Shown: positions 1-64,000 of the stretch, piece after piece | How the letters are laid out: every line of letters starts with the position of its first letter | How positions within the stretch are numbered: the first letter of the stretch is position 1 | Assembly (NCBI RefSeq): GCF_001544355.1 | Contig: NZ_BCQI01000001.1 | Coordinates: 1-64,000, forward strand | DNA from: Alicyclobacillus acidiphilus NBRC 100859 | GTDB lineage: Bacteria; Bacillota; Bacilli; Alicyclobacillales; Alicyclobacillaceae | Length of the DNA: 64,000 nucleotides | Direction: 5' to 3' | The notes under the pieces: model-generated | What the model was told of the DNA's origin: nothing | Seen by the model: only the letters and a program-made list of their open reading frames with translations | The model's database searches: none | Translations under genes and position numbers: made by a program

Positions 1-771
1 CTTGGTAAAGAAATTGCTGCATCGAGATCAGGCCCACTACTATATTGCCATATTTGAGCGGATACGCCTCCAAGCGATAAACCCGATGGGAATGTTGGTA
101 AACATCCTCCTGGATATGTCCAATCTGCTACCCAGACGTGTGATGTATAGCTTCCTAGACCTGTCCAGTAATCAGTTATAGCGTTCCAGTCTCCTGGATC
201 AGCATATACAGCGCCAACGTGAGGACTGCTGGCAAAAACGGCATCCAAAAACCCAATAATGACTTGACGATTCAGTTCATACCATTCGTTTCCGTTATAT
301 GTCCCACTCAAGTACCAGCCTGCTGCATCAGCCTGTTCTACATCACAGTAAATAGTGTTTCTCATGATATAACCATAATCACCCCATGCAGCAACAGCTG
401 TGTTGCCTTGAACACCTACCCCAGGTATAAGCATCCGCAGTGGTTGTTACAGAATACGATCTGTAACCACTTATTGATTGTCCACTACACGTATAGGTGC
501 TTGGTGAGTAATCGGGGTTTGCAAGCTGTGGACCTAAAAGGAACCAGTAGCCATAAGTGTTTTGTCGGTTCCGTTCATACATCCATTCCGCATTCGTGTT
601 TGTGTTTCCGGTGTTTCCTACATTGTTAAAACATCCGTAGTTAGGGTTATATACGTGCGAATCCCCTACGAATGCCCCCATACCCATTTCACCTAAATAA
701 AAATTATCCGTACATGAATCGCTTGATGGTGCGGTGTTTGAGTCACAACCGTGATACGTTGGCGTAGTCAT
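1..771 (-). pseudogene. DUF1906-type glycoside-hydrolase-like protein, frameshifted, runs off the window
   Basis: Translation starts well at the ATG at 771 (GGAG 8 nt upstream; the in-frame ATG at 786 has no ribosome site). It runs about 115 residues and then meets a stop near 379 in an out-of-frame tail. Around 425-440 the neighbouring frame takes over and stays open to the window edge, giving LIPGVGVQGNTAVAAWGDYG, NTIYCDVEQADAAGWYL and VWVADWTYPGG. This is the style of the DUF1906 (Rv2525c-like) TIM-barrel domain, in which an acidic residue follows the IYxDVE-like strand. No signal peptide is visible. The stretch is more AT-rich than the genes after 3.2 kb and adjoins dead insertion sequences, which suggests acquired DNA. 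The break could be a real one-base mutation or a sequencing error. Substrate unknown. Confidence 0.6.
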
Positions 772-992
772 ACAATCACTCTCCAAACATTATTTAGCCA
801 CAAACATTTCCTTCCTTTGGCCATACCGTTCAAGTTATGTCCGTTCGTTTTTTTTGTACGGGCTGTTTTGTTTTATTACAGTCAAAATAGTTGTAAGTAC
901 TGCGTATAAGTGCCTACTGATACCTGTTTTTCGCAAGTAAAAAGTGCAGAGAAACGACACGGATTTGTGCATAGGCACTGCAGTACAGAAGA

Positions 993-1403
<411 letters not shown>

Positions 1404-1486
1404 TTAGGCTGAAGACGACCGCTCAACTCTGTTTTCGGGCAATAGGATGCCCGGGATGCCAAATCCTACGTTCCGGTTTCAGGATA

Positions 1487-2510
1487 TCAAGCTGTTGCGT
1501 TGTTTGGCTTCGTCACGACAAATCCCTGCTTTTGCAGTTGGCGAATCATCAGTTCCTCCGTCGAGATGGGCTTGCGTTTCTCCAAGTAGTCAGCACCAAG
1601 CTCGTTGTACGGTTCACCTGTTTTGAGTATGTGGTACGCAATCACGAGGATTTTGTGTGCGATCACGACGTTGGCTCGCTTCTTACCCATACGTCTTGCT
1701 GTTGACCAGAATTTCGAACCAAGAAAAGTGCGCGTTTTACTGGCAGCCCATCCAGCTTCCAAAAGTCCGGTTCTTAACGCTTGATTGCCCTGTGTCGTCT
1801 TCGATCTTTTTTTTGCCCGCACTTTCATGATTGCCCGGACTTAAGCCAGCCCATGAAGAGAGATGGGACGCCGAAGGAAACACGGACATGTCTGTTCCGA
1901 TTTCGGCTAGGATGACTTTCGCCACATTTGGCCCAACACCCGGGATGGTTTGCAGTAGTTCTTCTTGCGTTTGGTAAGGAACGAAGTATTGTTCCATGGC
2001 CGCTTCCAAGTCAGCGATAGACTTCTCAAGGAATTTGAGATGCTCCAAAGAACGCTGGATGATTTTTCGGTGATGCAAGGTTACCCTGCCATTTAGCGCA
2101 AGTGTCAATTCAGGAATTTTGGGGCGTAGACGACCGATTGCCAAATCAGCAATCTGTTCTGGTTCAATGACTTCACCGTTCACCAACGCATCCAACATGA
2201 GTCGCCCAGACTTCCCAAAGACGTCACTCATGAAAGTGGAGATTTTGATGTTGGCATCTTCCAGCACCTTAATGATTCGATTGCGTTCTGAGGTCTCATA
2301 TCCTTTGAGCTTTTTGCGATAGCGGGTAAGATCGCGAAGTTCACGAATCTCACGCGGGGCAACAAAACTGTTGGACACCAAACCGCAACGATGCAACTCA
2401 GCAATCCATTGTGCATCTTTTTTGTCAGTTTTACGCCCGGGCAGGTTCTTGATGTGGGAGGCATTGGCCTCCACCAGAGAATGTAAGGTCAAAGATTCTG
2501 GGCAAAACAC
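1487..2510 (-). pseudogene. IS110/IS1111-family transposase, 5' truncated and frameshifted
   Basis: The frame shows the PGRKTDKKDAQWIAEL linker, the helical middle (ELRDLTRYRKKL, NRIIKVLEDANIKIS) and the C-terminal Tnp20 region (TIPGVGPNVAKVILAEIG, LSSWAGLSPGNHESAGK) of IS110 enzymes. The N-terminal DEDD/RuvC-like half with the first catalytic aspartate is gone and is replaced by istA coding sequence. At about 1809-1816 there is a run of eight A (minus strand). After it the original frame soon stops, and the conserved continuation GNQALRTGLLEAGWAASKTR lies in the next frame (1828-1487). Removing one A would restore the frame, so it is either an A7-to-A8 mutation or a slippage site. The left boundary is approximate. 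Confidence 0.75.
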
Positions 2511-3032
2511 CATCTGTTTCATCCATTTATCCTGAGCCGTAACACGTACCGAGGGAGGCATGTATCTTGCCAGGTCCGAGTACATCACGGACCGAGGTTT
2601 CCTCCGGTATCCGTCGAATACGGTGGTCCACTCAATTGTCATGGGCTTATCCGCATAAGGCCGTGGAAGCTTCCCTAGGAGCCGGTACTCCCCGTCGCTC
2701 GACAAGACCTCGATTTCATCCCACTTCACTTTCAGCAGCACCGTCTCCAGCCCACGGCACTGAGGCAACGGGTAGGTGGCTTTCTCGAACCGCAGTTCCC
2801 GGTACTTGTTCAGACGGGCAGCTTCCAGGCGGAACACCTCGAACGGCGTGGCCGGTAGCGCGAGCAGTTTTGAACGCTCCTTTTCCCACAGGTCGGCAAT
2901 ACGCTCATGCTTGGCGTAATGCGGACGGTCCATATCAGCCTCTGACTTACGGGCCAGATGCTCCTCCAGCTCGGTGTCGGTATCGCACACGGGAGGGGGG
3001 ACGAGCCAATTCCGACGGCTGAAATGTTGCAA
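2511..3032 (-). pseudogene. IstA transposase of an IS21 element, C-terminal fragment
   Basis: About 170 residues with the C-terminal character of IstA: RPHYAKHERIADLWEKER, the LLALPATPFEVFR segment and the NKYRELRFEKATYPLPQ strand region, ending with GYRRKPRSVMYSDLARYM. The N-terminal helix-turn-helix and the DDE catalytic core are absent. The frame then runs straight into IS110 sequence; the switch lies between roughly 2540 and 2480. The start at 3032 is only the first in-frame start codon after the truncation, not a real gene start. Confidence 0.7.
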
Positions 3033-3065
3033 TATTTCACCTATTCCATATCATGTCATGTTGTG

Positions 3066-3194
3066 GTACGATATAGAGGAAGAGGCGACATCTGTTACCA
3101 CATGCCGCCTCTCGGGCACGACACCTAGGAACGTATGAACGTTCCTGCCCGAAACCACCGCTCCCATGCGGCAGGGAGCGGTTTTCTTCGTTTT
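3066..3194 (+). ncRNA. Possible small structured RNA, three hairpins ending in a terminator
   Basis: The 130 bp between the IS remnant and the GGDEF gene can form three consecutive hairpins on the plus strand: AGAGGCG/CGCCTCT (3081-3087 with 3106-3112); CGGGCA/TGCCCG (3113-3118 with 3146-3151) enclosing GGAACG/CGTTCC (3128-3133 with 3140-3145); and a nine-base-pair terminator stem (3157-3182) followed by T-rich sequence. A weak -10-like TACGAT sits at 3067-3072 without a clear -35. No open frame with a ribosome site explains it and I recognise no known RNA class. It could instead be a leftover leader or an element end. Confidence 0.3.
3157..3194 (+). terminator. Intrinsic terminator, plus strand
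   Basis: Stem ACCGCTCCC (3157-3165) pairs with GGGAGCGGT (3174-3182), eight-base loop, then TTTTCTTCGTTTT. The T-rich tail is on the plus-strand side only, so it does not serve the convergent GGDEF gene well. Confidence 0.6.
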
Positions 3195-3205
3195 AGCGCG
3201 TTCGC

Positions 3206-4291
3206 TCATACGTCGGATGACGGTGATACGGCTTCGACATCCCCTTTGTGCGCGCTCTCCTGCTGCCGGACGGACGAATTCAGCGTCCCTTCGCCTTCGA
3301 CCAATTTACGTCTTCGTTTGTCTTCGTAAAGACGTCTATCCGCGACGCGATAGCACGTCTCGTAGTCATCGCCATCGACGCCCCAAACCGCGCCGCCGAC
3401 TGACACGGAGTGCAGAACAGAATCCTTCCTGCTCGCCACGGCTTCTTGGATGCGGCGCATCGGACCGGCCCAGTCGCAAGCGCAATTGGTCAACAAGACG
3501 ATGAACTCGTCGCCGCCCATCCGACCGACCATGTCTTCCGGATCGAGGCAATTCGCGATCACGTCAGCGACCTCGCGAAGCACGTGATCCCCGACCGGAT
3601 GGCCAAAGTTGTCGTTGATGGCTTTGAAATCGTCGAGATCGACAATGCCGAGCACAACCCGTTCACCTGGGTCGCGTTCCTGCTGAACAAATCGCTCCCA
3701 GTTCGATTCGATGCCTCGTCGATTGAATACACCAGTCAGCAGATCGCGTTCGCTGGCGGCTTCCGCGATTCGAAAGGCCGTGATCAAGTCAAGCGCGACC
3801 GACAATTGGGCCGCACAGGAATCGACAAGCGCGTTGCTCATTTCGAAGGTCATGCGCGACGAAACGGCGCGCGACCGTGCCACGACAACCGCGCCGCGAG
3901 TCTCCTCGCGCGAAATGATGGGCCAAATGCCGAGTTCCAGCAGTGGGTATTTGGCCAAGACAGCCTTGAGCCTGGCATTCGAAATGTCCTCGGCCAAAAT
4001 CCATCGTTCCGTCACCATGTCGAGCGCGACATTCTCTTCCATGAGCGGCTTCAAAGCCTCCTGAAGTTCTGCAGCGCTCGGTTCAAACACGCCCCATGGC
4101 ACGTACATTTGCGACGCTTCTGGGCGACTTCCGGAAAGCAGCCCACGTTTGCGGTACAGAAAAAAACCAGAATCCGCTTCGACGAGTTCGCGCAACGCGT
4201 GCGAAGCCATCTCCAACAGTTCCATTCCCCGTTCCGCGCGCGCCCATTCCCGCGTACGGTGGAAGAATCTCTTCAACATTTCGGCGTTCAT
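3206..4291 (-). CDS. Diguanylate cyclase (GGDEF domain) with N-terminal sensor region
   Basis: 361 residues. About 1-175 form a soluble, GAF-like region without membrane segments; 180-345 is a GGDEF domain starting with the typical ERDLLTGVFNRRG, with the metal-binding DLDDFKAINDNFGH and an intact GGDEF active-site loop at 259-263. It should condense two GTP to cyclic di-GMP. The inhibitory I-site RxxD, normally five residues before GGDEF, is absent (PEDMVG there), so product inhibition is probably missing. The ATG at 4291 has GGGGTG 5 nt upstream. Monocistronic, facing the hairpin region at 3.1 kb. No EAL domain or c-di-GMP riboswitch is seen nearby. Confidence 0.9.
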   Translation of the reverse strand: MNAEMLKRFFHRTREWARAERGMELLEMASHALRELVEADSGFFLYRKRGLLSGSRPEASQMYVPWGVFEPSAAELQEALKPLMEENVALDMVTERWILAEDISNARLKAVLAKYPLLELGIWPIISREETRGAVVVARSRAVSSRMTFEMSNALVDSCAAQLSVALDLITAFRIAEAASERDLLTGVFNRRGIESNWERFVQQERDPGERVVLGIVDLDDFKAINDNFGHPVGDHVLREVADVIANCLDPEDMVGRMGGDEFIVLLTNCACDWAGPMRRIQEAVASRKDSVLHSVSVGGAVWGVDGDDYETCYRVADRRLYEDKRRRKLVEGEGTLNSSVRQQESAHKGDVEAVSPSSDV

Positions 4292-4487
4292 TCGGACACC
4301 CCTGTCGCTTTCGACAAGCTACCCCTGATTCGTATATCACGAAGTTCCCTCTTCTTCTGGATGTCATTTATCGCTCTCTATCATCTAGGCCTGCATATCT
4401 TGCACATAGCTATCTATTTTTACTTACTTCAATTCTTCAGAAGCTATCCCTGCTGCCGACCTCGCGCTTGCCTCGACCGGCAGGACG

Positions 4488-5081
4488 TCACGCCCGCAGG
4501 ACTTGCCGCCAAATGGCCGCCGTGTGCTCTCCGTACAAGCTCAGCAATTGGTCGTTTGCCTGGTAGACCAAGGTTGGATAACCGGCAGGCGCATAGACGT
4601 CGCCTGCTTTCGGATTGAGATCGTAATACACCTGGAACGCCGCCAAATGGAGCGCAGTCTGCTCCTGATGTTGAACCGCAACCGCTTGTCGCAAAGTCGT
4701 TCCCTGGGAATAACCCACACAGACGAGAATCGGTTTCTGTTTGAGCGAATGGAACTCCTGCGACAACAATTTCAACGTTCTTTGGCAGTGTGGGCACCAG
4801 TACGCGACAAACAACACCGGTTGTTTGCGGGCGTCCAGCGAAACGTGCCGGCCTTCCCCGTCCACTACGGGGATCTTCGTATAGTCCACTTGTTTCACGG
4901 GTGTGGGATCCAACTTCGTGTCGACGGGCCCCACCAGCTCGTCCGTCCGATTCTGAAAGGAAATCTGCTGGGTGGTTGCCTGCACCTTGGCATGGCTGTC
5001 ATTCCACGCTATTGAACATCCAGTCAGACACCCCGCCGCCAGCAGCCCAGCAAGCCAGACGATTGTTTTTTGCACACACAT
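4488..5081 (-). CDS. Thioredoxin-fold lipoprotein (thiol-disulfide oxidoreductase)
   Basis: 197 residues. The N-terminus is a lipoprotein signal: hydrophobic IVWLAGLLAAG then the lipobox LTGC at about residues 19-22. A thioredoxin/TlpA-like fold follows, with LFVAYWCPHCQRTLKLLS; the CPHC pair is the redox motif, and a cis-Pro-type PAGYPTLVYQ lies near the end. Expected to be anchored outside the cytoplasmic membrane and act on disulfides of exported proteins. Start ATG at 5081 follows AGGTAGGTG closely; GTG at 5075 is an alternative. Single gene between the GGDEF gene and yitJ; its partner electron donor (CcdA-type) is not in the window. Confidence 0.85.
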   Translation of the reverse strand: MCVQKTIVWLAGLLAAGCLTGCSIAWNDSHAKVQATTQQISFQNRTDELVGPVDTKLDPTPVKQVDYTKIPVVDGEGRHVSLDARKQPVLFVAYWCPHCQRTLKLLSQEFHSLKQKPILVCVGYSQGTTLRQAVAVQHQEQTALHLAAFQVYYDLNPKAGDVYAPAGYPTLVYQANDQLLSLYGEHTAAIWRQVLRA

Positions 5082-5217
5082 GCACCTACCTAACTACGCA
5101 ATCGGATCGCAATTGCTAGCGCAAGATTACGAACTCCACTAACGTAGCCTATCCACGGCCGCTGTGCAATGACGCCTAGAAGCAGAAATTCTCCTGAACG
5201 ACAAGCGGGCTTCGGCC

Positions 5218-7185
5218 TTACGCCAACGATTCATTCGCGACTCGAGCGCGAATGAATTGAGTCAAACGGACCGTGATATCGTACCGCATGAACGGTGTGA
5301 TCAAGTAGATTCCCCGGAAGTACGCTGCCGCCGCGTCGGTCAATTCCTGGGCGATCTCGAACCCAACCTCCCCATCCCGATCCGGCGCCGCCTCCCGCAT
5401 CCTCGCCAGCACATCGGCCGGGATCGAGATGCCCGGCACTTGATCGTGCAGGAACTCCGCGTTGCGCACCGTCGTGAGCGGCATGATGCCGATGCACACG
5501 GGTACGCCGAGATCGCGCGTGGCCTCCGCTATCCGCTCCATCAAAGCCTCTTCGTACACCGGCTGCGTCATGACATAATCCGCCCCGGCCGCCACCTTCC
5601 GCTTCAGGCGATCGATCGCTTTGTCGAAGTTGTGCACGTGCGGATTGAACGCCGTGCCAATCACAAAATTCGCGGAACGCTGCAAGGGCCTCCCGGAAAA
5701 ACCGACACCGTCGTTCAGCTTGCGCACCATCTTGGTCAGATCCATTGAGGACACGTCGTAGACCGAAGTGGCGCCAGGCAAGTCGCCGTACTTGGACGGA
5801 TCGCCCGTAATCAGCAGAATGTTGCGGACGCCCAACAGGTGCAGGCCCATGAGGTGAGACTGTTGGCCAATCAAGTTGCGATCTCGGCATGTGACGTGGA
5901 CCAACGGTTCAATCCCGTACTGCTTGAGCACGCTCGCCAACGCCAGGTTGGACATGCGCACGGTGCCGAGCGAATTGTCGGCCATCGTGATCATGTCGAC
6001 GCCGGCTCGCTGCAGCGCGATCGCCCCTTGGATAAACTTGTCGCTCTGCAGGTGTTTGGGCGGATCCAGTTCGACGATGACGGTCGTCCTGGTGTTCAGG
6101 AGATCGACGATCGACGGCGAAGCTTCGACATCGAACCCTCGCGCGGCGGCGACAGGCGACGCAGCCGTTCGCGATGGCGATGTTTGTTCTTCGACGATGA
6201 TATTGGGCGCGTCGGGAGATGGTTCACGAAGGGCCGTTGACATCTCCTGCATCGGCGCCTGCAAAACACTCGACAATTGTTCCACCATCGCTCGAATGTG
6301 CTCTGGCGTGGTTCCACAGCAGCCGCCGAGCCACGTGACACCCAAGCGCGCAAGTTCGCTCATGACGCTGGCGAAATTCGACACGTCGCCGGTGTAGGAA
6401 AGTTTCTCGGACTCGCTGCGGTGGAGAATGCCTGCGTTCGGAAAGGCGGCGTAGCCTGGACCATCGAGACGGATGCGCTCGTACGAACGCAAGATGCCGT
6501 ACGGCCCTAAACGGCAATTGAGTCCGACAATGTTTGCACCATGATCCCGTAAACTCGCAAACGCCCGATCCAGCCGAACGCCGTCGCGCGTGACGCCGAC
6601 CTCTTCCGGAGACAAGTTGGCAACCACGTGGATATCGAAAGACATCGCCCGGACCACATCCAGCGCGACAAGCAGCTCTTCAAGATCCGGAAACGTCTCC
6701 AACACAAGCCCGTCGACATTCGATTCGAGCAACGCGGCGATTTGAGCGGCGTATACCTCGCCGAGCTTCACCTTTTCGTCGTCCGTCAACAACGCCCCGT
6801 ACCGAGTGCCGCCGCGAACTGGGCCGATGGTTCCGTACACCATGGCATCCGTTCGCGCAGTTGCGGCACGGGCGATCTCGACCGCGCGCCGATTCAACTC
6901 CCGAACCTTGGTGTCCAATCCGTACCTGGAAAGATGCTCGCCATTGCCAGCGAAGGTATTGGTTTGGATGAGCGTCGATCCCGCTTCCACGTACGAGCGG
7001 TGGACGTCCTCCACCAATTTCGGATTCGACAAATTTAATTCTTCGGCACAGACGCGTATCGGAACTCCACATTGATGGAGATACGTCGCCATCGCGCCAT
7101 CCCCCACCACGTATGAATGATTGTGGACACGATGTCCAATCTGCTGCCCCTGAGTTGGGCAGGCATCGCGCAACTCTGTCGTCAT
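5218..7185 (-). CDS. yitJ: Bifunctional homocysteine S-methyltransferase / methylenetetrahydrofolate reductase
   Basis: 655 residues, two modules. Residues about 20-315 are a Zn-dependent homocysteine methyltransferase barrel, with the zinc cysteines in GLNCRLGP and GGCCGTTPEHIRAM. Residues about 365-645 are a MetF-type reductase (VIVELDPPKH, HVTCRDRN, LLITGDPSKYGDLPGA, YVMTQPVYEE). This is the YitJ architecture of Bacillus. The reductase makes 5-methyl-THF, which MetH, encoded just upstream with a 22-bp gap, uses to methylate homocysteine, so the pair couples supply to use. The homocysteine domain duplicates that of MetH. ATG at 7185 follows a GGGGAGG-type site. Probably transcribed from the metH promoter. 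Confidence 0.92.
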   Translation of the reverse strand: MTTELRDACPTQGQQIGHRVHNHSYVVGDGAMATYLHQCGVPIRVCAEELNLSNPKLVEDVHRSYVEAGSTLIQTNTFAGNGEHLSRYGLDTKVRELNRRAVEIARAATARTDAMVYGTIGPVRGGTRYGALLTDDEKVKLGEVYAAQIAALLESNVDGLVLETFPDLEELLVALDVVRAMSFDIHVVANLSPEEVGVTRDGVRLDRAFASLRDHGANIVGLNCRLGPYGILRSYERIRLDGPGYAAFPNAGILHRSESEKLSYTGDVSNFASVMSELARLGVTWLGGCCGTTPEHIRAMVEQLSSVLQAPMQEMSTALREPSPDAPNIIVEEQTSPSRTAASPVAAARGFDVEASPSIVDLLNTRTTVIVELDPPKHLQSDKFIQGAIALQRAGVDMITMADNSLGTVRMSNLALASVLKQYGIEPLVHVTCRDRNLIGQQSHLMGLHLLGVRNILLITGDPSKYGDLPGATSVYDVSSMDLTKMVRKLNDGVGFSGRPLQRSANFVIGTAFNPHVHNFDKAIDRLKRKVAAGADYVMTQPVYEEALMERIAEATRDLGVPVCIGIMPLTTVRNAEFLHDQVPGISIPADVLARMREAAPDRDGEVGFEIAQELTDAAAAYFRGIYLITPFMRYDITVRLTQFIRARVANESLA

Positions 7186-7207
7186 GGTCGGCCTCCCCTT
7201 TGCAACG

Positions 7208-10200
7208 TCATTCGATATCCACGTTAAAATAACGCGCTTCCGGATGGCTGAACGCCAACGCCGTCACGGAAGCCTCCGGGTCCATCATGAAACCGTCCGT
7301 CAATTCCATTCCGATATCCTCTGGACGCAACAGTGAAAACAGCGTTTCTTGCTGCTCCAGGTCGGGACAAGCTGGGTAGCCAAACGAGACGCGAATACCT
7401 TGGTATTTGGCGATGAACCGTTCGCGCATCGACAACTCCATCGGATCAGGAAATCCCCACATGTCGCGAAGCTGCTGGTGCAGGCGCTCGGCGAACGCCT
7501 CGGCCAGTTCGAGCGCCGTGGCTTGCAAAGCGTGTGCGCGCAAATACTCGCCGGCTTCCTTGAGGCGGTCGGCCTCCTGCCGGATTGCCCCGCCCGTCGT
7601 GAGCGCCATCATCGCGAAATAGTCCATGGTCCCGCCCTCGATGGGTCGGACAAAGTCCGCCACGCACAGGTAGGGAGATTTTCTCTGCCTGGGAAACCGG
7701 ATGCGCGCCCGTTCCGTCTTGGCGTCCGCTGCGAAGATCACGAGATCGTCGCCGTCCGCCATGACAGGAAAGAACTGATAGACGGCATGCGCGTTCAACA
7801 GGCCATCGCGCGTCGCGTCGGCAATGAGCGCCTCGACCAATTCGAGCAGTTCGGTTGCCTGCGGGTCCCGTTCCGCCAAGCGTTTCTCGACGTTGCCCGA
7901 CAAACCGAGATGTTTTCCGAGCAGCATCTGCAAGTTCAAGTAAGGACGAATGAGGCGAATCGGATAGTCCCTCAATACGTGTCGATCCAGATCCGGCGGC
8001 AGGAAAACAGGCGCGTCTCGGCGGATGGTCGATTTGACGCGAACCGGCACTTTGTCCGCGACTTCCGTCGCGGCCTTCGCACGTTCAGCAAACGTGTCTC
8101 GCTCCTGATTCAGTTGCGACAATAGATCGCCTCGCGCGTCAGAGACGAGTTGGTTCGCGAACTCCAGCCCCTCCATCGCGTCTTTCGCGTAAATCACGGG
8201 GCCATCGTATTTGTCCGCGATCTTTGTCATGGTGAACTTCTTCGACAGGGCGGCGCCGCCGACCAAGAGCGGGAGATCGATACCCGCGTGCCGAAATTCC
8301 TCGGCTGTAATCACCATCTGTTGGGCGGATTTGACCAGAAGCCCAGACAGTCCAATCATGTCTGGCTGGTATTCGCCGACAGCCTGAATCAGCTGTTCAG
8401 GCGCTACTTTGATGCCGAGATTGACCACTTCAAATCCGTTGTTGGACAGGATGATTTCCACGAGATTCTTGCCGATGTCGTGCACGTCGCCCTTGACCGT
8501 CGCCAGAATCAGCTTGCCCTTCGCGTGCGAGTCCGCCTTTTCCATATGCGGCTCCAAATGAGAGACCGCAGCCTTCATCACTTCCGCGCTTTGCAAGACT
8601 TCCGCGACAATTAGTTCATTGTTGTTGAACAGCCTGCCGACTTCCGTCATGCCGTCCATCAGCGGCCCGTTGATAATGTCGAGCGGCGCGTACTTTTGCA
8701 ACGCCGCGTCGAGATCCTGAAGCAGTCCGTCTTTCGATCCTTCGACGACGTACGAGGCGATCCGCTCCTCCAATGTGAGCGATTCTTTGGCAACCGCAGC
8801 CTGTACACGTTTTTCGCGATACTTTGCGGTAAATTCGGCGACGATTTCGTCCGTCGTCTCGAACAACAGCCGATCACACAGGTTGCGTTCGTTTTCGGGA
8901 ATCGAGGCGTAGCGTTCAAGCCGCTCCGAATTGACGATGGCGTAACCAAGCCCCGCCCGCGTGCAGTGATACAAGAACGCCGCGTTGAGCACTTCCCGAC
9001 CTGCCGGAGGCAATCCGAACGACACGTTGCTGACGCCAAGAATCGTCGGACATTCCGGAAGTTCCTCGCGCAATATCCGGATAGCTTCAATGGTTTCCCG
9101 CGCGGAGCCGATATATTTCTCATCGCCGGAACCCACCGGAAACGTGAGCGGATCAATCAAGATATCCGACTTCCGAAAACCGTACCCCTCCGTCAGCGTT
9201 CGAACCGCCCGATGCGCGATTTCGACCTTTTTCTCGCGCGTCACCGCCATCCCGTGCTCGTCGATCGTGCCCACAATCAACGCCGCGCCGTACTTTTTTG
9301 CGATATTCGCATAGGCGGCGAAACGAGGTTCGCCGTCTTCGAAGTTTGTCGAGTTGATGATCGCCTTGCCCTGGATATGTTTGAGCGCGGCTTCCACCAC
9401 CGCGATATCGGTCGAATCGATCATGATGGGCACCCTGACCTTACGCACCGCCAGCGGCAAGACGCGCAGCATGTCGGTCATCTCATCCCGGTCGGAATCC
9501 TGGACATTGATGTCGATGACCTGTGCCCCAGACTTCACCTGCGCCCTTGCGATCTCTGCCGCCGCGTCGAACTCCCCGTCGCCGATGAGCCGCTTGAATT
9601 TCCGCGAGCCCAGAACGTTCGTCCGTTCCCCTACGATAATTGGACGCTGATCGTCGGAAAGAAACAACGCTTCCATGCCTGAGACCGCGTGCCCGTGTTC
9701 CCTAGCCCGATCCCGCGGTCGACACGAGGCAAGCTGGTTCGCGAGTTCCCGAATATGCTCCGGCGTCGTTCCGCAACAGCCGCCCGCCATATTCAGCCAT
9801 CCCTCCACCGCGAAATCGCGCATCTTCTTCGCGAACGCGTACGGAGTCTCCAGATATCGCCCTTCCTCGTCCGGCAGCCCCGCGTTGGGGTGACAGCTGA
9901 CCGCACACTCCGCCAATTCAGACAGGGTGCGCATGTGATCGCGCATGAATTCCGGCCCCGTGGCACAGTTCATGCCGACCGCAAACGGTTTGAGATGTTC
10001 GATAGAGAGATAAAAGGCGTCGATGGTCTGTCCCGCGAGCGTCGTGCCCATGGGCTCAATGGTCCCGCTGACCATAATCGGAATGTGCCGTCCGAGTTTT
10101 TCTTCGATCCGTCGGATGGCCAGACCCGCCGCTTTCACGTTCAACATGTCCTGCGATGTCTCGATCATGAGAAAGTCCGCACCGCCCACCACCAAGCCCT

Positions 10201-10654
10201 CCGCCTGAACGGCGTAGCTTTCCACGAGATCGTCAAACGTGGCACCGCCTGTCACGGACAAACTTTTGGTCGTTGGCCCCATCGATCCCGCGACAAAGCG
10301 CGGCCGATCCGGCGTCGAGAAGGCATCAGCGGCCCCCTTCGCCAGTTCCGCCGCTCTGCGGCTGATTTCGAACGCTTGATCGGCGAGATCATACTCGGCC
10401 AGGACGAGCGGCGTGCTTCCGAACGAATTGGTTTCGATGATATCCGCGCCGGCAGCCAAATATGCCCGGTGAATCTCTGAGATAAAGTCAGGAAGCACAA
10501 TATTCAGATATTCGTTGCAGCCTTCGTACTGCGAACCGCCAAAATCCGAGGCGTCAAGGTCGCCCTGCTGAATCATGGTGCCCATGGCGCCATCCAGAAT
10601 CAGAATTCGCTGCCGCATCAATTCTTCTATGTCAGGCCGTTTGAATTCCGCCAT
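7208..10654 (-). CDS. metH: Cobalamin-dependent methionine synthase
   Basis: 1148 residues from ATG at 10654 (GGAGTGG just upstream; frames extending further 5' cross the promoter). Modules in order: homocysteine-binding barrel with zinc cysteines in GMNCATGPEFM and GGCCGTTPEHIREL (about 1-330); pterin-binding methyl-THF barrel (IIVGERTNVLGSRKF, DINVQDSDRDEM; about 355-620); cap and B12-binding domain with the base-off motif GDVHDIGKN (about 650-890); and C-terminal AdoMet reactivation domain with GIRVSFGYPACPDL. All four modules are present, so self-reactivation should be possible. First gene of the metH-yitJ operon. I found no SAM-I or cobalamin riboswitch signature in the leader. Confidence 0.95.
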   Translation of the reverse strand: MAEFKRPDIEELMRQRILILDGAMGTMIQQGDLDASDFGGSQYEGCNEYLNIVLPDFISEIHRAYLAAGADIIETNSFGSTPLVLAEYDLADQAFEISRRAAELAKGAADAFSTPDRPRFVAGSMGPTTKSLSVTGGATFDDLVESYAVQAEGLVVGGADFLMIETSQDMLNVKAAGLAIRRIEEKLGRHIPIMVSGTIEPMGTTLAGQTIDAFYLSIEHLKPFAVGMNCATGPEFMRDHMRTLSELAECAVSCHPNAGLPDEEGRYLETPYAFAKKMRDFAVEGWLNMAGGCCGTTPEHIRELANQLASCRPRDRAREHGHAVSGMEALFLSDDQRPIIVGERTNVLGSRKFKRLIGDGEFDAAAEIARAQVKSGAQVIDINVQDSDRDEMTDMLRVLPLAVRKVRVPIMIDSTDIAVVEAALKHIQGKAIINSTNFEDGEPRFAAYANIAKKYGAALIVGTIDEHGMAVTREKKVEIAHRAVRTLTEGYGFRKSDILIDPLTFPVGSGDEKYIGSARETIEAIRILREELPECPTILGVSNVSFGLPPAGREVLNAAFLYHCTRAGLGYAIVNSERLERYASIPENERNLCDRLLFETTDEIVAEFTAKYREKRVQAAVAKESLTLEERIASYVVEGSKDGLLQDLDAALQKYAPLDIINGPLMDGMTEVGRLFNNNELIVAEVLQSAEVMKAAVSHLEPHMEKADSHAKGKLILATVKGDVHDIGKNLVEIILSNNGFEVVNLGIKVAPEQLIQAVGEYQPDMIGLSGLLVKSAQQMVITAEEFRHAGIDLPLLVGGAALSKKFTMTKIADKYDGPVIYAKDAMEGLEFANQLVSDARGDLLSQLNQERDTFAERAKAATEVADKVPVRVKSTIRRDAPVFLPPDLDRHVLRDYPIRLIRPYLNLQMLLGKHLGLSGNVEKRLAERDPQATELLELVEALIADATRDGLLNAHAVYQFFPVMADGDDLVIFAADAKTERARIRFPRQRKSPYLCVADFVRPIEGGTMDYFAMMALTTGGAIRQEADRLKEAGEYLRAHALQATALELAEAFAERLHQQLRDMWGFPDPMELSMRERFIAKYQGIRVSFGYPACPDLEQQETLFSLLRPEDIGMELTDGFMMDPEASVTALAFSHPEARYFNVDIE

Positions 10655-10691
10655 TGCCACTCCACTCGTTTCTATATGAGGAATTTCGACC

Positions 10692-10720
10692 ATTGTAGCA
10701 TAGGGACAATGGACTGACAC
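10692..10720 (-). promoter_or_regulatory. Promoter of metH
   Basis: Minus strand: -35 GTGTCA (10715-10720), 17-bp spacer, -10 TACAAT (10692-10697) preceded by TGC, an extended -10. It lies about 40 bp before the metH ATG. Confidence 0.6.
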
Positions 10721-10745
10721 TAAAATGGCGTAAGGGAGAACAGCA

Positions 10746-10774
10746 AACAGACCCCGAACGTTTCGGGGCCTGTT
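10746..10774 (-). terminator. Hairpin/terminator between the small ORF and the metH promoter
   Basis: Minus strand: AACAG-g-CCCCGAA pairs with TTCGGGG-t-CTGTT around an ACG loop, followed by only moderately T-rich TGCTGTTCT. It sits between a short reading frame and the metH promoter, so it probably separates the two transcripts. Confidence 0.45.
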
Positions 10775-10797
10775 CGCGAGGCGTGTTTGACTGTCTG

Positions 10798-10989
10798 TCA
10801 CCCGTTCGACTGCCGCTTGCCATGCGGCACGTTCGCACGGTGGTACTGCTTCCACGGAACCACTGCATCAAGGCGAGTACTCATCATGTGATTGCGCCGT
10901 TCAACGACGGACTCAAAATGACGATTTTCCTCCAATGCCCCAACAAAAGCAAAATGCTCGTTGTGGTTCTGCGTATGCTGTCCTGACAT
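10798..10989 (-). CDS. Small hypothetical protein, 63 aa
   Basis: Short frame with a good ribosome site: GGTGGAG 5 nt before the ATG at 10989. The product is polar, rich in His, Asn and Arg, with no membrane segment; I see no family. It is followed at once by a hairpin and then by the metH promoter. No promoter was picked out upstream, where the hairpin repeat at 11.1 kb begins. Support is the ribosome site and the terminator-like hairpin only, so it may not be a gene. Confidence 0.4.
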   Translation of the reverse strand: MSGQHTQNHNEHFAFVGALEENRHFESVVERRNHMMSTRLDAVVPWKQYHRANVPHGKRQSNG

Positions 10990-11089
10990 GAGTCTCCACC
11001 CCCATCCTGTTGTTCCCAGAATGCGGGAAGTTCATGTGCGGATGTGGAAAGAAGAAGCACACGGGCGGGCGCTGGTAAAGTGGAAGAAG

Positions 11090-11283
11090 AAATAAGCGGC
11101 CGTGGGCCGCTTATTTCAACAAAACAGCCAGAAGCGATGGCAAATAAGCGTCGCACAGACGCTTATTTGCCTCCATGGGCCCCAAAACGCAGCGGCTTCG
11201 GCCATTTAAGCGGCTCTCGCAGGCTTATTCGGCGCGCAGTCGGCCGATTCGACACACTTAAGCGGCCTGGGGCGGCTTATTCA
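11090..11283 (+). repeat. Intergenic palindromic repeat element, copy 1
   Basis: Four inverted-repeat units in a row. Unit a: AAATAAGCGGCC (11090-11101) pairs perfectly with GGCCGCTTATTT (11105-11116). Unit b: GGCAAATAAGCGTC (11139-11152) pairs perfectly with GACGCTTATTTGCC (11158-11171). Units c (about 11204-11230) and d (about 11256-11282) are weaker, of the form TTAAGCGGC...GGCTTATT. Units b-d share order and spacer sequence (CCCCAAAACG..., GATTCGACACACTTAAGCGG) with the copy at 31.7 kb and, inverted, with the copy at 41.6 kb. Directly after unit d come three tandem copies of about 10 bp, GTCGCCCCAA (11288-11318). The element lies downstream of glyQS. The surrounding 10990-11341 holds nothing else I can recognise. 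Confidence 0.75.
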
Positions 11284-11341
11284 CCTCGGTCGCCCCAAGT
11301 CGCCCCAAGTCGCCCCCAAGCCACCCGTCCGCCGGCCCCGC

Positions 11342-12721
11342 TCACGCTTCGATACGTTCTTGCAGCCACGCCTTGACGTCCGCGATCGCGACCCGTTCCT
11401 GTTCCATCGAATCGCGATGGCGTATGGTGACAGCGTGATCCGTCTCGGACTCGAAATCGTAGGTGATGCAGAACGGCGTGCCAATTTCGTCGTGTCGGCG
11501 ATACCGTTTGCCAATCGATCCCGACTCGTCGTAGTCGACGCTGAACGTTTTGGCCAACTCGGTGTAGAGCGGCGAGGCGCCGTCCGCGAGCTTCTTGGAC
11601 AGCGGAAATACGGCGGCCTGGTACGGTGCCAACTTCGGGTGCAAGTGCAGGACGACACGCGTGTCGTTTTCGCCTACGACTTCTTCGTCGTACGCGTCGG
11701 CCAAGATCGCGAGGAACAGTCGGTCCGCGCCGATCGCTGGCTCGATGCAGTATGGAATGACAGGCTCCTGGCCTTCTTCCTGGACCGTCATGTTTTCACC
11801 GGACGCCTTGGCGTGGGCTCTCAGGTCAAAATCGGTACGGTTGGCGACGCCGAGCAGCTCGCCCCAGCCGAATGGGAAGAGAAATTCGATGTCGGTCGTC
11901 GCTTTGCTGTAGTGAGACAATTGTTCTTTTTCGTGATCGCGAAAACGCAGCGACGCCTCCTTGATACCGAGCGAGCGCAGCCAATCGTAGCAGTATTGCC
12001 GCCAATACTCGAACCACTTCATGTCCTCGCCCGGCATGCAGAAAAACTCCAGTTCCATCTGTTCGAACTCGCGCGTGCGGAACGTGAAGTTGCCTGGCGT
12101 GATTTCGTTCCGAAAACTCTTCCCGAACTGGCCGATGCCAAACGGTAGCTTCTTCCGAAGGGCCCGTTGCACGTTCTTGAAGTTGACGAAGATGCCTTGG
12201 GCGGTCTCGGGGCGAAGATACACTTCATTCGACGCGTCCTCCGTGACGCCTTGGTAGGTCTTGAACATCATGTTGAACTGGCGGATACCCGTGAAGTCGT
12301 GCGCGCCGCAGTCGGGACAGGCAATCGCGTACGTCTCCAGCAGTTCTTCCATCTTCGGGAACGGCATGCCATCCACAATCACTTCCTCGCCTTTGGCGGC
12401 AGCCGCTTCCTCGATCAGCTTGTCCGCGCGAAAGCGAGATTTGCACTTTCGGCAGTCGACCATCGGATCGTGGAAGTTCTCCACGTGTCCCGATGCGACC
12501 CAGACTTGGCGATTCATTAAGATCGCCGAATCGAGACCGACGTTATGCGGATTTTGTTCGATAAAATGCCGCCACCACGCGCGCTTCAGATTGTGCTTCA
12601 TCTGCGCGCCGAGTGGACCGTAATCCCATGTGTTGGCCAGTCCGCCGTATATTTCGGAACCGGGGAAGATGAATCCCCGTCTTTTTGCCAATGATACTAA
12701 CGCTTCCATCGTCGCTTGCAT
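11342..12721 (-). CDS. glyQS: Glycyl-tRNA synthetase, homodimeric class II type
   Basis: 459 residues, usual length for the alpha2-type GlyRS of Gram-positive bacteria and eukaryotes. Motif 1 region [20 protein letters not shown]; zinc-like [12 protein letters not shown] and CPDCGAHDF insertion; motif 2 [20 protein letters not shown]; motif 3 [19 protein letters not shown]-terminal anticodon-binding domain ([18 protein letters not shown]...). It charges tRNA-Gly in the cytosol. ATG at 12721 has GGAGG 7 nt upstream. A clear promoter precedes it; no T-box motif is seen in the short leader, unlike many Firmicute gly genes. Monocistronic, with the palindromic repeat element just downstream. Confidence 0.95.
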
Positions 12722-12753
12722 TCGGCTTCCTCCCGCATCTTGTCAATACGGCT

Positions 12754-12783
12754 ATCATAGCGGAAGGTTTGCCGAAGAATCAA
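12754..12783 (-). promoter_or_regulatory. Promoter of glyQS
   Basis: Minus strand: -35 TTGATT (12778-12783), 18-bp spacer, -10 TATGAT (12754-12759), about 32 bp before the ATG. Confidence 0.55.
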
Positions 12784-12942
12784 TCACGTTGGATAAGAGC
12801 CCAGATTTGACCATCTGGCGTAACGCGATCCACGTTCGAATGTGTATAATGGAGTCCGGCTGTATTCGATTGGCGACCGCACGTCCCAGCCTCGGAAAGC
12901 CCGGAAAGTTTGTCGCTTGGAGATTGGAGGCCCACAGAAAAG

Positions 12943-13740
12943 ATGAGCAGACGGGAATCAGATATCGAAATGGTGTTCCTCGACATCGACGGGACCCTGT
13001 ACACAGATGGACAGATTGTTGAAAGAAGTGCGCGGGCGGTCGCGGAATTGCTCGCACAGGACATTCCGGTCGCAGTCTGCACAGGCAGAAGTCTGATTCA
13101 CGCTCAACATATTCAGGATGAACTCCGTGTGCCATACGGCATCTACTTCAACGGAGGACTCGTGAAAACGGGGCACCGTGAATTGTTTTCCATGCCTTTC
13201 GATCCCGACGTCGTTCAGGGTATTTTGGCGGCCGCGGAGGCGCGCGGAATTTCCACGATTATTCATACACACGATCATGCGTTGTCCTTCGAGCCGATTC
13301 CGGATCGATTCCGACCAGTGATGGCGTCCTACGATTTTCCCGACATTTCGCTGGAACCCGGGTGGAAACACCATCTGTCGGACCTGAACGTGTTCCAGAT
13401 CAACGCGTTCATGTCCAAAGAGTGGGACGCGACGTTCGAGTCAGAATTTCCAGCTTGCTATATCTACCGATGGCATGACGAAGCCGTCGACTTTCAACGG
13501 CGCAAATCGGACAAATCCATCGGAGCCTTGCACCTCCTGAAGCACCTGGGGATCGACCCAGCGAAGGCGGTGCATATCGGCGACGGCGGCAACGATATCG
13601 GCATGTTCAAGACCATGGGCTATTCGTACGCGATGGGCAATGCGACGGACGATGTCAAGTGCCACGCCAAGCGCGTGACATCCTCCGCGATCGAAGGCGG
13701 CGTCGCGGACGCGCTCATCGACCTGGGATTGATTGGCTAG
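12943..13740 (+). CDS. HAD-superfamily (Cof-type) phosphatase
   Basis: 265 residues from ATG 12943. Motif I FLDIDGTLYTDG carries the two catalytic aspartates; motif II is in VAVCTGRSL; motif III Lys lies in the KSDKSIGALHLL region; motif IV is HIGDGGNDIGMF. The large C2B cap between motifs II and III is the Cof type, which dephosphorylates sugar phosphates, nucleotides or similar small molecules; the substrate cannot be told from sequence. TTGGAGG lies 12 nt before this ATG, which is far, and a TTG at 12910 is an alternative start. A TATAAT at 12845-12850 with a poor -35 may be its promoter. Divergent from glyQS, upstream of lexA. Confidence 0.85.
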   Translation: MSRRESDIEMVFLDIDGTLYTDGQIVERSARAVAELLAQDIPVAVCTGRSLIHAQHIQDELRVPYGIYFNGGLVKTGHRELFSMPFDPDVVQGILAAAEARGISTIIHTHDHALSFEPIPDRFRPVMASYDFPDISLEPGWKHHLSDLNVFQINAFMSKEWDATFESEFPACYIYRWHDEAVDFQRRKSDKSIGALHLLKHLGIDPAKAVHIGDGGNDIGMFKTMGYSYAMGNATDDVKCHAKRVTSSAIEGGVADALIDLGLIG

Positions 13741-13770
13741 TCGTTCGTTGGCCAGGCAGACGGCGGCATA

Positions 13771-13784
13771 CGAACAAACGTTTG
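13771..13784 (+). promoter_or_regulatory. LexA operator (SOS box) of lexA
   Basis: CGAACAAACGTTTG matches the Firmicute SOS consensus CGAAC-N4-GTTCG with one mismatch. It overlaps the -35 (TTGCCA, 13782-13787) of a promoter whose -10 is TACGAT (13806-13811, 18-bp spacer), the right position for LexA autorepression. Confidence 0.8.
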
Positions 13785-13843
13785 CCACCGTTCGCTAGGT
13801 TGTGTTACGATAGAGGCAAATCAAGCCAAAGGATGTGTCTCGG

Positions 13844-14473
13844 TTGGGCCAGCTGACCTCTCGCCAAGAAGCGATTCTCGAATTCATCCGAAAGAATGTC
13901 CATGAAAAGGGATATCCACCTTCTGTTCGCGAGATTGGTGAAGCGGTGGGTCTCGCGTCCTCTTCCACCGTACACGGACACTTGGAACGCTTGCAGCAAA
14001 AAGGCTATATTCGCCGAGATCCTACCAAACCGCGGGCACTCGAATTGATTGGCTTCGGAGCGTCGTCTGAAAGCGATCGCGGCGTCGTGGAGACACCTGT
14101 CATGGCGCCTATCGTCGGCCGCGTCACGGCAGGTCTCCCTATCACGGCTATCGAAGACATTCAGGGATATTTGCCTCTGCCGACCGATTTTGCCCGCGAC
14201 AGCGAGGTGTTCGTGCTGAACGTCAGCGGCGACAGCATGATTGAGGCAGGCATCCTCGACGGCGATTTGGTGATTGTACGTCGGCAGTCAGACGCCGTGA
14301 ACGGCGATATCGTCGTCGCGATGACGGAAGACGACGAAGCGACCGTCAAGCGTTTCTTCCGGGAGAACGGACATGTCCGGCTTCAACCGGAGAACAGCAA
14401 CATGGAACCGCTCATCTATCCTGACGTGGTCATCCTCGGCAAGGTCATTGGCGTATTCCGCAATCTGAGATAA
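13844..14473 (+). CDS. lexA: LexA repressor, SOS regulator with self-cleaving peptidase domain
   Basis: 209 residues. N-terminal winged helix 1-65 with [20 protein letters not shown], almost identical to Bacillus LexA, and S24 peptidase C-terminus: cleavage site Ala-Gly in VGRVTAGLP, catalytic Ser in SGDSMIEAG, catalytic Lys in EATVKRFFR. It represses DNA-damage genes and is inactivated by RecA-stimulated self-cleavage. The TTG at 13844 is preferred because AAAGGA lies 10 nt before it; the GTG at 13835 would be only 1-2 nt from that site. An SOS box in its own promoter indicates autoregulation. Convergent with the peptide transporter downstream. Confidence 0.95.
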
Positions 14474-14500
14474 GCTGCAAGGTCCAAGACGCTGGGGCAG

Positions 14501-15418
14501 CTATGCCGTCAGGCGTGCGATTCGCGGATCCAAGACTCGATACAGGATGTCGACAAAGAGATTCATCACGAGTACGACCAAGGCGAAGATGAAGAACACG
14601 ACAGATACCATGTATTGGTCCTGCATCCCGACTCCAGGCGGCAAGCCCATGCCTTGCGCCGATGCCGTTTCACCAAACAACTTCGCGAGACCTGGAACGG
14701 CGAACATCGCTTCAATCGTCAGGGCATTATTGAGCAAGATCGCGATTTGCGGCGCGAAGAACGTGATCGTCGTCAAGATGGACGGTTTCATCGCATGTTT
14801 CAGAATGATATTCCACTTGCGTACTCCACGCGCCCGCGCCCCGAGTATGTATCCTTCCTGCATCGTCTCCGACACAGCCGATTGGACAAATTTCCCCATA
14901 TACCCAACATTGCCGGCTGCCAACGTCAATGTGGGCAGCACCGCGCACAAGGGAGAATTCCATCCGTTTGGTGGAAGAATGGGCCATACCACCGAAAACA
15001 GCAAGATCAAGATCACGCCGATGACGTACGTCGGGATCGACTGGGATACGAGGAACCCCGTGGGCAAAACGGTGCGAAACCACGATTTTTGCTGAATGGC
15101 GGCGTAGGTTCCGACAGGAACGGCGACGATGGCGGCAATCACAATCGAACCGATCGCCAGGCCCATGAAGGAGAAAAAGTCGTTCACGAAGCTCATCGTC
15201 GACACATGCAGGTGAAACGTCAGAATTCCCTTCTCTTCCGGCCAAACCGTGGCAAAGGCTGTTTTCGCGCGAGTCCACGCGGATACGCCTTGACTTGCGA
15301 GTTTCGAGTTCTCCCCTCCTGGGCCGTAGAACTGAATCACGGTCGGTGTCGCGATGGACAAGGTAAGGACGACAAGCATGCCCGCCAGCCGTGAGGCGAA
15401 TCTTCGCAGAATGTCCAT
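14501..15418 (-). CDS. Peptide ABC transporter permease, OppB/DppB type
   Basis: 305 residues with about six membrane segments (near residues 12-30, 80-105, 115-145, 165-180, 225-245, 270-295). The cytoplasmic EAA loop is EGYILGARARGVRKWNIILKH, which contacts the ATPases. OppB-type proteins usually have a long external loop after the first helix; here it is the Gly/Ser-rich YGPGGENSKLAS segment. Last gene of a four-gene minus-strand run oppC-oppD-oppF-oppB; placing the B permease after both ATPases is unusual. No substrate-binding protein is in the run. ATG at 15418 follows AGGAG at 9 nt. Confidence 0.85.
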   Translation of the reverse strand: MDILRRFASRLAGMLVVLTLSIATPTVIQFYGPGGENSKLASQGVSAWTRAKTAFATVWPEEKGILTFHLHVSTMSFVNDFFSFMGLAIGSIVIAAIVAVPVGTYAAIQQKSWFRTVLPTGFLVSQSIPTYVIGVILILLFSVVWPILPPNGWNSPLCAVLPTLTLAAGNVGYMGKFVQSAVSETMQEGYILGARARGVRKWNIILKHAMKPSILTTITFFAPQIAILLNNALTIEAMFAVPGLAKLFGETASAQGMGLPPGVGMQDQYMVSVVFFIFALVVLVMNLFVDILYRVLDPRIARLTA

Positions 15419-15433
15419 TCGATCCCGCTCCTC

Positions 15434-16387
15434 TCAGACGTAGTGGCAAGCCACTTGGCGATCGTCGTCCAGTGTTCGCGCCTGCGGCACTTCCCGTCTG
15501 CAAACATCTTGCGCAACGGGGCATCTCGTGTGAAAGACGCAGCCATTCGGGATTTCGTACGGAGACGGCATTTCGCCAGGCAGCGGACGCAGTGCCTTCC
15601 GTGCGGCTTTTGACTCAGGAATATCGAGGACGGAATCGAACAAGACGCGCGTGTATGGATGCCGTGGATTCGCCAGCAAATCCTCGGTGCGTCCCATTTC
15701 CAGAATCTCGCCGAGGTACATGACCGCAATCACGTCGCTGAGCACTTCGACGGCGGGCAGATTGTGCGAGATGAAGAGCATGGACAGCCCGCGATCGCGA
15801 CGGAGATCCAGCAGCAGCGCGAGAATTTGCGCTTGCACGGACACATCGAGCGCAGACAGCACTTCATCGCACAGGAGCAGCTTCGGATCGAGCGCGAGTG
15901 CGCGCGCAATCATGACGCGTTGCTGCTGGCCGCCGGAGAGCTCGAACGGAAACGCGTTGGCGTATTCCGGACTCAATCCCACCTGCTCCATCAACTCGAA
16001 GACCCGAACACCGCGTTGCATACGGGTGCCGACCCTGTGGATCAGCAGCGGATCGAGAATATTCCGCCCCACGGTCATCCGCTGGTTCAGCGCGGTCGAA
16101 GGATTTTGAAAGACGACCTGCATGTGGCGCCTCTGTGCCCTCATCTGCTTGTTGGACAAACGCGTCAGATCGGTGCCTAAAAAACGCACGGCGCCCTCGT
16201 CCGGCCTCAACAAACCGACTGCGCAGCGGCCTAGTGTCGACTTGCCCGATCCGCTTTCACCGACAATCCCGACGCTCTCGCCCTCGCGTACGCGAAGCGA
16301 CGCCCTGTGCACGGCGCGAACGGTCCGCTTTTGCAGACGAAACACTTTGCTGACATTCCCCACGTCAAGTAAATAGGCTGCGGACAT
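15434..16387 (-). CDS. Peptide ABC transporter ATPase, OppF type
   Basis: 317 residues from ATG 16387, which has GGAGGAGG 8 nt upstream. Walker A GESGSGKST, Q-loop VVFQNPSTALNQRMTV, signature LSGGQQQRV, Walker B LLLCDEVLSALD (normally DEPVSALD; here Pro is Val), H-loop FISHNL. The C-terminal oligopeptide-transporter extension has the CVFHTRCP...CRREVP cysteine pattern typical of OppF/DppF iron-sulfur or zinc-like sites. It powers uptake together with OppD. Overlaps the end of the oppD-like gene by about 23 bp, so translation is probably coupled. Confidence 0.88.
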   Translation of the reverse strand: MSAAYLLDVGNVSKVFRLQKRTVRAVHRASLRVREGESVGIVGESGSGKSTLGRCAVGLLRPDEGAVRFLGTDLTRLSNKQMRAQRRHMQVVFQNPSTALNQRMTVGRNILDPLLIHRVGTRMQRGVRVFELMEQVGLSPEYANAFPFELSGGQQQRVMIARALALDPKLLLCDEVLSALDVSVQAQILALLLDLRRDRGLSMLFISHNLPAVEVLSDVIAVMYLGEILEMGRTEDLLANPRHPYTRVLFDSVLDIPESKAARKALRPLPGEMPSPYEIPNGCVFHTRCPVAQDVCRREVPQARTLDDDRQVACHYV

Positions 16388-17366
16388 GATTCGCTTCCTC
16401 CTCCGCGAAGTGGCATGCGACTTCGTGCGTTTCCGAGAGACGAGCGACGCTTGGTCGTTCGCGATGACAGATCGACTGAGCCGCGAGGCAGCGCTCGGCA
16501 AACGGACATCCGACGGGTGGCGCCCACAGTGTTCTGGCGTGTCCGGGGATGGGCCTGATGGCCGATTTCACGCCCGTCTCGCGGGAGCCGCGCAGCATCG
16601 ACGACTGCAGGGCAAGCGAGTATGGATGACGGGCATCGCGCAGAAACTCGTCGATCTCGGCCGTCTCCATGATCATTCCACCGTACAGGACGACAACGCG
16701 ATCGCAGACGTTCGCCGCGACACCGATGTCGTGCGTGACCATCACGGTGGTCATGTTACGCCTGGCCGCGATTTCGCGGAGCAGCGACAGGACTTGAACT
16801 TGCACCGTGGCGTCGAGCGCGGTCGTGGGCTCATCCGCAAACAGCACCTTGGGTCCGCATGCGATGGCTGTCGCGATCATGACGCGCTGCCGCATTCCGC
16901 CTGACAGTTCGAACGAATGGCGCGTCATCTGCCATTCCGGATTCGGCAGGCCCACTTCGCGCAGCAGCTCGATGGCGCGCCGCGCCGCTTCCGGCTTCGT
17001 GCAAATGGAATGCTCCAACATCGGCTCCATCACCTGTTTACCAATCGGCACCAGTGGATTCAATCCATTCGCGACGTCCTGCATCACCAAGCCGATGTCT
17101 CGGCCGCGTATGCCGCGAAGTTGCCGCTCCCGCATCGACAAGAGCTCTTTACCGGCAAATGCGGCCTGTCCGTGGACGCGTCTGCCGCGACCGCGAACAA
17201 GTCCAAGGATGGAGAGCAGTGTGATCGACTTCCCAGACCCGCTTTCGCCGAGGATACCGAGCCACTCACCCTCCTTCACATCAAACGAGATACCGTTCAC
17301 GGCGTGCACCGTTCCGTCGGAAGCGTCGATCTCGACACGCAGATCGCGGATCTCCAATATGTTCAC
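16365..17366 (-). CDS. Peptide ABC transporter ATPase, OppD type
   Basis: 333 residues from GTG 17366 (GGAGG 9 nt upstream). Walker A GESGSGKSI, Q-loop VMQDVANGLNPLVPIG, signature LSGGMRQRV, Walker B VLFADEPTTALD, H-loop MVTHD, and the C-terminal CPFAERCLAAQSICHRERP cysteine motif of OppD/DppD proteins. It pairs with the OppF-type subunit. Its GTG overlaps the stop codon of the upstream oppC-like gene by 4 bp, a sign of translational coupling. Longer frames upstream lie inside oppC and are not likely starts. Confidence 0.88.
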   Translation of the reverse strand: MNILEIRDLRVEIDASDGTVHAVNGISFDVKEGEWLGILGESGSGKSITLLSILGLVRGRGRRVHGQAAFAGKELLSMRERQLRGIRGRDIGLVMQDVANGLNPLVPIGKQVMEPMLEHSICTKPEAARRAIELLREVGLPNPEWQMTRHSFELSGGMRQRVMIATAIACGPKVLFADEPTTALDATVQVQVLSLLREIAARRNMTTVMVTHDIGVAANVCDRVVVLYGGMIMETAEIDEFLRDARHPYSLALQSSMLRGSRETGVKSAIRPIPGHARTLWAPPVGCPFAERCLAAQSICHRERPSVARLSETHEVACHFAEEEANHVRSLFT

Positions 17367-18244
17367 AGCGATGTGCCTCCTCTCGGATCGAATGCGGCTT
17401 GGAGACCATCCCCTACGACCACGAACGACACCAGCATCGACACGAACAAGGCGAGCGGGAACAACAGCAGCCAAGGATAGCCGAGGATATTGGTCACGTC
17501 CTGAAACAGGATGGCACCAAAGCTGAACATCGGCGGCTTCGGCCCAATTCCGCCGACGATGTCCAGCATCGCTTCCAACATCACGAGATTGGCGGCCGTA
17601 AACGCCGAGTAGACGACGAGCGGGCTAATCACGTGCGGCAGCACGTATCGAGTCGACACGTACAACTCCGATGCGCCAAGGGAACGAGCCGACTCGGTCA
17701 GATCCGACTGGCGTATCGCCAACACCTGGCCGCGCGCGAGACGTGCATACCCCGCCCACTGCGTGATGCCGAGCACCCAAATGACGTTGAACGCGTTGCT
17801 GCCAAACATCGAAATCAGCATGATGGCACAGAGAAAAGCCGGGAAGGAGTAGATGTAATCGCAGAATCGCATGAGAACTTGGTCAAGCCAGCCACCGCGC
17901 ATTCCGGACACAATGCCAATGGTGGTCCCCACCAATGCCGCAACCGTGGTTGCTCCACATGCGACCATCAACGTGTAGCGGAGACCGTCCATGCACATCC
18001 AGAACATGTCTTGTCCCATATTGTTGGTACCGAACGGATGAGTCCAGCTCGGCGGCGAAAACGCGTCAAAGATATCGATCTGCACGACTTGGTGACGCGA
18101 TGCGGCCGCAATCGCAAGAATGACCAACCAGACGAGTCCAGCGACGGAAAAGCCGCCGCGGGCGAAGCGTTTCCAACTCCGCCCAACGCGCACGGGGATT
18201 GTCAACCCCCGATAACCCGTCTCGCGAGTGACGACAACGCTCAT
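17363..18244 (-). CDS. Peptide ABC transporter permease, OppC/DppC type
   Basis: 293 residues, six predicted membrane helices starting with SVAGLVWLVILAIAAAS. The periplasmic PPSWTHPFGTNNMGQDMF (consensus HxLGTDxxGRD) and the EAA loop ESARSLGASELYVSTRYVLP are typical OppC marks, the former less conserved than usual. First gene of the run oppC-oppD-oppF-oppB. ATG at 18244 has GGTGG 6 nt upstream. With no binding protein in this operon it may borrow one, for example the orphan OppA-type protein at 38.5-40.1 kb. Confidence 0.85.
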   Translation of the reverse strand: MSVVVTRETGYRGLTIPVRVGRSWKRFARGGFSVAGLVWLVILAIAAASRHQVVQIDIFDAFSPPSWTHPFGTNNMGQDMFWMCMDGLRYTLMVACGATTVAALVGTTIGIVSGMRGGWLDQVLMRFCDYIYSFPAFLCAIMLISMFGSNAFNVIWVLGITQWAGYARLARGQVLAIRQSDLTESARSLGASELYVSTRYVLPHVISPLVVYSAFTAANLVMLEAMLDIVGGIGPKPPMFSFGAILFQDVTNILGYPWLLLFPLALFVSMLVSFVVVGDGLQAAFDPRGGTSL

Positions 18245-18340
18245 TGGGCACCACCACATTCCTTCATGATAGCGGTTACAGCAAAGCCTCTTGCTATATT
18301 ACCAAAAATTGAGCACCTTTCGGGAGGAAAGTCGTGGGCG

Positions 18341-18406
18341 GCGCGAAAAAAAAAACAAGTTGCAAAAAGGCTGTCCCGCAGTCATTCGCATGACCCGCAG
18401 ACAGCC
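18341..18406 (-). terminator. Terminator of glnA
   Basis: Minus strand: GGCTGTC...GACAGCC with inner GTCA/TGAC pairing, followed by TTTTTGCAAC and then a run of nine to ten T. Lies 20-85 bp after the glnA stop. Confidence 0.75.
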
Positions 18407-18426
18407 CCGGTTTCCAGGCGCATGAA

Positions 18427-19764
18427 TCAATAGAGCGTCAGATACTGCTCTCGCTCCCATTCGGTCACTTGCGTCCGGAACATGTTCCACTCGATCCGCT
18501 TCGCCTCGACAAAGTGCAGCAGCACGTGATGTCCGAGCGCGTTGACCAGCACCTGATCATGAAGCAACGCCTCCGTTGCCTCGTGCAAATTGGAAGGCAG
18601 GCTTCGGATACCCGCTTCTTCCTTCTCGCTCTCCGTCATCACGTAGATATTGCGGTTGACTGGCGGCGCCAACTCCAACTCGCGCTCGATCCCGTCCAAT
18701 CCGGAAGCCAACAGCGACGCGATGGCGAGGTACGGGTTGCACGACGGATCGGGACTGCGAACTTCGATCCGCGTCGATTGACCTCTCGCCGCAGGAACGC
18801 GTACGAGCGGCGACCGATTTTTTCCGCTCCACGCGATATAGCATGGCGCCTCGTAGCCGGGAACCAGTCGTTTGTACGAATTGACGGTCGGGTTGCAGAT
18901 GGCCGTGAAAGCCTGAGCGTGCTCCAGGACGCCGGCGAGGAAATAGCGTGCGGTATCGCTCAACCCCATCTCGTCGGAAGCGTCGTAAAAGGCGTTTTCA
19001 CCGTTGCGGAACAACGACAAATGCGTATGCATGCCGGAACCGTTTATGCCGTACAGCGGCTTCGGCATAAACGTCGCGTGCAACCCATGCTGGCGGGCGA
19101 CGGTCTTGACGACCAAACGGAACGTCGTGATGTTGTCGGCCGCTTCGACCGCATCCGCGTACCGGAAGTCGATCTCGTGTTGACCAGGCGCGACTTCATG
19201 GTGCGACGCTTCGACTTCGAAGCCCATGTTCTCCAGCGTGACGACGATGTCACGGCGGCAGTTTTCGCCGAGATCGACCGGAGCCCAGTCGAAGTAGCCG
19301 CCTTCGTCGTTCAGATCCTGCGTCGGATTGCCCTTCTCATCCAGTTTGAAGAGAAAGAACTCCGGTTCGGGCCCAACATTGAAGGCCGAGAATCCCATTT
19401 CATTCGCCTTGGCGACGACGTTCTTGAGCACAGACCGTGGATCGCCCGCGAAAGGCGTGCCGTCGGGAAGATGCACGTCGCAGATGAGCCGTGCGACTCT
19501 GCCCTGCGGCGTATCCCAGGGGAACACCAGCCACGTGGCCAAATCTGGCACGAGGTACATGTCCGATTCCTCGATGCGAACGAACCCTTGAATCGACGAA
19601 CCGTCGAACATCATCTTGTTGGCCAGCGCCTTCGGCAACTGATCCACAGGAATCTCGACGTTTTTGACGATACCCAAAAGGTCCGTAAACTGGAGCCGAA
19701 CGTAGCGAACATTATTCTCTTCTGCGTGCTTTATAATGTCATCCTTGCTATACTGTTTGCGCAT
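18427..19764 (-). CDS. glnA: Glutamine synthetase type I
   Basis: 445 residues, the short GSI-alpha form of Firmicutes without an adenylylation loop. Visible: [14 protein letters not shown] and [18 protein letters not shown] at the N-terminal beta-grasp, [10 protein letters not shown] metal ligands, the ATP-binding [38 protein letters not shown] and glutamate-binding [13 protein letters not shown]. It makes glutamine from glutamate, ammonia and ATP in the cytosol. ATG at 19764 has GGAGG 6 nt upstream. It lies 29 bp after glnR and ends at a strong terminator, so glnR-glnA form the terminal part of the operon under GlnR control. Confidence 0.96.
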
Positions 19765-19793
19765 AGTTTCCTCCACGTCTTCCCAGGATTCGT

Positions 19794-20186
19794 TCAGCGA
19801 TTCCGATAGAACCGCGATAAATCGCCCTGAAATAACGACTCACTATGACCTCGTTTTTCCATCAATTCGCGTTCCAGCCACTTATAGACCTCAGCGTCGG
19901 ATATCTCTTGTTTCGGCATCGTCTTCGCCGCTTTCTGTCTCCGCTCTTGCTCTGCGAAATTGCGCTTCACGCCAGCCATGTTGTGACCCTCGTCAAGCCA
20001 TTGCCGAATCAGCATCAAACGCTCGACGTCCTCAAACGAAAACTGACGCTGTTTGCCTGCTGTCCGAGCGGGCTGGATGAGCTCATGCTCCTCGTAGTAG
20101 CGGATTTGACGCGCACTGAGGCCAGTCAATTTTTGAACAGTTCCGATAGAAAACAGCGGAAGCTGCCGACGGTCATTCAAATCCAC
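19794..20186 (-). CDS. glnR: GlnR, MerR-type repressor of nitrogen genes
   Basis: 130 residues. The MerR winged helix ([33 protein letters not shown]) is nearly the Bacillus GlnR sequence; [13 protein letters not shown] and a charged C-terminus follow, the part that in Bacillus is opened by feedback-inhibited glutamine synthetase. It represses glnRA in nitrogen excess. GTG at 20186 is chosen because GGGGGGA lies 6 nt upstream and the protein then aligns with the Bacillus N-terminus; the ATG at 20201 overlaps that site. A GlnR operator and promoter precede it. Confidence 0.93.
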
Positions 20187-20221
20187 TGCGCGTCCCCCCA
20201 TCCTAAGACCTATGATTCCTT

Positions 20222-20250
20222 ATCCTAACATGAGGAAACCGCGCCGACAA
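20222..20250 (-). promoter_or_regulatory. Promoter of glnR-glnA
   Basis: Minus strand: -35 TTGTCG (20245-20250), 17-bp spacer, -10 TAGGAT (20222-20227) preceded by TGT (extended -10). It lies between the ynbB stop and glnR, so glnRA can be transcribed apart from the upstream genes. Confidence 0.6.
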
Positions 20251-20257
20251 TCACTGA

Positions 20258-20274
20258 TGTCATTTTCTCTAACG
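20258..20274 (-). promoter_or_regulatory. GlnR operator
   Basis: Minus strand CGTTAGAGAAAATGACA fits the GlnR/TnrA consensus TGTNA-N7-TNACA with one mismatch (C for the first T). It sits just upstream of the -35 of the glnR promoter and directly after the ynbB stop codon. Confidence 0.7.
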
Positions 20275-21507
20275 TCATTTTGGAACAATTTGCTCGATCA
20301 CCTTTTTCAGCGCGATCACCGTGTGTTCATACGTGAGACCGCCTTGCACGTAGGCGACATACGGCTCTCGCATCGGCGCATCGGCAGACAATTCCAGTGA
20401 AGCCCCTTGAATGAACGTTCCAGCCGCCATCACGACGGCGTCGGCGTAGCCCGCCATCGCATCCGGCTCGGGCCGCACATAAGCGTCGATGGGCGCCGCA
20501 GATTGTATGGCTCGACAGAACGCCAACAGCGTGTCGGGATCGCCCAACTCCACGGACAGAATCAGGTCGGTGCGCGGCGCATGGGGATGGGGTGAGACCT
20601 TGTAGCCCAGCCCGGTCAGGGCCTGAGCGAACAACAGCGACCCTTTCACCGCTTGCATCACGGTGTGCGGCGCCAAAAACAGCCCCTGGTAGAACGGCAG
20701 CAAATAGGGTCCGCTCGGTCCATATTCCGCCGCGGTTCCAGGTGCGACAAGGCGCGCCGCCACACCTTCCAACAGCGCTTCCTTGCCGACGATGTAGCCG
20801 CCCGTCGGCGCCAGGCCGGCGCCCGGATTCTTGATGAGCGACCCCATCGCCAAATCCGCCCCCACGTGGCACGGCTCACGCGACTCCACAAACTCGCCGT
20901 AACAGTTGTCGACGCCAATGACGATGTTCGGATGCGCCGATTTCAAGCGATGGAACAGCCTCTCCAATTCGGAGATCGGGATCGAGGGCCGAAGCGAGTA
21001 CCCCCTCGATCGCTGAAACATCACCATGCGGGTGCGCTCCGAGACCGCAGCGATCACAGCGTCGATATCGACCCCGCCGTGTTCGTCGAGATCGACGATT
21101 CGCACGCCAATCCCCCATTCCTTCATCGAGCCGACGGCTTCGCGCAACCCGAGCACCGCATGCAAGGTGTCATACGGAAGCCCGGTCGCGAAGAGAACTT
21201 CGTCGCCAGGCCGCAACACGCCAAACAAACCAAGCGTGATGGCGTGCGTGCCAGACACAATCTGCGGCCTGACCAACGCCCGTTCGCCGCCAAACACGTC
21301 CGCGAACGCGGCCTCCAACTTGTCCCGCCCCGCGTCGGACAGGCCGTACCCGGTCGATCCCGCCAAATCGATTTGCCCTATCTTGTGTCGCCAAAACGCC
21401 TCCAGCACGCGCTCCTGATTGGCAAGCGCGATGTCGTTCAACACTTGCTGCGAAGCTTCGATCTCGGCAGCACATTCGCGTATATATTCACTGGCTCTGA
21501 TTGTCAT
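20275..21507 (-). CDS. ynbB: Methionine gamma-lyase-family PLP protein (YnbB, 'aluminium resistance' family)
   Basis: 410 residues. PLP fold type I of the YnbB/PF06838 family: STGYGLSDAGRDKLE and FGGERALVRPQIVSGTHAI at the N-terminus; VDNCYGEF with the PLP-contacting Asp/Asn; and MGSLIKNPGAGLAPTGGYIVG holding the Schiff-base lysine. Family members resemble cystathionine/methionine gamma-lyases, but the physiological reaction is unsettled. ATG at 21507 with GGGAG 6 nt upstream; overlaps the hflX 3' end by 20 bp. Its place between hflX and glnR is the same as in Bacillus subtilis. Confidence 0.88.
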   Translation of the reverse strand: MTIRASEYIRECAAEIEASQQVLNDIALANQERVLEAFWRHKIGQIDLAGSTGYGLSDAGRDKLEAAFADVFGGERALVRPQIVSGTHAITLGLFGVLRPGDEVLFATGLPYDTLHAVLGLREAVGSMKEWGIGVRIVDLDEHGGVDIDAVIAAVSERTRMVMFQRSRGYSLRPSIPISELERLFHRLKSAHPNIVIGVDNCYGEFVESREPCHVGADLAMGSLIKNPGAGLAPTGGYIVGKEALLEGVAARLVAPGTAAEYGPSGPYLLPFYQGLFLAPHTVMQAVKGSLLFAQALTGLGYKVSPHPHAPRTDLILSVELGDPDTLLAFCRAIQSAAPIDAYVRPEPDAMAGYADAVVMAAGTFIQGASLELSADAPMREPYVAYVQGGLTYEHTVIALKKVIEQIVPK

Positions 21508-22768
21508 GTTGACTCCCATCTTGTCGATTCACTTGCCAAACCCGAGCGTCCCGACGGCTGGTGATCGCTGTGACTTCCCACTCGCCTTCGGACACCTCGT
21601 CGGCATGTTCGATTCTACCGTTGCGAAGGAGGTGATTCCATGCCACGTCGTCCTGCTTCGCGTGAATGGTCACTCTCACTTCGTCGAGTCCAAGCTGCTT
21701 CTCCACCGCTTCGTACAACGCGAGCAGATCGCCAGCCCGCGCGGATCCGTAGACGGTTTCGACCGCCCCCACGTCAGGACCCGGACGCACCTTGATCACG
21801 TCCATCTTATTAAAGAAGGTAATAATGGGCTTGTCCAACGCCTTCAAGTCGCGCAGAACACTCCGCGTCGTCGCCAGGTGCAACCCAGGTTCATGCCCCG
21901 CGTCGACGACGATGACGATGACGTCCGCGTGCCGTGCCTCTTCCAGCGTCGCGCGAAACGCCTCGACCAGATGGTGCGGCAAGTCCTCCACGAAACCTAC
22001 CGTGTCGATCACGACGTATGGATGGCCCAGTTTCGTTTTGACTTGCCTCGCCGCCGGATCGAGCGTGTCAAACAAGCGATTGTGGCCTGCCTGCGAAGCA
22101 CTGCCGCCCTTGTCGGCGACCCACTTGGCCTGCAGGGTCGTCTTGCCCGCGTTGGTGTAGCCGACCAAGGCCACCACCGGGACATCGCGCCGTCTGCGCT
22201 GGCGGGCCGTCTCGCGCTGGCGCTCGATTTCCGCGAGCTCTTTGCGCAGACTGGCCATCCGCGTTCGAATGCGGCGCCTATCCAACTCCAGCTGCGTCTC
22301 GCCGGGACCTCTTGTGCCAATGCCGCCGCCAAGCCTCGACAATTCGACCCCGCGTCCCGTCAGGCGCGGCATCAGATAAGCCAACTGCGCCATCTCGACT
22401 TGCACCCTGCCCTCTTTGGTCACCGCGCGGCGGGCAAAGATGTCGAGAATCAGCTGCGTTCTATCGATGACCCGGCAGGGCAAGAGCCGTTCCAAGTTGC
22501 GGATCTGCGCCGGCGACAGCTCTCTGTCGGCGACAATCAAGGAAGCTTCATTGGCTTCAGCCAGCGCGGCCAACTCGTCGATTTTCCCTGTGCCGAGAAA
22601 CGTTCGTTGATCGACCATGGGCCGGTTTTGCGTCACGACCGCAATCACATCTGCGTTGGCAGCTTCGCACAAGCCCACCAACTCGTCTTGTCGGTACGCG
22701 AAGCGTTCGTCGCTTTCCCGACCAATTTGACACATCGCCAATATGATTCGATCCCGATCTTCCGTCAA
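21488..22768 (-). CDS. hflX: GTPase HflX, ribosome-associated
   Basis: 426 residues. N-terminal HflX domain with VDQRTFLGTGKIDEL; coiled basic linker GGGIGTRGPGETQLELDRRR; G domain with G1 VALVGYTNAGKTTL, G3 DTVGFVEDLP, G4 NKMD, G5 GSARAG. HflX binds 50S subunits and splits stalled or stressed ribosomes. I take the TTG at 22768 as start: AGGGGTG lies about 5 nt upstream and the protein then aligns with the Bacillus N-terminus (EDRDRIILAMCQIG); the frame is open further 5' but has no ribosome site. It overlaps ynbB, and its ribosome site overlaps the stop of the small upstream gene. Confidence 0.93.
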   Translation of the reverse strand: MTEDRDRIILAMCQIGRESDERFAYRQDELVGLCEAANADVIAVVTQNRPMVDQRTFLGTGKIDELAALAEANEASLIVADRELSPAQIRNLERLLPCRVIDRTQLILDIFARRAVTKEGRVQVEMAQLAYLMPRLTGRGVELSRLGGGIGTRGPGETQLELDRRRIRTRMASLRKELAEIERQRETARQRRRRDVPVVALVGYTNAGKTTLQAKWVADKGGSASQAGHNRLFDTLDPAARQVKTKLGHPYVVIDTVGFVEDLPHHLVEAFRATLEEARHADVIVIVVDAGHEPGLHLATTRSVLRDLKALDKPIITFFNKMDVIKVRPGPDVGAVETVYGSARAGDLLALYEAVEKQLGLDEVRVTIHAKQDDVAWNHLLRNGRIEHADEVSEGEWEVTAITSRRDARVWQVNRQDGSQHDNQSQ

Positions 22769-22772
22769 AAGG

Positions 22773-22982
22773 TCACCCCTGTTTCTGCGAAGAGAGAATT
22801 GGATATCTTCTGGCATCATCGCAAATTGGGCAGCGGCCTTCAAGTTGCAAGCGCGCACGCATCTCGATGGGCCATTCCGCTTCGGCGGTCCGTCTGCCCT
22901 CAGTCCGCCCAATTTGCCGTCCGAGGTAGAATACCACAGCGAGCGCAAACAACACGCCAGCAGGAATCAAAAATACTACCAC
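22773..22982 (-). CDS. Small membrane protein, unknown function, 69 aa
   Basis: One N-terminal membrane helix (VVFLIPAGVLFALAVVFYLG), then a charged cytosolic tail ending in EGRCPICDDARRYPILS. The single CPIC pair could bind a metal only in a dimer. The GTG start at 22982 overlaps the stop of the upstream UbiA-like gene by 7 nt, and its own stop lies within the ribosome site of hflX, so it is tightly built into the operon and probably real. I recognise no family. Confidence 0.65.
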   Translation of the reverse strand: MVVFLIPAGVLFALAVVFYLGRQIGRTEGRRTAEAEWPIEMRARLQLEGRCPICDDARRYPILSSQKQG

Positions 22983-23593
22983 GATTCACTCGCCTCCTCG
23001 TCGTGCACCAAGATGCGCACGGTCGTCAGTTCTGACACGATATTCAGGATCACCAGCACGATGAACGCGAAAATAGTGGCTTCGATGTCGGCGTACAGCG
23101 CAACGCAGAACATCCCCAAGAGCGCAAAGAGCACTTCGATCAACCCAAATCGCACGACGACATTGAACTGTCCCGTTTGCGCGTCCCGGTATCGATCCAT
23201 GACGTCGTCGAGCCAATCGACGACCGCCATCATCGCGACGCCCCACAACGTGTCCCGCCACCCTACGAGCAACACCGAAATGGCGATCGCCGCAACAATT
23301 TCGACCCAGGCCGGCAAGCGAGTGGGCAGTTGTTCACCGGGCCTTGCGAACATGCCGACCGCGTAACTGCCAAAGAACGCCGCAAAGGCCATGCCTGGAT
23401 TGAGCGCCACGCCGATGGCCAGCATGGCTAAGGAATATGGGAGCGCCGCTCTCCCGAGCCGAGCCGCGAGTGTGCGCTTGCCTTGACAGAGATCGAACTC
23501 GGCATCGAGCGCATCATCCATCAACTTGACGGCGGCGCCGGAGAACAGCAGGGCCAGCGCGACGTGCAGCGTCTCAAGCCAGCCGCCAAACAT
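22976..23593 (-). CDS. Short UbiA-like integral membrane protein
   Basis: 205 residues, largely hydrophobic with about six membrane helices. Near the N-terminus is KLMDDALDAEFD, fitting the DDxxDxxxD magnesium-diphosphate motif of UbiA prenyltransferases; a later DWLDDVMDRYRD could be the second acidic site. UbiA enzymes are usually about 290 residues, so this is a short relative; product unknown. ATG at 23593 follows GAGGTGAGG; the start overlaps the GTPase gene by 20 bp and the end overlaps the next small gene. Not part of the Bacillus version of this cluster. Confidence 0.65.
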   Translation of the reverse strand: MFGGWLETLHVALALLFSGAAVKLMDDALDAEFDLCQGKRTLAARLGRAALPYSLAMLAIGVALNPGMAFAAFFGSYAVGMFARPGEQLPTRLPAWVEIVAAIAISVLLVGWRDTLWGVAMMAVVDWLDDVMDRYRDAQTGQFNVVVRFGLIEVLFALLGMFCVALYADIEATIFAFIVLVILNIVSELTTVRILVHDEEASESW

Positions 23594-24203
23594 GGCGCCT
23601 CACCTCGTTGAACCCGGTACCATCTCGGGCTGAGATAGGAACGACCGGATATTTCGCAGCGTGCGCCTTTAACCATCGGTAGCCTTCCCGCGCCATCGGC
23701 AAATCCATTTTGTTCGCCAGAATGACATACCGATCTTTCATCTGGCCCATCGCGAACATTTGCTCATCGAGCGCGTTCATGCGCGCCTGAGCCAGTTTTG
23801 ACTGCCCCGCGAGCATGCGGCCAAGCGCCGCCGCGTCGACCACGTGGAATATGCCGCGCGCGGCGATCATCGCCCGCAGCGTTTGCGCCATCGCCCTGCG
23901 AACGTCTTCATTCTCGTGCAGCCCTTCCATCAGACCAGCGCTGTCGGTGACCCGCACGACCTGATCGCTCTTGCCCCGCGGAACGGACAACAACAACGTC
24001 TGCATCTCCCGCGTCCGGTTCGGCTCGTCGGAAGACAAGATAGCGTCCGCTTCGGAAAGCAGCATGCGCCGTTTCTCGCGAACGCCATCGGTCCGCTCCA
24101 CAAGCCAATTCAATTCACGCAGCTTGAGGTGTCGCGCCAAACGCAGACAGAACGACGTCTTGCCCGCATTCACGCGCCCAATCACCAACGTCTCTCCGTT
24201 CAT
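23574..24203 (-). CDS. Small Ras-like GTPase next to SpoVK
   Basis: 209 residues. G1 VIGRVNAGKTSF, G3-like DSAGLMEG, G4 LANKMDLP, G5 PISARDG: all nucleotide motifs of a TRAFAC GTPase are present. No membrane or RNA-binding extension is seen. The ATG overlaps the spoVK stop by 4 bp (ATGA), so the two are probably translated together, and a function in sporulation or with the SpoVK ATPase is a reasonable guess. I cannot name a characterised orthologue. Confidence 0.75.
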   Translation of the reverse strand: MNGETLVIGRVNAGKTSFCLRLARHLKLRELNWLVERTDGVREKRRMLLSEADAILSSDEPNRTREMQTLLLSVPRGKSDQVVRVTDSAGLMEGLHENEDVRRAMAQTLRAMIAARGIFHVVDAAALGRMLAGQSKLAQARMNALDEQMFAMGQMKDRYVILANKMDLPMAREGYRWLKAHAAKYPVVPISARDGTGFNEVRRHVWRLA

Positions 24204-25204
24204 AGCCTGGCCCCCCCTGCGAAGTCTGCGGCTTCAATCAGCATCAGATCGTCCCGCTTGGGATCTCGGTGTTCAAACAGCCGAACCGCTTGCCTGCGCA
24301 CCGCGTCCTCCACGACATTTCGCACCCAGCGCGCGTTGCTGAACGGTTCCTGCCGCACCTCGCGCAAGACTTCCTGAATGCGCCGGCGCAATGTGATTTC
24401 GGCGTCCACGCTCATGCGATACTGTCGATCCGCCAACGCCCGCTTGGCGATTTTCAACAGCGCGTCGGCATCGTAATCAGGAAAGTGAATATGAATCGGA
24501 AAACGGCTCGGCAATCCCGGATTCATCGACAGAAACCATTCCATCTCTCGCTCGTATCCAGCCAGGATGGCGATGAATTGGTTCTTGTAGTCTTCCATCC
24601 CTTTGACCAAACAGTCGATCGCTTCCCTGCCGAAATCTTTGTCGCCGCCTCGGGCGAGCGAGTACGCTTCATCGATGAACAGCACGCCGCCGAGCGCCTT
24701 CTTGATGTGTTCGCGCGTCTTCTGCGCCGTATGGCCGATGTACTCGCCGACGAGATCGGCGCGCTCCACCTCGACCAGGTGACCTTGCGACAACAGCCCG
24801 CATTCGTGAAACAGCCGGGCCAACAAACGCGCGACCGTCGTCTTGCCTGTCCCTGGATTCCCGAAAAACACCATATGAAGCACGACAGGATCCGCTTTCA
24901 GATGTTGGCGAACTCGAGATTGCTGTACGTACACGTAGGCGAATATCTCTCGCACGATGCGCTTCACTTCATCCAATCCGACGAGCGCATCCAGTTCCGT
25001 CAACAACGACAAGAGGCGGGATTTTTCGATGACAGGCGTGTTCGTCGCCGTCGAGTTGCCCGACCGTCCTGTCAATTGCTGCAATGCTTCCGTGAGAGCC
25101 ATCTGCCCCCGTTCGTATTCGTCGATCACCTTGTGAACCAGCGTCGGATCCGGAGGTTTTACACGGTTTCCACCGTGTCTTCCGCTTCCGCCCTGTGACA
25201 TCAT
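24200..25204 (-). CDS. spoVK: Stage V sporulation protein K, AAA+ ATPase (CbbX/SpoVK family)
   Basis: 334 residues. N-terminal charged region with an EYERGQMALTEALQQL helix, then one AAA+ module: ELDALVGLDEVKRIVREI, Walker A GNPGTGKTT, ADLVGEYIGHTAQKT pore loop, Walker B VLFIDEAYSL, sensor 1 in FIAILAGYEREM, arginine finger in GLPSRFP. This is the CbbX/SpoVK type, in Bacillus needed for late spore maturation in the mother cell. ATG 25204 has GAGGTGG about 7 nt upstream. First gene of the long minus-strand cluster down to glnA. The 240 bp upstream hold the terminator of the arabinoside operon; no sigma-E/K promoter was identified with confidence. Confidence 0.9.
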   Translation of the reverse strand: MMSQGGSGRHGGNRVKPPDPTLVHKVIDEYERGQMALTEALQQLTGRSGNSTATNTPVIEKSRLLSLLTELDALVGLDEVKRIVREIFAYVYVQQSRVRQHLKADPVVLHMVFFGNPGTGKTTVARLLARLFHECGLLSQGHLVEVERADLVGEYIGHTAQKTREHIKKALGGVLFIDEAYSLARGGDKDFGREAIDCLVKGMEDYKNQFIAILAGYEREMEWFLSMNPGLPSRFPIHIHFPDYDADALLKIAKRALADRQYRMSVDAEITLRRRIQEVLREVRQEPFSNARWVRNVVEDAVRRQAVRLFEHRDPKRDDLMLIEAADFAGGARL

Positions 25205-25344
25205 CCCAGACCACCTCGCGGTTTCTTGTGATTGACTCTGTGGTCGCCTGCTTCGTCAACCTATGCAGGGTCGGAGAAATGGGTGATCGCCCAGAGCAGA
25301 GGAATGCCGTGGATCATAGCGCGGTATACGCGTGTGGCGCCGCC

Positions 25345-25397
25345 GAACAACACAAACAAGGCTGGCAATCGGGACCGCAGCCCCGCTCGCCAGCCTT
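25345..25397 (-). terminator. Terminator of the arabinoside operon
   Basis: Minus strand: AAGGCTGGC (25389-25397) pairs with GCCAGCCTT (25358-25366), followed by GTTTGTGTTGTT. About 50 bp after the GH51 gene. Confidence 0.65.
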
Positions 25398-25445
25398 CTC
25401 AAACCACACCGGCACTCCTGGCCGACGTCGCGCATTGACACGAGC

Positions 25446-26990
<1,545 letters not shown>

Positions 26991-27908
26991 TCAGAGCTTG
27001 ACGCTGCCTTGGGTAAGACCCGTGACGATATGTTTGCGAAACAGGATGAAGCCGATGATCATTGGAAGAATAGAGATCAGTGAACCTGTGATAACGAGCT
27101 GATAAATCGGCACCGACTGATCGGCTGCTGGTGTACTGATCAAACTCAACAGCAACTGAATGCCGACGGGCAACGGATAGAGCGACTGATTGTGCAGAAG
27201 CACAAGCGGAAGAAAGAAGTTGTTCCACGTACCGATGAAACTGATCAAAAAGAGTGTGGTTAGTGCCGGGCGGATAATGGGTACGACAATTTGCCAGAAT
27301 ATCGTCGCCTCCCGCGCCCCATCGACTTTCGCCGCCTCCAGCATCTCGTTGGGTACAACGTCGCGAATGTAGATACGCAAAAAGTAGACACCGAAGGGAC
27401 TGGCGACAAGAGGAAGAATCACACCCATATAGGTATTGACCAGGTGCAGGGGCTGCTCGATGACAAACAACGGAATGGCCGCAACCGTGCCCGGAATCAT
27501 CATGGAGAGGAGAATCAGATAGAAAGTGGCTTCACGCCCGCGAAAAACATGTTTGGCAAGGGCGTAGGCGGCCATGGAACACACGACACACGTGAGAATC
27601 GCGACACTTCCCGCATAGATGGCGGAGTTGATGAACCATCGTACGTAAATCCCGTGACTGTACGTGAAAAGGAGTACCACGTTGTGCCACAGAGCCCAAT
27701 GGGACGGCAAGCTGAAGATCCCCGTCGACGACAATTGAGCCTGCGTCTTGGTGGCTGCAATCAAGAGCCAAACAACCGGAATCAGAAAGTAACATGCAAC
27801 AAGAAGCAACAGCAGCGTTACGACGACACTGACCATCCATTTCCAGGCCGCGAACGTCCTGACCGCTTCGCGCTCCGCTTTGGGCCGTGATTCCATTTGT
27901 ATCAACAC
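26991..27908 (-). CDS. Sugar ABC transporter permease, MalG/AraQ type
   Basis: 305 residues, six membrane helices, the first VVVTLLLLLVACYFLIPVVW. EAA loop EAAKVDGAREATIFWQIVVP is clear. It should form the channel with the MalF-type subunit for arabino-oligosaccharides, judged from its neighbours. GTG at 27908 lies directly after the stop of the upstream permease, with GGAGGTG at the junction. The operon has no ATPase, so a shared MsmX-type ATPase encoded elsewhere is expected, as in Bacillus araNPQ. Confidence 0.9.
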   Translation of the reverse strand: MLIQMESRPKAEREAVRTFAAWKWMVSVVVTLLLLLVACYFLIPVVWLLIAATKTQAQLSSTGIFSLPSHWALWHNVVLLFTYSHGIYVRWFINSAIYAGSVAILTCVVCSMAAYALAKHVFRGREATFYLILLSMMIPGTVAAIPLFVIEQPLHLVNTYMGVILPLVASPFGVYFLRIYIRDVVPNEMLEAAKVDGAREATIFWQIVVPIIRPALTTLFLISFIGTWNNFFLPLVLLHNQSLYPLPVGIQLLLSLISTPAADQSVPIYQLVITGSLISILPMIIGFILFRKHIVTGLTQGSVKL

Positions 27909-28805
27909 TCACACCTCCACCGCCAGCGCGACATGTTTGCGGCGTGATCGCGCTCCTTGAATGAGACGTGTGACCATCATCGCAACACACGAAATGAAAA
28001 TCGTAATGGCACCGAGAATGACCGAAAGCGTCGCTGCGTACGGCAAATTGGTCAGACCAAACGCCATCGAATAAATGTCGAGATTGGGTGCGAACGTCTG
28101 CGAAATAGGGGTTAGCGCGCTGAGCAAGAACGGTTCGTTAAACAACTGCATGGATCCAATGAAGCTGAGGATAATGGTCATCACGATGGTCGGCCGCAAC
28201 AGAGGCACTTTGATGTACCAGGCCAGTTGAAACTCATTGCACCCGTCCATCACGCCGGCTTCGTACATTTCACTTGATACGCCCGTGAGCGACGCGATAT
28301 ACAACGTCATGTTATATCCAGCCCACTCCCATGTCGCAATGTTTACGATTGCGTAGAGCAGCGCGCCGGACGAGAGTGGATCAACATGTAGAGCCTGCAG
28401 CAAAGGATCGAGTGGTTTCGAGTAGAGAAAGCCCCACATAATCGAAGCAAACACGCCGGGAACCGCGTACGGCAAGAAGTAAACAAGCCGAAAAAACGGT
28501 TTAAACCGGGCGTACCGGGTGTCGAGAAGGAGCGCGAGCGCAATCGACAACACCAGCATGATGACGCCCTGAATGACGGCGTAGCGGATCACATTAAGCA
28601 CCGATCCCCAAAACGCGGCATCCTGAAACGCGTTCAGATAGTTGCGAAAGCCGACGAAAACTTCTTGGCCCATGCGATTGATGAACAAACTGCTGTAAAA
28701 AGCGTATACCATTGGCACGAACAAGAAGGCCAAGAACAGCAATAAGAAAGGTACGAGGAACGCCCAGGACGAGACCTGCCTGTTGCCATAGCCCGATTGT
28801 GTCAC
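27909..28805 (-). CDS. Sugar ABC transporter permease, MalF/AraP type
   Basis: 298 residues with six membrane helices (first: FLVPFLLLFLAFLFVPMVYA). EAA loop EAGVMDGCNEFQLAWYIKVP. Partner of the downstream permease. GTG at 28805 has AGAGGTGAG 5 nt upstream. Lies 73 bp after the binding-protein gene. Confidence 0.9.
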   Translation of the reverse strand: MTQSGYGNRQVSSWAFLVPFLLLFLAFLFVPMVYAFYSSLFINRMGQEVFVGFRNYLNAFQDAAFWGSVLNVIRYAVIQGVIMLVLSIALALLLDTRYARFKPFFRLVYFLPYAVPGVFASIMWGFLYSKPLDPLLQALHVDPLSSGALLYAIVNIATWEWAGYNMTLYIASLTGVSSEMYEAGVMDGCNEFQLAWYIKVPLLRPTIVMTIILSFIGSMQLFNEPFLLSALTPISQTFAPNLDIYSMAFGLTNLPYAATLSVILGAITIFISCVAMMVTRLIQGARSRRKHVALAVEV

Positions 28806-28878
28806 GAATACTCACCTCTTTACTGCAGGTTTGCCAGCAGCCCCCGCGCGAACGCGTCGAGGGCGCCAGACTCGAGCG

Positions 28879-30270
28879 TTAAGTCGTCACATTGTAACCT
28901 TGCGAGCGAGCGTAGTTGACCACCTGCTGCTGAACGTTGGCAAGCGCTTGTTGGACAGATTCCTTGCCTGTGAAAGCCTTCTCGATCTCGGTCTGCAATT
29001 CGTTGAACACGTAACTCGTCCATGGCGACCACTGAAACTTGGTGTTTACACGCGAAGACTCTTTCTCGAAGATGTCGACGTTCGCGGGCTGGTTGTCGAG
29101 AGCCGGGTTGGGCGCCTTGAACGCTGGAATGTTGAACCCTGCGATCGCGGCCGGGAACAGACCGCCGCCGCCATCTTTGGCTGGCGCCACATCATGCGTC
29201 AACTCCACAGGAGCCGCATTGATGAATGCAGCAAAAATCGCTGCAGCCTCAGGATACTTGGAGACCTTTGTCACGGCTTGAACCGATCCGCCCCAGTCCC
29301 CATCCATGGTATTTCCAGGCGACCATTGTGGGATGATGGCAGCCCTCCACTTGTGCTTGGTCAGATTGTGATCGTACGGAACAAGCGTTTCGCTGTCGTA
29401 CCATGCTGAGCCGACAGCTGTCGCGTACAATCCGCTGTTGATGTTCTTTTGCCACTCTGGCGATCCCGCCGCGATATTCTGAACGGCGCCAGCCTTTACG
29501 AGATTTTGCCACATGGTGAACACTTTCACGGCTTGTGGCGTGTCAATATCGACCTTCCAATTGTTTCCCGAACCCTGGAACGGCGTCACCCCGGCTTGCC
29601 ACAAGAGCCCGGTCATCCACTGGCCATCGTTGTTAGAGAAGTATGCAAAGTATTGCTTTGGATCTTTCTTGTGGAAATTCAGCGCTTCTTGCTCAAACTG
29701 CGACCAGGTGGTAGGAACGGAGAGGTGATACTTGGAGAATACAGAGCTTTGATAGAATAAGCCCATAGGACCTGTGTCTTCGGGAATACCGTAGACTTTG
29801 CTGCCAACAGATACCTGGTTCCATGTCCAGGGCGTGAACTTACTCTTGAGGTTTCCGACGTACTGCGAAATGTCCGCGAGTGCACCCATATTGATGTACT
29901 GCGGCATCATGTCAAATTCCAACATGACGACGTCAGGAACGCCTGCGCCTGCCTGCACGACGGTGCTGAACTTTTGATATTCGGTCGATCCCGCACCTGC
30001 ATCGACCAACTTGACCTTAATATTCGGATAATACTTCTCGAAGATACTTACCTCTGTCTGGGCATTAGGAACCCAGCTCCACCATGTAATGTTCGCTTTT
30101 TGCGTGTACTTTGGCAGCGGCAACCCACCGACAGTTAGGACTTCCTTCGGTGCCGTGATGCTTGCACTCGATGAGGCATTCGCCGAACCGACGGTACAGC
30201 CGACGAGCGCAACCGACATAGCCCCGGCAAGAGAACATGCGACGCCGAACTTTGCTTTACGACTCTTCAC
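28879..30270 (-). CDS. Sugar-binding lipoprotein of the arabinoside transporter (AraN-like, family 1)
   Basis: 463 residues. Lipoprotein signal with lipobox LVGC at about residues 22-25, then an extracellular solute-binding protein fold of the UgpB/MalE class (ANITWWSWVPNAQTEV, VVMLEFDMMPQYINMGAL, YGIPEDTGPMGLFYQ, WGGSVQAVTK). It captures oligosaccharides outside the membrane. GTG at 30270 follows GGGGGGA. First structural gene of the operon, behind a strong promoter and a short AT-rich regulatory region. Ligand inferred from the GH51 gene. Confidence 0.9.
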   Translation of the reverse strand: MKSRKAKFGVACSLAGAMSVALVGCTVGSANASSSASITAPKEVLTVGGLPLPKYTQKANITWWSWVPNAQTEVSIFEKYYPNIKVKLVDAGAGSTEYQKFSTVVQAGAGVPDVVMLEFDMMPQYINMGALADISQYVGNLKSKFTPWTWNQVSVGSKVYGIPEDTGPMGLFYQSSVFSKYHLSVPTTWSQFEQEALNFHKKDPKQYFAYFSNNDGQWMTGLLWQAGVTPFQGSGNNWKVDIDTPQAVKVFTMWQNLVKAGAVQNIAAGSPEWQKNINSGLYATAVGSAWYDSETLVPYDHNLTKHKWRAAIIPQWSPGNTMDGDWGGSVQAVTKVSKYPEAAAIFAAFINAAPVELTHDVAPAKDGGGGLFPAAIAGFNIPAFKAPNPALDNQPANVDIFEKESSRVNTKFQWSPWTSYVFNELQTEIEKAFTGKESVQQALANVQQQVVNYARSQGYNVTT

Positions 30271-30371
30271 ATTGATCCCCCCATCAAAATTGTACGTACC
30301 AATTTGGATAGCGCAAGCAACGCGACGAAAACGCTCATCTTGTAGTTATGAATGCGCTTTCCTTGATGTTT

Positions 30372-30400
30372 AGAATATCCTCCTCACGCAACCTCGTCAA
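30372..30400 (-). promoter_or_regulatory. Promoter of the arabinoside operon
   Basis: Minus strand: -35 TTGACG (30395-30400), 17-bp spacer, -10 TATTCT (30372-30377), about 100 bp before the binding-protein start. The AT-rich stretch directly upstream (30400-30450) with AATTATAAATT may hold regulator sites. Confidence 0.65.
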
Positions 30401-30458
30401 CGATAAATTTATAATTAACAAAATTGATTTCTGGTATATTAAAACAAACAACAATACC

Positions 30459-30473
30459 AATTCATAATGAATT
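30459..30473. promoter_or_regulatory. Candidate operator, 15-bp perfect palindrome
   Basis: AATTCATAATGAATT is perfectly symmetric around the central A and lies between the regulator stop and the operon promoter, 60 bp upstream of its -35. A binding site for the ArsR-type regulator encoded next to it is a guess. Confidence 0.4.
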
Positions 30474-30482
30474 CGTCGTAAA

Positions 30483-31406
30483 TTAATGACCAAAGCTCGA
30501 TTTGTATAGAATTCGTACCATAATGTCTTGTTGATAATGACCAAAGTGCTTTCCGTAAATCGTAAGACCACCTTGCCGAACAGCCTTGTCCGGAACCGCC
30601 AAACGCAGTGGGATCATGTGTTTATCAAACGGCTGCAAATCGTCAATTGTCACGTCGGAGATTCGGCAACCATCAATAAACGTGCCGCTTGGGTTGATCC
30701 GGATAAGTTTTAGCATGCCATATTGATTCAGATGAGGAGGCCACCAGTCCGGGTTCTGCTTCCCCCGTTCGTCGCCAAAATCCCCTGGACTCGTCCAGTA
30801 CCCAACCTCCACACCGTTGATGTAGAAATAGATATCAGAAGGATAGTTGTCGTTGTAGGAAGGAGCCTCTGACGCCAATTCCGCGATAATTTGGATCTCC
30901 TCAATACGACGATCAGCTTTCAAATAGTTGGGTATCCAGTACTCCAGATAGCCTCGCGTAAGCCACACAATTTCGGCATTCACGTGCTCGGGATCGGCAA
31001 AATAACGAGGATCATCAAAATCTCCAATGATGCTGTCCTTGGTCGCAAGACCACACGTAGGCTGAACATCGAAAGCGACGTAATGGCCAACTTTAATTTC
31101 AATCTCATAGAGGTTGTCCGCTTGTTCTTCCGAATCAATCTCAACGACAATTTTCTTTTCATTGAGGTAACAGAACTTCTGCAGACCGTGCCTGGCCCCA
31201 GTCGTTTCCGTGACAATCAGACCGCTGTCCTCGAGCTTGCGGACATGCTGCGTAATGGCTCCGTTTGTAAGATTCAATTTTTTCGCAATATCATCAAGAT
31301 TCAGGCGCTCATGTCGCTGCAGCAACATCAGGATTTCGACGCGCACTTCCGAACTGAGGGCCTTGAACAATTCAACACTTGAGCGTAAATCCTTAATATG
31401 AATCAC
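30483..31406 (-). CDS. ArsR-type HTH regulator with large C-terminal ligand domain
   Basis: 307 residues. Residues about 8-75 are an ArsR winged helix (ELFKALSSEVRVEILMLLQR, NLTNGAITQHVRKLEDSGLI). The remaining 230 residues are beta-rich with many Trp, Tyr and Asp (YFYINGVEVGYWTSPGDFGD, NPDWWPPHLNQYGMLKL), suggesting a carbohydrate-binding effector domain. The placement before a GH51 and sugar-transporter operon supports control by arabinosides. GTG at 31406 (GGAG 8 nt upstream) is preferred over GTG 31415. AT-rich DNA upstream contains ACAATTATAAAACAATT, similar to the AATTATAAATT tract before the structural genes, so it may bind both. Confidence 0.8.
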   Translation of the reverse strand: MIHIKDLRSSVELFKALSSEVRVEILMLLQRHERLNLDDIAKKLNLTNGAITQHVRKLEDSGLIVTETTGARHGLQKFCYLNEKKIVVEIDSEEQADNLYEIEIKVGHYVAFDVQPTCGLATKDSIIGDFDDPRYFADPEHVNAEIVWLTRGYLEYWIPNYLKADRRIEEIQIIAELASEAPSYNDNYPSDIYFYINGVEVGYWTSPGDFGDERGKQNPDWWPPHLNQYGMLKLIRINPSGTFIDGCRISDVTIDDLQPFDKHMIPLRLAVPDKAVRQGGLTIYGKHFGHYQQDIMVRILYKSSFGH

Positions 31407-31674
31407 CAGAGTCACTCCATCCCCAGATTATTTTAAACAATTATAAAACAATTCGCACATCCTTTGCCAGCAAGCACAGGTGAGGCTTCCGCATTGACCC
31501 GTTGACCGACACGGCAGTTATCTGTCCCGATGATCTCAGATACAAAAAACGATGAGTGTTCTGCACAATGGTAGAGCCTTGCAACAAACCGTGGTGAAGA
31601 GCGACTTGTGGGGCAAAAGTTCCCTTAGGGAGGCCGATCGCGACGGTGTGCGGCGTGTTGTCGGAAGCCGAATG

Positions 31675-31873
31675 GGCAAATAGGCGGCTCTGAGACGCCT
31701 ATGTCGTTGAACTCGCCGGATCGAAGGCAAATAGGCGTTTCTCAGACGCTTATTTGCTTCCGCGTCCCCCAAAATGCGGCGGTTTCAGTCACTTAAGCGC
31801 CCATGAACGGCTTATTCGGCGCCGATTACGCGATTCGACACACTTAAGCGGCCTGGGACGGCTTATTTGCCTC
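31675..31873 (+). repeat. Intergenic palindromic repeat element, copy 2
   Basis: Same architecture as the copy at 11.1 kb: GCAAATAGGCGGC...GACGCCTAT (about 31676-31703), GGCAAATAGGCGT...AGACGCTTATTTGC (31727-31757), then CACTTAAGCGCCC...CGGCTTATTCGGCGC and GATTCGACACACTTAAGCGG...CGGCTTATTTGCC (about 31790-31871). The last 90 bp match copy 1 closely, including the spacer GATTCGACACACTT. Four tandem CTTCGC units follow at about 31873-31896, as a different short tandem repeat follows copy 1. Lies between the ArsR-type regulator and the S13 peptidase gene. Confidence 0.75.
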
Positions 31874-31896
31874 CTTCGCCTTCGCCTTCGCCTTCA

Positions 31897-32105
31897 TCTC
31901 CCCCGCTGCCCCTCGCCCGCGCGCCCGGTTTGCAAAACACAAAATCACGTATCACAGACCACCCACCGAAAAAATTTTTCAATCACACGTCATCATTCGA
32001 CATTTTTCTCGATTGCCCAGATTTACAATCTCCATGAAATCGACAATCTCTTCTTGCAAATCTATCTTGCAAACCTATTCGAAATTCAAAGGGAGATGAT
32101 GGATC
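31897..32105 (+). other. Upstream region of the S13 peptidase gene
   Basis: C-rich at first, then AT-rich. A TACAAT at about 32024 could be a -10 for the downstream gene but has no convincing -35. Two near-copies of CTTGCAAA occur around 32053-32073. The adjoining 31407-31674, 5' of the ArsR-type regulator, shows only the AT-rich promoter stretch near 31430-31455 and otherwise nothing I recognise. Confidence 0.3.
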
Positions 32106-34967
32106 ATGGGGAGACGACATCGACGAACTGCCGCCGCCAAGCTTCCTAACGCGTTACGCGCCGCCGCAGCTGCAACGGTGGTACTCACCGCCGCAGGCAC
32201 CGTCAACGCGTATGCGGTGCCGGGCTCGGCAAATGCTGCGACCGCGTCAGGCGCGTCCGCAACTGCCGTGAATACCCCACTGCAGCAGATTTGGAGCAAC
32301 ATCGTGGACACCAGCCCCTCCTTGGCCAACGCCACAGTATCCGCGTATGCGTACGATGTCACCACAGGGAAGACGCTGGCGTCCATCCATGGGGACATGC
32401 GGCAGACCCCTGCGTCGGTGACCAAGTTGGTGACATCGGCGGCTGGGTTGGCGGCACTTGGCCCGAATGACGAGTACACGACCAAGGTCGATGTACTTGC
32501 AAAGAGTTCTTCGTCCACGCCTGGCCCCATTTACCTTGTCGGCGGCGGCGATCCGTGGCTTGAAGCCAATGGCGCGTCCGATTTGGAAACGTTGGCGCAA
32601 CAGGTTGCAGCGCAAGTGAAATCTGCCACCCAAGTGGTCGGAGTGAGTTCGCTCTTCACTTCGCCGACCTACGAAACTGGCTGGCCCTTGGGCGACCTGC
32701 CGCAGAACTACGCTGCGGGTGTGAGCGCCTTGATGGCCGAGCGATCGGAAATTCAGGTGAAAGTGACCGGCACGTCGTCTGGAAGCAAACCGACGGTGGA
32801 TCTCTATTTCAACGGCACGGCGGTCGCACCTGAGTACTTTCACGTGGTCAACGACGCAACCACCAACAGCGGACAAGCCTCCACGATCTCGATCACGCGG
32901 CAATTGGGCACGAACAATATCGTTGTCACGGGCGCGATCGCGCCGGGTCACTACACCTCCAACAACTTCCTCTCCGTCGGGAATCCCGCCCTGTTCGCCG
33001 CCACACTGTTCCAGGATGCCTTGAAGAAGGATGGCGTCGCGTTCACGTCCGATCCGACGACCGGCACCTTGCCAAGCAACACGCAAACCATCGCCACGCA
33101 TCAATCGGACACGTTGGCGAACCTGCTCATCACCCAAAACCAGTTCTCCATCAATCAAATGGCGGACAACCTGTACCGGATGCTCGGCGCAAACGCGTCT
33201 GGCGTCGGATCGCCGCAGACGGCCGCAAGCGCATTGTCGGCATTCCTGCACAAGGCGGGGGTCTCGCAGAGCGGGCTGCAGATTGTGGATGGATCAGGGC
33301 TCTCGCCACTCGACGAGATCAGTTCCAGGCAGATGGTGAACCTGCTTTCGTATGCGTCGACACAGCCATGGTTCGACGCGTTCAGAAATTCACTGATGCA
33401 TGTCAACGATCCAAACAATTCCGGTATCCTGGCGGGGCACAACTTCAATCTTCCATCCGGCACCAACGTGTGGGTGAAGACGGGAAACCTTTCCAACCAA
33501 TGGAACTACGTCGGTTATGCGCAGGCGGAAAACGGCGATCTGATTGCGTTCGCCATATTGGACGACGGTGCGCCGACGTCGTTGAATGACGGCGCGGGCT
33601 CTCCATTGGATCAGATGATCGACGACGCGGCGAGCTGGCCGAACGTCCCAACAGCTTCTGCTGACCCGGCAGCCGCGAATTCGGCAACAAACGCGAGCCA
33701 AAGCACGCCGGTTGAGGGCGCAACGCCAACCGTGCCAAGCGCCTTGCCGGCCGAATTGACATCTGACCTGCAGCAGTTGCAAACAGCGGCGAATTCTGGA
33801 GACGTCCTCGGCGTTTCCGTGGTCAACGCGGCGACTGGGCAGTCCGTGTATGCGTTGAATGGAAACAAGCTGATGCGCGCTGGCCTTCTGCCTCGCCTCG
33901 CTGTCGGTGCCGCGGCATTGCAGAGCGGCGCACAGTTTCAAGGTGTCGCCGTGGAAGCCGACGGCACTGTGAGCAACGGCACGTTGAACGGCTCGCTGGT
34001 GATTGACGGACATGGTTCGCCATCCCTGACAGCCGCCGACCTCGCGCAACTCGCAGCGGCCGTAAAACAGGCTGGCATCACGGCGGTCAGCGGATCGCTC
34101 GAATACGTGGATACCACCGCTGGAGCGTACTGGCCCGATGACGCACCCTGGAATGATCAGGGGCAAGTTTGGGCTCCGCCGTCCTCTACACTGTCTTTCA
34201 ACCATGACATGGTCACACTCACCGTACAGAGCAAAGGGCCTGGCCAAACACCGAGTGTCACTGTCACGCCGGCCGACGCGCCGATTCAAGTGGTGAACGA
34301 CCTCACGACGGGTACGCCTGGAGCGAGCGGCGCGGCGACAGCTGGAACGTCGAACGCAGGCATCCAGGCGACGCTGAAAAATGGGACCAACACGTACGTC
34401 TTGACTGGCGCAGTTCGACCAGGCGCACCCGCGACCATCCAGGTGGCCCCGCCAAACGCCGCAGCCGTGGCGGCAACGGCATACAATGACGCATTGAAGC
34501 AGGCTGGGGTGACGGTGAGCGGCGGGATCCAGTCCGTGACGCACGATCCGGGTTCGAACGTCGTCGCGACGATTGCGGCGCCGTCCGCAGCGAGCTTGAT
34601 GCCTTCGCTGCTGAGCCAACCGTCAAGCGAAACCGCCACAGAGCTGTACAACCTCCTCGGTTCGAGCGGTTACGGAAAGGTTGCGGCGATGCTCGGATCC
34701 ACGGATCAGATTGTGGATCCGACGGCGCTTGGCCTCGAAAATTACGTCACGCCGGCAAGCGTAACGGCCATGCTATCGAACGTGTACAACAACTCCGCCG
34801 ACGCGCCGCTCAAGCAGGCTTTAAACAAACTGTGGAAATTCCAGAGTCCGCAGGTTGAAGGCATTGCAGGTTACATCAATGGCTCCGACGGGACCGTATA
34901 CGCAGTGACGGTGATTCAAGCCGAGTTGCCGTGGAACGGCAGCTTTGCTCCAACGATCCCGTCGTAA
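32106..34967 (+). CDS. dacB: D-alanyl-D-alanine carboxypeptidase/endopeptidase (S13), tandem domains, second one degenerate
   Basis: 953 residues, about twice the usual PBP4/DacB length. An Arg-rich signal peptide ends near residue 36 (VNAYA). Domain 1 (about 55-510) has all three serine-acylase motifs: SVTK (Ser104, Lys107), SIN (348-350) and KTG (458-460), with DGSGLSPLDEIS. It should trim peptidoglycan outside the cell. A Pro/Ala/Thr-rich linker (about 520-550) leads to domain 2 (about 555-945), which repeats the fold (VSVVNAATGQSVYALNGNK, GSLVIDGHGSPSLT, VWAPPSSTLSFNHD) but has RAGLLPRL in place of SxxK, QPSSETATEL in place of SxN, and no KTG. Domain 2 is probably a binding or structural pseudo-enzyme. 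Monocistronic with its own terminator. Confidence 0.9.
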   Translation: MGRRHRRTAAAKLPNALRAAAAATVVLTAAGTVNAYAVPGSANAATASGASATAVNTPLQQIWSNIVDTSPSLANATVSAYAYDVTTGKTLASIHGDMRQTPASVTKLVTSAAGLAALGPNDEYTTKVDVLAKSSSSTPGPIYLVGGGDPWLEANGASDLETLAQQVAAQVKSATQVVGVSSLFTSPTYETGWPLGDLPQNYAAGVSALMAERSEIQVKVTGTSSGSKPTVDLYFNGTAVAPEYFHVVNDATTNSGQASTISITRQLGTNNIVVTGAIAPGHYTSNNFLSVGNPALFAATLFQDALKKDGVAFTSDPTTGTLPSNTQTIATHQSDTLANLLITQNQFSINQMADNLYRMLGANASGVGSPQTAASALSAFLHKAGVSQSGLQIVDGSGLSPLDEISSRQMVNLLSYASTQPWFDAFRNSLMHVNDPNNSGILAGHNFNLPSGTNVWVKTGNLSNQWNYVGYAQAENGDLIAFAILDDGAPTSLNDGAGSPLDQMIDDAASWPNVPTASADPAAANSATNASQSTPVEGATPTVPSALPAELTSDLQQLQTAANSGDVLGVSVVNAATGQSVYALNGNKLMRAGLLPRLAVGAAALQSGAQFQGVAVEADGTVSNGTLNGSLVIDGHGSPSLTAADLAQLAAAVKQAGITAVSGSLEYVDTTAGAYWPDDAPWNDQGQVWAPPSSTLSFNHDMVTLTVQSKGPGQTPSVTVTPADAPIQVVNDLTTGTPGASGAATAGTSNAGIQATLKNGTNTYVLTGAVRPGAPATIQVAPPNAAAVAATAYNDALKQAGVTVSGGIQSVTHDPGSNVVATIAAPSAASLMPSLLSQPSSETATELYNLLGSSGYGKVAAMLGSTDQIVDPTALGLENYVTPASVTAMLSNVYNNSADAPLKQALNKLWKFQSPQVEGIAGYINGSDGTVYAVTVIQAELPWNGSFAPTIPS

Positions 34968-34999
34968 ATGGACAGTCTCGAACAAATCCGATGGTCTAG

Positions 35000-35035
35000 G
35001 AGCCCCCATGCTATCGTTCGTGGGGGCTCTTTCCC
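35000..35035 (+). terminator. Terminator of the S13 peptidase gene
   Basis: GAGCCCCCA (35000-35008) pairs with TGGGGGCTC (35021-35029), followed by TTTCCCC. About 32 bp after the stop codon. Confidence 0.7.
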
Positions 35036-35149
35036 CACCAAGGCACGGACCGCCCAATTCGAACACATTATGAACAATAGTTTCATACAATCGAATTGCC
35101 GACTGAAATATATTATTATATTGCTTGTTCGGCAGAGGGGGAAGTCCGC

Positions 35150-36361
35150 ATGCGGATCGTCGTTCAAAAATTCAGTGGAAACGCGGTAGCGGTACCCAGT
35201 ACTTGCACATCCGCGATTGAACATATCGAGGCGGCGGCAGCCCAGCAATGCGGGGTGGTGGTCGTGGTCTCAGCCCTGACCGGACGCGCCGCGCTAAGCG
35301 TGACCGAAAGCGGGGCAAGCGCGCTCGAACACGCCGCCGGAATCTCCTCCCGCGAGTTGGATCTCGTCCGGGCCTCGCGCGACACCGTCAGCGCCGTGAC
35401 GCTCGCCTCTTCGCTGCGAAGCCGGAAGCACGACGTGATCGTCCTGAGCGGTCAGCAAGCCGGCATCATTACGGACAACCAACACAGTGACGCTCGTATT
35501 TTGGAAATCGATCCGACGCGGATTCTGGAATCTCTGGCGAAAGGACAGATCGTCGTCGTCATGGGCTGCCAAGGCGTCACCAAGAGCGGCGAGCTCACTC
35601 GGCTGGGGTTTGGTACGAGCGATACGACCGCGGCGCTCATCGGCACGGCCCTGGGCGCGGATTGCGTCGAGATCTTCACGGACGTCGAGGGCATTATGAC
35701 GGCCGATCCTCGCATCGTCCTGAACGCCCGCTGCCGGACAAGAGCGACATATGCGGAGATCTACAACCTTGCCTATCACGGCGCGAACGTCATTCATCCA
35801 CTTTCTGTCAAAATCGCGATGCAGCGAAGTATTCCGATTCGCGTGCGGAGAGTGGAGTCACCGACCGCCGGCACGCTCATCTGCTGCACCGCAGGCGACA
35901 TGGAACGGGTAACTTGGGATTCGCAGTGCATCACCGGCATCACACAGGTGTCGAACATCGCGCAAATTTCGCTGGAAAGGCCGCCCGCCGACAACGTAAA
36001 CGTCCTTTCCCTTCTTCAGCGTCGCGGCGTCGATGTCGACTACATCTCGATGGAACGCGACTGCCTGACCTTCACGATCCAAAACAGCTCCAAGGATGTC
36101 GCGATCGCGGTGCTCGCTGAACACGGATTCGCGCCAACCACCATCTCCGATTGCGCGCGGGTGTCGATGGTAGGAACCGGCATCACCAACGACCCAGGCA
36201 CCATTGCCAGAGTGGTCAGCACACTCGCCAGTCACGGCATCCGCATCCTGCTTTCCGGGAACGCGTACAACGCGATTTGGTGTCTCGTCGAACAGCGCGA
36301 CATGGAACGCGCCGTCCGCGCGCTGCATCAGGAGTTTGAGACTGAACTATGCTCACTCTGA
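35150..36361 (+). CDS. Aspartokinase-like protein (DapG type) with altered active-site motifs
   Basis: 403 residues from ATG 35150 (GAGGGGGAAG upstream). The overall sequence follows Bacillus aspartokinase I: VQKF start, IFTDVEGIMTADPRIV, YAEIYNLAYHGANVIHP, IPIRVR, then two ACT domains (about 260-400; VSMVGTGITNDPGTIARVVS). Several residues normally invariant in aspartate kinases differ: KFGGTS is KFSGNA, the substrate-binding CGET segment is SRDT, and GRGGSD is GFGTSD, losing the Arg. The first Lys and the last Asp are kept. Catalysis is therefore doubtful; a regulatory, ACT-based role or an altered substrate is possible. No lysine riboswitch fits in the 115-bp leader. Monocistronic. Confidence 0.8.
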   Translation: MRIVVQKFSGNAVAVPSTCTSAIEHIEAAAAQQCGVVVVVSALTGRAALSVTESGASALEHAAGISSRELDLVRASRDTVSAVTLASSLRSRKHDVIVLSGQQAGIITDNQHSDARILEIDPTRILESLAKGQIVVVMGCQGVTKSGELTRLGFGTSDTTAALIGTALGADCVEIFTDVEGIMTADPRIVLNARCRTRATYAEIYNLAYHGANVIHPLSVKIAMQRSIPIRVRRVESPTAGTLICCTAGDMERVTWDSQCITGITQVSNIAQISLERPPADNVNVLSLLQRRGVDVDYISMERDCLTFTIQNSSKDVAIAVLAEHGFAPTTISDCARVSMVGTGITNDPGTIARVVSTLASHGIRILLSGNAYNAIWCLVEQRDMERAVRALHQEFETELCSL

Positions 36362-36438
36362 GCGGCGCGGTTCGAGCGTCGATCCGCTTTCGACACGCCG
36401 CCGAGAGCGCGCACGACAGAGCCTCCGGCAGCTAGACC

Positions 36439-37350
36439 CTAGCCTAGTCGCTGCATGCCGATGCTCGATTTCGGATCCAACGCGTCGCGAAGACCGTCGC
36501 CGATGAAGTTGATGGCGACGACGGCGATCGTGATCGAGAAGCCCGGTATCAGAATCATCCAGGGATTCGACGCAATGTAGTTCTGCGCGTCATCCAACAT
36601 ATTCCCCCACGATGGAATCGAAGGAGACAGGCCAAAACCCAGGTAGTCGAGCGACGCCTCGGCCAGCATGCTGCCGCCCATGCTGAAGGCGGTCGACACC
36701 CAAACCGGCGCCATGGCGTTGGGCAGGACGTGCCGCAACAAAATGCCCATGGTCCGACCGCCGCCGATTCGCGCAGCGACGACGTACTCCTGTTCCTTGA
36801 TGCTGAGCACCTGGGAACGGACGATGCGCGCGAGTCCTCCCCACCCGAACAGGCCAAGGTAGAGGACCATCACACCGACCGACGCTTGGCCGCCGAGCAA
36901 GTTCAACACCACCAGCAGCAGAAAGATGGCCGGGAACGACAGCAGGAGATCGACAAACCGCATCATGAGCCGATCCCACACACCCCCCAGGAACCCGGAG
37001 ACAGCTCCGAACACGGTCCCAATCGAGGTGGAGATGATCATGGATCCGAAACCAACCAAAAAGGAAATTCGGCCGCCGTACAGCAACCTCGCCAGGACGT
37101 CCCGGCCGAGATCGTCCGTTCCCAAGGGATGGCGCGGACTCGGCGGCGACATGACGTTGAACAGATCTTGCGCGGCGGGATTCTGATGATCCAAAAACGG
37201 AGCAAACAACGAAGCCAACACCATGATGGTCAACACAATCGTCCCAATCAACGCCATGCGATGTTGAAACAGGCGCCTGAAAAACTGGTACCGATGTCGG
37301 CTCGATAATTGAATGACTGGCACTGCGGCCTCTTCTGCCACTTGCGACAT
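36439..37350 (-). CDS. Peptide ABC transporter permease, OppC/DppC type (second system)
   Basis: 303 residues, six membrane helices. Textbook OppC marks: RHPLGTDDLGRDVLARLLYGGR after the first loop and EAA loop EYVVAARIGGGRTMGILLRH. ATG at 37350 follows AAGGGAG. Last gene of oppA-oppB-oppC on the minus strand; convergent with the aspartokinase-like gene. No ATPase follows. Confidence 0.9.
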   Translation of the reverse strand: MSQVAEEAAVPVIQLSSRHRYQFFRRLFQHRMALIGTIVLTIMVLASLFAPFLDHQNPAAQDLFNVMSPPSPRHPLGTDDLGRDVLARLLYGGRISFLVGFGSMIISTSIGTVFGAVSGFLGGVWDRLMMRFVDLLLSFPAIFLLLVVLNLLGGQASVGVMVLYLGLFGWGGLARIVRSQVLSIKEQEYVVAARIGGGRTMGILLRHVLPNAMAPVWVSTAFSMGGSMLAEASLDYLGFGLSPSIPSWGNMLDDAQNYIASNPWMILIPGFSITIAVVAINFIGDGLRDALDPKSSIGMQRLG

Positions 37351-37435
37351 ACAATCGCTCCCTTCCGCTCAGGTGACATACCGCTGACATACCGCGTTGG
37401 AATTGGCCAACTTTGTCGCCGTCCAGAAAATCGCT

Positions 37436-38389
37436 TCATTCGTACTTGATCCGAGGATCAAACACGCCGTACGCCAGATCGGCCAACAGGTTGCCGACAA
37501 TCAGCAAGATCGCGCCAATGAGCAGCCCAGCCATCTCGACAGGATAATCCCGTTGATTGAGTGAATTTAGGAACAATTGGCCCAATCCCGGCCAGGAGAA
37601 AATCTGTTCGACGATCACGGCGCCTCCAAAGAAACCAGGCAGGTCCATTCCGACAATGGTGATAATCGGCAGCAACGCGTTCTTCAGAGCATGCCGGATA
37701 ATCACCTTCTTCTCGGACAGGCCTTTCGCCCGAGCCGTTCGGATAAAATCCTGATGGATGACGTCCAATATGCCGGCGCGCATGAATCGACTCCAACTCG
37801 CCATACTGCCGAGACCGAGCACAGACGCAGGCAACACCAGGTGCCACAGCAAGTCCCAAAACGTGTGCGGACCGTAAGCGGAATACATGCCGGAGACCGG
37901 AAACCAGTGCAAATCCACGGCGAAGACGGTCTGTAGAATGACGCCAAAGAAGAAGCTGGGCATCGCCCAAGCAAAGAACGAGAATAAGGACATCGCGTGA
38001 TCCTGAAATGAATATTGACGCATCGCCAGATACGCGCCAAGCGGCAGACCCAGTCCAAACGAGAGGATGAACGCCGCAAACATGAGGATCAGCGTATTTG
38101 GCAAACGCTCGCCAATCTCCTGCATCACAGGCGATCCGGTAAAGTAACTGTAGCCCCAGTTGCCATGCAAGAGCGCCCACAGCCATTTGAAATAACGCAC
38201 ATACCACGGCTTATTGAGCCCCATCTGGATGGACAGCACGTGAATTTGTTGTGGCGTGACGTTTGGGTTGTGCAGGTAGACCGCGAGTGGTCCACCCGGC
38301 GTCGCATTCATCAGAAAATAGGTGACGATGCTGATGAGCAGGAGCAGCGGGATGGCCTCTGCAATGCGTCGCACGATGTAGCTGACCAT
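37436..38389 (-). CDS. Peptide ABC transporter permease, OppB/DppB type (second system)
   Basis: 317 residues. N-terminal helix VSYIVRRIAEAIPLLLLISI, SYFTGSPVMQEIGERLPNTL, and EAA loop DFIRTARAKGLSEKKVIIRH are typical. Six membrane helices. The ATG at 38389 is chosen over ATG 38395 because a GGGGG site lies 6 nt before it. Middle gene of the oppA-oppB-oppC run, about 100 bp after the binding-protein gene. Confidence 0.9.
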   Translation of the reverse strand: MVSYIVRRIAEAIPLLLLISIVTYFLMNATPGGPLAVYLHNPNVTPQQIHVLSIQMGLNKPWYVRYFKWLWALLHGNWGYSYFTGSPVMQEIGERLPNTLILMFAAFILSFGLGLPLGAYLAMRQYSFQDHAMSLFSFFAWAMPSFFFGVILQTVFAVDLHWFPVSGMYSAYGPHTFWDLLWHLVLPASVLGLGSMASWSRFMRAGILDVIHQDFIRTARAKGLSEKKVIIRHALKNALLPIITIVGMDLPGFFGGAVIVEQIFSWPGLGQLFLNSLNQRDYPVEMAGLLIGAILLIVGNLLADLAYGVFDPRIKYE

Positions 38390-38497
38390 GTGCATCCCCC
38401 TTTTGCAAAAGAACGTGCGTGGGATACCCGTTGTACCCCACGACACGCCGCGGATCGAAACAATTGCTCAGCGATATTTCAGCCGTTTATTGCATGG

Positions 38498-40102
38498 TTA
38501 TTGCAAACTCCAGTCCCACACCGGCGTGTGGCCAAAGACCGTGTCCGTGAACCCGTGCAGATGCTTGGAGTAGGCAAAGTCCGACTTCGCCCAATAGAGG
38601 AAAATGATTGGTACCGTGTCGTGTTCGAGCTGTTGGATCTTCCAGTACACCTGCCGACGCGCCGCATCCGTGACAAGGGATGTTCCCTCTTCGGTCAACT
38701 TGTCCATTTCCGGATTGCTGTACCGCTCCGCGTTCTCGCCAGCCGAAGTTGCCGAGGTAATGATGTACTTGGAGTTGAAATCGATGGTGTCGTCTGGGAA
38801 GACGCCTTGTCCCCAACTGAACAACAGCGCTTCCATCTTGCCGTCGAACTGCGGTCCGTTTGCGCCGAAGATGAACGAGTAATCCGCCGTCTTCACGGGC
38901 GCGTTGACGCCAATTTTCTCCCATGACGCAGACACGGCTTGGGCAATCAGGATGTTGGTGCTGCTCGTGGAACCGGTCCAGATGGGCACCGTAAATTCTT
39001 TGCCATCCTTGTACAGCCAGCCCCCAGCTCCCTTCTTGAACCCGTCCGCCTTGAGCAATGCGGCCGCCTTCGTCAGATCGTACGGGCGCGGTTTCACGTT
39101 TGGATCGTTCCAGTAACCTCCAGGCACCTGGTCGTCAGCTGCAACGACTCCTTGATTGTGCAGGATCGCCTGGACAATCTGCTGTCTTGGTGTGGCGTAA
39201 TCGAGCGCCTGGCGCACTTTCACGTCCTTGAGAAAGCCTTGTTCGATGGGGGTGATCTGGTTGTAGGTGGCCTGCAGCGGCGTCACGATGTTGTAGTTGG
39301 ACTTCAGCGAACCCAGTTGGGTCAAATCCTCCGGCGGAATGGAGCCCATGGTCAGGTTGCCATCGCGCAATTCATTGAACTGCGTCGTGTCGTCCGGGAT
39401 AATTCGGAAGATAATATCCTGAATGTGAACTTTCGGGCCGTACCAGTACGGATTCGGAACCAGTTCCAACTGCTGATCTGCTGTCCAGCTCTTCAGCATG
39501 TAAGGTCCGCTGCCAACCTCGTGCGTATTGTAGTAGCCATGGTTGATTTGGTCCGGCGTCCATTTGGAGAACACGGACTTGGGTACGATGTACGATAATG
39601 CGACGGTTGACATGAACGGCGCGTACGATTTGCTGAGCGTGAACACAACCGTGTGTGGTCCAGAAGCCGTCACACTCTTCACATAATTCCAACCAGTATC
39701 CGTGGTGATGTGAATCTGCTTGTTGGTGTAATACTTCCATGAATATACGACGTCAGCTGAGGTCAGCGCTTGGCCGTTCGACCACTTCGCCTTCGGGTTC
39801 AAATAGAATGTGTACTTCAGTCCGTTTTTCGAGACGGTCCACCGGGTAGCCAACTCCGGCTGGAATTTGTCTTTGGTGTCGAGATACACGAGCGACGAGT
39901 TCATGTACGATTCCGGTTCGTCGTCGGCCGCGAGCGTGCCCAGTCCAGGCGTGAGCGTATCCGGGTTTTGGTCGAGCGCTTCGACCAGTGGCGTACTCGC
40001 AACTGTACTCGCCGCAGCTTGTTGATTTTCGTTTGTTTCGCATCCAGCGACCAGCAACGACAGCGTTCCGATCGCCAACACAGCAGGTGCGAATTTTTTC
40101 AC
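38498..40102 (-). CDS. Peptide-binding lipoprotein, OppA/DppA family (SBP family 5)
   Basis: 534 residues. GTG at 40102 behind GAGGGGG; signal FAPAVLAIGTLSLLVAGC with lipobox VAGC. Family 5 marks: ALDQNPDTLTPGLGTLAADD, YLDTKDKFQPELATRWTVSK, AKWSNGQALTSADVVYSWKY, KDVKVRQALDYATPRQQIVQ. It binds peptides or, given the RpiR-type regulator encoded divergently, perhaps muropeptides or nickel-like ligands; the ligand cannot be read from sequence. First gene of oppA-oppB-oppC, which lacks ATPases. Confidence 0.9.
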   Translation of the reverse strand: MKKFAPAVLAIGTLSLLVAGCETNENQQAAASTVASTPLVEALDQNPDTLTPGLGTLAADDEPESYMNSSLVYLDTKDKFQPELATRWTVSKNGLKYTFYLNPKAKWSNGQALTSADVVYSWKYYTNKQIHITTDTGWNYVKSVTASGPHTVVFTLSKSYAPFMSTVALSYIVPKSVFSKWTPDQINHGYYNTHEVGSGPYMLKSWTADQQLELVPNPYWYGPKVHIQDIIFRIIPDDTTQFNELRDGNLTMGSIPPEDLTQLGSLKSNYNIVTPLQATYNQITPIEQGFLKDVKVRQALDYATPRQQIVQAILHNQGVVAADDQVPGGYWNDPNVKPRPYDLTKAAALLKADGFKKGAGGWLYKDGKEFTVPIWTGSTSSTNILIAQAVSASWEKIGVNAPVKTADYSFIFGANGPQFDGKMEALLFSWGQGVFPDDTIDFNSKYIITSATSAGENAERYSNPEMDKLTEEGTSLVTDAARRQVYWKIQQLEHDTVPIIFLYWAKSDFAYSKHLHGFTDTVFGHTPVWDWSLQ

Positions 40103-40244
40103 GCATGCATCCCCCTCTTTGGTTCGTATGGAGACATCCCGCAACAACATGCTAATTCAGGAAGGAATCACCACCTGATTTACGTTAATTTTTCTAACAT
40201 AGACAGGTTCCTTGTTGAGAAAACGTCATCAGTATAATAATAAA

Positions 40245-40273
40245 TTTCAGAAAAAATGTCTATATATCTGAAA
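40245..40273. promoter_or_regulatory. Candidate operator between oppA and the RpiR-type gene
   Basis: TTTCAGA (40245-40251) and TCTGAAA (40267-40273) form an inverted repeat with a 15-bp spacer in AT-rich DNA; a further TTTTCAGA occurs near 40424 beside the regulator promoter. The rest of 40103-40500 is AT-rich leader without another recognisable element. Confidence 0.4.
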
Positions 40274-40438
40274 ATATTTTCCCGAAGTTCAATAGAATCA
40301 TCCGATAATGGGAATGGTTAGAATCTGGATTGAGTCATATTTTCTGCCACAAGGAAAGAGTCGGATCGAAAACTCCAACGGAAACCGCGTTGGAGACCTT
40401 CATGGTCAAGCGGATTCAATGTATTTTCAGACTTGACA

Positions 40439-40447
40439 TGGTATACT
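40439..40447 (+). promoter_or_regulatory. Candidate extended -10 promoter of the RpiR-type gene
   Basis: TGGTATACT (40439-40447): TATACT with the TG extension. TTGACA just before it is too close to be its -35. Confidence 0.4.
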
Positions 40448-40500
40448 GCTGTCAGAATTCGCAACTGGATCCTGGCCATCGACTTTGAATGGAGAGAACG

Positions 40501-41364
40501 GTGAGAGATGTGCTGTATATGCCAGGAGGTGGCCTTGTAAGGTTGCGGGAGTCGGTCGATTCCCTGCCCGAATCCGAAGCCAAAATCGCCCGATTTATTC
40601 TTGACCACCCTGCCGAATTCATCAATACCACGGTGCACGAACTCGCCCAGGTGACCGGCGGCAGCCCTGCCGCGGTGGTTCGCTTGTGGAAATCGCTCGG
40701 ATTTGACGGGTTCCAAGATTTCAAACTGCGAGTAGCCAGCGATTTGCAATCCATCCCTACATCCAAATACGTCGAGCTGTCAGAGGACAGTTCGTTTGGA
40801 ACCATTCTGCATTCGGTAGAGAACAGCAGCATTCAGTCTATACAATATACGCTGCGGTTGCTCAAAGAAGCCGATATTCAAGCGACGGCTGAAGCGTTGC
40901 ACGGGGCTCGGCGAATCATGACCATGGGCGTCGGCGCTTCGGAAGTGGTGGCTGCCGATTTCGCGCAAAAGCTGACAAGGGTCGGGTTTTACGTGAATCA
41001 TTCATGTGATTTCCACAAGGCTGCGATATTCTCCGCGCAGCTTCGCACCGGAGATGTGTTTCTCGCAGTATCGGAATCCGGCACAACCTCCGACGTCATT
41101 GAAGTCGCCGAGATCGCGAAAAGCAATGGGTCCACCGTCATCGCAATCACGCGGTTCAAGGACACGCCGTTAAGTCGTCTCGCAGACATCAACCTGTACA
41201 CCAGCGCAGTGGAGCCGCAAATTCGCGTGGCGGCGACCGCGTCGAGAATTTGCGCGCTGATCATCATCGACACGTTGTTCATCTACCTGGCAAACCGCTA
41301 TCGCGACGATGTGTACGCGTCGCTGGAAGCCACACGCAATGTGATTCAGGGACACAAGCTGTGA
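40501..41364 (+). CDS. RpiR/MurR-family regulator with SIS domain
   Basis: 287 residues. N-terminal RpiR helix-turn-helix (about 10-85): LRESVDSLPESEAKIARFIL, VTGGSPAAVVRLWKSLGFDG. C-terminal SIS sugar-phosphate domain (about 125-260): GVGASEVVAADFAQKLTRVG, LAVSESGTTSDVIEVAEIAK. Such proteins sense phosphosugars, often N-acetylmuramate 6-phosphate. Divergent from oppA-oppB-oppC, which it probably controls; murein-peptide recycling is one reading. Start uncertain: GTG 40501 has GGAGAG 4 nt upstream; ATG 40489 and TTG 40543 are alternatives. Confidence 0.88.
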   Translation: MRDVLYMPGGGLVRLRESVDSLPESEAKIARFILDHPAEFINTTVHELAQVTGGSPAAVVRLWKSLGFDGFQDFKLRVASDLQSIPTSKYVELSEDSSFGTILHSVENSSIQSIQYTLRLLKEADIQATAEALHGARRIMTMGVGASEVVAADFAQKLTRVGFYVNHSCDFHKAAIFSAQLRTGDVFLAVSESGTTSDVIEVAEIAKSNGSTVIAITRFKDTPLSRLADINLYTSAVEPQIRVAATASRICALIIIDTLFIYLANRYRDDVYASLEATRNVIQGHKL

Positions 41365-41577
41365 AAGGTCAACACGGCGGCGGACAGCGTTCCCCCCTTT
41401 GCTCCACCGTCCGTTCGTGACCCCGCCAACGACGTGATTGCCAGGACGAACCTCTTGCTCTCGTCAAAAGGACTGACATGGCATGACGGCCAACTGGAAA
41501 CTGCGTATCTTTTACTTGTCGACAGGACGGTCGGCACTCGCGCCGCCTTGCCGCCTGCGTGTTCTGCGTAGCCGCGC

Positions 41578-41772
41578 CGAATAAGTGGCCCAGAGCCGCT
41601 TAAGTCTGTCGAATTTTCTCATTTGCCCCGAATAAGCGGTCGTGGACCGCTTAACTGACGATACCACGCCGTTTCGCCGACGCCGACGGGTAAATAGGCG
41701 GCTCCGAGCCGCTTATTGTTCCACCAGCCGACCGTTTCGAGCAAATAGGTGGCCGTGGGCCGCTTATTTGCT
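41578..41772 (-). repeat. Intergenic palindromic repeat element, copy 3 (inverted)
   Basis: Four hairpins again: GAATAAGTGGCC...GCCGCTTAAG (41579-41602), AATAAGCGGTC...GACCGCTT (41631-41651), AAATAGGCGGCT...AGCCGCTTATT (41692-41717) and GCAAATAGGTGGCC...GGCCGCTTATTTGC (41741-41771). Read on the minus strand it contains ATTCGACAGACTTAAGCGGC and CACTTATTCGGCGC, matching the spacer and last unit of copies 1 and 2, so it is the same family in opposite orientation. It lies between two convergent genes. The rest of 41365-41814 shows nothing recognisable. Confidence 0.75.
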
Positions 41773-41814
41773 CGTCTGTCCCAAGCAACCCACGGCTTTC
41801 GCCAGGCGCACACG

Positions 41815-42027
41815 TCAAGGAAACAATATTTCCACGGAGTGCAGATCCCGATACTTGCGCGTCATCGATTGCCCTTCGTTCGGGTTGAGTGTCAACTCTC
41901 GATCACTTTCGTATCCTTGTACGACGAGATCGAGAAACTTCCCCTCGCCAGGCATGTTGTCTGCCGAAAACGGCTCCGTCTTATAGACAAATCCGTCTTT
42001 GAATCGTAGAAACAATTGATATTGCAA
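41815..42027 (-). CDS. Small hypothetical protein, 70 aa
   Basis: TTG at 42027 lies 7 nt after AAAGGAG; the ATG at 42033 would be only 1 nt from that site. The product (QYQLFLRFKDGFVYKTE, ELTLNPNEGQSMTRKYRD) is soluble, mixed charged and aromatic, without a signal or membrane helix. Family not recognised. It converges with the RpiR-type gene across repeat copy 3. Confidence 0.5.
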   Translation of the reverse strand: MQYQLFLRFKDGFVYKTEPFSADNMPGEGKFLDLVVQGYESDRELTLNPNEGQSMTRKYRDLHSVEILFP

Positions 42028-42216
42028 CGCCATTCTCCTTTCGTGATCCACACCTCGATCCATCCGATGGCATGGATGGTACCCAAATCAGGTACGAGCC
42101 AAGTATGTACTTGTCTTCATCCCGGTATGTCCTGATTATACTGCTCCGCGAACCGAAACGAGCAACGACGAGCGGCAATTCGTTCCGTCGCTCTCCATTC
42201 CCGCCACGGCTCGACA

Positions 42217-42466
42217 TTAGACAAGTTCGTGCCGCAACAGCCCCATGACAACCTGATCCCTCGGAACACCGTCCACCCACGTCGCGCTTCTCAAGCAGCC
42301 TTCAACCTGAAAGCCAACTTTACGATATGAACGAATCGCGCGCACGGCGTCGGTGCCATACCCCCGCCGCCCAATACATCACTTCATCATCCATGCGCCA
42401 GTTGTAGTACTGACGGTACATCTCTTTCGTGAACGGCTTCAAACACACTCGCTCGCCCTGAATCAA
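42217..42466 (-). pseudogene. GNAT acetyltransferase remnant with internal deletions and frameshift
   Basis: TTG at 42466 behind GGGAGG opens a frame reading IQGERVCLKPFTKEM, YYNWRMDDEVMYWAAG, the usual start of a RimJ/RimL-type GNAT enzyme. After a five-G run the frame shifts by one, and the other frame gives GYGTDAVRAIRSYRKVGFQ and LRSATWVDGVPRDQVVMG to a TAA at 42217, the usual GNAT C-terminus. The central beta-strands and most of the acetyl-CoA site are missing: about 80 residues before GYGTDA and about 25 between AVRA and IRSY. Not a working enzyme. Confidence 0.7.
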
Positions 42467-42598
42467 AGCTGGACCTCCCGTTTCCGTACAATCTGTTTTT
42501 ACGAGCCCTCGATGAAGATTTGGTCTCTCTTGTCCCTCGTGGACATACCTTATGTAATGCGACCACGAGTGATTGACAGAGCGATTGAGGGGATCGGT

Positions 42599-44209
42599 TT
42601 GCGTAAACAATCATTTTTACAAGGCGCCATGGTACTCGGTGCCGCAGGACTGGCTACCAAAGGGATGGCCATGATGATCCAGGTCGTGGTCGCGCGGGAA
42701 CTGGGTGCGCAGGGATTCGGCTTATTTCAGACCATCAATCCATTGTTTTATCTCCTGCTGACGATCTCGACACTGGCGTTGCCGCCCGCGCTCTCGAAAG
42801 TCTTGGCCGAAAACATCGCCATCGGCAATCTTGCAAAAGCCCGGCGCGCGTGGCGTCTGTCGAACGGGACCGTGCTCGTCATATCCGCGGCCGTCTGTCT
42901 GTTCGCGCTCGCGTTTGCGCCGGAAATCGCGGCGAAGTGGCTCGACGCCCGTGCCACCCTGCCGTTCATCGGGGCATTGTTCCGGATCCCTGTGGTGTGC
43001 CTGTCGTCCGTCATGACCGGGTACTACATGGGCATTCAGAATCAGACACCGCCTGCTGTCGCGTGGATCGTCGAGACGGCGGTCCGCACCATGACAACCA
43101 TTCCACTCGTGATTGCGTTCAGTCCGCACGGCATTCAATATGGCGCGCTCGCGGTCATGATTGGCGCGGGACTGGGCGAGGCGGCAGGGTATCTGTTTAT
43201 GTTGTCACGTTATCTCGCGCGCGATCGAAAGGCGATGGAACACGCGGTGCAGGCCGCTTCCTCGTCGACGCAAGCGAACGCGAGCGTGCAAGGAACCGCT
43301 CGCGATCTTGTGCAGATTGCCTTGCCCAATACCATCACCAACATCACCGGCATCGTCGCGTTCGCCGCTGAGCCGGTGATCATGTATTTGGCCTTCGCGA
43401 AGATCGGGATTCCTAAATCGCAGGCAACGGCGCTCTACGGCGCGTTCGGCATGGCGATGGAACTATTGTTTCTGCCGACGGTGTTGTCGTCGGCGCTGTC
43501 TTCTGTCGTGATCCCGGCCGTGTCGGAAGCGGCGGCGTTGCGCAACGGCGCGTTGGTCACCAGACGATTGAACCAAGTGATCCAAGCGACGATGTTTCTT
43601 GCGTTGCCAGCCACCGTATTTTTCACCCTGTCCGGCCACGATCTCGCGACGTCCTTATACAACGTGAAACTTGCGGGCGACATTCTCGCGTACGTCGCGC
43701 CGACCTGCGCGTTTCTCTACGTGCTCGATCCGCTGTCGGCCGTCCTGCAAGGGTTGAACAAAGCAGCCATCTCCACACTGATCTCGCTCGTCACCAGCGC
43801 CATTCGCATCGGGTGTATCTATTACTTCGTCGGGATCGAACGAGAAGGGATCTATGGCGTAGCGACCGCCGTGGCGATTGCGGGCATCGTGAGCACCGTC
43901 ATCAGCGTCTACTTCGTGCGAAAGTACGTGCACCTCTGGGTCAACTTTCTTAACGTTGGCAAAATGTTAATCGCGGCCGCGCTGGCCTCTGTTCCCATCC
44001 GCGAGACCCAAGTCGCCTTGCACAGTCTGTCGCCGAGCCTGCAAGTGGCCGTCAGCGGAATCGTCGGACTGTTCACCTACTTAGTGGCGGCCATCTACCT
44101 GAGAGTGGTCCGAGTCGAACAACTGGAACGCATCCCGGTATTCGGAACCGTGCTCGTGAGCGTGTTGGCCAAAATGCCGTTTGTCTCATCGCACAACACG
44201 GCGCGATAG
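42599..44209 (+). CDS. SpoVB/MurJ-like polysaccharide flippase (MOP superfamily)
   Basis: 536 residues, about 14 membrane helices. N-terminus RKQSFLQGAMVLGAAGLATK is the SpoVB/YtgP style; EPVIMYLAFAKIGIPKSQAT and LSSVVIPAVSEAAALRNGAL in the middle are typical of the Firmicute stage V B-like group. Members move lipid-linked sugars or precursors across the membrane in cell-wall, spore-cortex or polysaccharide synthesis. Start TTG at 42599 with GAGGGG 6 nt upstream; the frame is open further 5' but overlaps the GNAT remnant. Convergent with galE, which could supply UDP-sugars. Confidence 0.88.
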   Translation: MRKQSFLQGAMVLGAAGLATKGMAMMIQVVVARELGAQGFGLFQTINPLFYLLLTISTLALPPALSKVLAENIAIGNLAKARRAWRLSNGTVLVISAAVCLFALAFAPEIAAKWLDARATLPFIGALFRIPVVCLSSVMTGYYMGIQNQTPPAVAWIVETAVRTMTTIPLVIAFSPHGIQYGALAVMIGAGLGEAAGYLFMLSRYLARDRKAMEHAVQAASSSTQANASVQGTARDLVQIALPNTITNITGIVAFAAEPVIMYLAFAKIGIPKSQATALYGAFGMAMELLFLPTVLSSALSSVVIPAVSEAAALRNGALVTRRLNQVIQATMFLALPATVFFTLSGHDLATSLYNVKLAGDILAYVAPTCAFLYVLDPLSAVLQGLNKAAISTLISLVTSAIRIGCIYYFVGIEREGIYGVATAVAIAGIVSTVISVYFVRKYVHLWVNFLNVGKMLIAAALASVPIRETQVALHSLSPSLQVAVSGIVGLFTYLVAAIYLRVVRVEQLERIPVFGTVLVSVLAKMPFVSSHNTAR

Positions 44210-44212
44210 GGA

Positions 44213-45226
44213 TTACGACTGATAGCCGTTGGGATTTTGGCTCTGCCAACGCCATGAATCCCGGCACATGTCGAGCAGCGTTTTCTCAGCCCGCCAGCCC
44301 AGCACGCGGTTCGCTTTCGAAGGGTCCGCGTAGCTGCGCGCCGCGTCCCCGCTCCTGCGCGGACCGATCCGGTACGGAATGCGGATCCCAGACGCCTGTT
44401 CAAACGCATGGACGACCTCCAGCACGCTTGAGCCCGTGCCGGTACCCAAGTTAAAAGGCTCTATCCCGTTCTCACGCATGACCCACGCCAGCGCCTTGAC
44501 ATGCCCCTTCGCCAGATCCACCACGTGAATGTAATCGCGAATCCCCGTGCCGTCCGGCGTATCGTAGTCGTCGCCGTGAATCGTCAGTTCAGGAAGTTTG
44601 CCAACGGCCACCTGAGTGACATACGGCAGCAAATTGTTTGGAATGCCGTTTGGGTCTTCGCCAATCCTGCCGCTCTCGTGCGCGCCAATCGGATTGAAGT
44701 AACGGAGTAAAGCAATCCCCCACTCGTGGTCCGCGTGGTGCACATCTCGAAGAATCTGCTCGATCATCGCCTTCGACTGACCATATGGATTCACCGGGGC
44801 CAATGGCAAGTCCTCGCGCAAAGGCACCGTTTCCTGCGCCCCATACACCGTAGCGGAGGAACTGAACACGAAGCGCTTCACACCAAAAGTCTGCATCACT
44901 TCACACAGATGAAGGGTGCTGAGCAAATTGTTCTTGTAATACCGCAGCGGCTGCGCGACCGACTCGCCGACCGCCTTCAAAGCCGCGAAGTGAATCACAG
45001 CGTCAATCCGATGTGCTCGAAAGACGGTTTCAACTGCGTCTTTATCCAGCAAGTCGATAGCATAGATGGGAAATTCCTTTCCCGTGATGGCGCTGACGCG
45101 TGCCAACGCCTCGCGCTTGCTGTTGTCGAAGTTGTCGATCACCACGATATCGTATCCGGCGTCCAGGAGCTCGACGCACGTGTGCGATCCGATATAGCCA
45201 GCCCCGCCAGTGACCAGGATATTCAC
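44213..45226 (-). CDS. galE: UDP-glucose 4-epimerase
   Basis: 337 residues, usual length. NAD-binding NILVTGGAGYIGSHT; FDNSKREALARV; catalytic Ser-Ala-Thr in VFSSSATVYGAQ and the YxxxK in NPYGQSKAMIEQ; RYFNPIGAHESG; GTGIRDYIHVVDLAKGH. It interconverts UDP-glucose and UDP-galactose for envelope polysaccharides. GTG 45226 is preferred: GGAGGTG lies 5 nt before it. Divergent from the SH3-NlpC/P60 gene, convergent with the flippase gene (3-bp gap). Confidence 0.95.
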   Translation of the reverse strand: MNILVTGGAGYIGSHTCVELLDAGYDIVVIDNFDNSKREALARVSAITGKEFPIYAIDLLDKDAVETVFRAHRIDAVIHFAALKAVGESVAQPLRYYKNNLLSTLHLCEVMQTFGVKRFVFSSSATVYGAQETVPLREDLPLAPVNPYGQSKAMIEQILRDVHHADHEWGIALLRYFNPIGAHESGRIGEDPNGIPNNLLPYVTQVAVGKLPELTIHGDDYDTPDGTGIRDYIHVVDLAKGHVKALAWVMRENGIEPFNLGTGTGSSVLEVVHAFEQASGIRIPYRIGPRRSGDAARSYADPSKANRVLGWRAEKTLLDMCRDSWRWQSQNPNGYQS

Positions 45227-45458
45227 AGCAACACCTCCACCATTGTGCCTGGGTATGATTGCGTATGTCTCCACTATAGTCGATTCCCATTGGAAAATCA
45301 CGGATTTCTTACCCGCGACAGACTCCGCCGCCCATCTATTTCCTGCAATTCTACCATTTATGCCAAGTATGAATTTAATCCATATGATATGCTTTTTTAG
45401 GAAATCACAACGCCGAATCCCAGATCAGGGGGTTCGCAGGCATTGGAGGAATTTTCGT

Positions 45459-46523
45459 TTGAAGAACCGGACAGTCACCACATCGATTGCGGCTAGCATC
45501 ATGACACTGTCGCTCGGAACGTCGGTCGCGATGGCCAGTACCACGTCATCTTCGGCGAAGGTTGTCCAAGTTGTCCATGCAGCGTACATGATTACGGCTC
45601 CGAAATTGGGATCGACCAAACTTCAGCTGGAGCCAGTCGGCACCCAATTGACCCTGGAGCAAGGCGGCAATTCGTACTGGTATCACGTCGAAGCGCCAAA
45701 TGGAAAATCCGGATACATCACTACCACAACGTACTATACGGAGGAATTGAACGCCTCCAGCAGTTCCACATCGAAGACCGCATCCTCGTCGACATCGACA
45801 TCCACATCGACGGCAACGTCCCCGTCAAGCGTCGCCACGAGCACCTCCGCGCCTTCGTCCACGTCCAACCCGACCGTGGAAGTGCTGAACAGCGCGTATT
45901 TGATTGCGCAGCCGGCGACGGGATCGACCCGTATTGAACTGGAGCAGGTTGGGACGCAACTGACCCTTGAGTCCGGGGGCAACAGTTACTGGTACCATGT
46001 GCAAGCGCCCGACGGAAAATCGGGTTATATCACGACATCGTCGTACTATACGAAAGAAGTTACGAACGCGCCAACCGTCTCCTTGCCCCCAGGAATCACG
46101 CTCGACCCGTCGATCACGCCGATTGCCGGCGTCAACGCGTCAGCAACCGCGAAATTCAATGCCATCCTCCAGGTCGCCGAGAGCAAACTGGGAACGCCGT
46201 ACGAACTGGACCACAACGAGGATCGCGGACAGACAGGCTTCGATTGCTCCAATTTCGTCGAGTACGTCTATCACCACGCACTCGGATACGTATTCAGCAC
46301 CGCGTCGAAGACCCAGTACACCTCGGTCGGCACGACCGTGCCAACGGCCGACATGCAACCCGGTGACTTGCTGTCGTTCAACGACGGCGGACACAGCGGG
46401 ATCTACGTGGGCAACAACCAGATGATCCAGTGCGGCGGCGGCCTCGGCAAAGTAGGCTATCTCAGCGTCGCGCCCGGAAGCTACTGGTACAACCATTTAT
46501 CCGCCGTGAAACGGATGTATTGA
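45459..46523 (+). CDS. Secreted peptidoglycan hydrolase: two SH3b repeats and NlpC/P60 domain
   Basis: 354 residues from TTG 45459 (GGAGGA 8 nt upstream). Signal peptide TTSIAASIMTLSLGTSVAMA. Two near-identical bacterial SH3 repeats (GTQLTLEQGGNSYWYHVEAP and GTQLTLESGGNSYWYHVQAP) are separated by a Ser/Thr-rich linker of about 50 residues. The C-terminal NlpC/P60 domain (about 230-354) has the catalytic Cys in GFDCSNFVEYVYHH and His in NDGGHSGIYVGNN. Expected to cut gamma-D-Glu-meso-DAP bonds in the wall. The two SH3 repeats look recently duplicated. Monocistronic with a strong terminator. No c-di-AMP riboswitch signature in the leader. Confidence 0.92.
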   Translation: MKNRTVTTSIAASIMTLSLGTSVAMASTTSSSAKVVQVVHAAYMITAPKLGSTKLQLEPVGTQLTLEQGGNSYWYHVEAPNGKSGYITTTTYYTEELNASSSSTSKTASSSTSTSTSTATSPSSVATSTSAPSSTSNPTVEVLNSAYLIAQPATGSTRIELEQVGTQLTLESGGNSYWYHVQAPDGKSGYITTSSYYTKEVTNAPTVSLPPGITLDPSITPIAGVNASATAKFNAILQVAESKLGTPYELDHNEDRGQTGFDCSNFVEYVYHHALGYVFSTASKTQYTSVGTTVPTADMQPGDLLSFNDGGHSGIYVGNNQMIQCGGGLGKVGYLSVAPGSYWYNHLSAVKRMY

Positions 46524-46554
46524 TGGAACAAACCAATTCGACTTCGTCGTATCC

Positions 46555-46591
46555 AAACATGGGCTGCCCTGCGCCAGGACAGCCCATGTTT
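46555..46591. terminator. Bidirectional terminator between the NlpC/P60 gene and thrS
   Basis: AAACATGGGCTG (46555-46566) pairs with CAGCCCATGTTT (46580-46591), with further CCTG/CAGG pairing inside. Placed between two convergent genes, so it can serve both strands. Confidence 0.75.
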
Positions 46592-46615
46592 CACGGATGC
46601 GAACGGTGTTGGACC

Positions 46616-48298
46616 TCAGCGGATGATGGGTTCGAGAGCGCCTTCCCGCTGGCGGATGCGCTGCACGAGGTGATCGATGAACGAGTCCCCGTCCCACACT
46701 TGTGAGATCGACGACTGATAAGGCCGAACCGAGAGCGTCCCTTGCTCGACTTCGTGATCGCCTATCACAATCGTGTAGGGTATCTTTCGCCGCTGGGCTT
46801 CGCGAATCTTGTAACCCAGTTTCTCCTGACGCAAGTCGGTGTCGACGCGAATCCCGGCGCCCTTGAATCGCCTTGCCAGATCCTTGACGGTATCGCGGTG
46901 CTCAGACCCGACCGGAAGCAACCTTACCTGAATCGGCGCGAGCCAAAGTGGAAAGACCCCGCCGTAGTGCTCAATCAAAATCGCGATAAACCGCTCCATG
47001 GACCCGAAGATGGCGCGATGGATGACAACGGGCCGGTGAAGCTGCCCATCCTCGCCGACGTACACCAAATCCATGCGCTCGGGCAGTTGAAAGTCCAACT
47101 GGATGGTTCCGCATTGCCAGCGACGCTTCAACGCGTCCTCGATGTGAAAATCGATTTTCGGCCCGTAAAACGCGCCGTCCCCTTCATTGACTTGATAAGG
47201 AATCTGGTGGATATGAAGCACTTCGCGCAAGGCATCTTCCGCCTGATTCCACAAGGCGACACTGCCCAGCGCGTTGTCCGGCCGCGTCGACAATTCGACG
47301 CGGTACGTAAATCCGAATACGCGGTAAATGTGATCCAGCAGTTCGATCACGCCGGAGACTTCCGGCAGAATCTGATCGGCGCGAACGAAGATGTGGGCGT
47401 CGTCCTGCGTGAAGGATCGCACGCGTGTCAGACCGCTCAACGTGCCTGACAATTCGTGCCGATGGCAGATGCCGTACTCCGCCAGTCGCAGCGGCAGGTC
47501 TCTGTACGATCTCGTCTGGCTCTTGTAGATCAGCATGTGACCCGGACAACTCATCGGCTTCAAGGCGTGCTTCTCGTCGTCGACGTCGACAAAGTACATA
47601 TTCTCGCGATACTTCTCCGCGTGACCCGATTGCTGCCAAAACCGTTCGTGCATCATCAGCGGCGTGCGCACCTCATCGTAGTCGAACGCCTGCAAGGACT
47701 TTTCGAATCCTTCGATCGCTTCGCGCAACGCGAGTCCGCCAGGCAGATAGAACGGCATACCAGGCGCGTCCTCGGAAAACATGAACAACTCGAGTTCCTT
47801 CGCGACCTTCCGGTGATCGCGCGCCCGGGCATCCTCCAACTGCGCGAGATGTGCCGCAAGTTCCGCCGTAGTCGCGAACGCCACGCCCTGAATGCGCTGC
47901 AGCATTTCCTTGCGAGCCCCCGTCGGGCGGTGTACGCCGCCCACCGTCAACAACTTGAACGCCGCACAGGGAGAAGGCGCCGAAGCGTCCGCCTCTCGAC
48001 TCGCGATGTCTCGCATGGTGTCCTCAATCGCCGACAACTCCGTCACCGATATCGGAGACTGAACGTCAAAATCGCAGTAGAAGGCGGCGTGATCCACCTG
48101 GCCTCCAACCAGCAGCGCATCCGCTTCACCGTAACGTTCCTGGACAGCCTTGCCCAATATCAACATGGCTTGGCACGCGGCCGCCCCAGTCCGTGGCTCC
48201 GAATCCGGAGAAGACGCCGCTGTCACCGCGGTAGTCGAGCGCAAAACCTCCTGTTCGTCCGTTTGCCCTGCAAACTCCTGTACGCGTTTCATCGACAT
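46616..48298 (-). CDS. thrS: Threonyl-tRNA synthetase lacking TGS and with a gutted editing domain
   Basis: 560 residues against about 640 for normal bacterial ThrRS. The class II core is intact: zinc Cys in KPMSCPGHMLIYKSQTRSYR, motif 2 RHELSGTLSGLTRVRSFTQD, motif 3 HRAIFGSMERFIAIL, and the C-terminal anticodon domain (GYKIREAQRRKIPYTIVIGD). The N-terminus has no TGS domain, and the N2 editing domain is only a remnant (AAFYCDFDVQSP, AAFKLLTVGG, KEMLQRIQGVAFAT). The HxxxH and CxxxH editing sites that clear Ser-tRNA-Thr are absent. ATG at 48298 with AAAGGAG 4 nt upstream, directly after a T-box leader, so the short form is the real start. Another, full-length ThrRS may exist elsewhere. Confidence 0.92.
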   Translation of the reverse strand: MSMKRVQEFAGQTDEQEVLRSTTAVTAASSPDSEPRTGAAACQAMLILGKAVQERYGEADALLVGGQVDHAAFYCDFDVQSPISVTELSAIEDTMRDIASREADASAPSPCAAFKLLTVGGVHRPTGARKEMLQRIQGVAFATTAELAAHLAQLEDARARDHRKVAKELELFMFSEDAPGMPFYLPGGLALREAIEGFEKSLQAFDYDEVRTPLMMHERFWQQSGHAEKYRENMYFVDVDDEKHALKPMSCPGHMLIYKSQTRSYRDLPLRLAEYGICHRHELSGTLSGLTRVRSFTQDDAHIFVRADQILPEVSGVIELLDHIYRVFGFTYRVELSTRPDNALGSVALWNQAEDALREVLHIHQIPYQVNEGDGAFYGPKIDFHIEDALKRRWQCGTIQLDFQLPERMDLVYVGEDGQLHRPVVIHRAIFGSMERFIAILIEHYGGVFPLWLAPIQVRLLPVGSEHRDTVKDLARRFKGAGIRVDTDLRQEKLGYKIREAQRRKIPYTIVIGDHEVEQGTLSVRPYQSSISQVWDGDSFIDHLVQRIRQREGALEPIIR

Positions 48299-48362
48299 CG
48301 TTCTCCTTTCTTCAAATGTTGATGATTTGAACCACGTGGCGACCGCATCGTCTCACCGCCGC

Positions 48363-48605
48363 AAAACAAAAAGGCGCCAATCGTCCCCCGAAGGGACGAC
48401 TGACGCCGTGGTTCCACCCTAATTTGCTCACACGATGGCGAGCCTTCATTTCGATAACGGAGGTGACCCTCCGGCCACGGATACATACCGCTTTGTCGCG
48501 GTGGTTCCCCGCAGCAGCTACAGGGTGGTAAGTACGATGGCGTACACGGGGAACCTTTCAGCCGGTGGATTCCCTCTCTGGACAGTCGTTTCATCATCAC
48601 CCATG
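48363..48605 (-). promoter_or_regulatory. T-box riboswitch of thrS
   Basis: Minus-strand leader. Stem I apical part AGAGAGGGAATCCACCGGC then TGAAAGGTTCC; T-box sequence AGGGTGGAACCACG (48407-48420) on the antiterminator; terminator stem GGCG...AGTCGTCCC with GGGGGACGA...GCGCC followed by TTTTTG (to about 48363). The run TACCACC (near 48524-48530) offers ACC as threonine specifier codon. Uncharged tRNA-Thr would favour antitermination. Confidence 0.88.
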
Positions 48606-48712
48606 TCCCTGATCACAGCTCATGTATCCAGTTGTTATGGTGAGAAGCATATACGCTCTCGTCCAGCCTGTCAATCCCAAGTCCGCCGCCGTCGACCAGT
48701 GACCTTCGGCCA

Positions 48713-50215
48713 TCATGTTCGTCTGCGCCGGTGCGATCGGAACAATTCGGGCACGCCCTCGAGATCCTGACTCGGCCAACGAGCGACGAGATCGTGCAAG
48801 CCATTCTTCCAACGAAACGGGATCAGCGGCCAGAGGTACGGTTTGCCAAACGATTTCGTGAACACCAGCAACAGTCCCCAACTGACGACACTGACTGCAA
48901 AACCAACCCAATTCAACCCTGCGGTCCACAGCATAATCCAGATACGCGCCAACTGGTTCGCCGAAGCGAGTTCGAACGACGAAGTGGCGTGTTGCGCCAG
49001 CATGACAAATCCCATGTAGACAAGCACTTCTGGCTGAAGCAGTTGAATCTGTGTCGCAAACTGGCCAAACAGTAACGCTGCGATGATGCCGATCGACGAG
49101 GCCATGGCCGTCGGTGTGTTGAGCACCGCAAAACGAAGGATGTCGAGCGCGAGTTCGGCAACGAGCAATTCCGCCCAAAGCGGCAGCGGATCGTGACGTG
49201 ACGCAATAAAGAAACTCGCCCAGTGCGGGATATGCGTCGGATGCTGATTGACCACGATAAATGCACCAGGCAAAAAGATGCTCATGAAGACCGCCACGGC
49301 AATCACCCACCGCAAGTATGTCCCAACGAGTGGATACGAATGGTATTCTTGCGGATTCTGAATGTGCTGAAAGAACGTTGTTGGCGCGATAATGACTTCG
49401 GCTGTCGTATCGACCACGATCACCACCTGGCCTTCCAACAGGCACGTTGCGGCGACGTCCGGCCGCTCGGTGTAGCGAGCAATCGGATACGGATTCCATT
49501 TGACCTTGCCCATGAGATCGATAATCTGTTGTTCGCCCATCATCATGCCTTCCGACTTGACGCTCTTGATGAGGTTTCGCATCTTCTCGACCAATTCTTC
49601 ATCAGCAACGTCCTTTAAGTACATCAGGCTGACGTCGGTCTGACTCCTGCCGCCGACTTGAAACAGCTCCACGCGCAGCCGTGGATCCCGCAAACGGCGG
49701 CGAATGAGCGTCGTGTTCATGAGCATTGTCTCGGTAAAGCCATCGTGGTTTCCGCGAACGACACGCTCTGTCATGGGCTGATCGATACTGCGCATCGGAT
49801 ACACACGGGTATCGATCAAAAGCACCTTATCGTATCCGTCGATAAACGTAATCAGCGGTCCGGACAGAATGAAGCGAACCGCATCGCTCATTTTATCGAT
49901 AACTTGGACCTGAACGAAATCGATGTTGGTGTTGAGATAAAACACCAACTCTTCGATGGTGTAGTCCTCGCCCTTCTTCTGCTGTTCAAACGCCTCCACG
50001 TTTTTGTGGAAGCTGTCCAACACGAGGACGACGTTCATCGTTAAAAAGAAACCGTTCGTCACGTAGGACATCATGTTGAGTTTTCCGTACCGGAACGGTT
50101 TGGCCATGATGTCCCAAGTCGTGCCGATCCCGAGGAGATCGTTCACGTAGTTCACGTTGTCCTCGAGCGACCGACTCACTGGCACCGTCTCAATCTTTTC
50201 CATGGATTGGCTCAT
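48713..50215 (-). CDS. SpoVAF-like GerA-family spore germination protein
   Basis: 500 residues. N-terminal soluble GerA domain with IDTRVYPMRSIDQPMTERVV, RGNHDGFTETMLMNTTLIRR and RLRDPRLRVELFQVGGRSQT, very like Bacillus SpoVAF; C-terminal half with about five membrane helices (WVIAVAVFMSIFLPGAFIVV and following). GerA proteins are inner-membrane parts of spore nutrient receptors; SpoVAF belongs to the same fold and accompanies the SpoVA channel. Here it stands at the end of a germination operon, not in a spoVA operon. ATG at 50215 with GGAGGAGAC upstream. Followed by the thrS T-box. Confidence 0.85.
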   Translation of the reverse strand: MSQSMEKIETVPVSRSLEDNVNYVNDLLGIGTTWDIMAKPFRYGKLNMMSYVTNGFFLTMNVVLVLDSFHKNVEAFEQQKKGEDYTIEELVFYLNTNIDFVQVQVIDKMSDAVRFILSGPLITFIDGYDKVLLIDTRVYPMRSIDQPMTERVVRGNHDGFTETMLMNTTLIRRRLRDPRLRVELFQVGGRSQTDVSLMYLKDVADEELVEKMRNLIKSVKSEGMMMGEQQIIDLMGKVKWNPYPIARYTERPDVAATCLLEGQVVIVVDTTAEVIIAPTTFFQHIQNPQEYHSYPLVGTYLRWVIAVAVFMSIFLPGAFIVVNQHPTHIPHWASFFIASRHDPLPLWAELLVAELALDILRFAVLNTPTAMASSIGIIAALLFGQFATQIQLLQPEVLVYMGFVMLAQHATSSFELASANQLARIWIMLWTAGLNWVGFAVSVVSWGLLLVFTKSFGKPYLWPLIPFRWKNGLHDLVARWPSQDLEGVPELFRSHRRRRT

Positions 50216-50327
50216 TGACACGTCTCCTCCATTTTTGTGCATTCCGTATAGACGTCCCCGAACGGCCGCATTTTATGCACATTGCTGGAGTAAGTACGCA
50301 CCTGAAACCATTCGAAAGCAGAGCGAC

Positions 50328-51416
50328 CTATTCACATGTATACTGTATACGCCGAATCAGCATGAGTGCGACAAGGAGCAGAGGCACCCCTAGCAAAAGA
50401 CACCAACTGATAGGTACGAGCACATGATTGTACAACCAAAGTGCGTCGGCACCGTTTCGGACAGCCATCGCCATACCGACGATGATTGCAACCACAAGGA
50501 CCGAAAATCGACGGTAGTCGTCCTCCGGTTGTCCCAAAATACGAGCGATCAGCGTTGCCTGGCACCATATGTGGTTACTCGTAAACAATACTGTGTACGC
50601 GGTAGCGAGGATAATAATAACGATACCGATTCGCTCGATTAAAAATCCCCTTAAATGCAGGAGGCCAAGAGTAAACTGCATGGGAAAGGTAAGGTGTTCC
50701 GGAGCAAACCATCCCAAATTGCTCAATACCGCGAAAAAGGATGTCAACATCGCCACTCCCGCGATCACGACGCTGATGTAACAATACCATTTCGACAATC
50801 TGCTGTTGTAGTAGTACGGATTGAGCATCAAGAAAATATTGAAGCCTAAGTAGAGTGGAAGCAGGTGAAGCACTCCCAGCCAGGTATCTTGCAGGCTGAC
50901 CACCTGAGTTGGTATCCATCGGTATTCTCCACGGATCATGACGGCAATGCAACTCGTGAGGTTCCCGACTAAAGTCATCGGAAACACAATACTCGCGACG
51001 CGACCTAAATTCTCTATCCCGCCCCAAGCCCCTCTCCAAGAAAGCAACACGAATGTCATCAAGAACACAAAGCGTGGAGTCGCCGGAAAATATGCTTTCA
51101 TCATGGACGCGAAAAAATAGCAGCACAAGGCGACAAACAGGAGATAGCACGGTACGTAGACAACCCCAATCATGGTTGCAATCCCTCGTCCGCAAACGCG
51201 GACAACAATATCAAATCCCCCCACGTCGGGGAGACGATTATTGATCCACTGATGCCCCCATGCCATCACCAGACTAGCACCGATAACTCCAAGCATTGCC
51301 CATAGGGCGTCTAAATGGGCGTATTTCACCGCAACGCCAGGAAATATCCAATAGGCCAGAGGAAGGTAACTTACCGAGGCCAGCGAAAGCGTTTGCAAAT
51401 ATGTCATGCGTTGCAC
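50328..51416 (-). CDS. Spore germination permease, GerB type
   Basis: 362 residues, about ten membrane helices, of the GerB/spore-permease branch of the APC superfamily (TLSLASVSYLPLAYWIFPGV, MLNPYYYNSRLSKWYCYISV). B subunits are thought to bind or conduct in nutrient germinant receptors. The GTG start at 51416 overlaps the stop of the gerC-type gene; ATG 51407 is an alternative. Third gene of the gerA-gerC-gerB run. Confidence 0.87.
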   Translation of the reverse strand: MQRMTYLQTLSLASVSYLPLAYWIFPGVAVKYAHLDALWAMLGVIGASLVMAWGHQWINNRLPDVGGFDIVVRVCGRGIATMIGVVYVPCYLLFVALCCYFFASMMKAYFPATPRFVFLMTFVLLSWRGAWGGIENLGRVASIVFPMTLVGNLTSCIAVMIRGEYRWIPTQVVSLQDTWLGVLHLLPLYLGFNIFLMLNPYYYNSRLSKWYCYISVVIAGVAMLTSFFAVLSNLGWFAPEHLTFPMQFTLGLLHLRGFLIERIGIVIIILATAYTVLFTSNHIWCQATLIARILGQPEDDYRRFSVLVVAIIVGMAMAVRNGADALWLYNHVLVPISWCLLLGVPLLLVALMLIRRIQYTCE

Positions 51417-52549
51417 TAGTTGAGCGCTCCCTTGTGTCCAATTTCAGCTTTGACGCGAACATCAATCTGCGCGGACGAAAAGAGAGTCGACCAATGGTTG
51501 GAGATAATTGAGGCGTCCTTTGGGTGAACCACCATATCCCTTAACCCAAAACCGAAAGGATCCACTTTATTCCTTTGGCATGCTCGAATAACTTCGATCG
51601 TGTGTTGCTCCACTGTCGTCTCGACCGCCTTTTCATAAAGCTGCATATCTTGAGGCGATACTTCTATCTCTCCATTGGTGGCGTTCACATCAAGATCACC
51701 TTTGAGAAGAATCTTCAGAACGAGTTGCAAATGCCCGTGGACTTGACGAACGAATCTCTTACTCGTCGATTTGATATGCAATAATTCGAAATCCGAGTCG
51801 TTGTACTCAAATGAAATCGCCATGTTTTTTAATTTGCCCAGGATAATGTTGTAGTAGACCACATCTTGCATCGGCAATTCACAAACGGGCTGAAAGCCCT
51901 CGAATACGACTGCGCCTCCGACATCAAATCCCTCTGGAGACGAGCGCAACATGGCGGTAGTCGGGTTAATACCGGGCTGGGTTGTGTCTCTCCAAAACTC
52001 CCAAGTCCTCCGTCGTACCGTATAACCGGACTGCCGAACCCGACTGAACACATTAACCAAGTCGTCCACTGGTTCGTCAATGCTTGACCCGCTAAGAAAA
52101 CCTGCGGCCGTTTCGGGTGTCATGAAGATGAATGCCAGTTTGTCCGATGACATATTGCCCATGATAGATGCGACAACACGCTCAATCTGTTTATCTTGAA
52201 GATGTTCATTTAGGATAAGCACTTGCAAGCTTGCAAGATAAAATTCCTTGCTGTTTCTCGTCTGGAGTTCGGACAGCGCAGTGGACAACGTCCCGCACGA
52301 AACCGTGAAGTTCTTATAGTGTTTGGCACTTCCGGAACCACTCATGTTGCTTCCGCTTGAGTTTGAGCTTTGTGAAAAAATGGGTACGTGCAGTGTGAAA
52401 ATCACGTGATGTGAGTTATCTGGATCAGGATCCACGGCGATGCCCGTCACCTGTGCTCTGTCGTTGACTCGATGATAGTCCCAGCAACCCGACAGCGGCA
52501 GGCAAAGCAATAGGCAGAGGACGATGCGACGAAACCTCACGACACTCAT
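51416..52549 (-). CDS. Spore germination lipoprotein, Ger(x)C type
   Basis: 377 residues. Lipoprotein signal RIVLCLLLCLPLSGCWDYHR with lipobox LSGC, followed at once by the WDYHRVND box typical of GerAC/GerKC. Ser/Gly-rich insertion near residue 65; C-terminal Ger(x)C domain. It anchors to the spore inner membrane as the third receptor subunit. The ATG overlaps the gerA-type stop by 4 bp. Confidence 0.9.
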   Translation of the reverse strand: MSVVRFRRIVLCLLLCLPLSGCWDYHRVNDRAQVTGIAVDPDPDNSHHVIFTLHVPIFSQSSNSSGSNMSGSGSAKHYKNFTVSCGTLSTALSELQTRNSKEFYLASLQVLILNEHLQDKQIERVVASIMGNMSSDKLAFIFMTPETAAGFLSGSSIDEPVDDLVNVFSRVRQSGYTVRRRTWEFWRDTTQPGINPTTAMLRSSPEGFDVGGAVVFEGFQPVCELPMQDVVYYNIILGKLKNMAISFEYNDSDFELLHIKSTSKRFVRQVHGHLQLVLKILLKGDLDVNATNGEIEVSPQDMQLYEKAVETTVEQHTIEVIRACQRNKVDPFGFGLRDMVVHPKDASIISNHWSTLFSSAQIDVRVKAEIGHKGALN

Positions 52550-54069
52550 CCCTTATCATCAACAGGCTTGTTGTGTTGCGTCCGTTTGTTGAGTAACTTC
52601 AGCGGAAGCCGAACGAAACCATCGACCAAGAAATCCCTTAGATATTCTCCATCCATCGGCGCGAGATATGGCGTCCCGAATGATCTCAAACTCACAACTT
52701 CATGCAGAAACCAAAGCGACACGAGCAATATTCCGTAGAAACCAAATGTGGCAGACGCCAACAGAGCAATCCAACTTCCGATACGCAGTACACTGGTGAA
52801 CTCATAGCTTGGTATTACGAAGAAACTAATGGCGGTCAGCGAAACGACAATGATGAGAATATTGCTCACCAAGCCAGCTTGTACCGTCGCTTCGCCGACG
52901 ACAAGACCTCCAACAATACTGAGCGTTTGTCCCAACTGCCTCGGCATCCTCAAAGTAGCTTCACGCAGAATCTCAACCACGATTTGCATCAAGACAACCT
53001 CTACAAACGCCGAAAATGGAACCCCCTCACGAGACTGCGCAATCTGGTTACCAAGCACCTTTGGCAGCAGTTCTGGATTAAAATCGACGAAAGCGACATA
53101 TAGTGCAGGCAAATAGAGACTCAGGAATAACGCGATCACTCGTAGTCCGCGAATGAGCGTCGCCTCCCATGTGGAGCGCGTGTAATCTTCTTCCGTTTGA
53201 AAAAAGTCCTGGATGGTGGCGGGATACAGGAGCACACACGGATCCCCATCCACGATGAGCACGACTTTGCCTTGTACAACTTCACGCGTGACGGTGTCGA
53301 TTCGCTGCGTCACTCTCGATACGGGAAAAGGATTCCACGGATGCTCTGACAGCATTTGTTCAACTGTCGCCGATCCGTTGATCAAATCTATGTTCACCTG
53401 GAGGATCCTCTGGTCGATGGAACTCACTAAGGAAGGGTTCGCGATGTCCCGCAGATACACCATGGCGACAGTTCTTTCACTTCTTGCACCGAGTCTGTAC
53501 TCCTTTACGGTGAGACTAGGACACGCCAAACTTGCCCGGATAAGACCCAAGTTCGTTTGATAGTCTTCGACAAAGCTAATTTGCGAGCCGCGCGTCGACG
53601 CCTCAATGGTCGGCTGCTCCGGAACCCGATGCTCGACGCTCCGCGCCGGAATGACGATGGCATGGGATACACGTTCAATGAGAATGACGAGATCACCTGT
53701 GTCCAACGGTCTGATTGTGTCGCGCAAGTCCGATGTCAAACACGGATTCGCGCCAGTCAAGACGTGATTGAGAACGTACGACTCGAACGTCATGCGAATG
53801 CGCTTCGGGTAATGATGTTGCAACAGTGACTGAATGGTTTTCTCCACCACATCACTTTTACAAATGCTCACATAGAACAGAAGGACACAGCGCCGTCCCG
53901 CCACTTGAAGGTTTCTTATCACAAAGTCGTCACTTTGACCGAGATGTGACGAGGTGTAGGACAGGGCTTCGTTGATATCTCCGCGATACGGGAGAGAGTC
54001 AGCCTTGGCTGTCGACACCGACGAATGGTGATGAGTGTGAAATCTGCGCCGCGATCGATTGAGGTGCAA
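52546..54069 (-). CDS. Spore germination receptor A subunit, GerA/GerKA type
   Basis: 507 residues. N-terminal soluble domain with the family signature EASTRGSQISFVEDYQTNLG (usual form RGPxxxFxE) and SERTVAMVYLRDIANPSLV; then NPFPVSRVTQRIDTVTREVV and VLIVDGDPCVLLYP; membrane helices from about 300 (LRVIALFLSLYLPALYVAFV). The N-terminal 20 residues are basic and His-rich. TTG at 54069 with AAGG close by; a later GTG is possible. First gene of gerA-gerC-gerB. The 130-bp divergent region to the DUF2935 gene should hold its promoter; I could not pick a sigma-G site. Confidence 0.9.
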   Translation of the reverse strand: MHLNRSRRRFHTHHHSSVSTAKADSLPYRGDINEALSYTSSHLGQSDDFVIRNLQVAGRRCVLLFYVSICKSDVVEKTIQSLLQHHYPKRIRMTFESYVLNHVLTGANPCLTSDLRDTIRPLDTGDLVILIERVSHAIVIPARSVEHRVPEQPTIEASTRGSQISFVEDYQTNLGLIRASLACPSLTVKEYRLGARSERTVAMVYLRDIANPSLVSSIDQRILQVNIDLINGSATVEQMLSEHPWNPFPVSRVTQRIDTVTREVVQGKVVLIVDGDPCVLLYPATIQDFFQTEEDYTRSTWEATLIRGLRVIALFLSLYLPALYVAFVDFNPELLPKVLGNQIAQSREGVPFSAFVEVVLMQIVVEILREATLRMPRQLGQTLSIVGGLVVGEATVQAGLVSNILIIVVSLTAISFFVIPSYEFTSVLRIGSWIALLASATFGFYGILLVSLWFLHEVVSLRSFGTPYLAPMDGEYLRDFLVDGFVRLPLKLLNKRTQHNKPVDDKG

Positions 54070-54198
54070 AACGCCTTCACTTCCTCATTCCGATTATCGT
54101 GCCGATTTTCCCCAACCATCGCGAGAAATATTCACCACATTTCTATTCGACGACGGTTCCTCATACAATGTAGCAATTCGGGAAGGAGGGATAACAGC

Positions 54199-55011
54199 AT
54201 GAATCCCTTGACAATGGACGAGGAGCATGCCTTCTGGCTCAACATTTTGTTGGACCATGCCGTGTTTGTTCGCGATTTTCTCTCTCCATCCGAAAGGGAA
54301 CACGTTCGGGTCGCGAATTACTATATTCGTCAATTTGAACAGATGATTCATCGGTTGCACGAACAAGGGCCTTCCATTCAATTCGCTGCGCAATCGCTGC
54401 AACTGGCTGAACACTACTATCGATTCGAAGGACATTTGCAGGCCTTGCGGATCAAGAACGAAATCATCATCAATCTGACGCCAACATACCTCATTGGCAC
54501 GCTGAACGAGAACGAAGAATACATCCGTCTGTGTAAAAAATGGGCAGAAGGAGAGACTCCAGCAGCGCTGTCCACACCAAAATTGCTTAACCTTTGGCTG
54601 GACGACATGTTGGGTCACGCGTTGTTGCTTGTGAATATCTTGGACCCAATTGAAGCGGAAATGATTGAAAAAACACAGCGACTGGTGGACGCCTATGAGA
54701 AGTACAAGTTAAAAAATTTTGCCATTCAGAAATATATGCGATTCATGCCAACGTTCCCTGGTGAACACAGGTTCACTTACGACATCGCTAGAACAACCAT
54801 TGTCTTTAACGAATGGGTCGACGAAGTCATTCACATGTTCCGGAACGATGAAGTATTGAATCGAACCACACTGCCTTTCCTCGAGCATCATTTGCCCGAG
54901 TCATGCTATTTCCTTTTACAATTGGCACAGAGAAATCCAAGCGTCAATCAATTAGGAGAGACCTCAAAATCAAGGGAAATCTTAACCCGATATATCACCC
55001 GATTTCAGTGA
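54199..55011 (+). CDS. DUF2935 protein
   Basis: 270 residues from ATG 54199 (GGAGG 8 nt upstream). Two related alpha-helical halves, each beginning with a His-bearing helix: EEHAFWLNILLDHAVFVRDF and LLNLWLDDMLGHALLLVNIL. This is the DUF2935 arrangement, a four-helix, metal-binding-looking fold common in spore-formers; function not established. Divergent from the germination operon. Confidence 0.8.
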   Translation: MNPLTMDEEHAFWLNILLDHAVFVRDFLSPSEREHVRVANYYIRQFEQMIHRLHEQGPSIQFAAQSLQLAEHYYRFEGHLQALRIKNEIIINLTPTYLIGTLNENEEYIRLCKKWAEGETPAALSTPKLLNLWLDDMLGHALLLVNILDPIEAEMIEKTQRLVDAYEKYKLKNFAIQKYMRFMPTFPGEHRFTYDIARTTIVFNEWVDEVIHMFRNDEVLNRTTLPFLEHHLPESCYFLLQLAQRNPSVNQLGETSKSREILTRYITRFQ

Positions 55012-55127
55012 ATGATCGCATCACGACGCGTCAGGTACGCGTCGCGCTCAAGCAACCGCCGCGAGGGGCGCGTTGTCATTCGCGCGCCTGCCAATTTTGC
55101 TGGCAGCGCTGGATAGCGAGTGACCAC

Positions 55128-57890
55128 TTACACTCGAAGTTGCTGGTACACCTCGCGAATGCCTGCCGCGCACGCATCCCAGGAAAATTCACTTTGCACT
55201 TTTCGTTGAGCATACGCAGCCATTCGCAAGGAACCAGCCTGGTCGCGCAGCGCGTCGACAATTTGCGTCGCCAGCGAGTTGACATCCCCAGGGATAGCCT
55301 TGCGCCCCTCCACCATATGATCCACCAGTTCCGCCAACCCTCCTGAATCCGCGACCACGACGGGGCATCCTGCTTGCATCGCCTCCAACGCGACGAGCCC
55401 AAAGGGTTCATAATAGCTCGGAATCACTGTCAGGGCCGCCTCCGCCAACAATTGATCCCGTTCCGACGGCCCGACAAATCCCAGAAAATCGACATGGCCA
55501 AACATGGAATCGGCAAGTCCCCGCAGTTCTGACTCCAAAGGACCCGTTCCAGCAATCAGCAACTGGACATCGGGGATTTGAGCGCACACCTGGCGCATGG
55601 CGTGCAGCAATGTATGAACGCCCTTTTCAAAGACCAGACGTCCAAGAAAGAGAACCTGGTTCGTCGAGCGGCGGCGCTGAACCGATGAATGTTCCTTGGA
55701 AAGAATGCCGTTCCGGAACACATCCACTTTGTCTTCAGGCAGTTGAAACAAGCCACAAACCTCCGACTTCATGGCCAGACTGCAGACGAAAATTCGATCC
55801 GCCGCTGTCGCAACGGCAAACTCGCGATCGTGAATCCGCGTCTGCAACTCGCTGGTCAACCGTCCTTGGTTCCTGCCCCACTCCGTGGCATGGATGGTCA
55901 TCACCAGCGGAACCTCCATACGCTCCGCCAGTTCTTCCGCCGCGATACTAACCAGCCAGTCGTGGCCGTGAATCAAGGAGATGCCACACCCGCGACGCAC
56001 CAATTCAAGCGCGCAATCCACCAGTGCGAGATTCATCAGAACAACCCAATCGTAGAACGAGACCGTCGGTTCAATAAAAGGCATGGTTGCGCGGTGCACA
56101 TAAACTCCATGGCGCAGCTCCAACGCAGGTTCGCGCTCGCGCGCGATGGTGATGACGTGAACCGTTTCCCCTTGTTTCGCCAGCGTCTCCGCCAGTTCCG
56201 ACACAGCTCTTCCCAAACCTCCAACCACGTTCGGCGGATACTCCCATGTCAGCATGAACACGCCCGGTTTCGACACGGCGTCATTCAGCAACTTTTGGTC
56301 CAACGTGATTGCGTGGTCCAGTACGAGGCGTCCCGGAGGGAATGCCATCACATCTTCTCTGGTCGCCGAAAAACTTGGCACGGACAGGTTCGCGGAAAGT
56401 TGTTCGATGTGATCGTAAAAGTCAGCCAAATGACTCGAAAAGCGGGTCAAGGCATATGAAACGACCGTGTCGTGATCCAGGATGAAAGCCCAATCGCTGC
56501 TTTGGGCGAGCGCCAACGCCTCAGCCGCGGCGCGAAGATGCCCGCCCGTGCCAGGCGCCTGCGCCGCAATCGAGATCGCGCGCTGAAGCATTCGCTCGGC
56601 GACGTGTAAATGACGATACATCCAATGGTTTTTTGCGTTTACCCAAACTTCCGCATATCCCCCGCGCCCCCATGTCGACATCGACAATTCGTGGACTGGG
56701 CCGGGATGTTGCAGTGAAGACGCCACGTATCCTGGTGAGGCCAATTCAAACCCGTATTGCTCCGCGGCCAAGACCACCTGTCGCAGCCATTCAATCCCTT
56801 CGAACCACCAATGCCCAAACAGTTCGGCATCGTACATCGCGGTGATCACGGGCTGGTCAATACCGGAACGAGGCGCTTGGTCGGCCTCTAAGCCACATTG
56901 CTGCAAAAAGTGATGCGCATGCACCACGGTACGTTGCATGGCCGCGTCCGGATTGTACAGCAGCTTTTCGGTTCCCTTGCCCGTGACCTGATAATACTTG
57001 ATACCTGTGTCAATTCTCGCACCATTGTCCAATAAGTAGGGGCGAATATAATTCCACGCCTCCTCAGACTCCCATCCGATATCCCAGCCAATGTCCCGAT
57101 AAAATTCGCGGTACACGCTGTCTCCGGGATAACCGTCCTGCGCGTTCCATACCAACTCCGACGTCGATTGGTTCCGAATGAAAGCGGTGATTCCCTGCCC
57201 AATATGCAGCGGAGCCAAACATGGGCGCAACTTCTCATCAGGTGTGTCCATCGCGTGCACGTCGAGTGGAATCCATTCGATTCCCTCCGCTTGAAACACA
57301 TCGCGAACCCTCGCGTCGTAACCGCACTCCGGAAGCCAAAATCCCTTCGGCTTTCGGCCGAAACTTTGCCGATACGTCTGAATTCCAGCACAAATCTGAG
57401 ACTGAATGCCTTCCGTCGTTTGCACTGCCGGCAAGAACGCGTGTGTCGCCGCACTCGCCATCAGCTCAATGACACCTTTTTCCTGTAAAATCTTCAGCGC
57501 GAGCGCAGGCCGACAATCCAGATTGATATACTGTTCCAGCGTCATCGTAAACAAGTCATGGTAGAACGACGCCAACCGAAAGAGGTGATCGTCGTTTCGG
57601 ACACGCGATTTCTCCCGTCCGGCCAACTCAATCTGTCGCTTCAAATGGCTCACGTAGCGCTCCTGCAGTTCTTCATTTTCCATCATCGCGAGCAAGGTGG
57701 GCGTCACGGAGAGCGCCAAATAAGGGCTGCCTTTCTCTTGTAACGTGTTGAACAATCGCAAGAGCGGCAAATAGGTCTCCGTGAGCGCTTCATAGAACCA
57801 GCGTTCTTCCATTCTGCCGGCGGCGCTGTGGGCAACATATGGAATGTGCGCATGCAGGACGAAGCAGAGTTTCCCTCGGGCGGCGGTCAT
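55128..57890 (-). CDS. GH57 alpha-glucan branching enzyme fused to GT4 glycosyltransferase
   Basis: 920 residues. Residues 1-530 are a GH57 branching-type enzyme: motif 1 HAHIPYV (13-19), nucleophile Glu188 in GFWLPECGYD, acid Asp354 in TAMYDAELFGHWWFEG, then the helical DUF1957 part. Residues about 542-920 are a GT4 glycogen-synthase-like transferase: LTWEYPPNVVGGLGRAVSEL, the HGHDWL site, GTGPLESEL, and EX7E (Glu828, Glu836) in EPFGLVALEAM. One chain would both elongate and branch alpha-1,4-glucan. ATG 57890 with GGAGG 6 nt upstream, overlapping the DUF4912 stop by 4 bp; the frame upstream of this ATG is inside DUF4912. Last gene of the glucan operon. Confidence 0.92.
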   Translation of the reverse strand: MTAARGKLCFVLHAHIPYVAHSAAGRMEERWFYEALTETYLPLLRLFNTLQEKGSPYLALSVTPTLLAMMENEELQERYVSHLKRQIELAGREKSRVRNDDHLFRLASFYHDLFTMTLEQYINLDCRPALALKILQEKGVIELMASAATHAFLPAVQTTEGIQSQICAGIQTYRQSFGRKPKGFWLPECGYDARVRDVFQAEGIEWIPLDVHAMDTPDEKLRPCLAPLHIGQGITAFIRNQSTSELVWNAQDGYPGDSVYREFYRDIGWDIGWESEEAWNYIRPYLLDNGARIDTGIKYYQVTGKGTEKLLYNPDAAMQRTVVHAHHFLQQCGLEADQAPRSGIDQPVITAMYDAELFGHWWFEGIEWLRQVVLAAEQYGFELASPGYVASSLQHPGPVHELSMSTWGRGGYAEVWVNAKNHWMYRHLHVAERMLQRAISIAAQAPGTGGHLRAAAEALALAQSSDWAFILDHDTVVSYALTRFSSHLADFYDHIEQLSANLSVPSFSATREDVMAFPPGRLVLDHAITLDQKLLNDAVSKPGVFMLTWEYPPNVVGGLGRAVSELAETLAKQGETVHVITIAREREPALELRHGVYVHRATMPFIEPTVSFYDWVVLMNLALVDCALELVRRGCGISLIHGHDWLVSIAAEELAERMEVPLVMTIHATEWGRNQGRLTSELQTRIHDREFAVATAADRIFVCSLAMKSEVCGLFQLPEDKVDVFRNGILSKEHSSVQRRRSTNQVLFLGRLVFEKGVHTLLHAMRQVCAQIPDVQLLIAGTGPLESELRGLADSMFGHVDFLGFVGPSERDQLLAEAALTVIPSYYEPFGLVALEAMQAGCPVVVADSGGLAELVDHMVEGRKAIPGDVNSLATQIVDALRDQAGSLRMAAYAQRKVQSEFSWDACAAGIREVYQQLRV

Positions 57891-58366
57891 ATGGCGCCTC
57901 CAATCCACGGACTGGGTTCGTATACGGTGTACGTCAGAAAAACTTGCCACCACTCCGCTTGTTCTGGCATGGAAGTCGAGAGATTGCTCGTTGTTGCGCC
58001 CGGAAGATCGATGACGTTGGAAGTCAATAACGGAACAAACCCGTCGTGATCCACTCCGATTTGAAAAAAATACGCTCCTTTGCGCGACAAGTCTCGGATG
58101 AAGCGTTCCCCTACGCGTTCTGTGATCCCGGTCGAAAATGTACAGACAGGGCCGTGTTCCGCCTGCGTCTGTTCGTAACCTCGCAGAATCAACGAGTCGA
58201 TGTTCCGCTGGAGACCATGTGTTTGATAAAGACGGATGCGCCATTCTGTCAATTCCCAATACAGATATATCTGGTCAGGCGACAACGCCATCCCGTACAG
58301 GACGTCTTCGCCATAGCTGTTCGGAAACACCGCGTCACTTGGAAGAAGCACCCTGGTTACCGTCAC
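57887..58366 (-). CDS. DUF4912 protein
   Basis: 159 residues from GTG 58366 (GGGGGTG 5 nt upstream). Middle segment QIYLYWELTEWRIRLYQTHG and GAYFFQIGVDHDGFVPLLTS match the DUF4912 pattern, a beta-rich domain with a carbohydrate-binding-module look, often encoded beside GH57 and GT4 genes. Likely binds glucan or scaffolds the neighbours; no catalytic residues are evident. Starts 4 bp after the GH15 gene and overlaps the GH57-GT4 start by ATGA. Confidence 0.82.
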   Translation of the reverse strand: MTVTRVLLPSDAVFPNSYGEDVLYGMALSPDQIYLYWELTEWRIRLYQTHGLQRNIDSLILRGYEQTQAEHGPVCTFSTGITERVGERFIRDLSRKGAYFFQIGVDHDGFVPLLTSNVIDLPGATTSNLSTSMPEQAEWWQVFLTYTVYEPSPWIGGAI

Positions 58367-58370
58367 GCAA

Positions 58371-60440
58371 TCACACCCCCAAGCGTTCCTGCGCGGCCAA
58401 AAATTCCTGGACCACCTTGATGTACGTCGCATGCGACCAAGTCAGCGGCGACACCGACAGAGGTTCGCCGGTAAACGGATGCACCTGTTCCGCCATGACC
58501 CCGGAAGGCAAGGCGCGTTGTACGCACCAGCGGAGCATGCCGAGCGCTTCATCGAGATCCGCTTGGCTCACAGCGCGCGCAAGCAGCCATTCCGCGTACC
58601 ACAACGTGCATATGAACCACGGGTTTCCAGGAACATTCGACTGCTCACCCACCTGGGCATAATATCGATCATTGCGATATCTCGCGATTCCGCCTATCTC
58701 GGTGGGCACCCACAATGTTTCTCTCAGAAAACGCATCGTGTTTTCGACGCGCTCATCGCCTGCTGGAACCACATCAAAATCAAACAAGGCGTACAAACTG
58801 CTGTCAGGCTCCATATCCTTCACATACCCGCGATATCCATGTTCATCCACCGGGTACAGCGCACGAACGAACCTCGCCTGGTTGGCGTCATAAAAATGGT
58901 GGACGATGGCTTCTTTGACTTCCTCCGCCGCCTTCGCATATTTTGCCCGCAGTTTCTCATCGCCGTGAAAATCCGCAAATTTCGCCGCGGCCAGAAGTCC
59001 TTGATAGACGCTCGCCGCCGTAAAGGCAAATATGCCAAAACGTTCTTCCCACAAGTCGTAGGACGGCTTGGGAAGTCCGTTTTCATCGCGAAAATCGACC
59101 ATGAAATTCGCTGCCGGAATCACCATGTTTTCGAAATCGTCCAAAGAATCGTCCAATGTGTCGGAGACTTCGTAGTGATTCCACAGTGCGTACAGTACAA
59201 GGGCCGTTTCGTCTTCCTGAATCGGCAGTTGTCTTTCTCCCTTCGCGTTGATCCAGGCAAGCCAACTCGCTCCGACGGAACCATCTGGGTTGTATTTGTG
59301 CATCAAATACCCTTCAGGGGTGATTACGCGCTTGCAAAACGAAAAAAAACCGCGGGTCAGGTCATGGTAACCAGACCTATCCAGCGCATGCGCAATCAAT
59401 GCGCCGTCTCTCGGCCACATATACGAATACGTATCCTGGGCGCTCGTCAACATGGTGGAATCGTTCGCGGCGATAAACGCGCCATCGTGATCGGTATTCG
59501 TCCGGATGATCAGCAGACTCGTTCGATACGCCTTCGCGATGTCGTCCGGCAGTCGTTCAATGGGATGTCTGTCTCGATCCACCCAGCGCCTCCAATGAGC
59601 CAGTGTCCGCGTTAGAAAATCGTCCGGTCCTTGCGTGCGAACGTCTTTCTCCACCGCCTTCACTTCGTTCAAGCTCTTGCCGAAGCAGAACCAAAACCAA
59701 CCTTCAGCTTTCTGATTCGCTTCGACGTCGACGTTCAGCTGGACTACGCCGTCGATCGATCCCTGAGAGATTGGAAATCCTTCAAGCCTTCCGTCTTCGG
59801 CGTCCTTCCAAGTCCCTTCCAATCCGTGAATGCCCTTCTGCCCGCAGGCGTAGCCATCGCATTGAACCGAGAACTGCGGCGCGACTACGCCACTTGACAG
59901 CGATACGTAGCGATGGCCCTTATAAAAGACGATGCTTTGCAAATCGGGATCGAAATAACACGTGTTCGCAATTTGACTTCCGTACAAGTTGATATCCAAG
60001 TGAAAAAACAAACGCACGGATCGAGGCACGCCGAGCGTATCCTGAACGCCGACCCTGCGAATGAACACGTTGCTGTGATGATCCACCACATCCTCGATAT
60101 CGAGCGTCAAGCCAAGGCGAGCATGCTTCACGACAAAATGTGCGACCATCGAATCATCCCTGTATTCCCGATCAATGCTCAGTTCTGAATCGCCGAGCCA
60201 AAAGAACGCGCCATCGACCCAGACACCGAATCTCGACAGGTGATCAAGGGCGTGATTCTCATGGCCAGCATGAGGGTAATAAATACAGCGAATATTGCCA
60301 GCCAAATCGTGATTCACCAACAAATGTCCATTTCCCACCGGTAGATCCCTCGTCACCTTGCGCTCGCTCCCTTTGTCCTGAAGTAACGTAGACTGCAACA
60401 TGTCAATCCTATGCGACAGGTCCTGTTCCCCTAACCACAT
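58371..60440 (-). CDS. Glucoamylase-type glycoside hydrolase, GH15
   Basis: 689 residues. N-terminal beta-sandwich (about 30-290; RDLPVGNGHLLVNHDLAGNI, CIYYPHAGHENHALDH) and (alpha/alpha)6 barrel (about 310-670): TYSYMWPRDGALIAHALDRS, general acid Glu in SYDLWEERFGIFAF, and catalytic base Glu in GVMAEQVHPFTGEPLSVSPL with LTWSHATYI. No signal peptide, so it acts in the cytosol on glucans or maltodextrins (glucoamylase, glucodextranase or trehalase-type specificity cannot be separated). ATG 60440 follows AAAGGG; ATG 60401 is an alternative. Lies 9 bp after the FtsH-like gene and 4 bp before DUF4912. Confidence 0.9.
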   Translation of the reverse strand: MWLGEQDLSHRIDMLQSTLLQDKGSERKVTRDLPVGNGHLLVNHDLAGNIRCIYYPHAGHENHALDHLSRFGVWVDGAFFWLGDSELSIDREYRDDSMVAHFVVKHARLGLTLDIEDVVDHHSNVFIRRVGVQDTLGVPRSVRLFFHLDINLYGSQIANTCYFDPDLQSIVFYKGHRYVSLSSGVVAPQFSVQCDGYACGQKGIHGLEGTWKDAEDGRLEGFPISQGSIDGVVQLNVDVEANQKAEGWFWFCFGKSLNEVKAVEKDVRTQGPDDFLTRTLAHWRRWVDRDRHPIERLPDDIAKAYRTSLLIIRTNTDHDGAFIAANDSTMLTSAQDTYSYMWPRDGALIAHALDRSGYHDLTRGFFSFCKRVITPEGYLMHKYNPDGSVGASWLAWINAKGERQLPIQEDETALVLYALWNHYEVSDTLDDSLDDFENMVIPAANFMVDFRDENGLPKPSYDLWEERFGIFAFTAASVYQGLLAAAKFADFHGDEKLRAKYAKAAEEVKEAIVHHFYDANQARFVRALYPVDEHGYRGYVKDMEPDSSLYALFDFDVVPAGDERVENTMRFLRETLWVPTEIGGIARYRNDRYYAQVGEQSNVPGNPWFICTLWYAEWLLARAVSQADLDEALGMLRWCVQRALPSGVMAEQVHPFTGEPLSVSPLTWSHATYIKVVQEFLAAQERLGV

Positions 60441-60449
60441 TCAACCCTT

Positions 60450-61913
60450 TTACGGTGAATGAAACAAGATGGTTTGCCCCGACACAACTTCATCTCGCAG
60501 CAAACGGTTCACCAATTCGTCAAAATCGCCGCGGTACCGTTCAATCAGCCCCTCGGCCCGTTGGTGATACATTTCGAGACGCCGTGCCAACTCTTCGTCG
60601 GCGTGATTCGATCCCATCCATATCGCCTCGCCCATGCCATACTTGCAGAGCATATTGCGCAGCAGTTGCGCCGCCCGCTCCAAGTCGTTGGCCGCTCCGG
60701 TACTGCGGCTATGGAGAATGAGCCATTCCGCTGCGCGGCCCCCGAGCAAAATGAGCACCTCTGACTCCAAATCCTCTTCCGTAAGCAACAGTTCGTCTCT
60801 TCGTTCACTGTAGAAGACGTAGCCCAGCGCCTTTCCGCGCGGTTCGATGGTCACATAATCGATTGGTCGATGCAGAGCGAGCGCGACGATGGCGTGCCCC
60901 GCCTCGTGAATGGCGATACGCGTTCGAATCGCCGGGTCCACTCGGGTGTGTTTCAAGCCGGCGACGACGCGCGCCAGAGCTTCATCGATATGCGATTGGG
61001 TGATCCCTGGCGTCCGATCCTTCACCGCCAAAATCGCAGCTTCATTCAGAATGGTGGCCAGATGGGCTCCGGTCATCCCAGCTGTCTTTCGCGATAGATC
61101 CGCGAGATCGACATCAAGCGCCTTTTTGTTGCGCAAGTGGACTCGCAGGATTTGTTCCCTCGCGACGCGATCCGGGTACATCAAATCGACAACGCGATCA
61201 AACCGCCCCGGCCTTGTCGCAGCCGCGTCCAACAATTCTGGAAAATTGGTCGCAGCGATAACGACAATCGACTCCATCGTCGAAAAGCCATCCATCTCCG
61301 TCAACAGCGCGTTCAACGTTCGCGCACTCTCCTCGTGCGCGCCATCGCGCTTCCGAGCCAACGCGTCGAACTCGTCGATGAAGATAATGCTCGGCGCCGC
61401 CTCCTTCGCTCTTGCGAACAATTGTCTCACGCGTTGTGCGCCAACCCCGACGTACACTTCCTGAAAATCTGATCCACTCGCGGCGAAAAAGGGCACGTGC
61501 GCCTCTCCCGCGACGCTTTTCGCAAGCAATGTCTTGCCTACGCCAGGAGGGCCTGTCAACAGAACGCCCTTCGGCAATGTCGCCCCCTGCGCTCGATAGA
61601 TCTCGGGATGCCGCAAAAAATCGACAATATCCCACAGCTGCTCCTTTTCTGCATCGTTGCCCGCGACATCCTGAAACGTGATCGAAAAAATCTGCCGATC
61701 CGCCGCTTTCTTCCCCGGCGGAGACAACGCGTTCTCTTTCATCCAAGAAAGCATCCGGTTCGCGTGCAAACTTTTGACGGCCCGCGAAACTGATCGCGGA
61801 AGGTTGCCGAGCCACGCGCCGTTTCGGGCGATTCGAGCCCGTTCTCTGTTTCCTTTCGTGTGGCGTTTTGTTGGACTGTCGTTTTCGCCGTCCCGAAAAC
61901 CAGGAATCTTCAT
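60450..61913 (-). CDS. FtsH-like AAA+ zinc protease without membrane anchor
   Basis: 487 residues from ATG 61913 (GGGAGGG 6 nt upstream). AAA+ module: [20 protein letters not shown], Walker A GPPGVGKT (121-128), pore loop [12 protein letters not shown], Walker [25 protein letters not shown]41 peptidase: HEAGH (336-340) and third zinc Asp in [11 protein letters not shown]. Bacterial FtsH is about 600 residues with two N-terminal membrane helices; here residues 1-75 are basic and hydrophilic, with no such helix. A cytosolic or peripheral protease is inferred. Gene order sigma factor, this gene, then GH15 suggests turnover of the glucan enzymes or of the sigma factor. Confidence 0.9.
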
Positions 61914-61943
61914 CAGAATCCCTCCCAACGCATCCGTACATCG

Positions 61944-62786
61944 TCAATCTGACGAGAACCCCTCGCGTTTCCGCAGTTTATTCAAAGCGCCATCTTGAAT
62001 TTGGCGAACTCGCTCACGCGTCACACCAATCATCTTCCCAACCCGTTCCAAAGTCATGGGTTCTCCCCCGGACAAACCGTACCTTAGGCTTATAATTTTC
62101 GCTTCCCGCTCCGTCAACTGCCCGAGCATATCCCGAATCAGGCTCTTCTGTTCCTCACGAATCAACCCTTCGTGCAGATCTTCCTGGTTGTCGTCTCGGA
62201 TGACGGCCTTCAACGACATGTCTCCCTCTTCCCCCATGTCGATCTCCATCGACAGCGGTTCCGCCATCCACGTCATCAACAATTCAATATGAGCCGGACT
62301 CTTCTTGAGCTTCTCTGCGAGGTACTCAATGGATGGCTCTTTTCCCAATTGCGAATATGCTGTATACCATTCCACTTTCAGTCGACGGAGATCGTCGAAA
62401 CTGTGCACCGGCAATCGAACCAATCGCGACTTGTCGGCGATTGCCCGTGTGATCGACTGTCGTATCCACCAGGTGGCATACGTACTGAATTTGTATCCGG
62501 AATTGGGGTTGTACTTTCCCACGGCTTTGATCAACCCCAGATTCCCTTCCTGAATCAAATCCTCAAACTCCAACCCTCGCCCCCTATACTTTTTGGCGAT
62601 AGACACAACGAGTCGAAGATTCGACCTGACCATTTGCTGCTTTGCATCCAGGTCTCCCGACAGCGCCAAGTTCGACAGTCGAATTTCATCATCTCGGTGC
62701 AGCAAATGAAATCGACTGATTTGCGCGAGATAGTCGACGACCAACTCGTGAACGTGTGAGTTCGGATCCATCTGTTCGATTGCCAC
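61944..62786 (-). CDS. RNA polymerase sigma factor, primary-like (group 2) sigma-70
   Basis: 280 residues. Regions 1.2-2.4: [57 protein letters not shown]; region 3; region 4: [20 protein letters not shown]. Region 1.1 is absent, and the housekeeping SigA of this group is longer (about 370 residues), so this looks like a group 2 paralogue, which is rare in Firmicutes. GTG 62786 is chosen (GGAGGTG 7 nt upstream); ATG 62846 is in frame but would put a strong terminator hairpin inside the coding region. Next gene (FtsH-like) starts 31 bp on. Confidence 0.88.
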
Positions 62787-62803
62787 GAACATGCACCTCC
62801 ATG

Positions 62804-62844
62804 AAAAAGGCTCCTGCGAACGACAAAATCCATTCGCAGGAGCC
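62804..62844 (-). terminator. Terminator-like hairpin in the sigma-factor leader (possible attenuator)
   Basis: Minus strand: GGCTCCTGCGAA (62833-62844) pairs perfectly with TTCGCAGGAGCC (62809-62820) and is followed by TTTTT, only a few bases before the GGAGGTG ribosome site of the sigma gene. No minus-strand gene lies upstream within the window, so this terminator should act on the sigma transcript itself. Confidence 0.75.
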
Positions 62845-62899
62845 ATCAGCCCTCAACGGGCGGTTATGCGGCTATCTTTAAGGAACACAAAACGCAATA

Positions 62900-63470
62900 T
62901 TGGCCACTCGCCATGTGCTCCGCCGTCATACTGACGATAATCAGGGCGCTGCTGGTTCTGGCGGTCGGACGGCTCGCACTACTGTCCGGCGTTCAATTGG
63001 GACTTGGAATCGTCCTGTTTGCCCTCGCAATTCGTACCGCAACCATCGACAGCCCGCAAAATCGTATCACAGGCCGCCACCCCAAGATGCTGAACACATC
63101 CTTGCTCAAACTCCTCGGACTCGTGATGATAACCGACTTCGCGGTCAGCTTTGACAACCTCGTTGCCATTGTCGCTGTGACGACCCACGTCGCCGCGGTG
63201 GCAATCGGGGTGTTCTTCAGTATCGTGCCGCTGCTTCTTCTGCTCCCCGTTATCACGAAAGTATTTACAGAAATGCCCTGGGTCCAAATCATAGCATCAG
63301 GCGTTATGACACAGACGGCGGTAAAAGCCATGATGAAAGACCCGTTCATTCGGGATCGCTTACCCGCTCATTCTGTCAACCCTGCTCATGTTTCCCTCAT
63401 CGCCGCCGTTCTGTTCGTGGCCATCGAATTCGCGATGTACATTCGAAAAATCAGAGCGACGAGAAAGTAG
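62900..63470 (+). pseudogene. TerC-family membrane protein, N-terminus damaged
   Basis: The frame from ATG 62913 gives 185 residues with TerC/YjbE character: LLGLVMITDFAVSFDNLVAI (second helix-Asp motif), FFSIVPLLLLLPVITKVF, and AMMKDPFI near the end. The first third of a TerC protein, with the GDNAxVI motif, is missing; a trace (NAILATRHVL) is seen in another frame just upstream at 62900-62930, so the 5' end has been shifted or deleted. TerC/YjbE proteins export manganese or other metals. Possibly non-functional; an unusual short form is the alternative. Confidence 0.6.
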
Positions 63471-63606
63471 ACCAGACGCAAGCGCTCGCTTGAGCATTGG
63501 GGACATGAAAAACGGGCGGCCTGTGTAGTCGCTTGTCTGTTTATGAGACAGCTTTGCCTCCATATCGTGACAGTAACTGCCTTCCACGAATATGGGGTGT
63601 GAAAAA

Positions 63607-64000
63607 GTGGGAATTCCCGGTTTGGTGATGAGCTTGGTCCTCGGCGTCAGCTCAAACCTCGACAATGTCGGCATCGGACTCTCTTACGGTATGCATCGTA
63701 CGCGGATTCCGCTGTTCTTCAGTATCGCTGTCGCTGTGATGTCGTTCTCAGCATGTTTCTTCGGCGCTTTGACCGGAAGAAGGATTATCGGTATCGCTTC
63801 TGCTCATCAGTGGAGTTTGGTCGGCTCATGCATTTTGATCGCAATCGGCCTGTGGACCGCCGTTCAGTCCGTCGTGGCGAAAGACACCCCGTCCATAGAC
63901 AGTCGTTTCATCCGATTTCATGAGATGATGCTGATCGGTACCGCGCAAGCGATGGGCGATCTTTCCATCGGCTTTGGCAGTGTCTTTACTGGAATCAATG
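63607..64000 (+). CDS. ytaF: Sporulation membrane protein YtaF (MntP/TerC-like), partial
   Basis: 131 residues up to the window end. GTG 63607 has GGGGTG about 8 nt upstream. LGVSSNLDNVGIGLSYGMHR and SLVGSCILIAIGLWTAVQSV are the first half of a YtaF/MntP-type protein, a family of six-helix membrane proteins with the SxDN motif; the second repeat starts with AMGDLSIGFGSVFTGIN at the edge. In Bacillus ytaF is a sporulation gene of uncertain transport role. The preceding 136 bp show no clear promoter. Confidence 0.75.
   Translation, partial: MGIPGLVMSLVLGVSSNLDNVGIGLSYGMHRTRIPLFFSIAVAVMSFSACFFGALTGRRIIGIASAHQWSLVGSCILIAIGLWTAVQSVVAKDTPSIDSRFIRFHEMMLIGTAQAMGDLSIGFGSVFTGIN

Follow-up and report, generated by a model that had tools for sequence, protein, structure and literature searches.

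The open reading frame at 35150..36361 of the window (the whole 64,000-nucleotide stretch of Alicyclobacillus acidiphilus DNA analysed here) encodes what is probably an orphan paralog of the DapG-type aspartokinases, hereafter Q, that no longer acts as an aspartate kinase. When aligned with its relatives and with E. coli LysC, Q appears to have had its aspartate site rewritten, with the phosphotransfer side of the active site largely kept. We tentatively suggest that it may still be a phosphotransferase of the amino-acid-kinase type, one that serves another carboxylate or otherwise anionic acceptor and carries a ‘re-tuned’ effector site in its second ACT domain.

Gene and genome setting

The features at and around the gene are as follows.

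35150..36361, + strand: Q, DapG-type aspartokinase paralog with an apparently rebuilt aspartate site, 403 aa
35134..35144, + strand: candidate ribosome-binding-site-like sequence AGAGGGGGAAG, 5' of the Q ATG, read off the sequence
34998..35031, + strand: strong hairpin 3' of the dacB-like gene, possible terminator (-23.7 kcal/mol, z -3.2)
32106..34967, + strand: PBP4-type D-Ala-D-Ala carboxypeptidase (dacB-like), neighbour 5' of Q, given as context
36439..40150, - strand: peptide-type ABC transporter genes (two permeases and a binding protein), convergent to Q

Q opens with the ATG at 35150 and runs without internal stops to the stop codon that ends at 36361. As the strong hairpin lies between the dacB-like gene and Q, the latter is probably transcribed on its own; the T run behind that hairpin is short, and a consensus scan neither lists the hairpin nor finds a promoter for Q. 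The carboxypeptidase is 953 aa long, and its match to the S13 family is strong in the first half and reported as two stretches, such that the latter half resembles a diverged duplicate when judged by its profile match. None of the transporter genes reaches an NCBIfam equivalog cut-off. Further along, at 48716-54069 of the window, two GerA genes around Spore_permease and GerAC genes make up a spore-germination set, which makes it probable that the host forms endospores.

The genome (3.86 Mb in 165 contigs, 99.96% complete) contains seven AA_kinase matches, three of them of aspartokinase type: Q itself, a DapG (C1:106243-107448, with flanks read as asd and dapA) and a LysC-type enzyme (C12:23817). 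Signatures are intact in both of the others (KFGGTS or KYGGTS, GE, GRGGSD), so the cell should not need Q for the aspartokinase reaction; the normal aspartokinase elsewhere in the genome, whose possible presence the sequence-only reading had raised, is thus there twice over. Its remark that Q stands away from the dap genes also holds, the DapG gene lying ~70 kb off on the same contig. The same genome has two proteins read as PyrH-type, one in a tsf-pyrH-frr-like cluster (L005) and a second, divergent one apart from it (L007; G000:C26:38617-39252).

Relatives and phylogeny

Searches for an ortholog of Q found none in the genus (15 genomes, 1e-60), the family (41 genomes, 1e-60), the order (59 genomes, 1e-96) or a sample of the class (398 genomes, 1e-105); these sets overlap, each counts Q's own genome, and each covers one genome per species for part of the species, so that a missing ortholog is not proof of absence. 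Nor did one appear among 35 genome-contig loci (best 42% identity) or in plasmids, where 160 of 160 records fell below 60% identity. The comparison with relatives that the sequence-only reading proposed thus turned up no sharer of the substitutions, an outcome that reflects a lack of relatives and does not contradict that reading. The closest protein found is of DapG type and comes from another genus (51% identity); the genome's own DapG stands at 46%.

Q sits on a long branch, measured at 1.84 in a first tree (72 of 79 rows, with 7 distant rows left out) and 3.73 in a second (with 30 of 93 rows left out), and as a result it is placed within or near the DapGs of the family without finer resolution. 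Alignment A1 held 74 of 79 rows, 5 near-duplicates being left out. A simple duplication of the genome's DapG was considered and rejected, as a clade of those two alone fails the AU test (p 0.0185); grouping Q with the seven DapG rows of the genus is not rejected (AU p 0.286).

Extra DapG-type copies occur elsewhere in the family: nine genomes (G015, G016, G020, G021, G029, G030, G031, G033 and G061) hold 2-4 copies each at E 1e-60 (L073-L088, L098-L101), and in G029 two lie ~0.7 kb from each other, one on each strand (L085). Several of the long-branch copies keep the catalytic site and have strongly diverged ACT domains. An inactive aspartokinase paralog was not found among the matches listed from the open-access literature, where no paper treated an aspartokinase as a pseudoenzyme and none matched on DapG feedback.

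The aspartate site

The three altered motifs described in the sequence-only reading are all present: KFSGNA (7-12), SRDT (76-79) and GFGTSD (153-158) stand in place of KFGGTS, CGET and GRGGSD. Outside them, the pocket is further changed by F140C, T151R and M/L74R.

35168..35185, + strand: KFSGNA, with K7 kept and G9S, T11N and S12A (30 or more of the 31 core DapGs have each of the G, T and S)
35366..35383, + strand: VRASRD, residues 73-78, where E. coli LysC V115 corresponds to R74, G118 to R77 and E119 to D78
35567..35569, + strand: C140, corresponding to E. coli LysC F184, which contacts aspartate
35600..35623, + strand: RLGFGTSD (TLGRGGSD in DapG), with T151R, R154F (R198) and G156T; S157 and D158 (D202) kept
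35678..35713, + strand: ATP-side motif TDVEGIMTADPR, intact

As described for E. coli LysC, Glu119 and Arg198 form salt bridges to aspartate at its amino and carboxylate groups; Ala40, Thr45, Phe184 and Ser201 also touch it, with Val115 and Thr195 in a second shell (PMC5481828). By alignment, Glu119 becomes D78 in Q, Arg198 F154, Phe184 C140, Gly118 R77, Val115 R74 and Thr195 R151 (R74 and R151 being placed by counting back from aligned neighbours), and the contacts Ala40, Thr45 and Ser201 are unchanged as A42, T52 and S157; the salt-bridge pair and the contacting Phe are therefore all replaced. Lys8 and Asp202 are retained as K7 and D158, which we take to be the catalytic Lys/Asp pair of phosphoryl transfer. 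Lys257, named among the key catalytic-site residues (PMC3195717), is N213 in Q, a position at which K or R is also missing in 5 of 92 homologs.

To speak of ‘lost catalytic signatures’, as the sequence-only reading did, therefore seems too strong: the aspartate-site residues have indeed changed, but K7 and D158 are still there, as is most of the ATP site, and what appears lost is the aspartate site. The wording is also overstated in view of the new motifs, which are similar to ones found in sister kinases of the UMP-, carbamate- and glutamate-kinase types, although these similarities are short and could be coincidence. Thus K-x-S-G-x-A recurs in the two PyrH-type proteins of the same genome (KISGEA, KLSGGA), GGNA is found in E. 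coli YbcF (annotated as a putative carbamate kinase), and FG-x-x-D occurs as RFGDND in a same-genome protein read as ProB; in UMP kinase, the Lys and Ser of the K-x-S loop are described as belonging to the conserved residues of the active site (PMC12404492).

How unusual these changes are can be judged from 52 columns conserved at 95% or more in 78 homologs (leaving out three fragmentary rows from the loci L030 and L063), 12 of which are changed in Q against 0-7 in the other homologs, a comparison with some bias against Q because the columns were defined on non-Q sequences. In 12 extra or long-branch copies from the family, 0-3 of the same columns are changed. Across 92 homologs (the 78 plus 14 added, from related genomes and public contigs), positions 9, 77, 78, 151, 154 and 156 each hold a single residue in all 92, from which Q differs; positions 7, 78, 140, 154 and 158 are Lys, Glu, Phe/Tyr, Arg and Asp in all 92, and K, D, C, F and D in Q. 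Residues kept include K7, G10, S41, T52, G153, G155, S157, D158, D178, T184 and D186, together with T177 and the TADPR motif.

All 12 changed columns fall within residues 1-165, which hold 36 of the columns, and none among the remaining 16 (Fisher p 0.01, for a split chosen after seeing the column list). In Q, measured against 31 core DapGs (separated by hand from the 12 control copies), the aspartate-side lobe is changed at 24 of its 67 conserved columns and the ATP lobe at 8 of 50; for ACT1 and ACT2 the counts are 4 of 10 and 7 of 23. The controls show 1-8 changes in the aspartate-side lobe; in nine of the 12, changes in the ATP lobe (7-17) outnumber these, and the other three (L074, L086 and L087) have few in either lobe. 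Since the aspartate-side concentration is absent from the control copies, a long branch alone does not yield the pattern seen in Q, which, on the sequences compared, is not the work of chance.

Selection and codon usage

In a two-ratio codon model built on 12 of the 79 sequences, omega is 0.12 on the Q branch and 0.027 elsewhere, values that are rough because synonymous sites are saturated. Fixing omega at 1 on the Q branch is worse by 318 log units, which rejects neutrality over the whole branch and shows purifying selection when averaged along it; forcing equal ratios costs 3.5 log units (2 delta lnL = 7.0), the Q-branch value being ~4.5 times the background. The earlier view that the changes are non-random is thus borne out by the count of altered columns, their aspartate-side clustering and the rejection of neutrality. 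An open frame is a weaker guide, as random-substitution trials leave it open in 53% of cases with 25 changes and in 29% with 50, such that a decay begun recently could still pass unseen.

GC3 of Q is 0.73, inside the 0.55-0.74 range of 19 long ORFs of the window; codon usage gives no sign of foreign origin against this background, which was picked by length and makes for a weak test. A codon-fit score (0.142 in the coding frame, 0.151 in one reverse frame) does not separate the frames and carries no weight as evidence.

Fold, ACT domains and family membership

35927..36133, + strand: ACT1 region, residues 260-328, with bounds from the predicted structure and no separate Pfam hit
36134..36358, + strand: ACT2 region, residues 329-403 (Pfam ACT_9, ACT_7)
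36248..36274, + strand: changed ACT2 motif LLSGNAYNA (LQSADSHTT in most core DapGs)

Q matches AA_kinase and ACT profile models, and its AlphaFold2 model (pLDDT 89.6) predicts a full-length aspartokinase fold of AAK plus ACT domains. Confidence is low in residues 41-50 (pLDDT 61) and 51-60 (pLDDT 57), against 86 and 84 in the genome's DapG, whose own weak block is 61-70 (pLDDT 54). Searched with Foldseek, the model finds aspartokinases in all of its best 42 PDB rows; it superposes on 5yei_A with Z 41.6 and an rmsd of 4.0 over 381 residues, and on 2j0w with Z 37.6 and an rmsd of 3.2 over 382 residues. The sequence-only reading took the remainder of the protein to be well conserved, with two intact ACT domains; the predicted ACT fold agrees with this, but both ACT regions have changed conserved columns, as counted above, and within ACT2 the stretch LQSADSHTTIW has become LLSGNAYNAIW. 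As it is the ACT2 motif itself that is altered, the proposed retention for amino-acid sensing is not borne out.

The best NCBIfam match, NF006068, scores 392.4 bits against a cut-off of 474, and the equivalog TIGR00656 scores 297.1 against 402.25; such cut-offs are a weak test, being passed by the genome's DapG and L083 and failed by L084 and L075, paralogs with an intact site. Q does clear the broader, subfamily model TIGR00657, with 259.5 bits where 208.7 are needed, and TIGR02078 (AspKin_pair, the Pyrococcus subunit) gives 72.8 against 242.4. A UMP-kinase-like identity was rejected by profile: TIGR02075 scores Q at 31.4 bits, far under its cut-off of 243.9, and places the genome's DapG at 35.4, L083 at 42.7, L084 at 28.7 and L075 at 39.8.

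Discussion

We propose a tentative model in which a DapG-type aspartokinase would have been duplicated or acquired long ago within this bacterial family and, in its kinase domain, the half that binds aspartate rebuilt under continued selection. Most of the ATP site, Lys7, Asp158 and the ACT fold would have been retained through this rebuilding; new arginines (R74, R77 and R151) may now hold the acceptor in place of Arg154, with the effector site of ACT2 re-tuned. In all of this we infer the ATP binding, catalysis, acceptor, dimerisation and effector of Q. LysC mutants with small residues at Glu119 are described as phosphorylating malate (PMC5481828, PMC5819781), so this pocket can be re-targeted; together with the largely kept ‘chemistry’ half, this leads us to favour a changed acceptor slightly over a pseudo-kinase. 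The sequence-only reading had offered both, and a changed substrate now seems at least as good, given that the Lys, the Asp and most of the ATP site are kept and that sister kinase families have motifs like the new ones. Several points count against re-targeting: those LysC mutants had small residues at Glu119, where Q has Asp; the arginines might obstruct a pocket instead of forming one; the Lys257 position is lost; the pathway context points to no acceptor; and the new residues lack an ortholog showing their conservation.

Only slightly less probably, Q may be a pseudo-enzyme without catalysis, for which nucleotide is a structural ligand and which acts through its ACT domains, by sensing an amino acid and/or by forming mixed dimers that tune DapG. 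The loss of both salt-bridge residues and the contacting Phe would fit, as would Arg at two positions, one Gly and one Thr, from which none of the 92 homologs departs, and an ACT region predicted with mostly high confidence; a precedent is described in N-acetylglutamate synthase, whose AAK domain serves architecture and arginine binding, with synthase activity residing elsewhere (PMC4490483). Such a protein would have no need of the K7, D158 and largely intact ATP site seen in Q, the conserved ACT2 motif is changed, and 46% identity to the genome's DapG makes mixed dimers uncertain. It is unlikely that Q is merely a redundant copy under relaxed selection and heading for loss, with the pocket changes as early decay: the raised omega, the long branch, the ortholog not found in the genus, family, order or class sample, and the ease with which a frame stays open after a recent start all speak for it, but the codon model rejects neutrality along the branch as a whole, GC3 lies inside the range of the 19 long ORFs of the window, and at the most conserved columns the changes gather on one side of the active site instead of being scattered.

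That Q is still an aspartate kinase, of altered affinity or regulation and merely tolerant of its changes, strikes us as improbable. Position 154 need not be decisive, as four mutants at the equivalent Arg of the Corynebacterium pekinense enzyme (equated via CgAK R151 and alignment; R169Y is one of them) are described with raised Vmax and a somewhat raised Km (PMC4691045); E78D preserves the acid, and TIGR00657 is passed. Those mutants, however, are single-residue changes, and Q has the Glu, Phe, Arg, Gly, Thr and Met/Leu positions changed jointly, of which the Glu and Arg are retained in 92 of 92 homologs, longer-branch paralogs included.

The flanking genes offer a weak hint of a link to the cell wall. 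The OppC-like and DacB-like neighbours were each found in one of 15 genus genomes, Q's own (at 1e-80 and 1e-60, respectively), and OppB in three of 41 family genomes at 1e-100 (Q's own, G016 and G061), the other 38 being without a match. All three transporter genes have homologs in G016 and G061 (L116, L117) at ~69-80% identity; in two genomes, both from another genus, that transporter's counterpart is convergent to other genes, those in G016 coding for an SH3-domain NlpC/P60 protein and for a member of the enolase superfamily that is closest to L-Ala-D/L-Glu epimerase, under the model cut-off. Such genes are tied to murein-peptide breakdown in PMC2954226, and the cluster at 36439-40150, with L116 and L117, is patchily distributed and possibly murein-peptide-related. 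As a D-Ala-D-Ala carboxypeptidase and a convergent peptide-type transporter adjoin Q, one might imagine that it arose from DapG as a new amino-acid-kinase activity, or as a sensor of meso-diaminopimelate or murein peptides, in cell-wall peptide metabolism; we regard this as a long shot.

Aspartokinase is a textbook feedback-controlled enzyme with a nearly invariant aspartate site. A paralog such as Q could offer a clean case for the evolution of acceptor choice in the amino-acid-kinase fold, or for a change from enzyme to sensor; our claim is a modest one, made for a single known sequence.

Comparison with known systems

Q is like DapG (NF006068 / TIGR00656) in its length, its AAK and ACT domains, its catalytic Lys/Asp and its ATP motif, with 43-51% identity to the closest DapG copies of the family; it is unlike DapG in the aspartate-binding Glu, Arg and Phe, the flanking Gly/Thr and the ACT2 motif, in lying away from dap genes, and in scoring under the equivalog cut-offs. 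With the UMP kinase PyrH it shares the AAK fold, the K-x-S-G-x-A loop and, by eye, a Phe four residues before the equivalent of D158, but its profile score is far under the cut-off and not above that of ordinary DapGs; to our knowledge, PyrH is without ACT domains. The AAK domain of N-acetylglutamate synthase is a precedent for amino-acid binding combined with an architectural role, and differs from Q in its acetyltransferase fusion and in an arginine site that lies at the end of its AAK domain and is not in ACT domains, as described in PMC4490483. In the engineered LysC malate kinase, the acceptor pocket is altered at the same Glu and V115 positions as in Q, by design and through two or three substitutions to small residues (PMC5481828, PMC5819781), whereas Q has Asp for the Glu and Arg at the V115 position, with Phe184 and Arg198 changed as well. 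If Q is indeed a selected paralog in which the aspartate site above all has been rebuilt, it would be a natural counterpart of that engineered enzyme.
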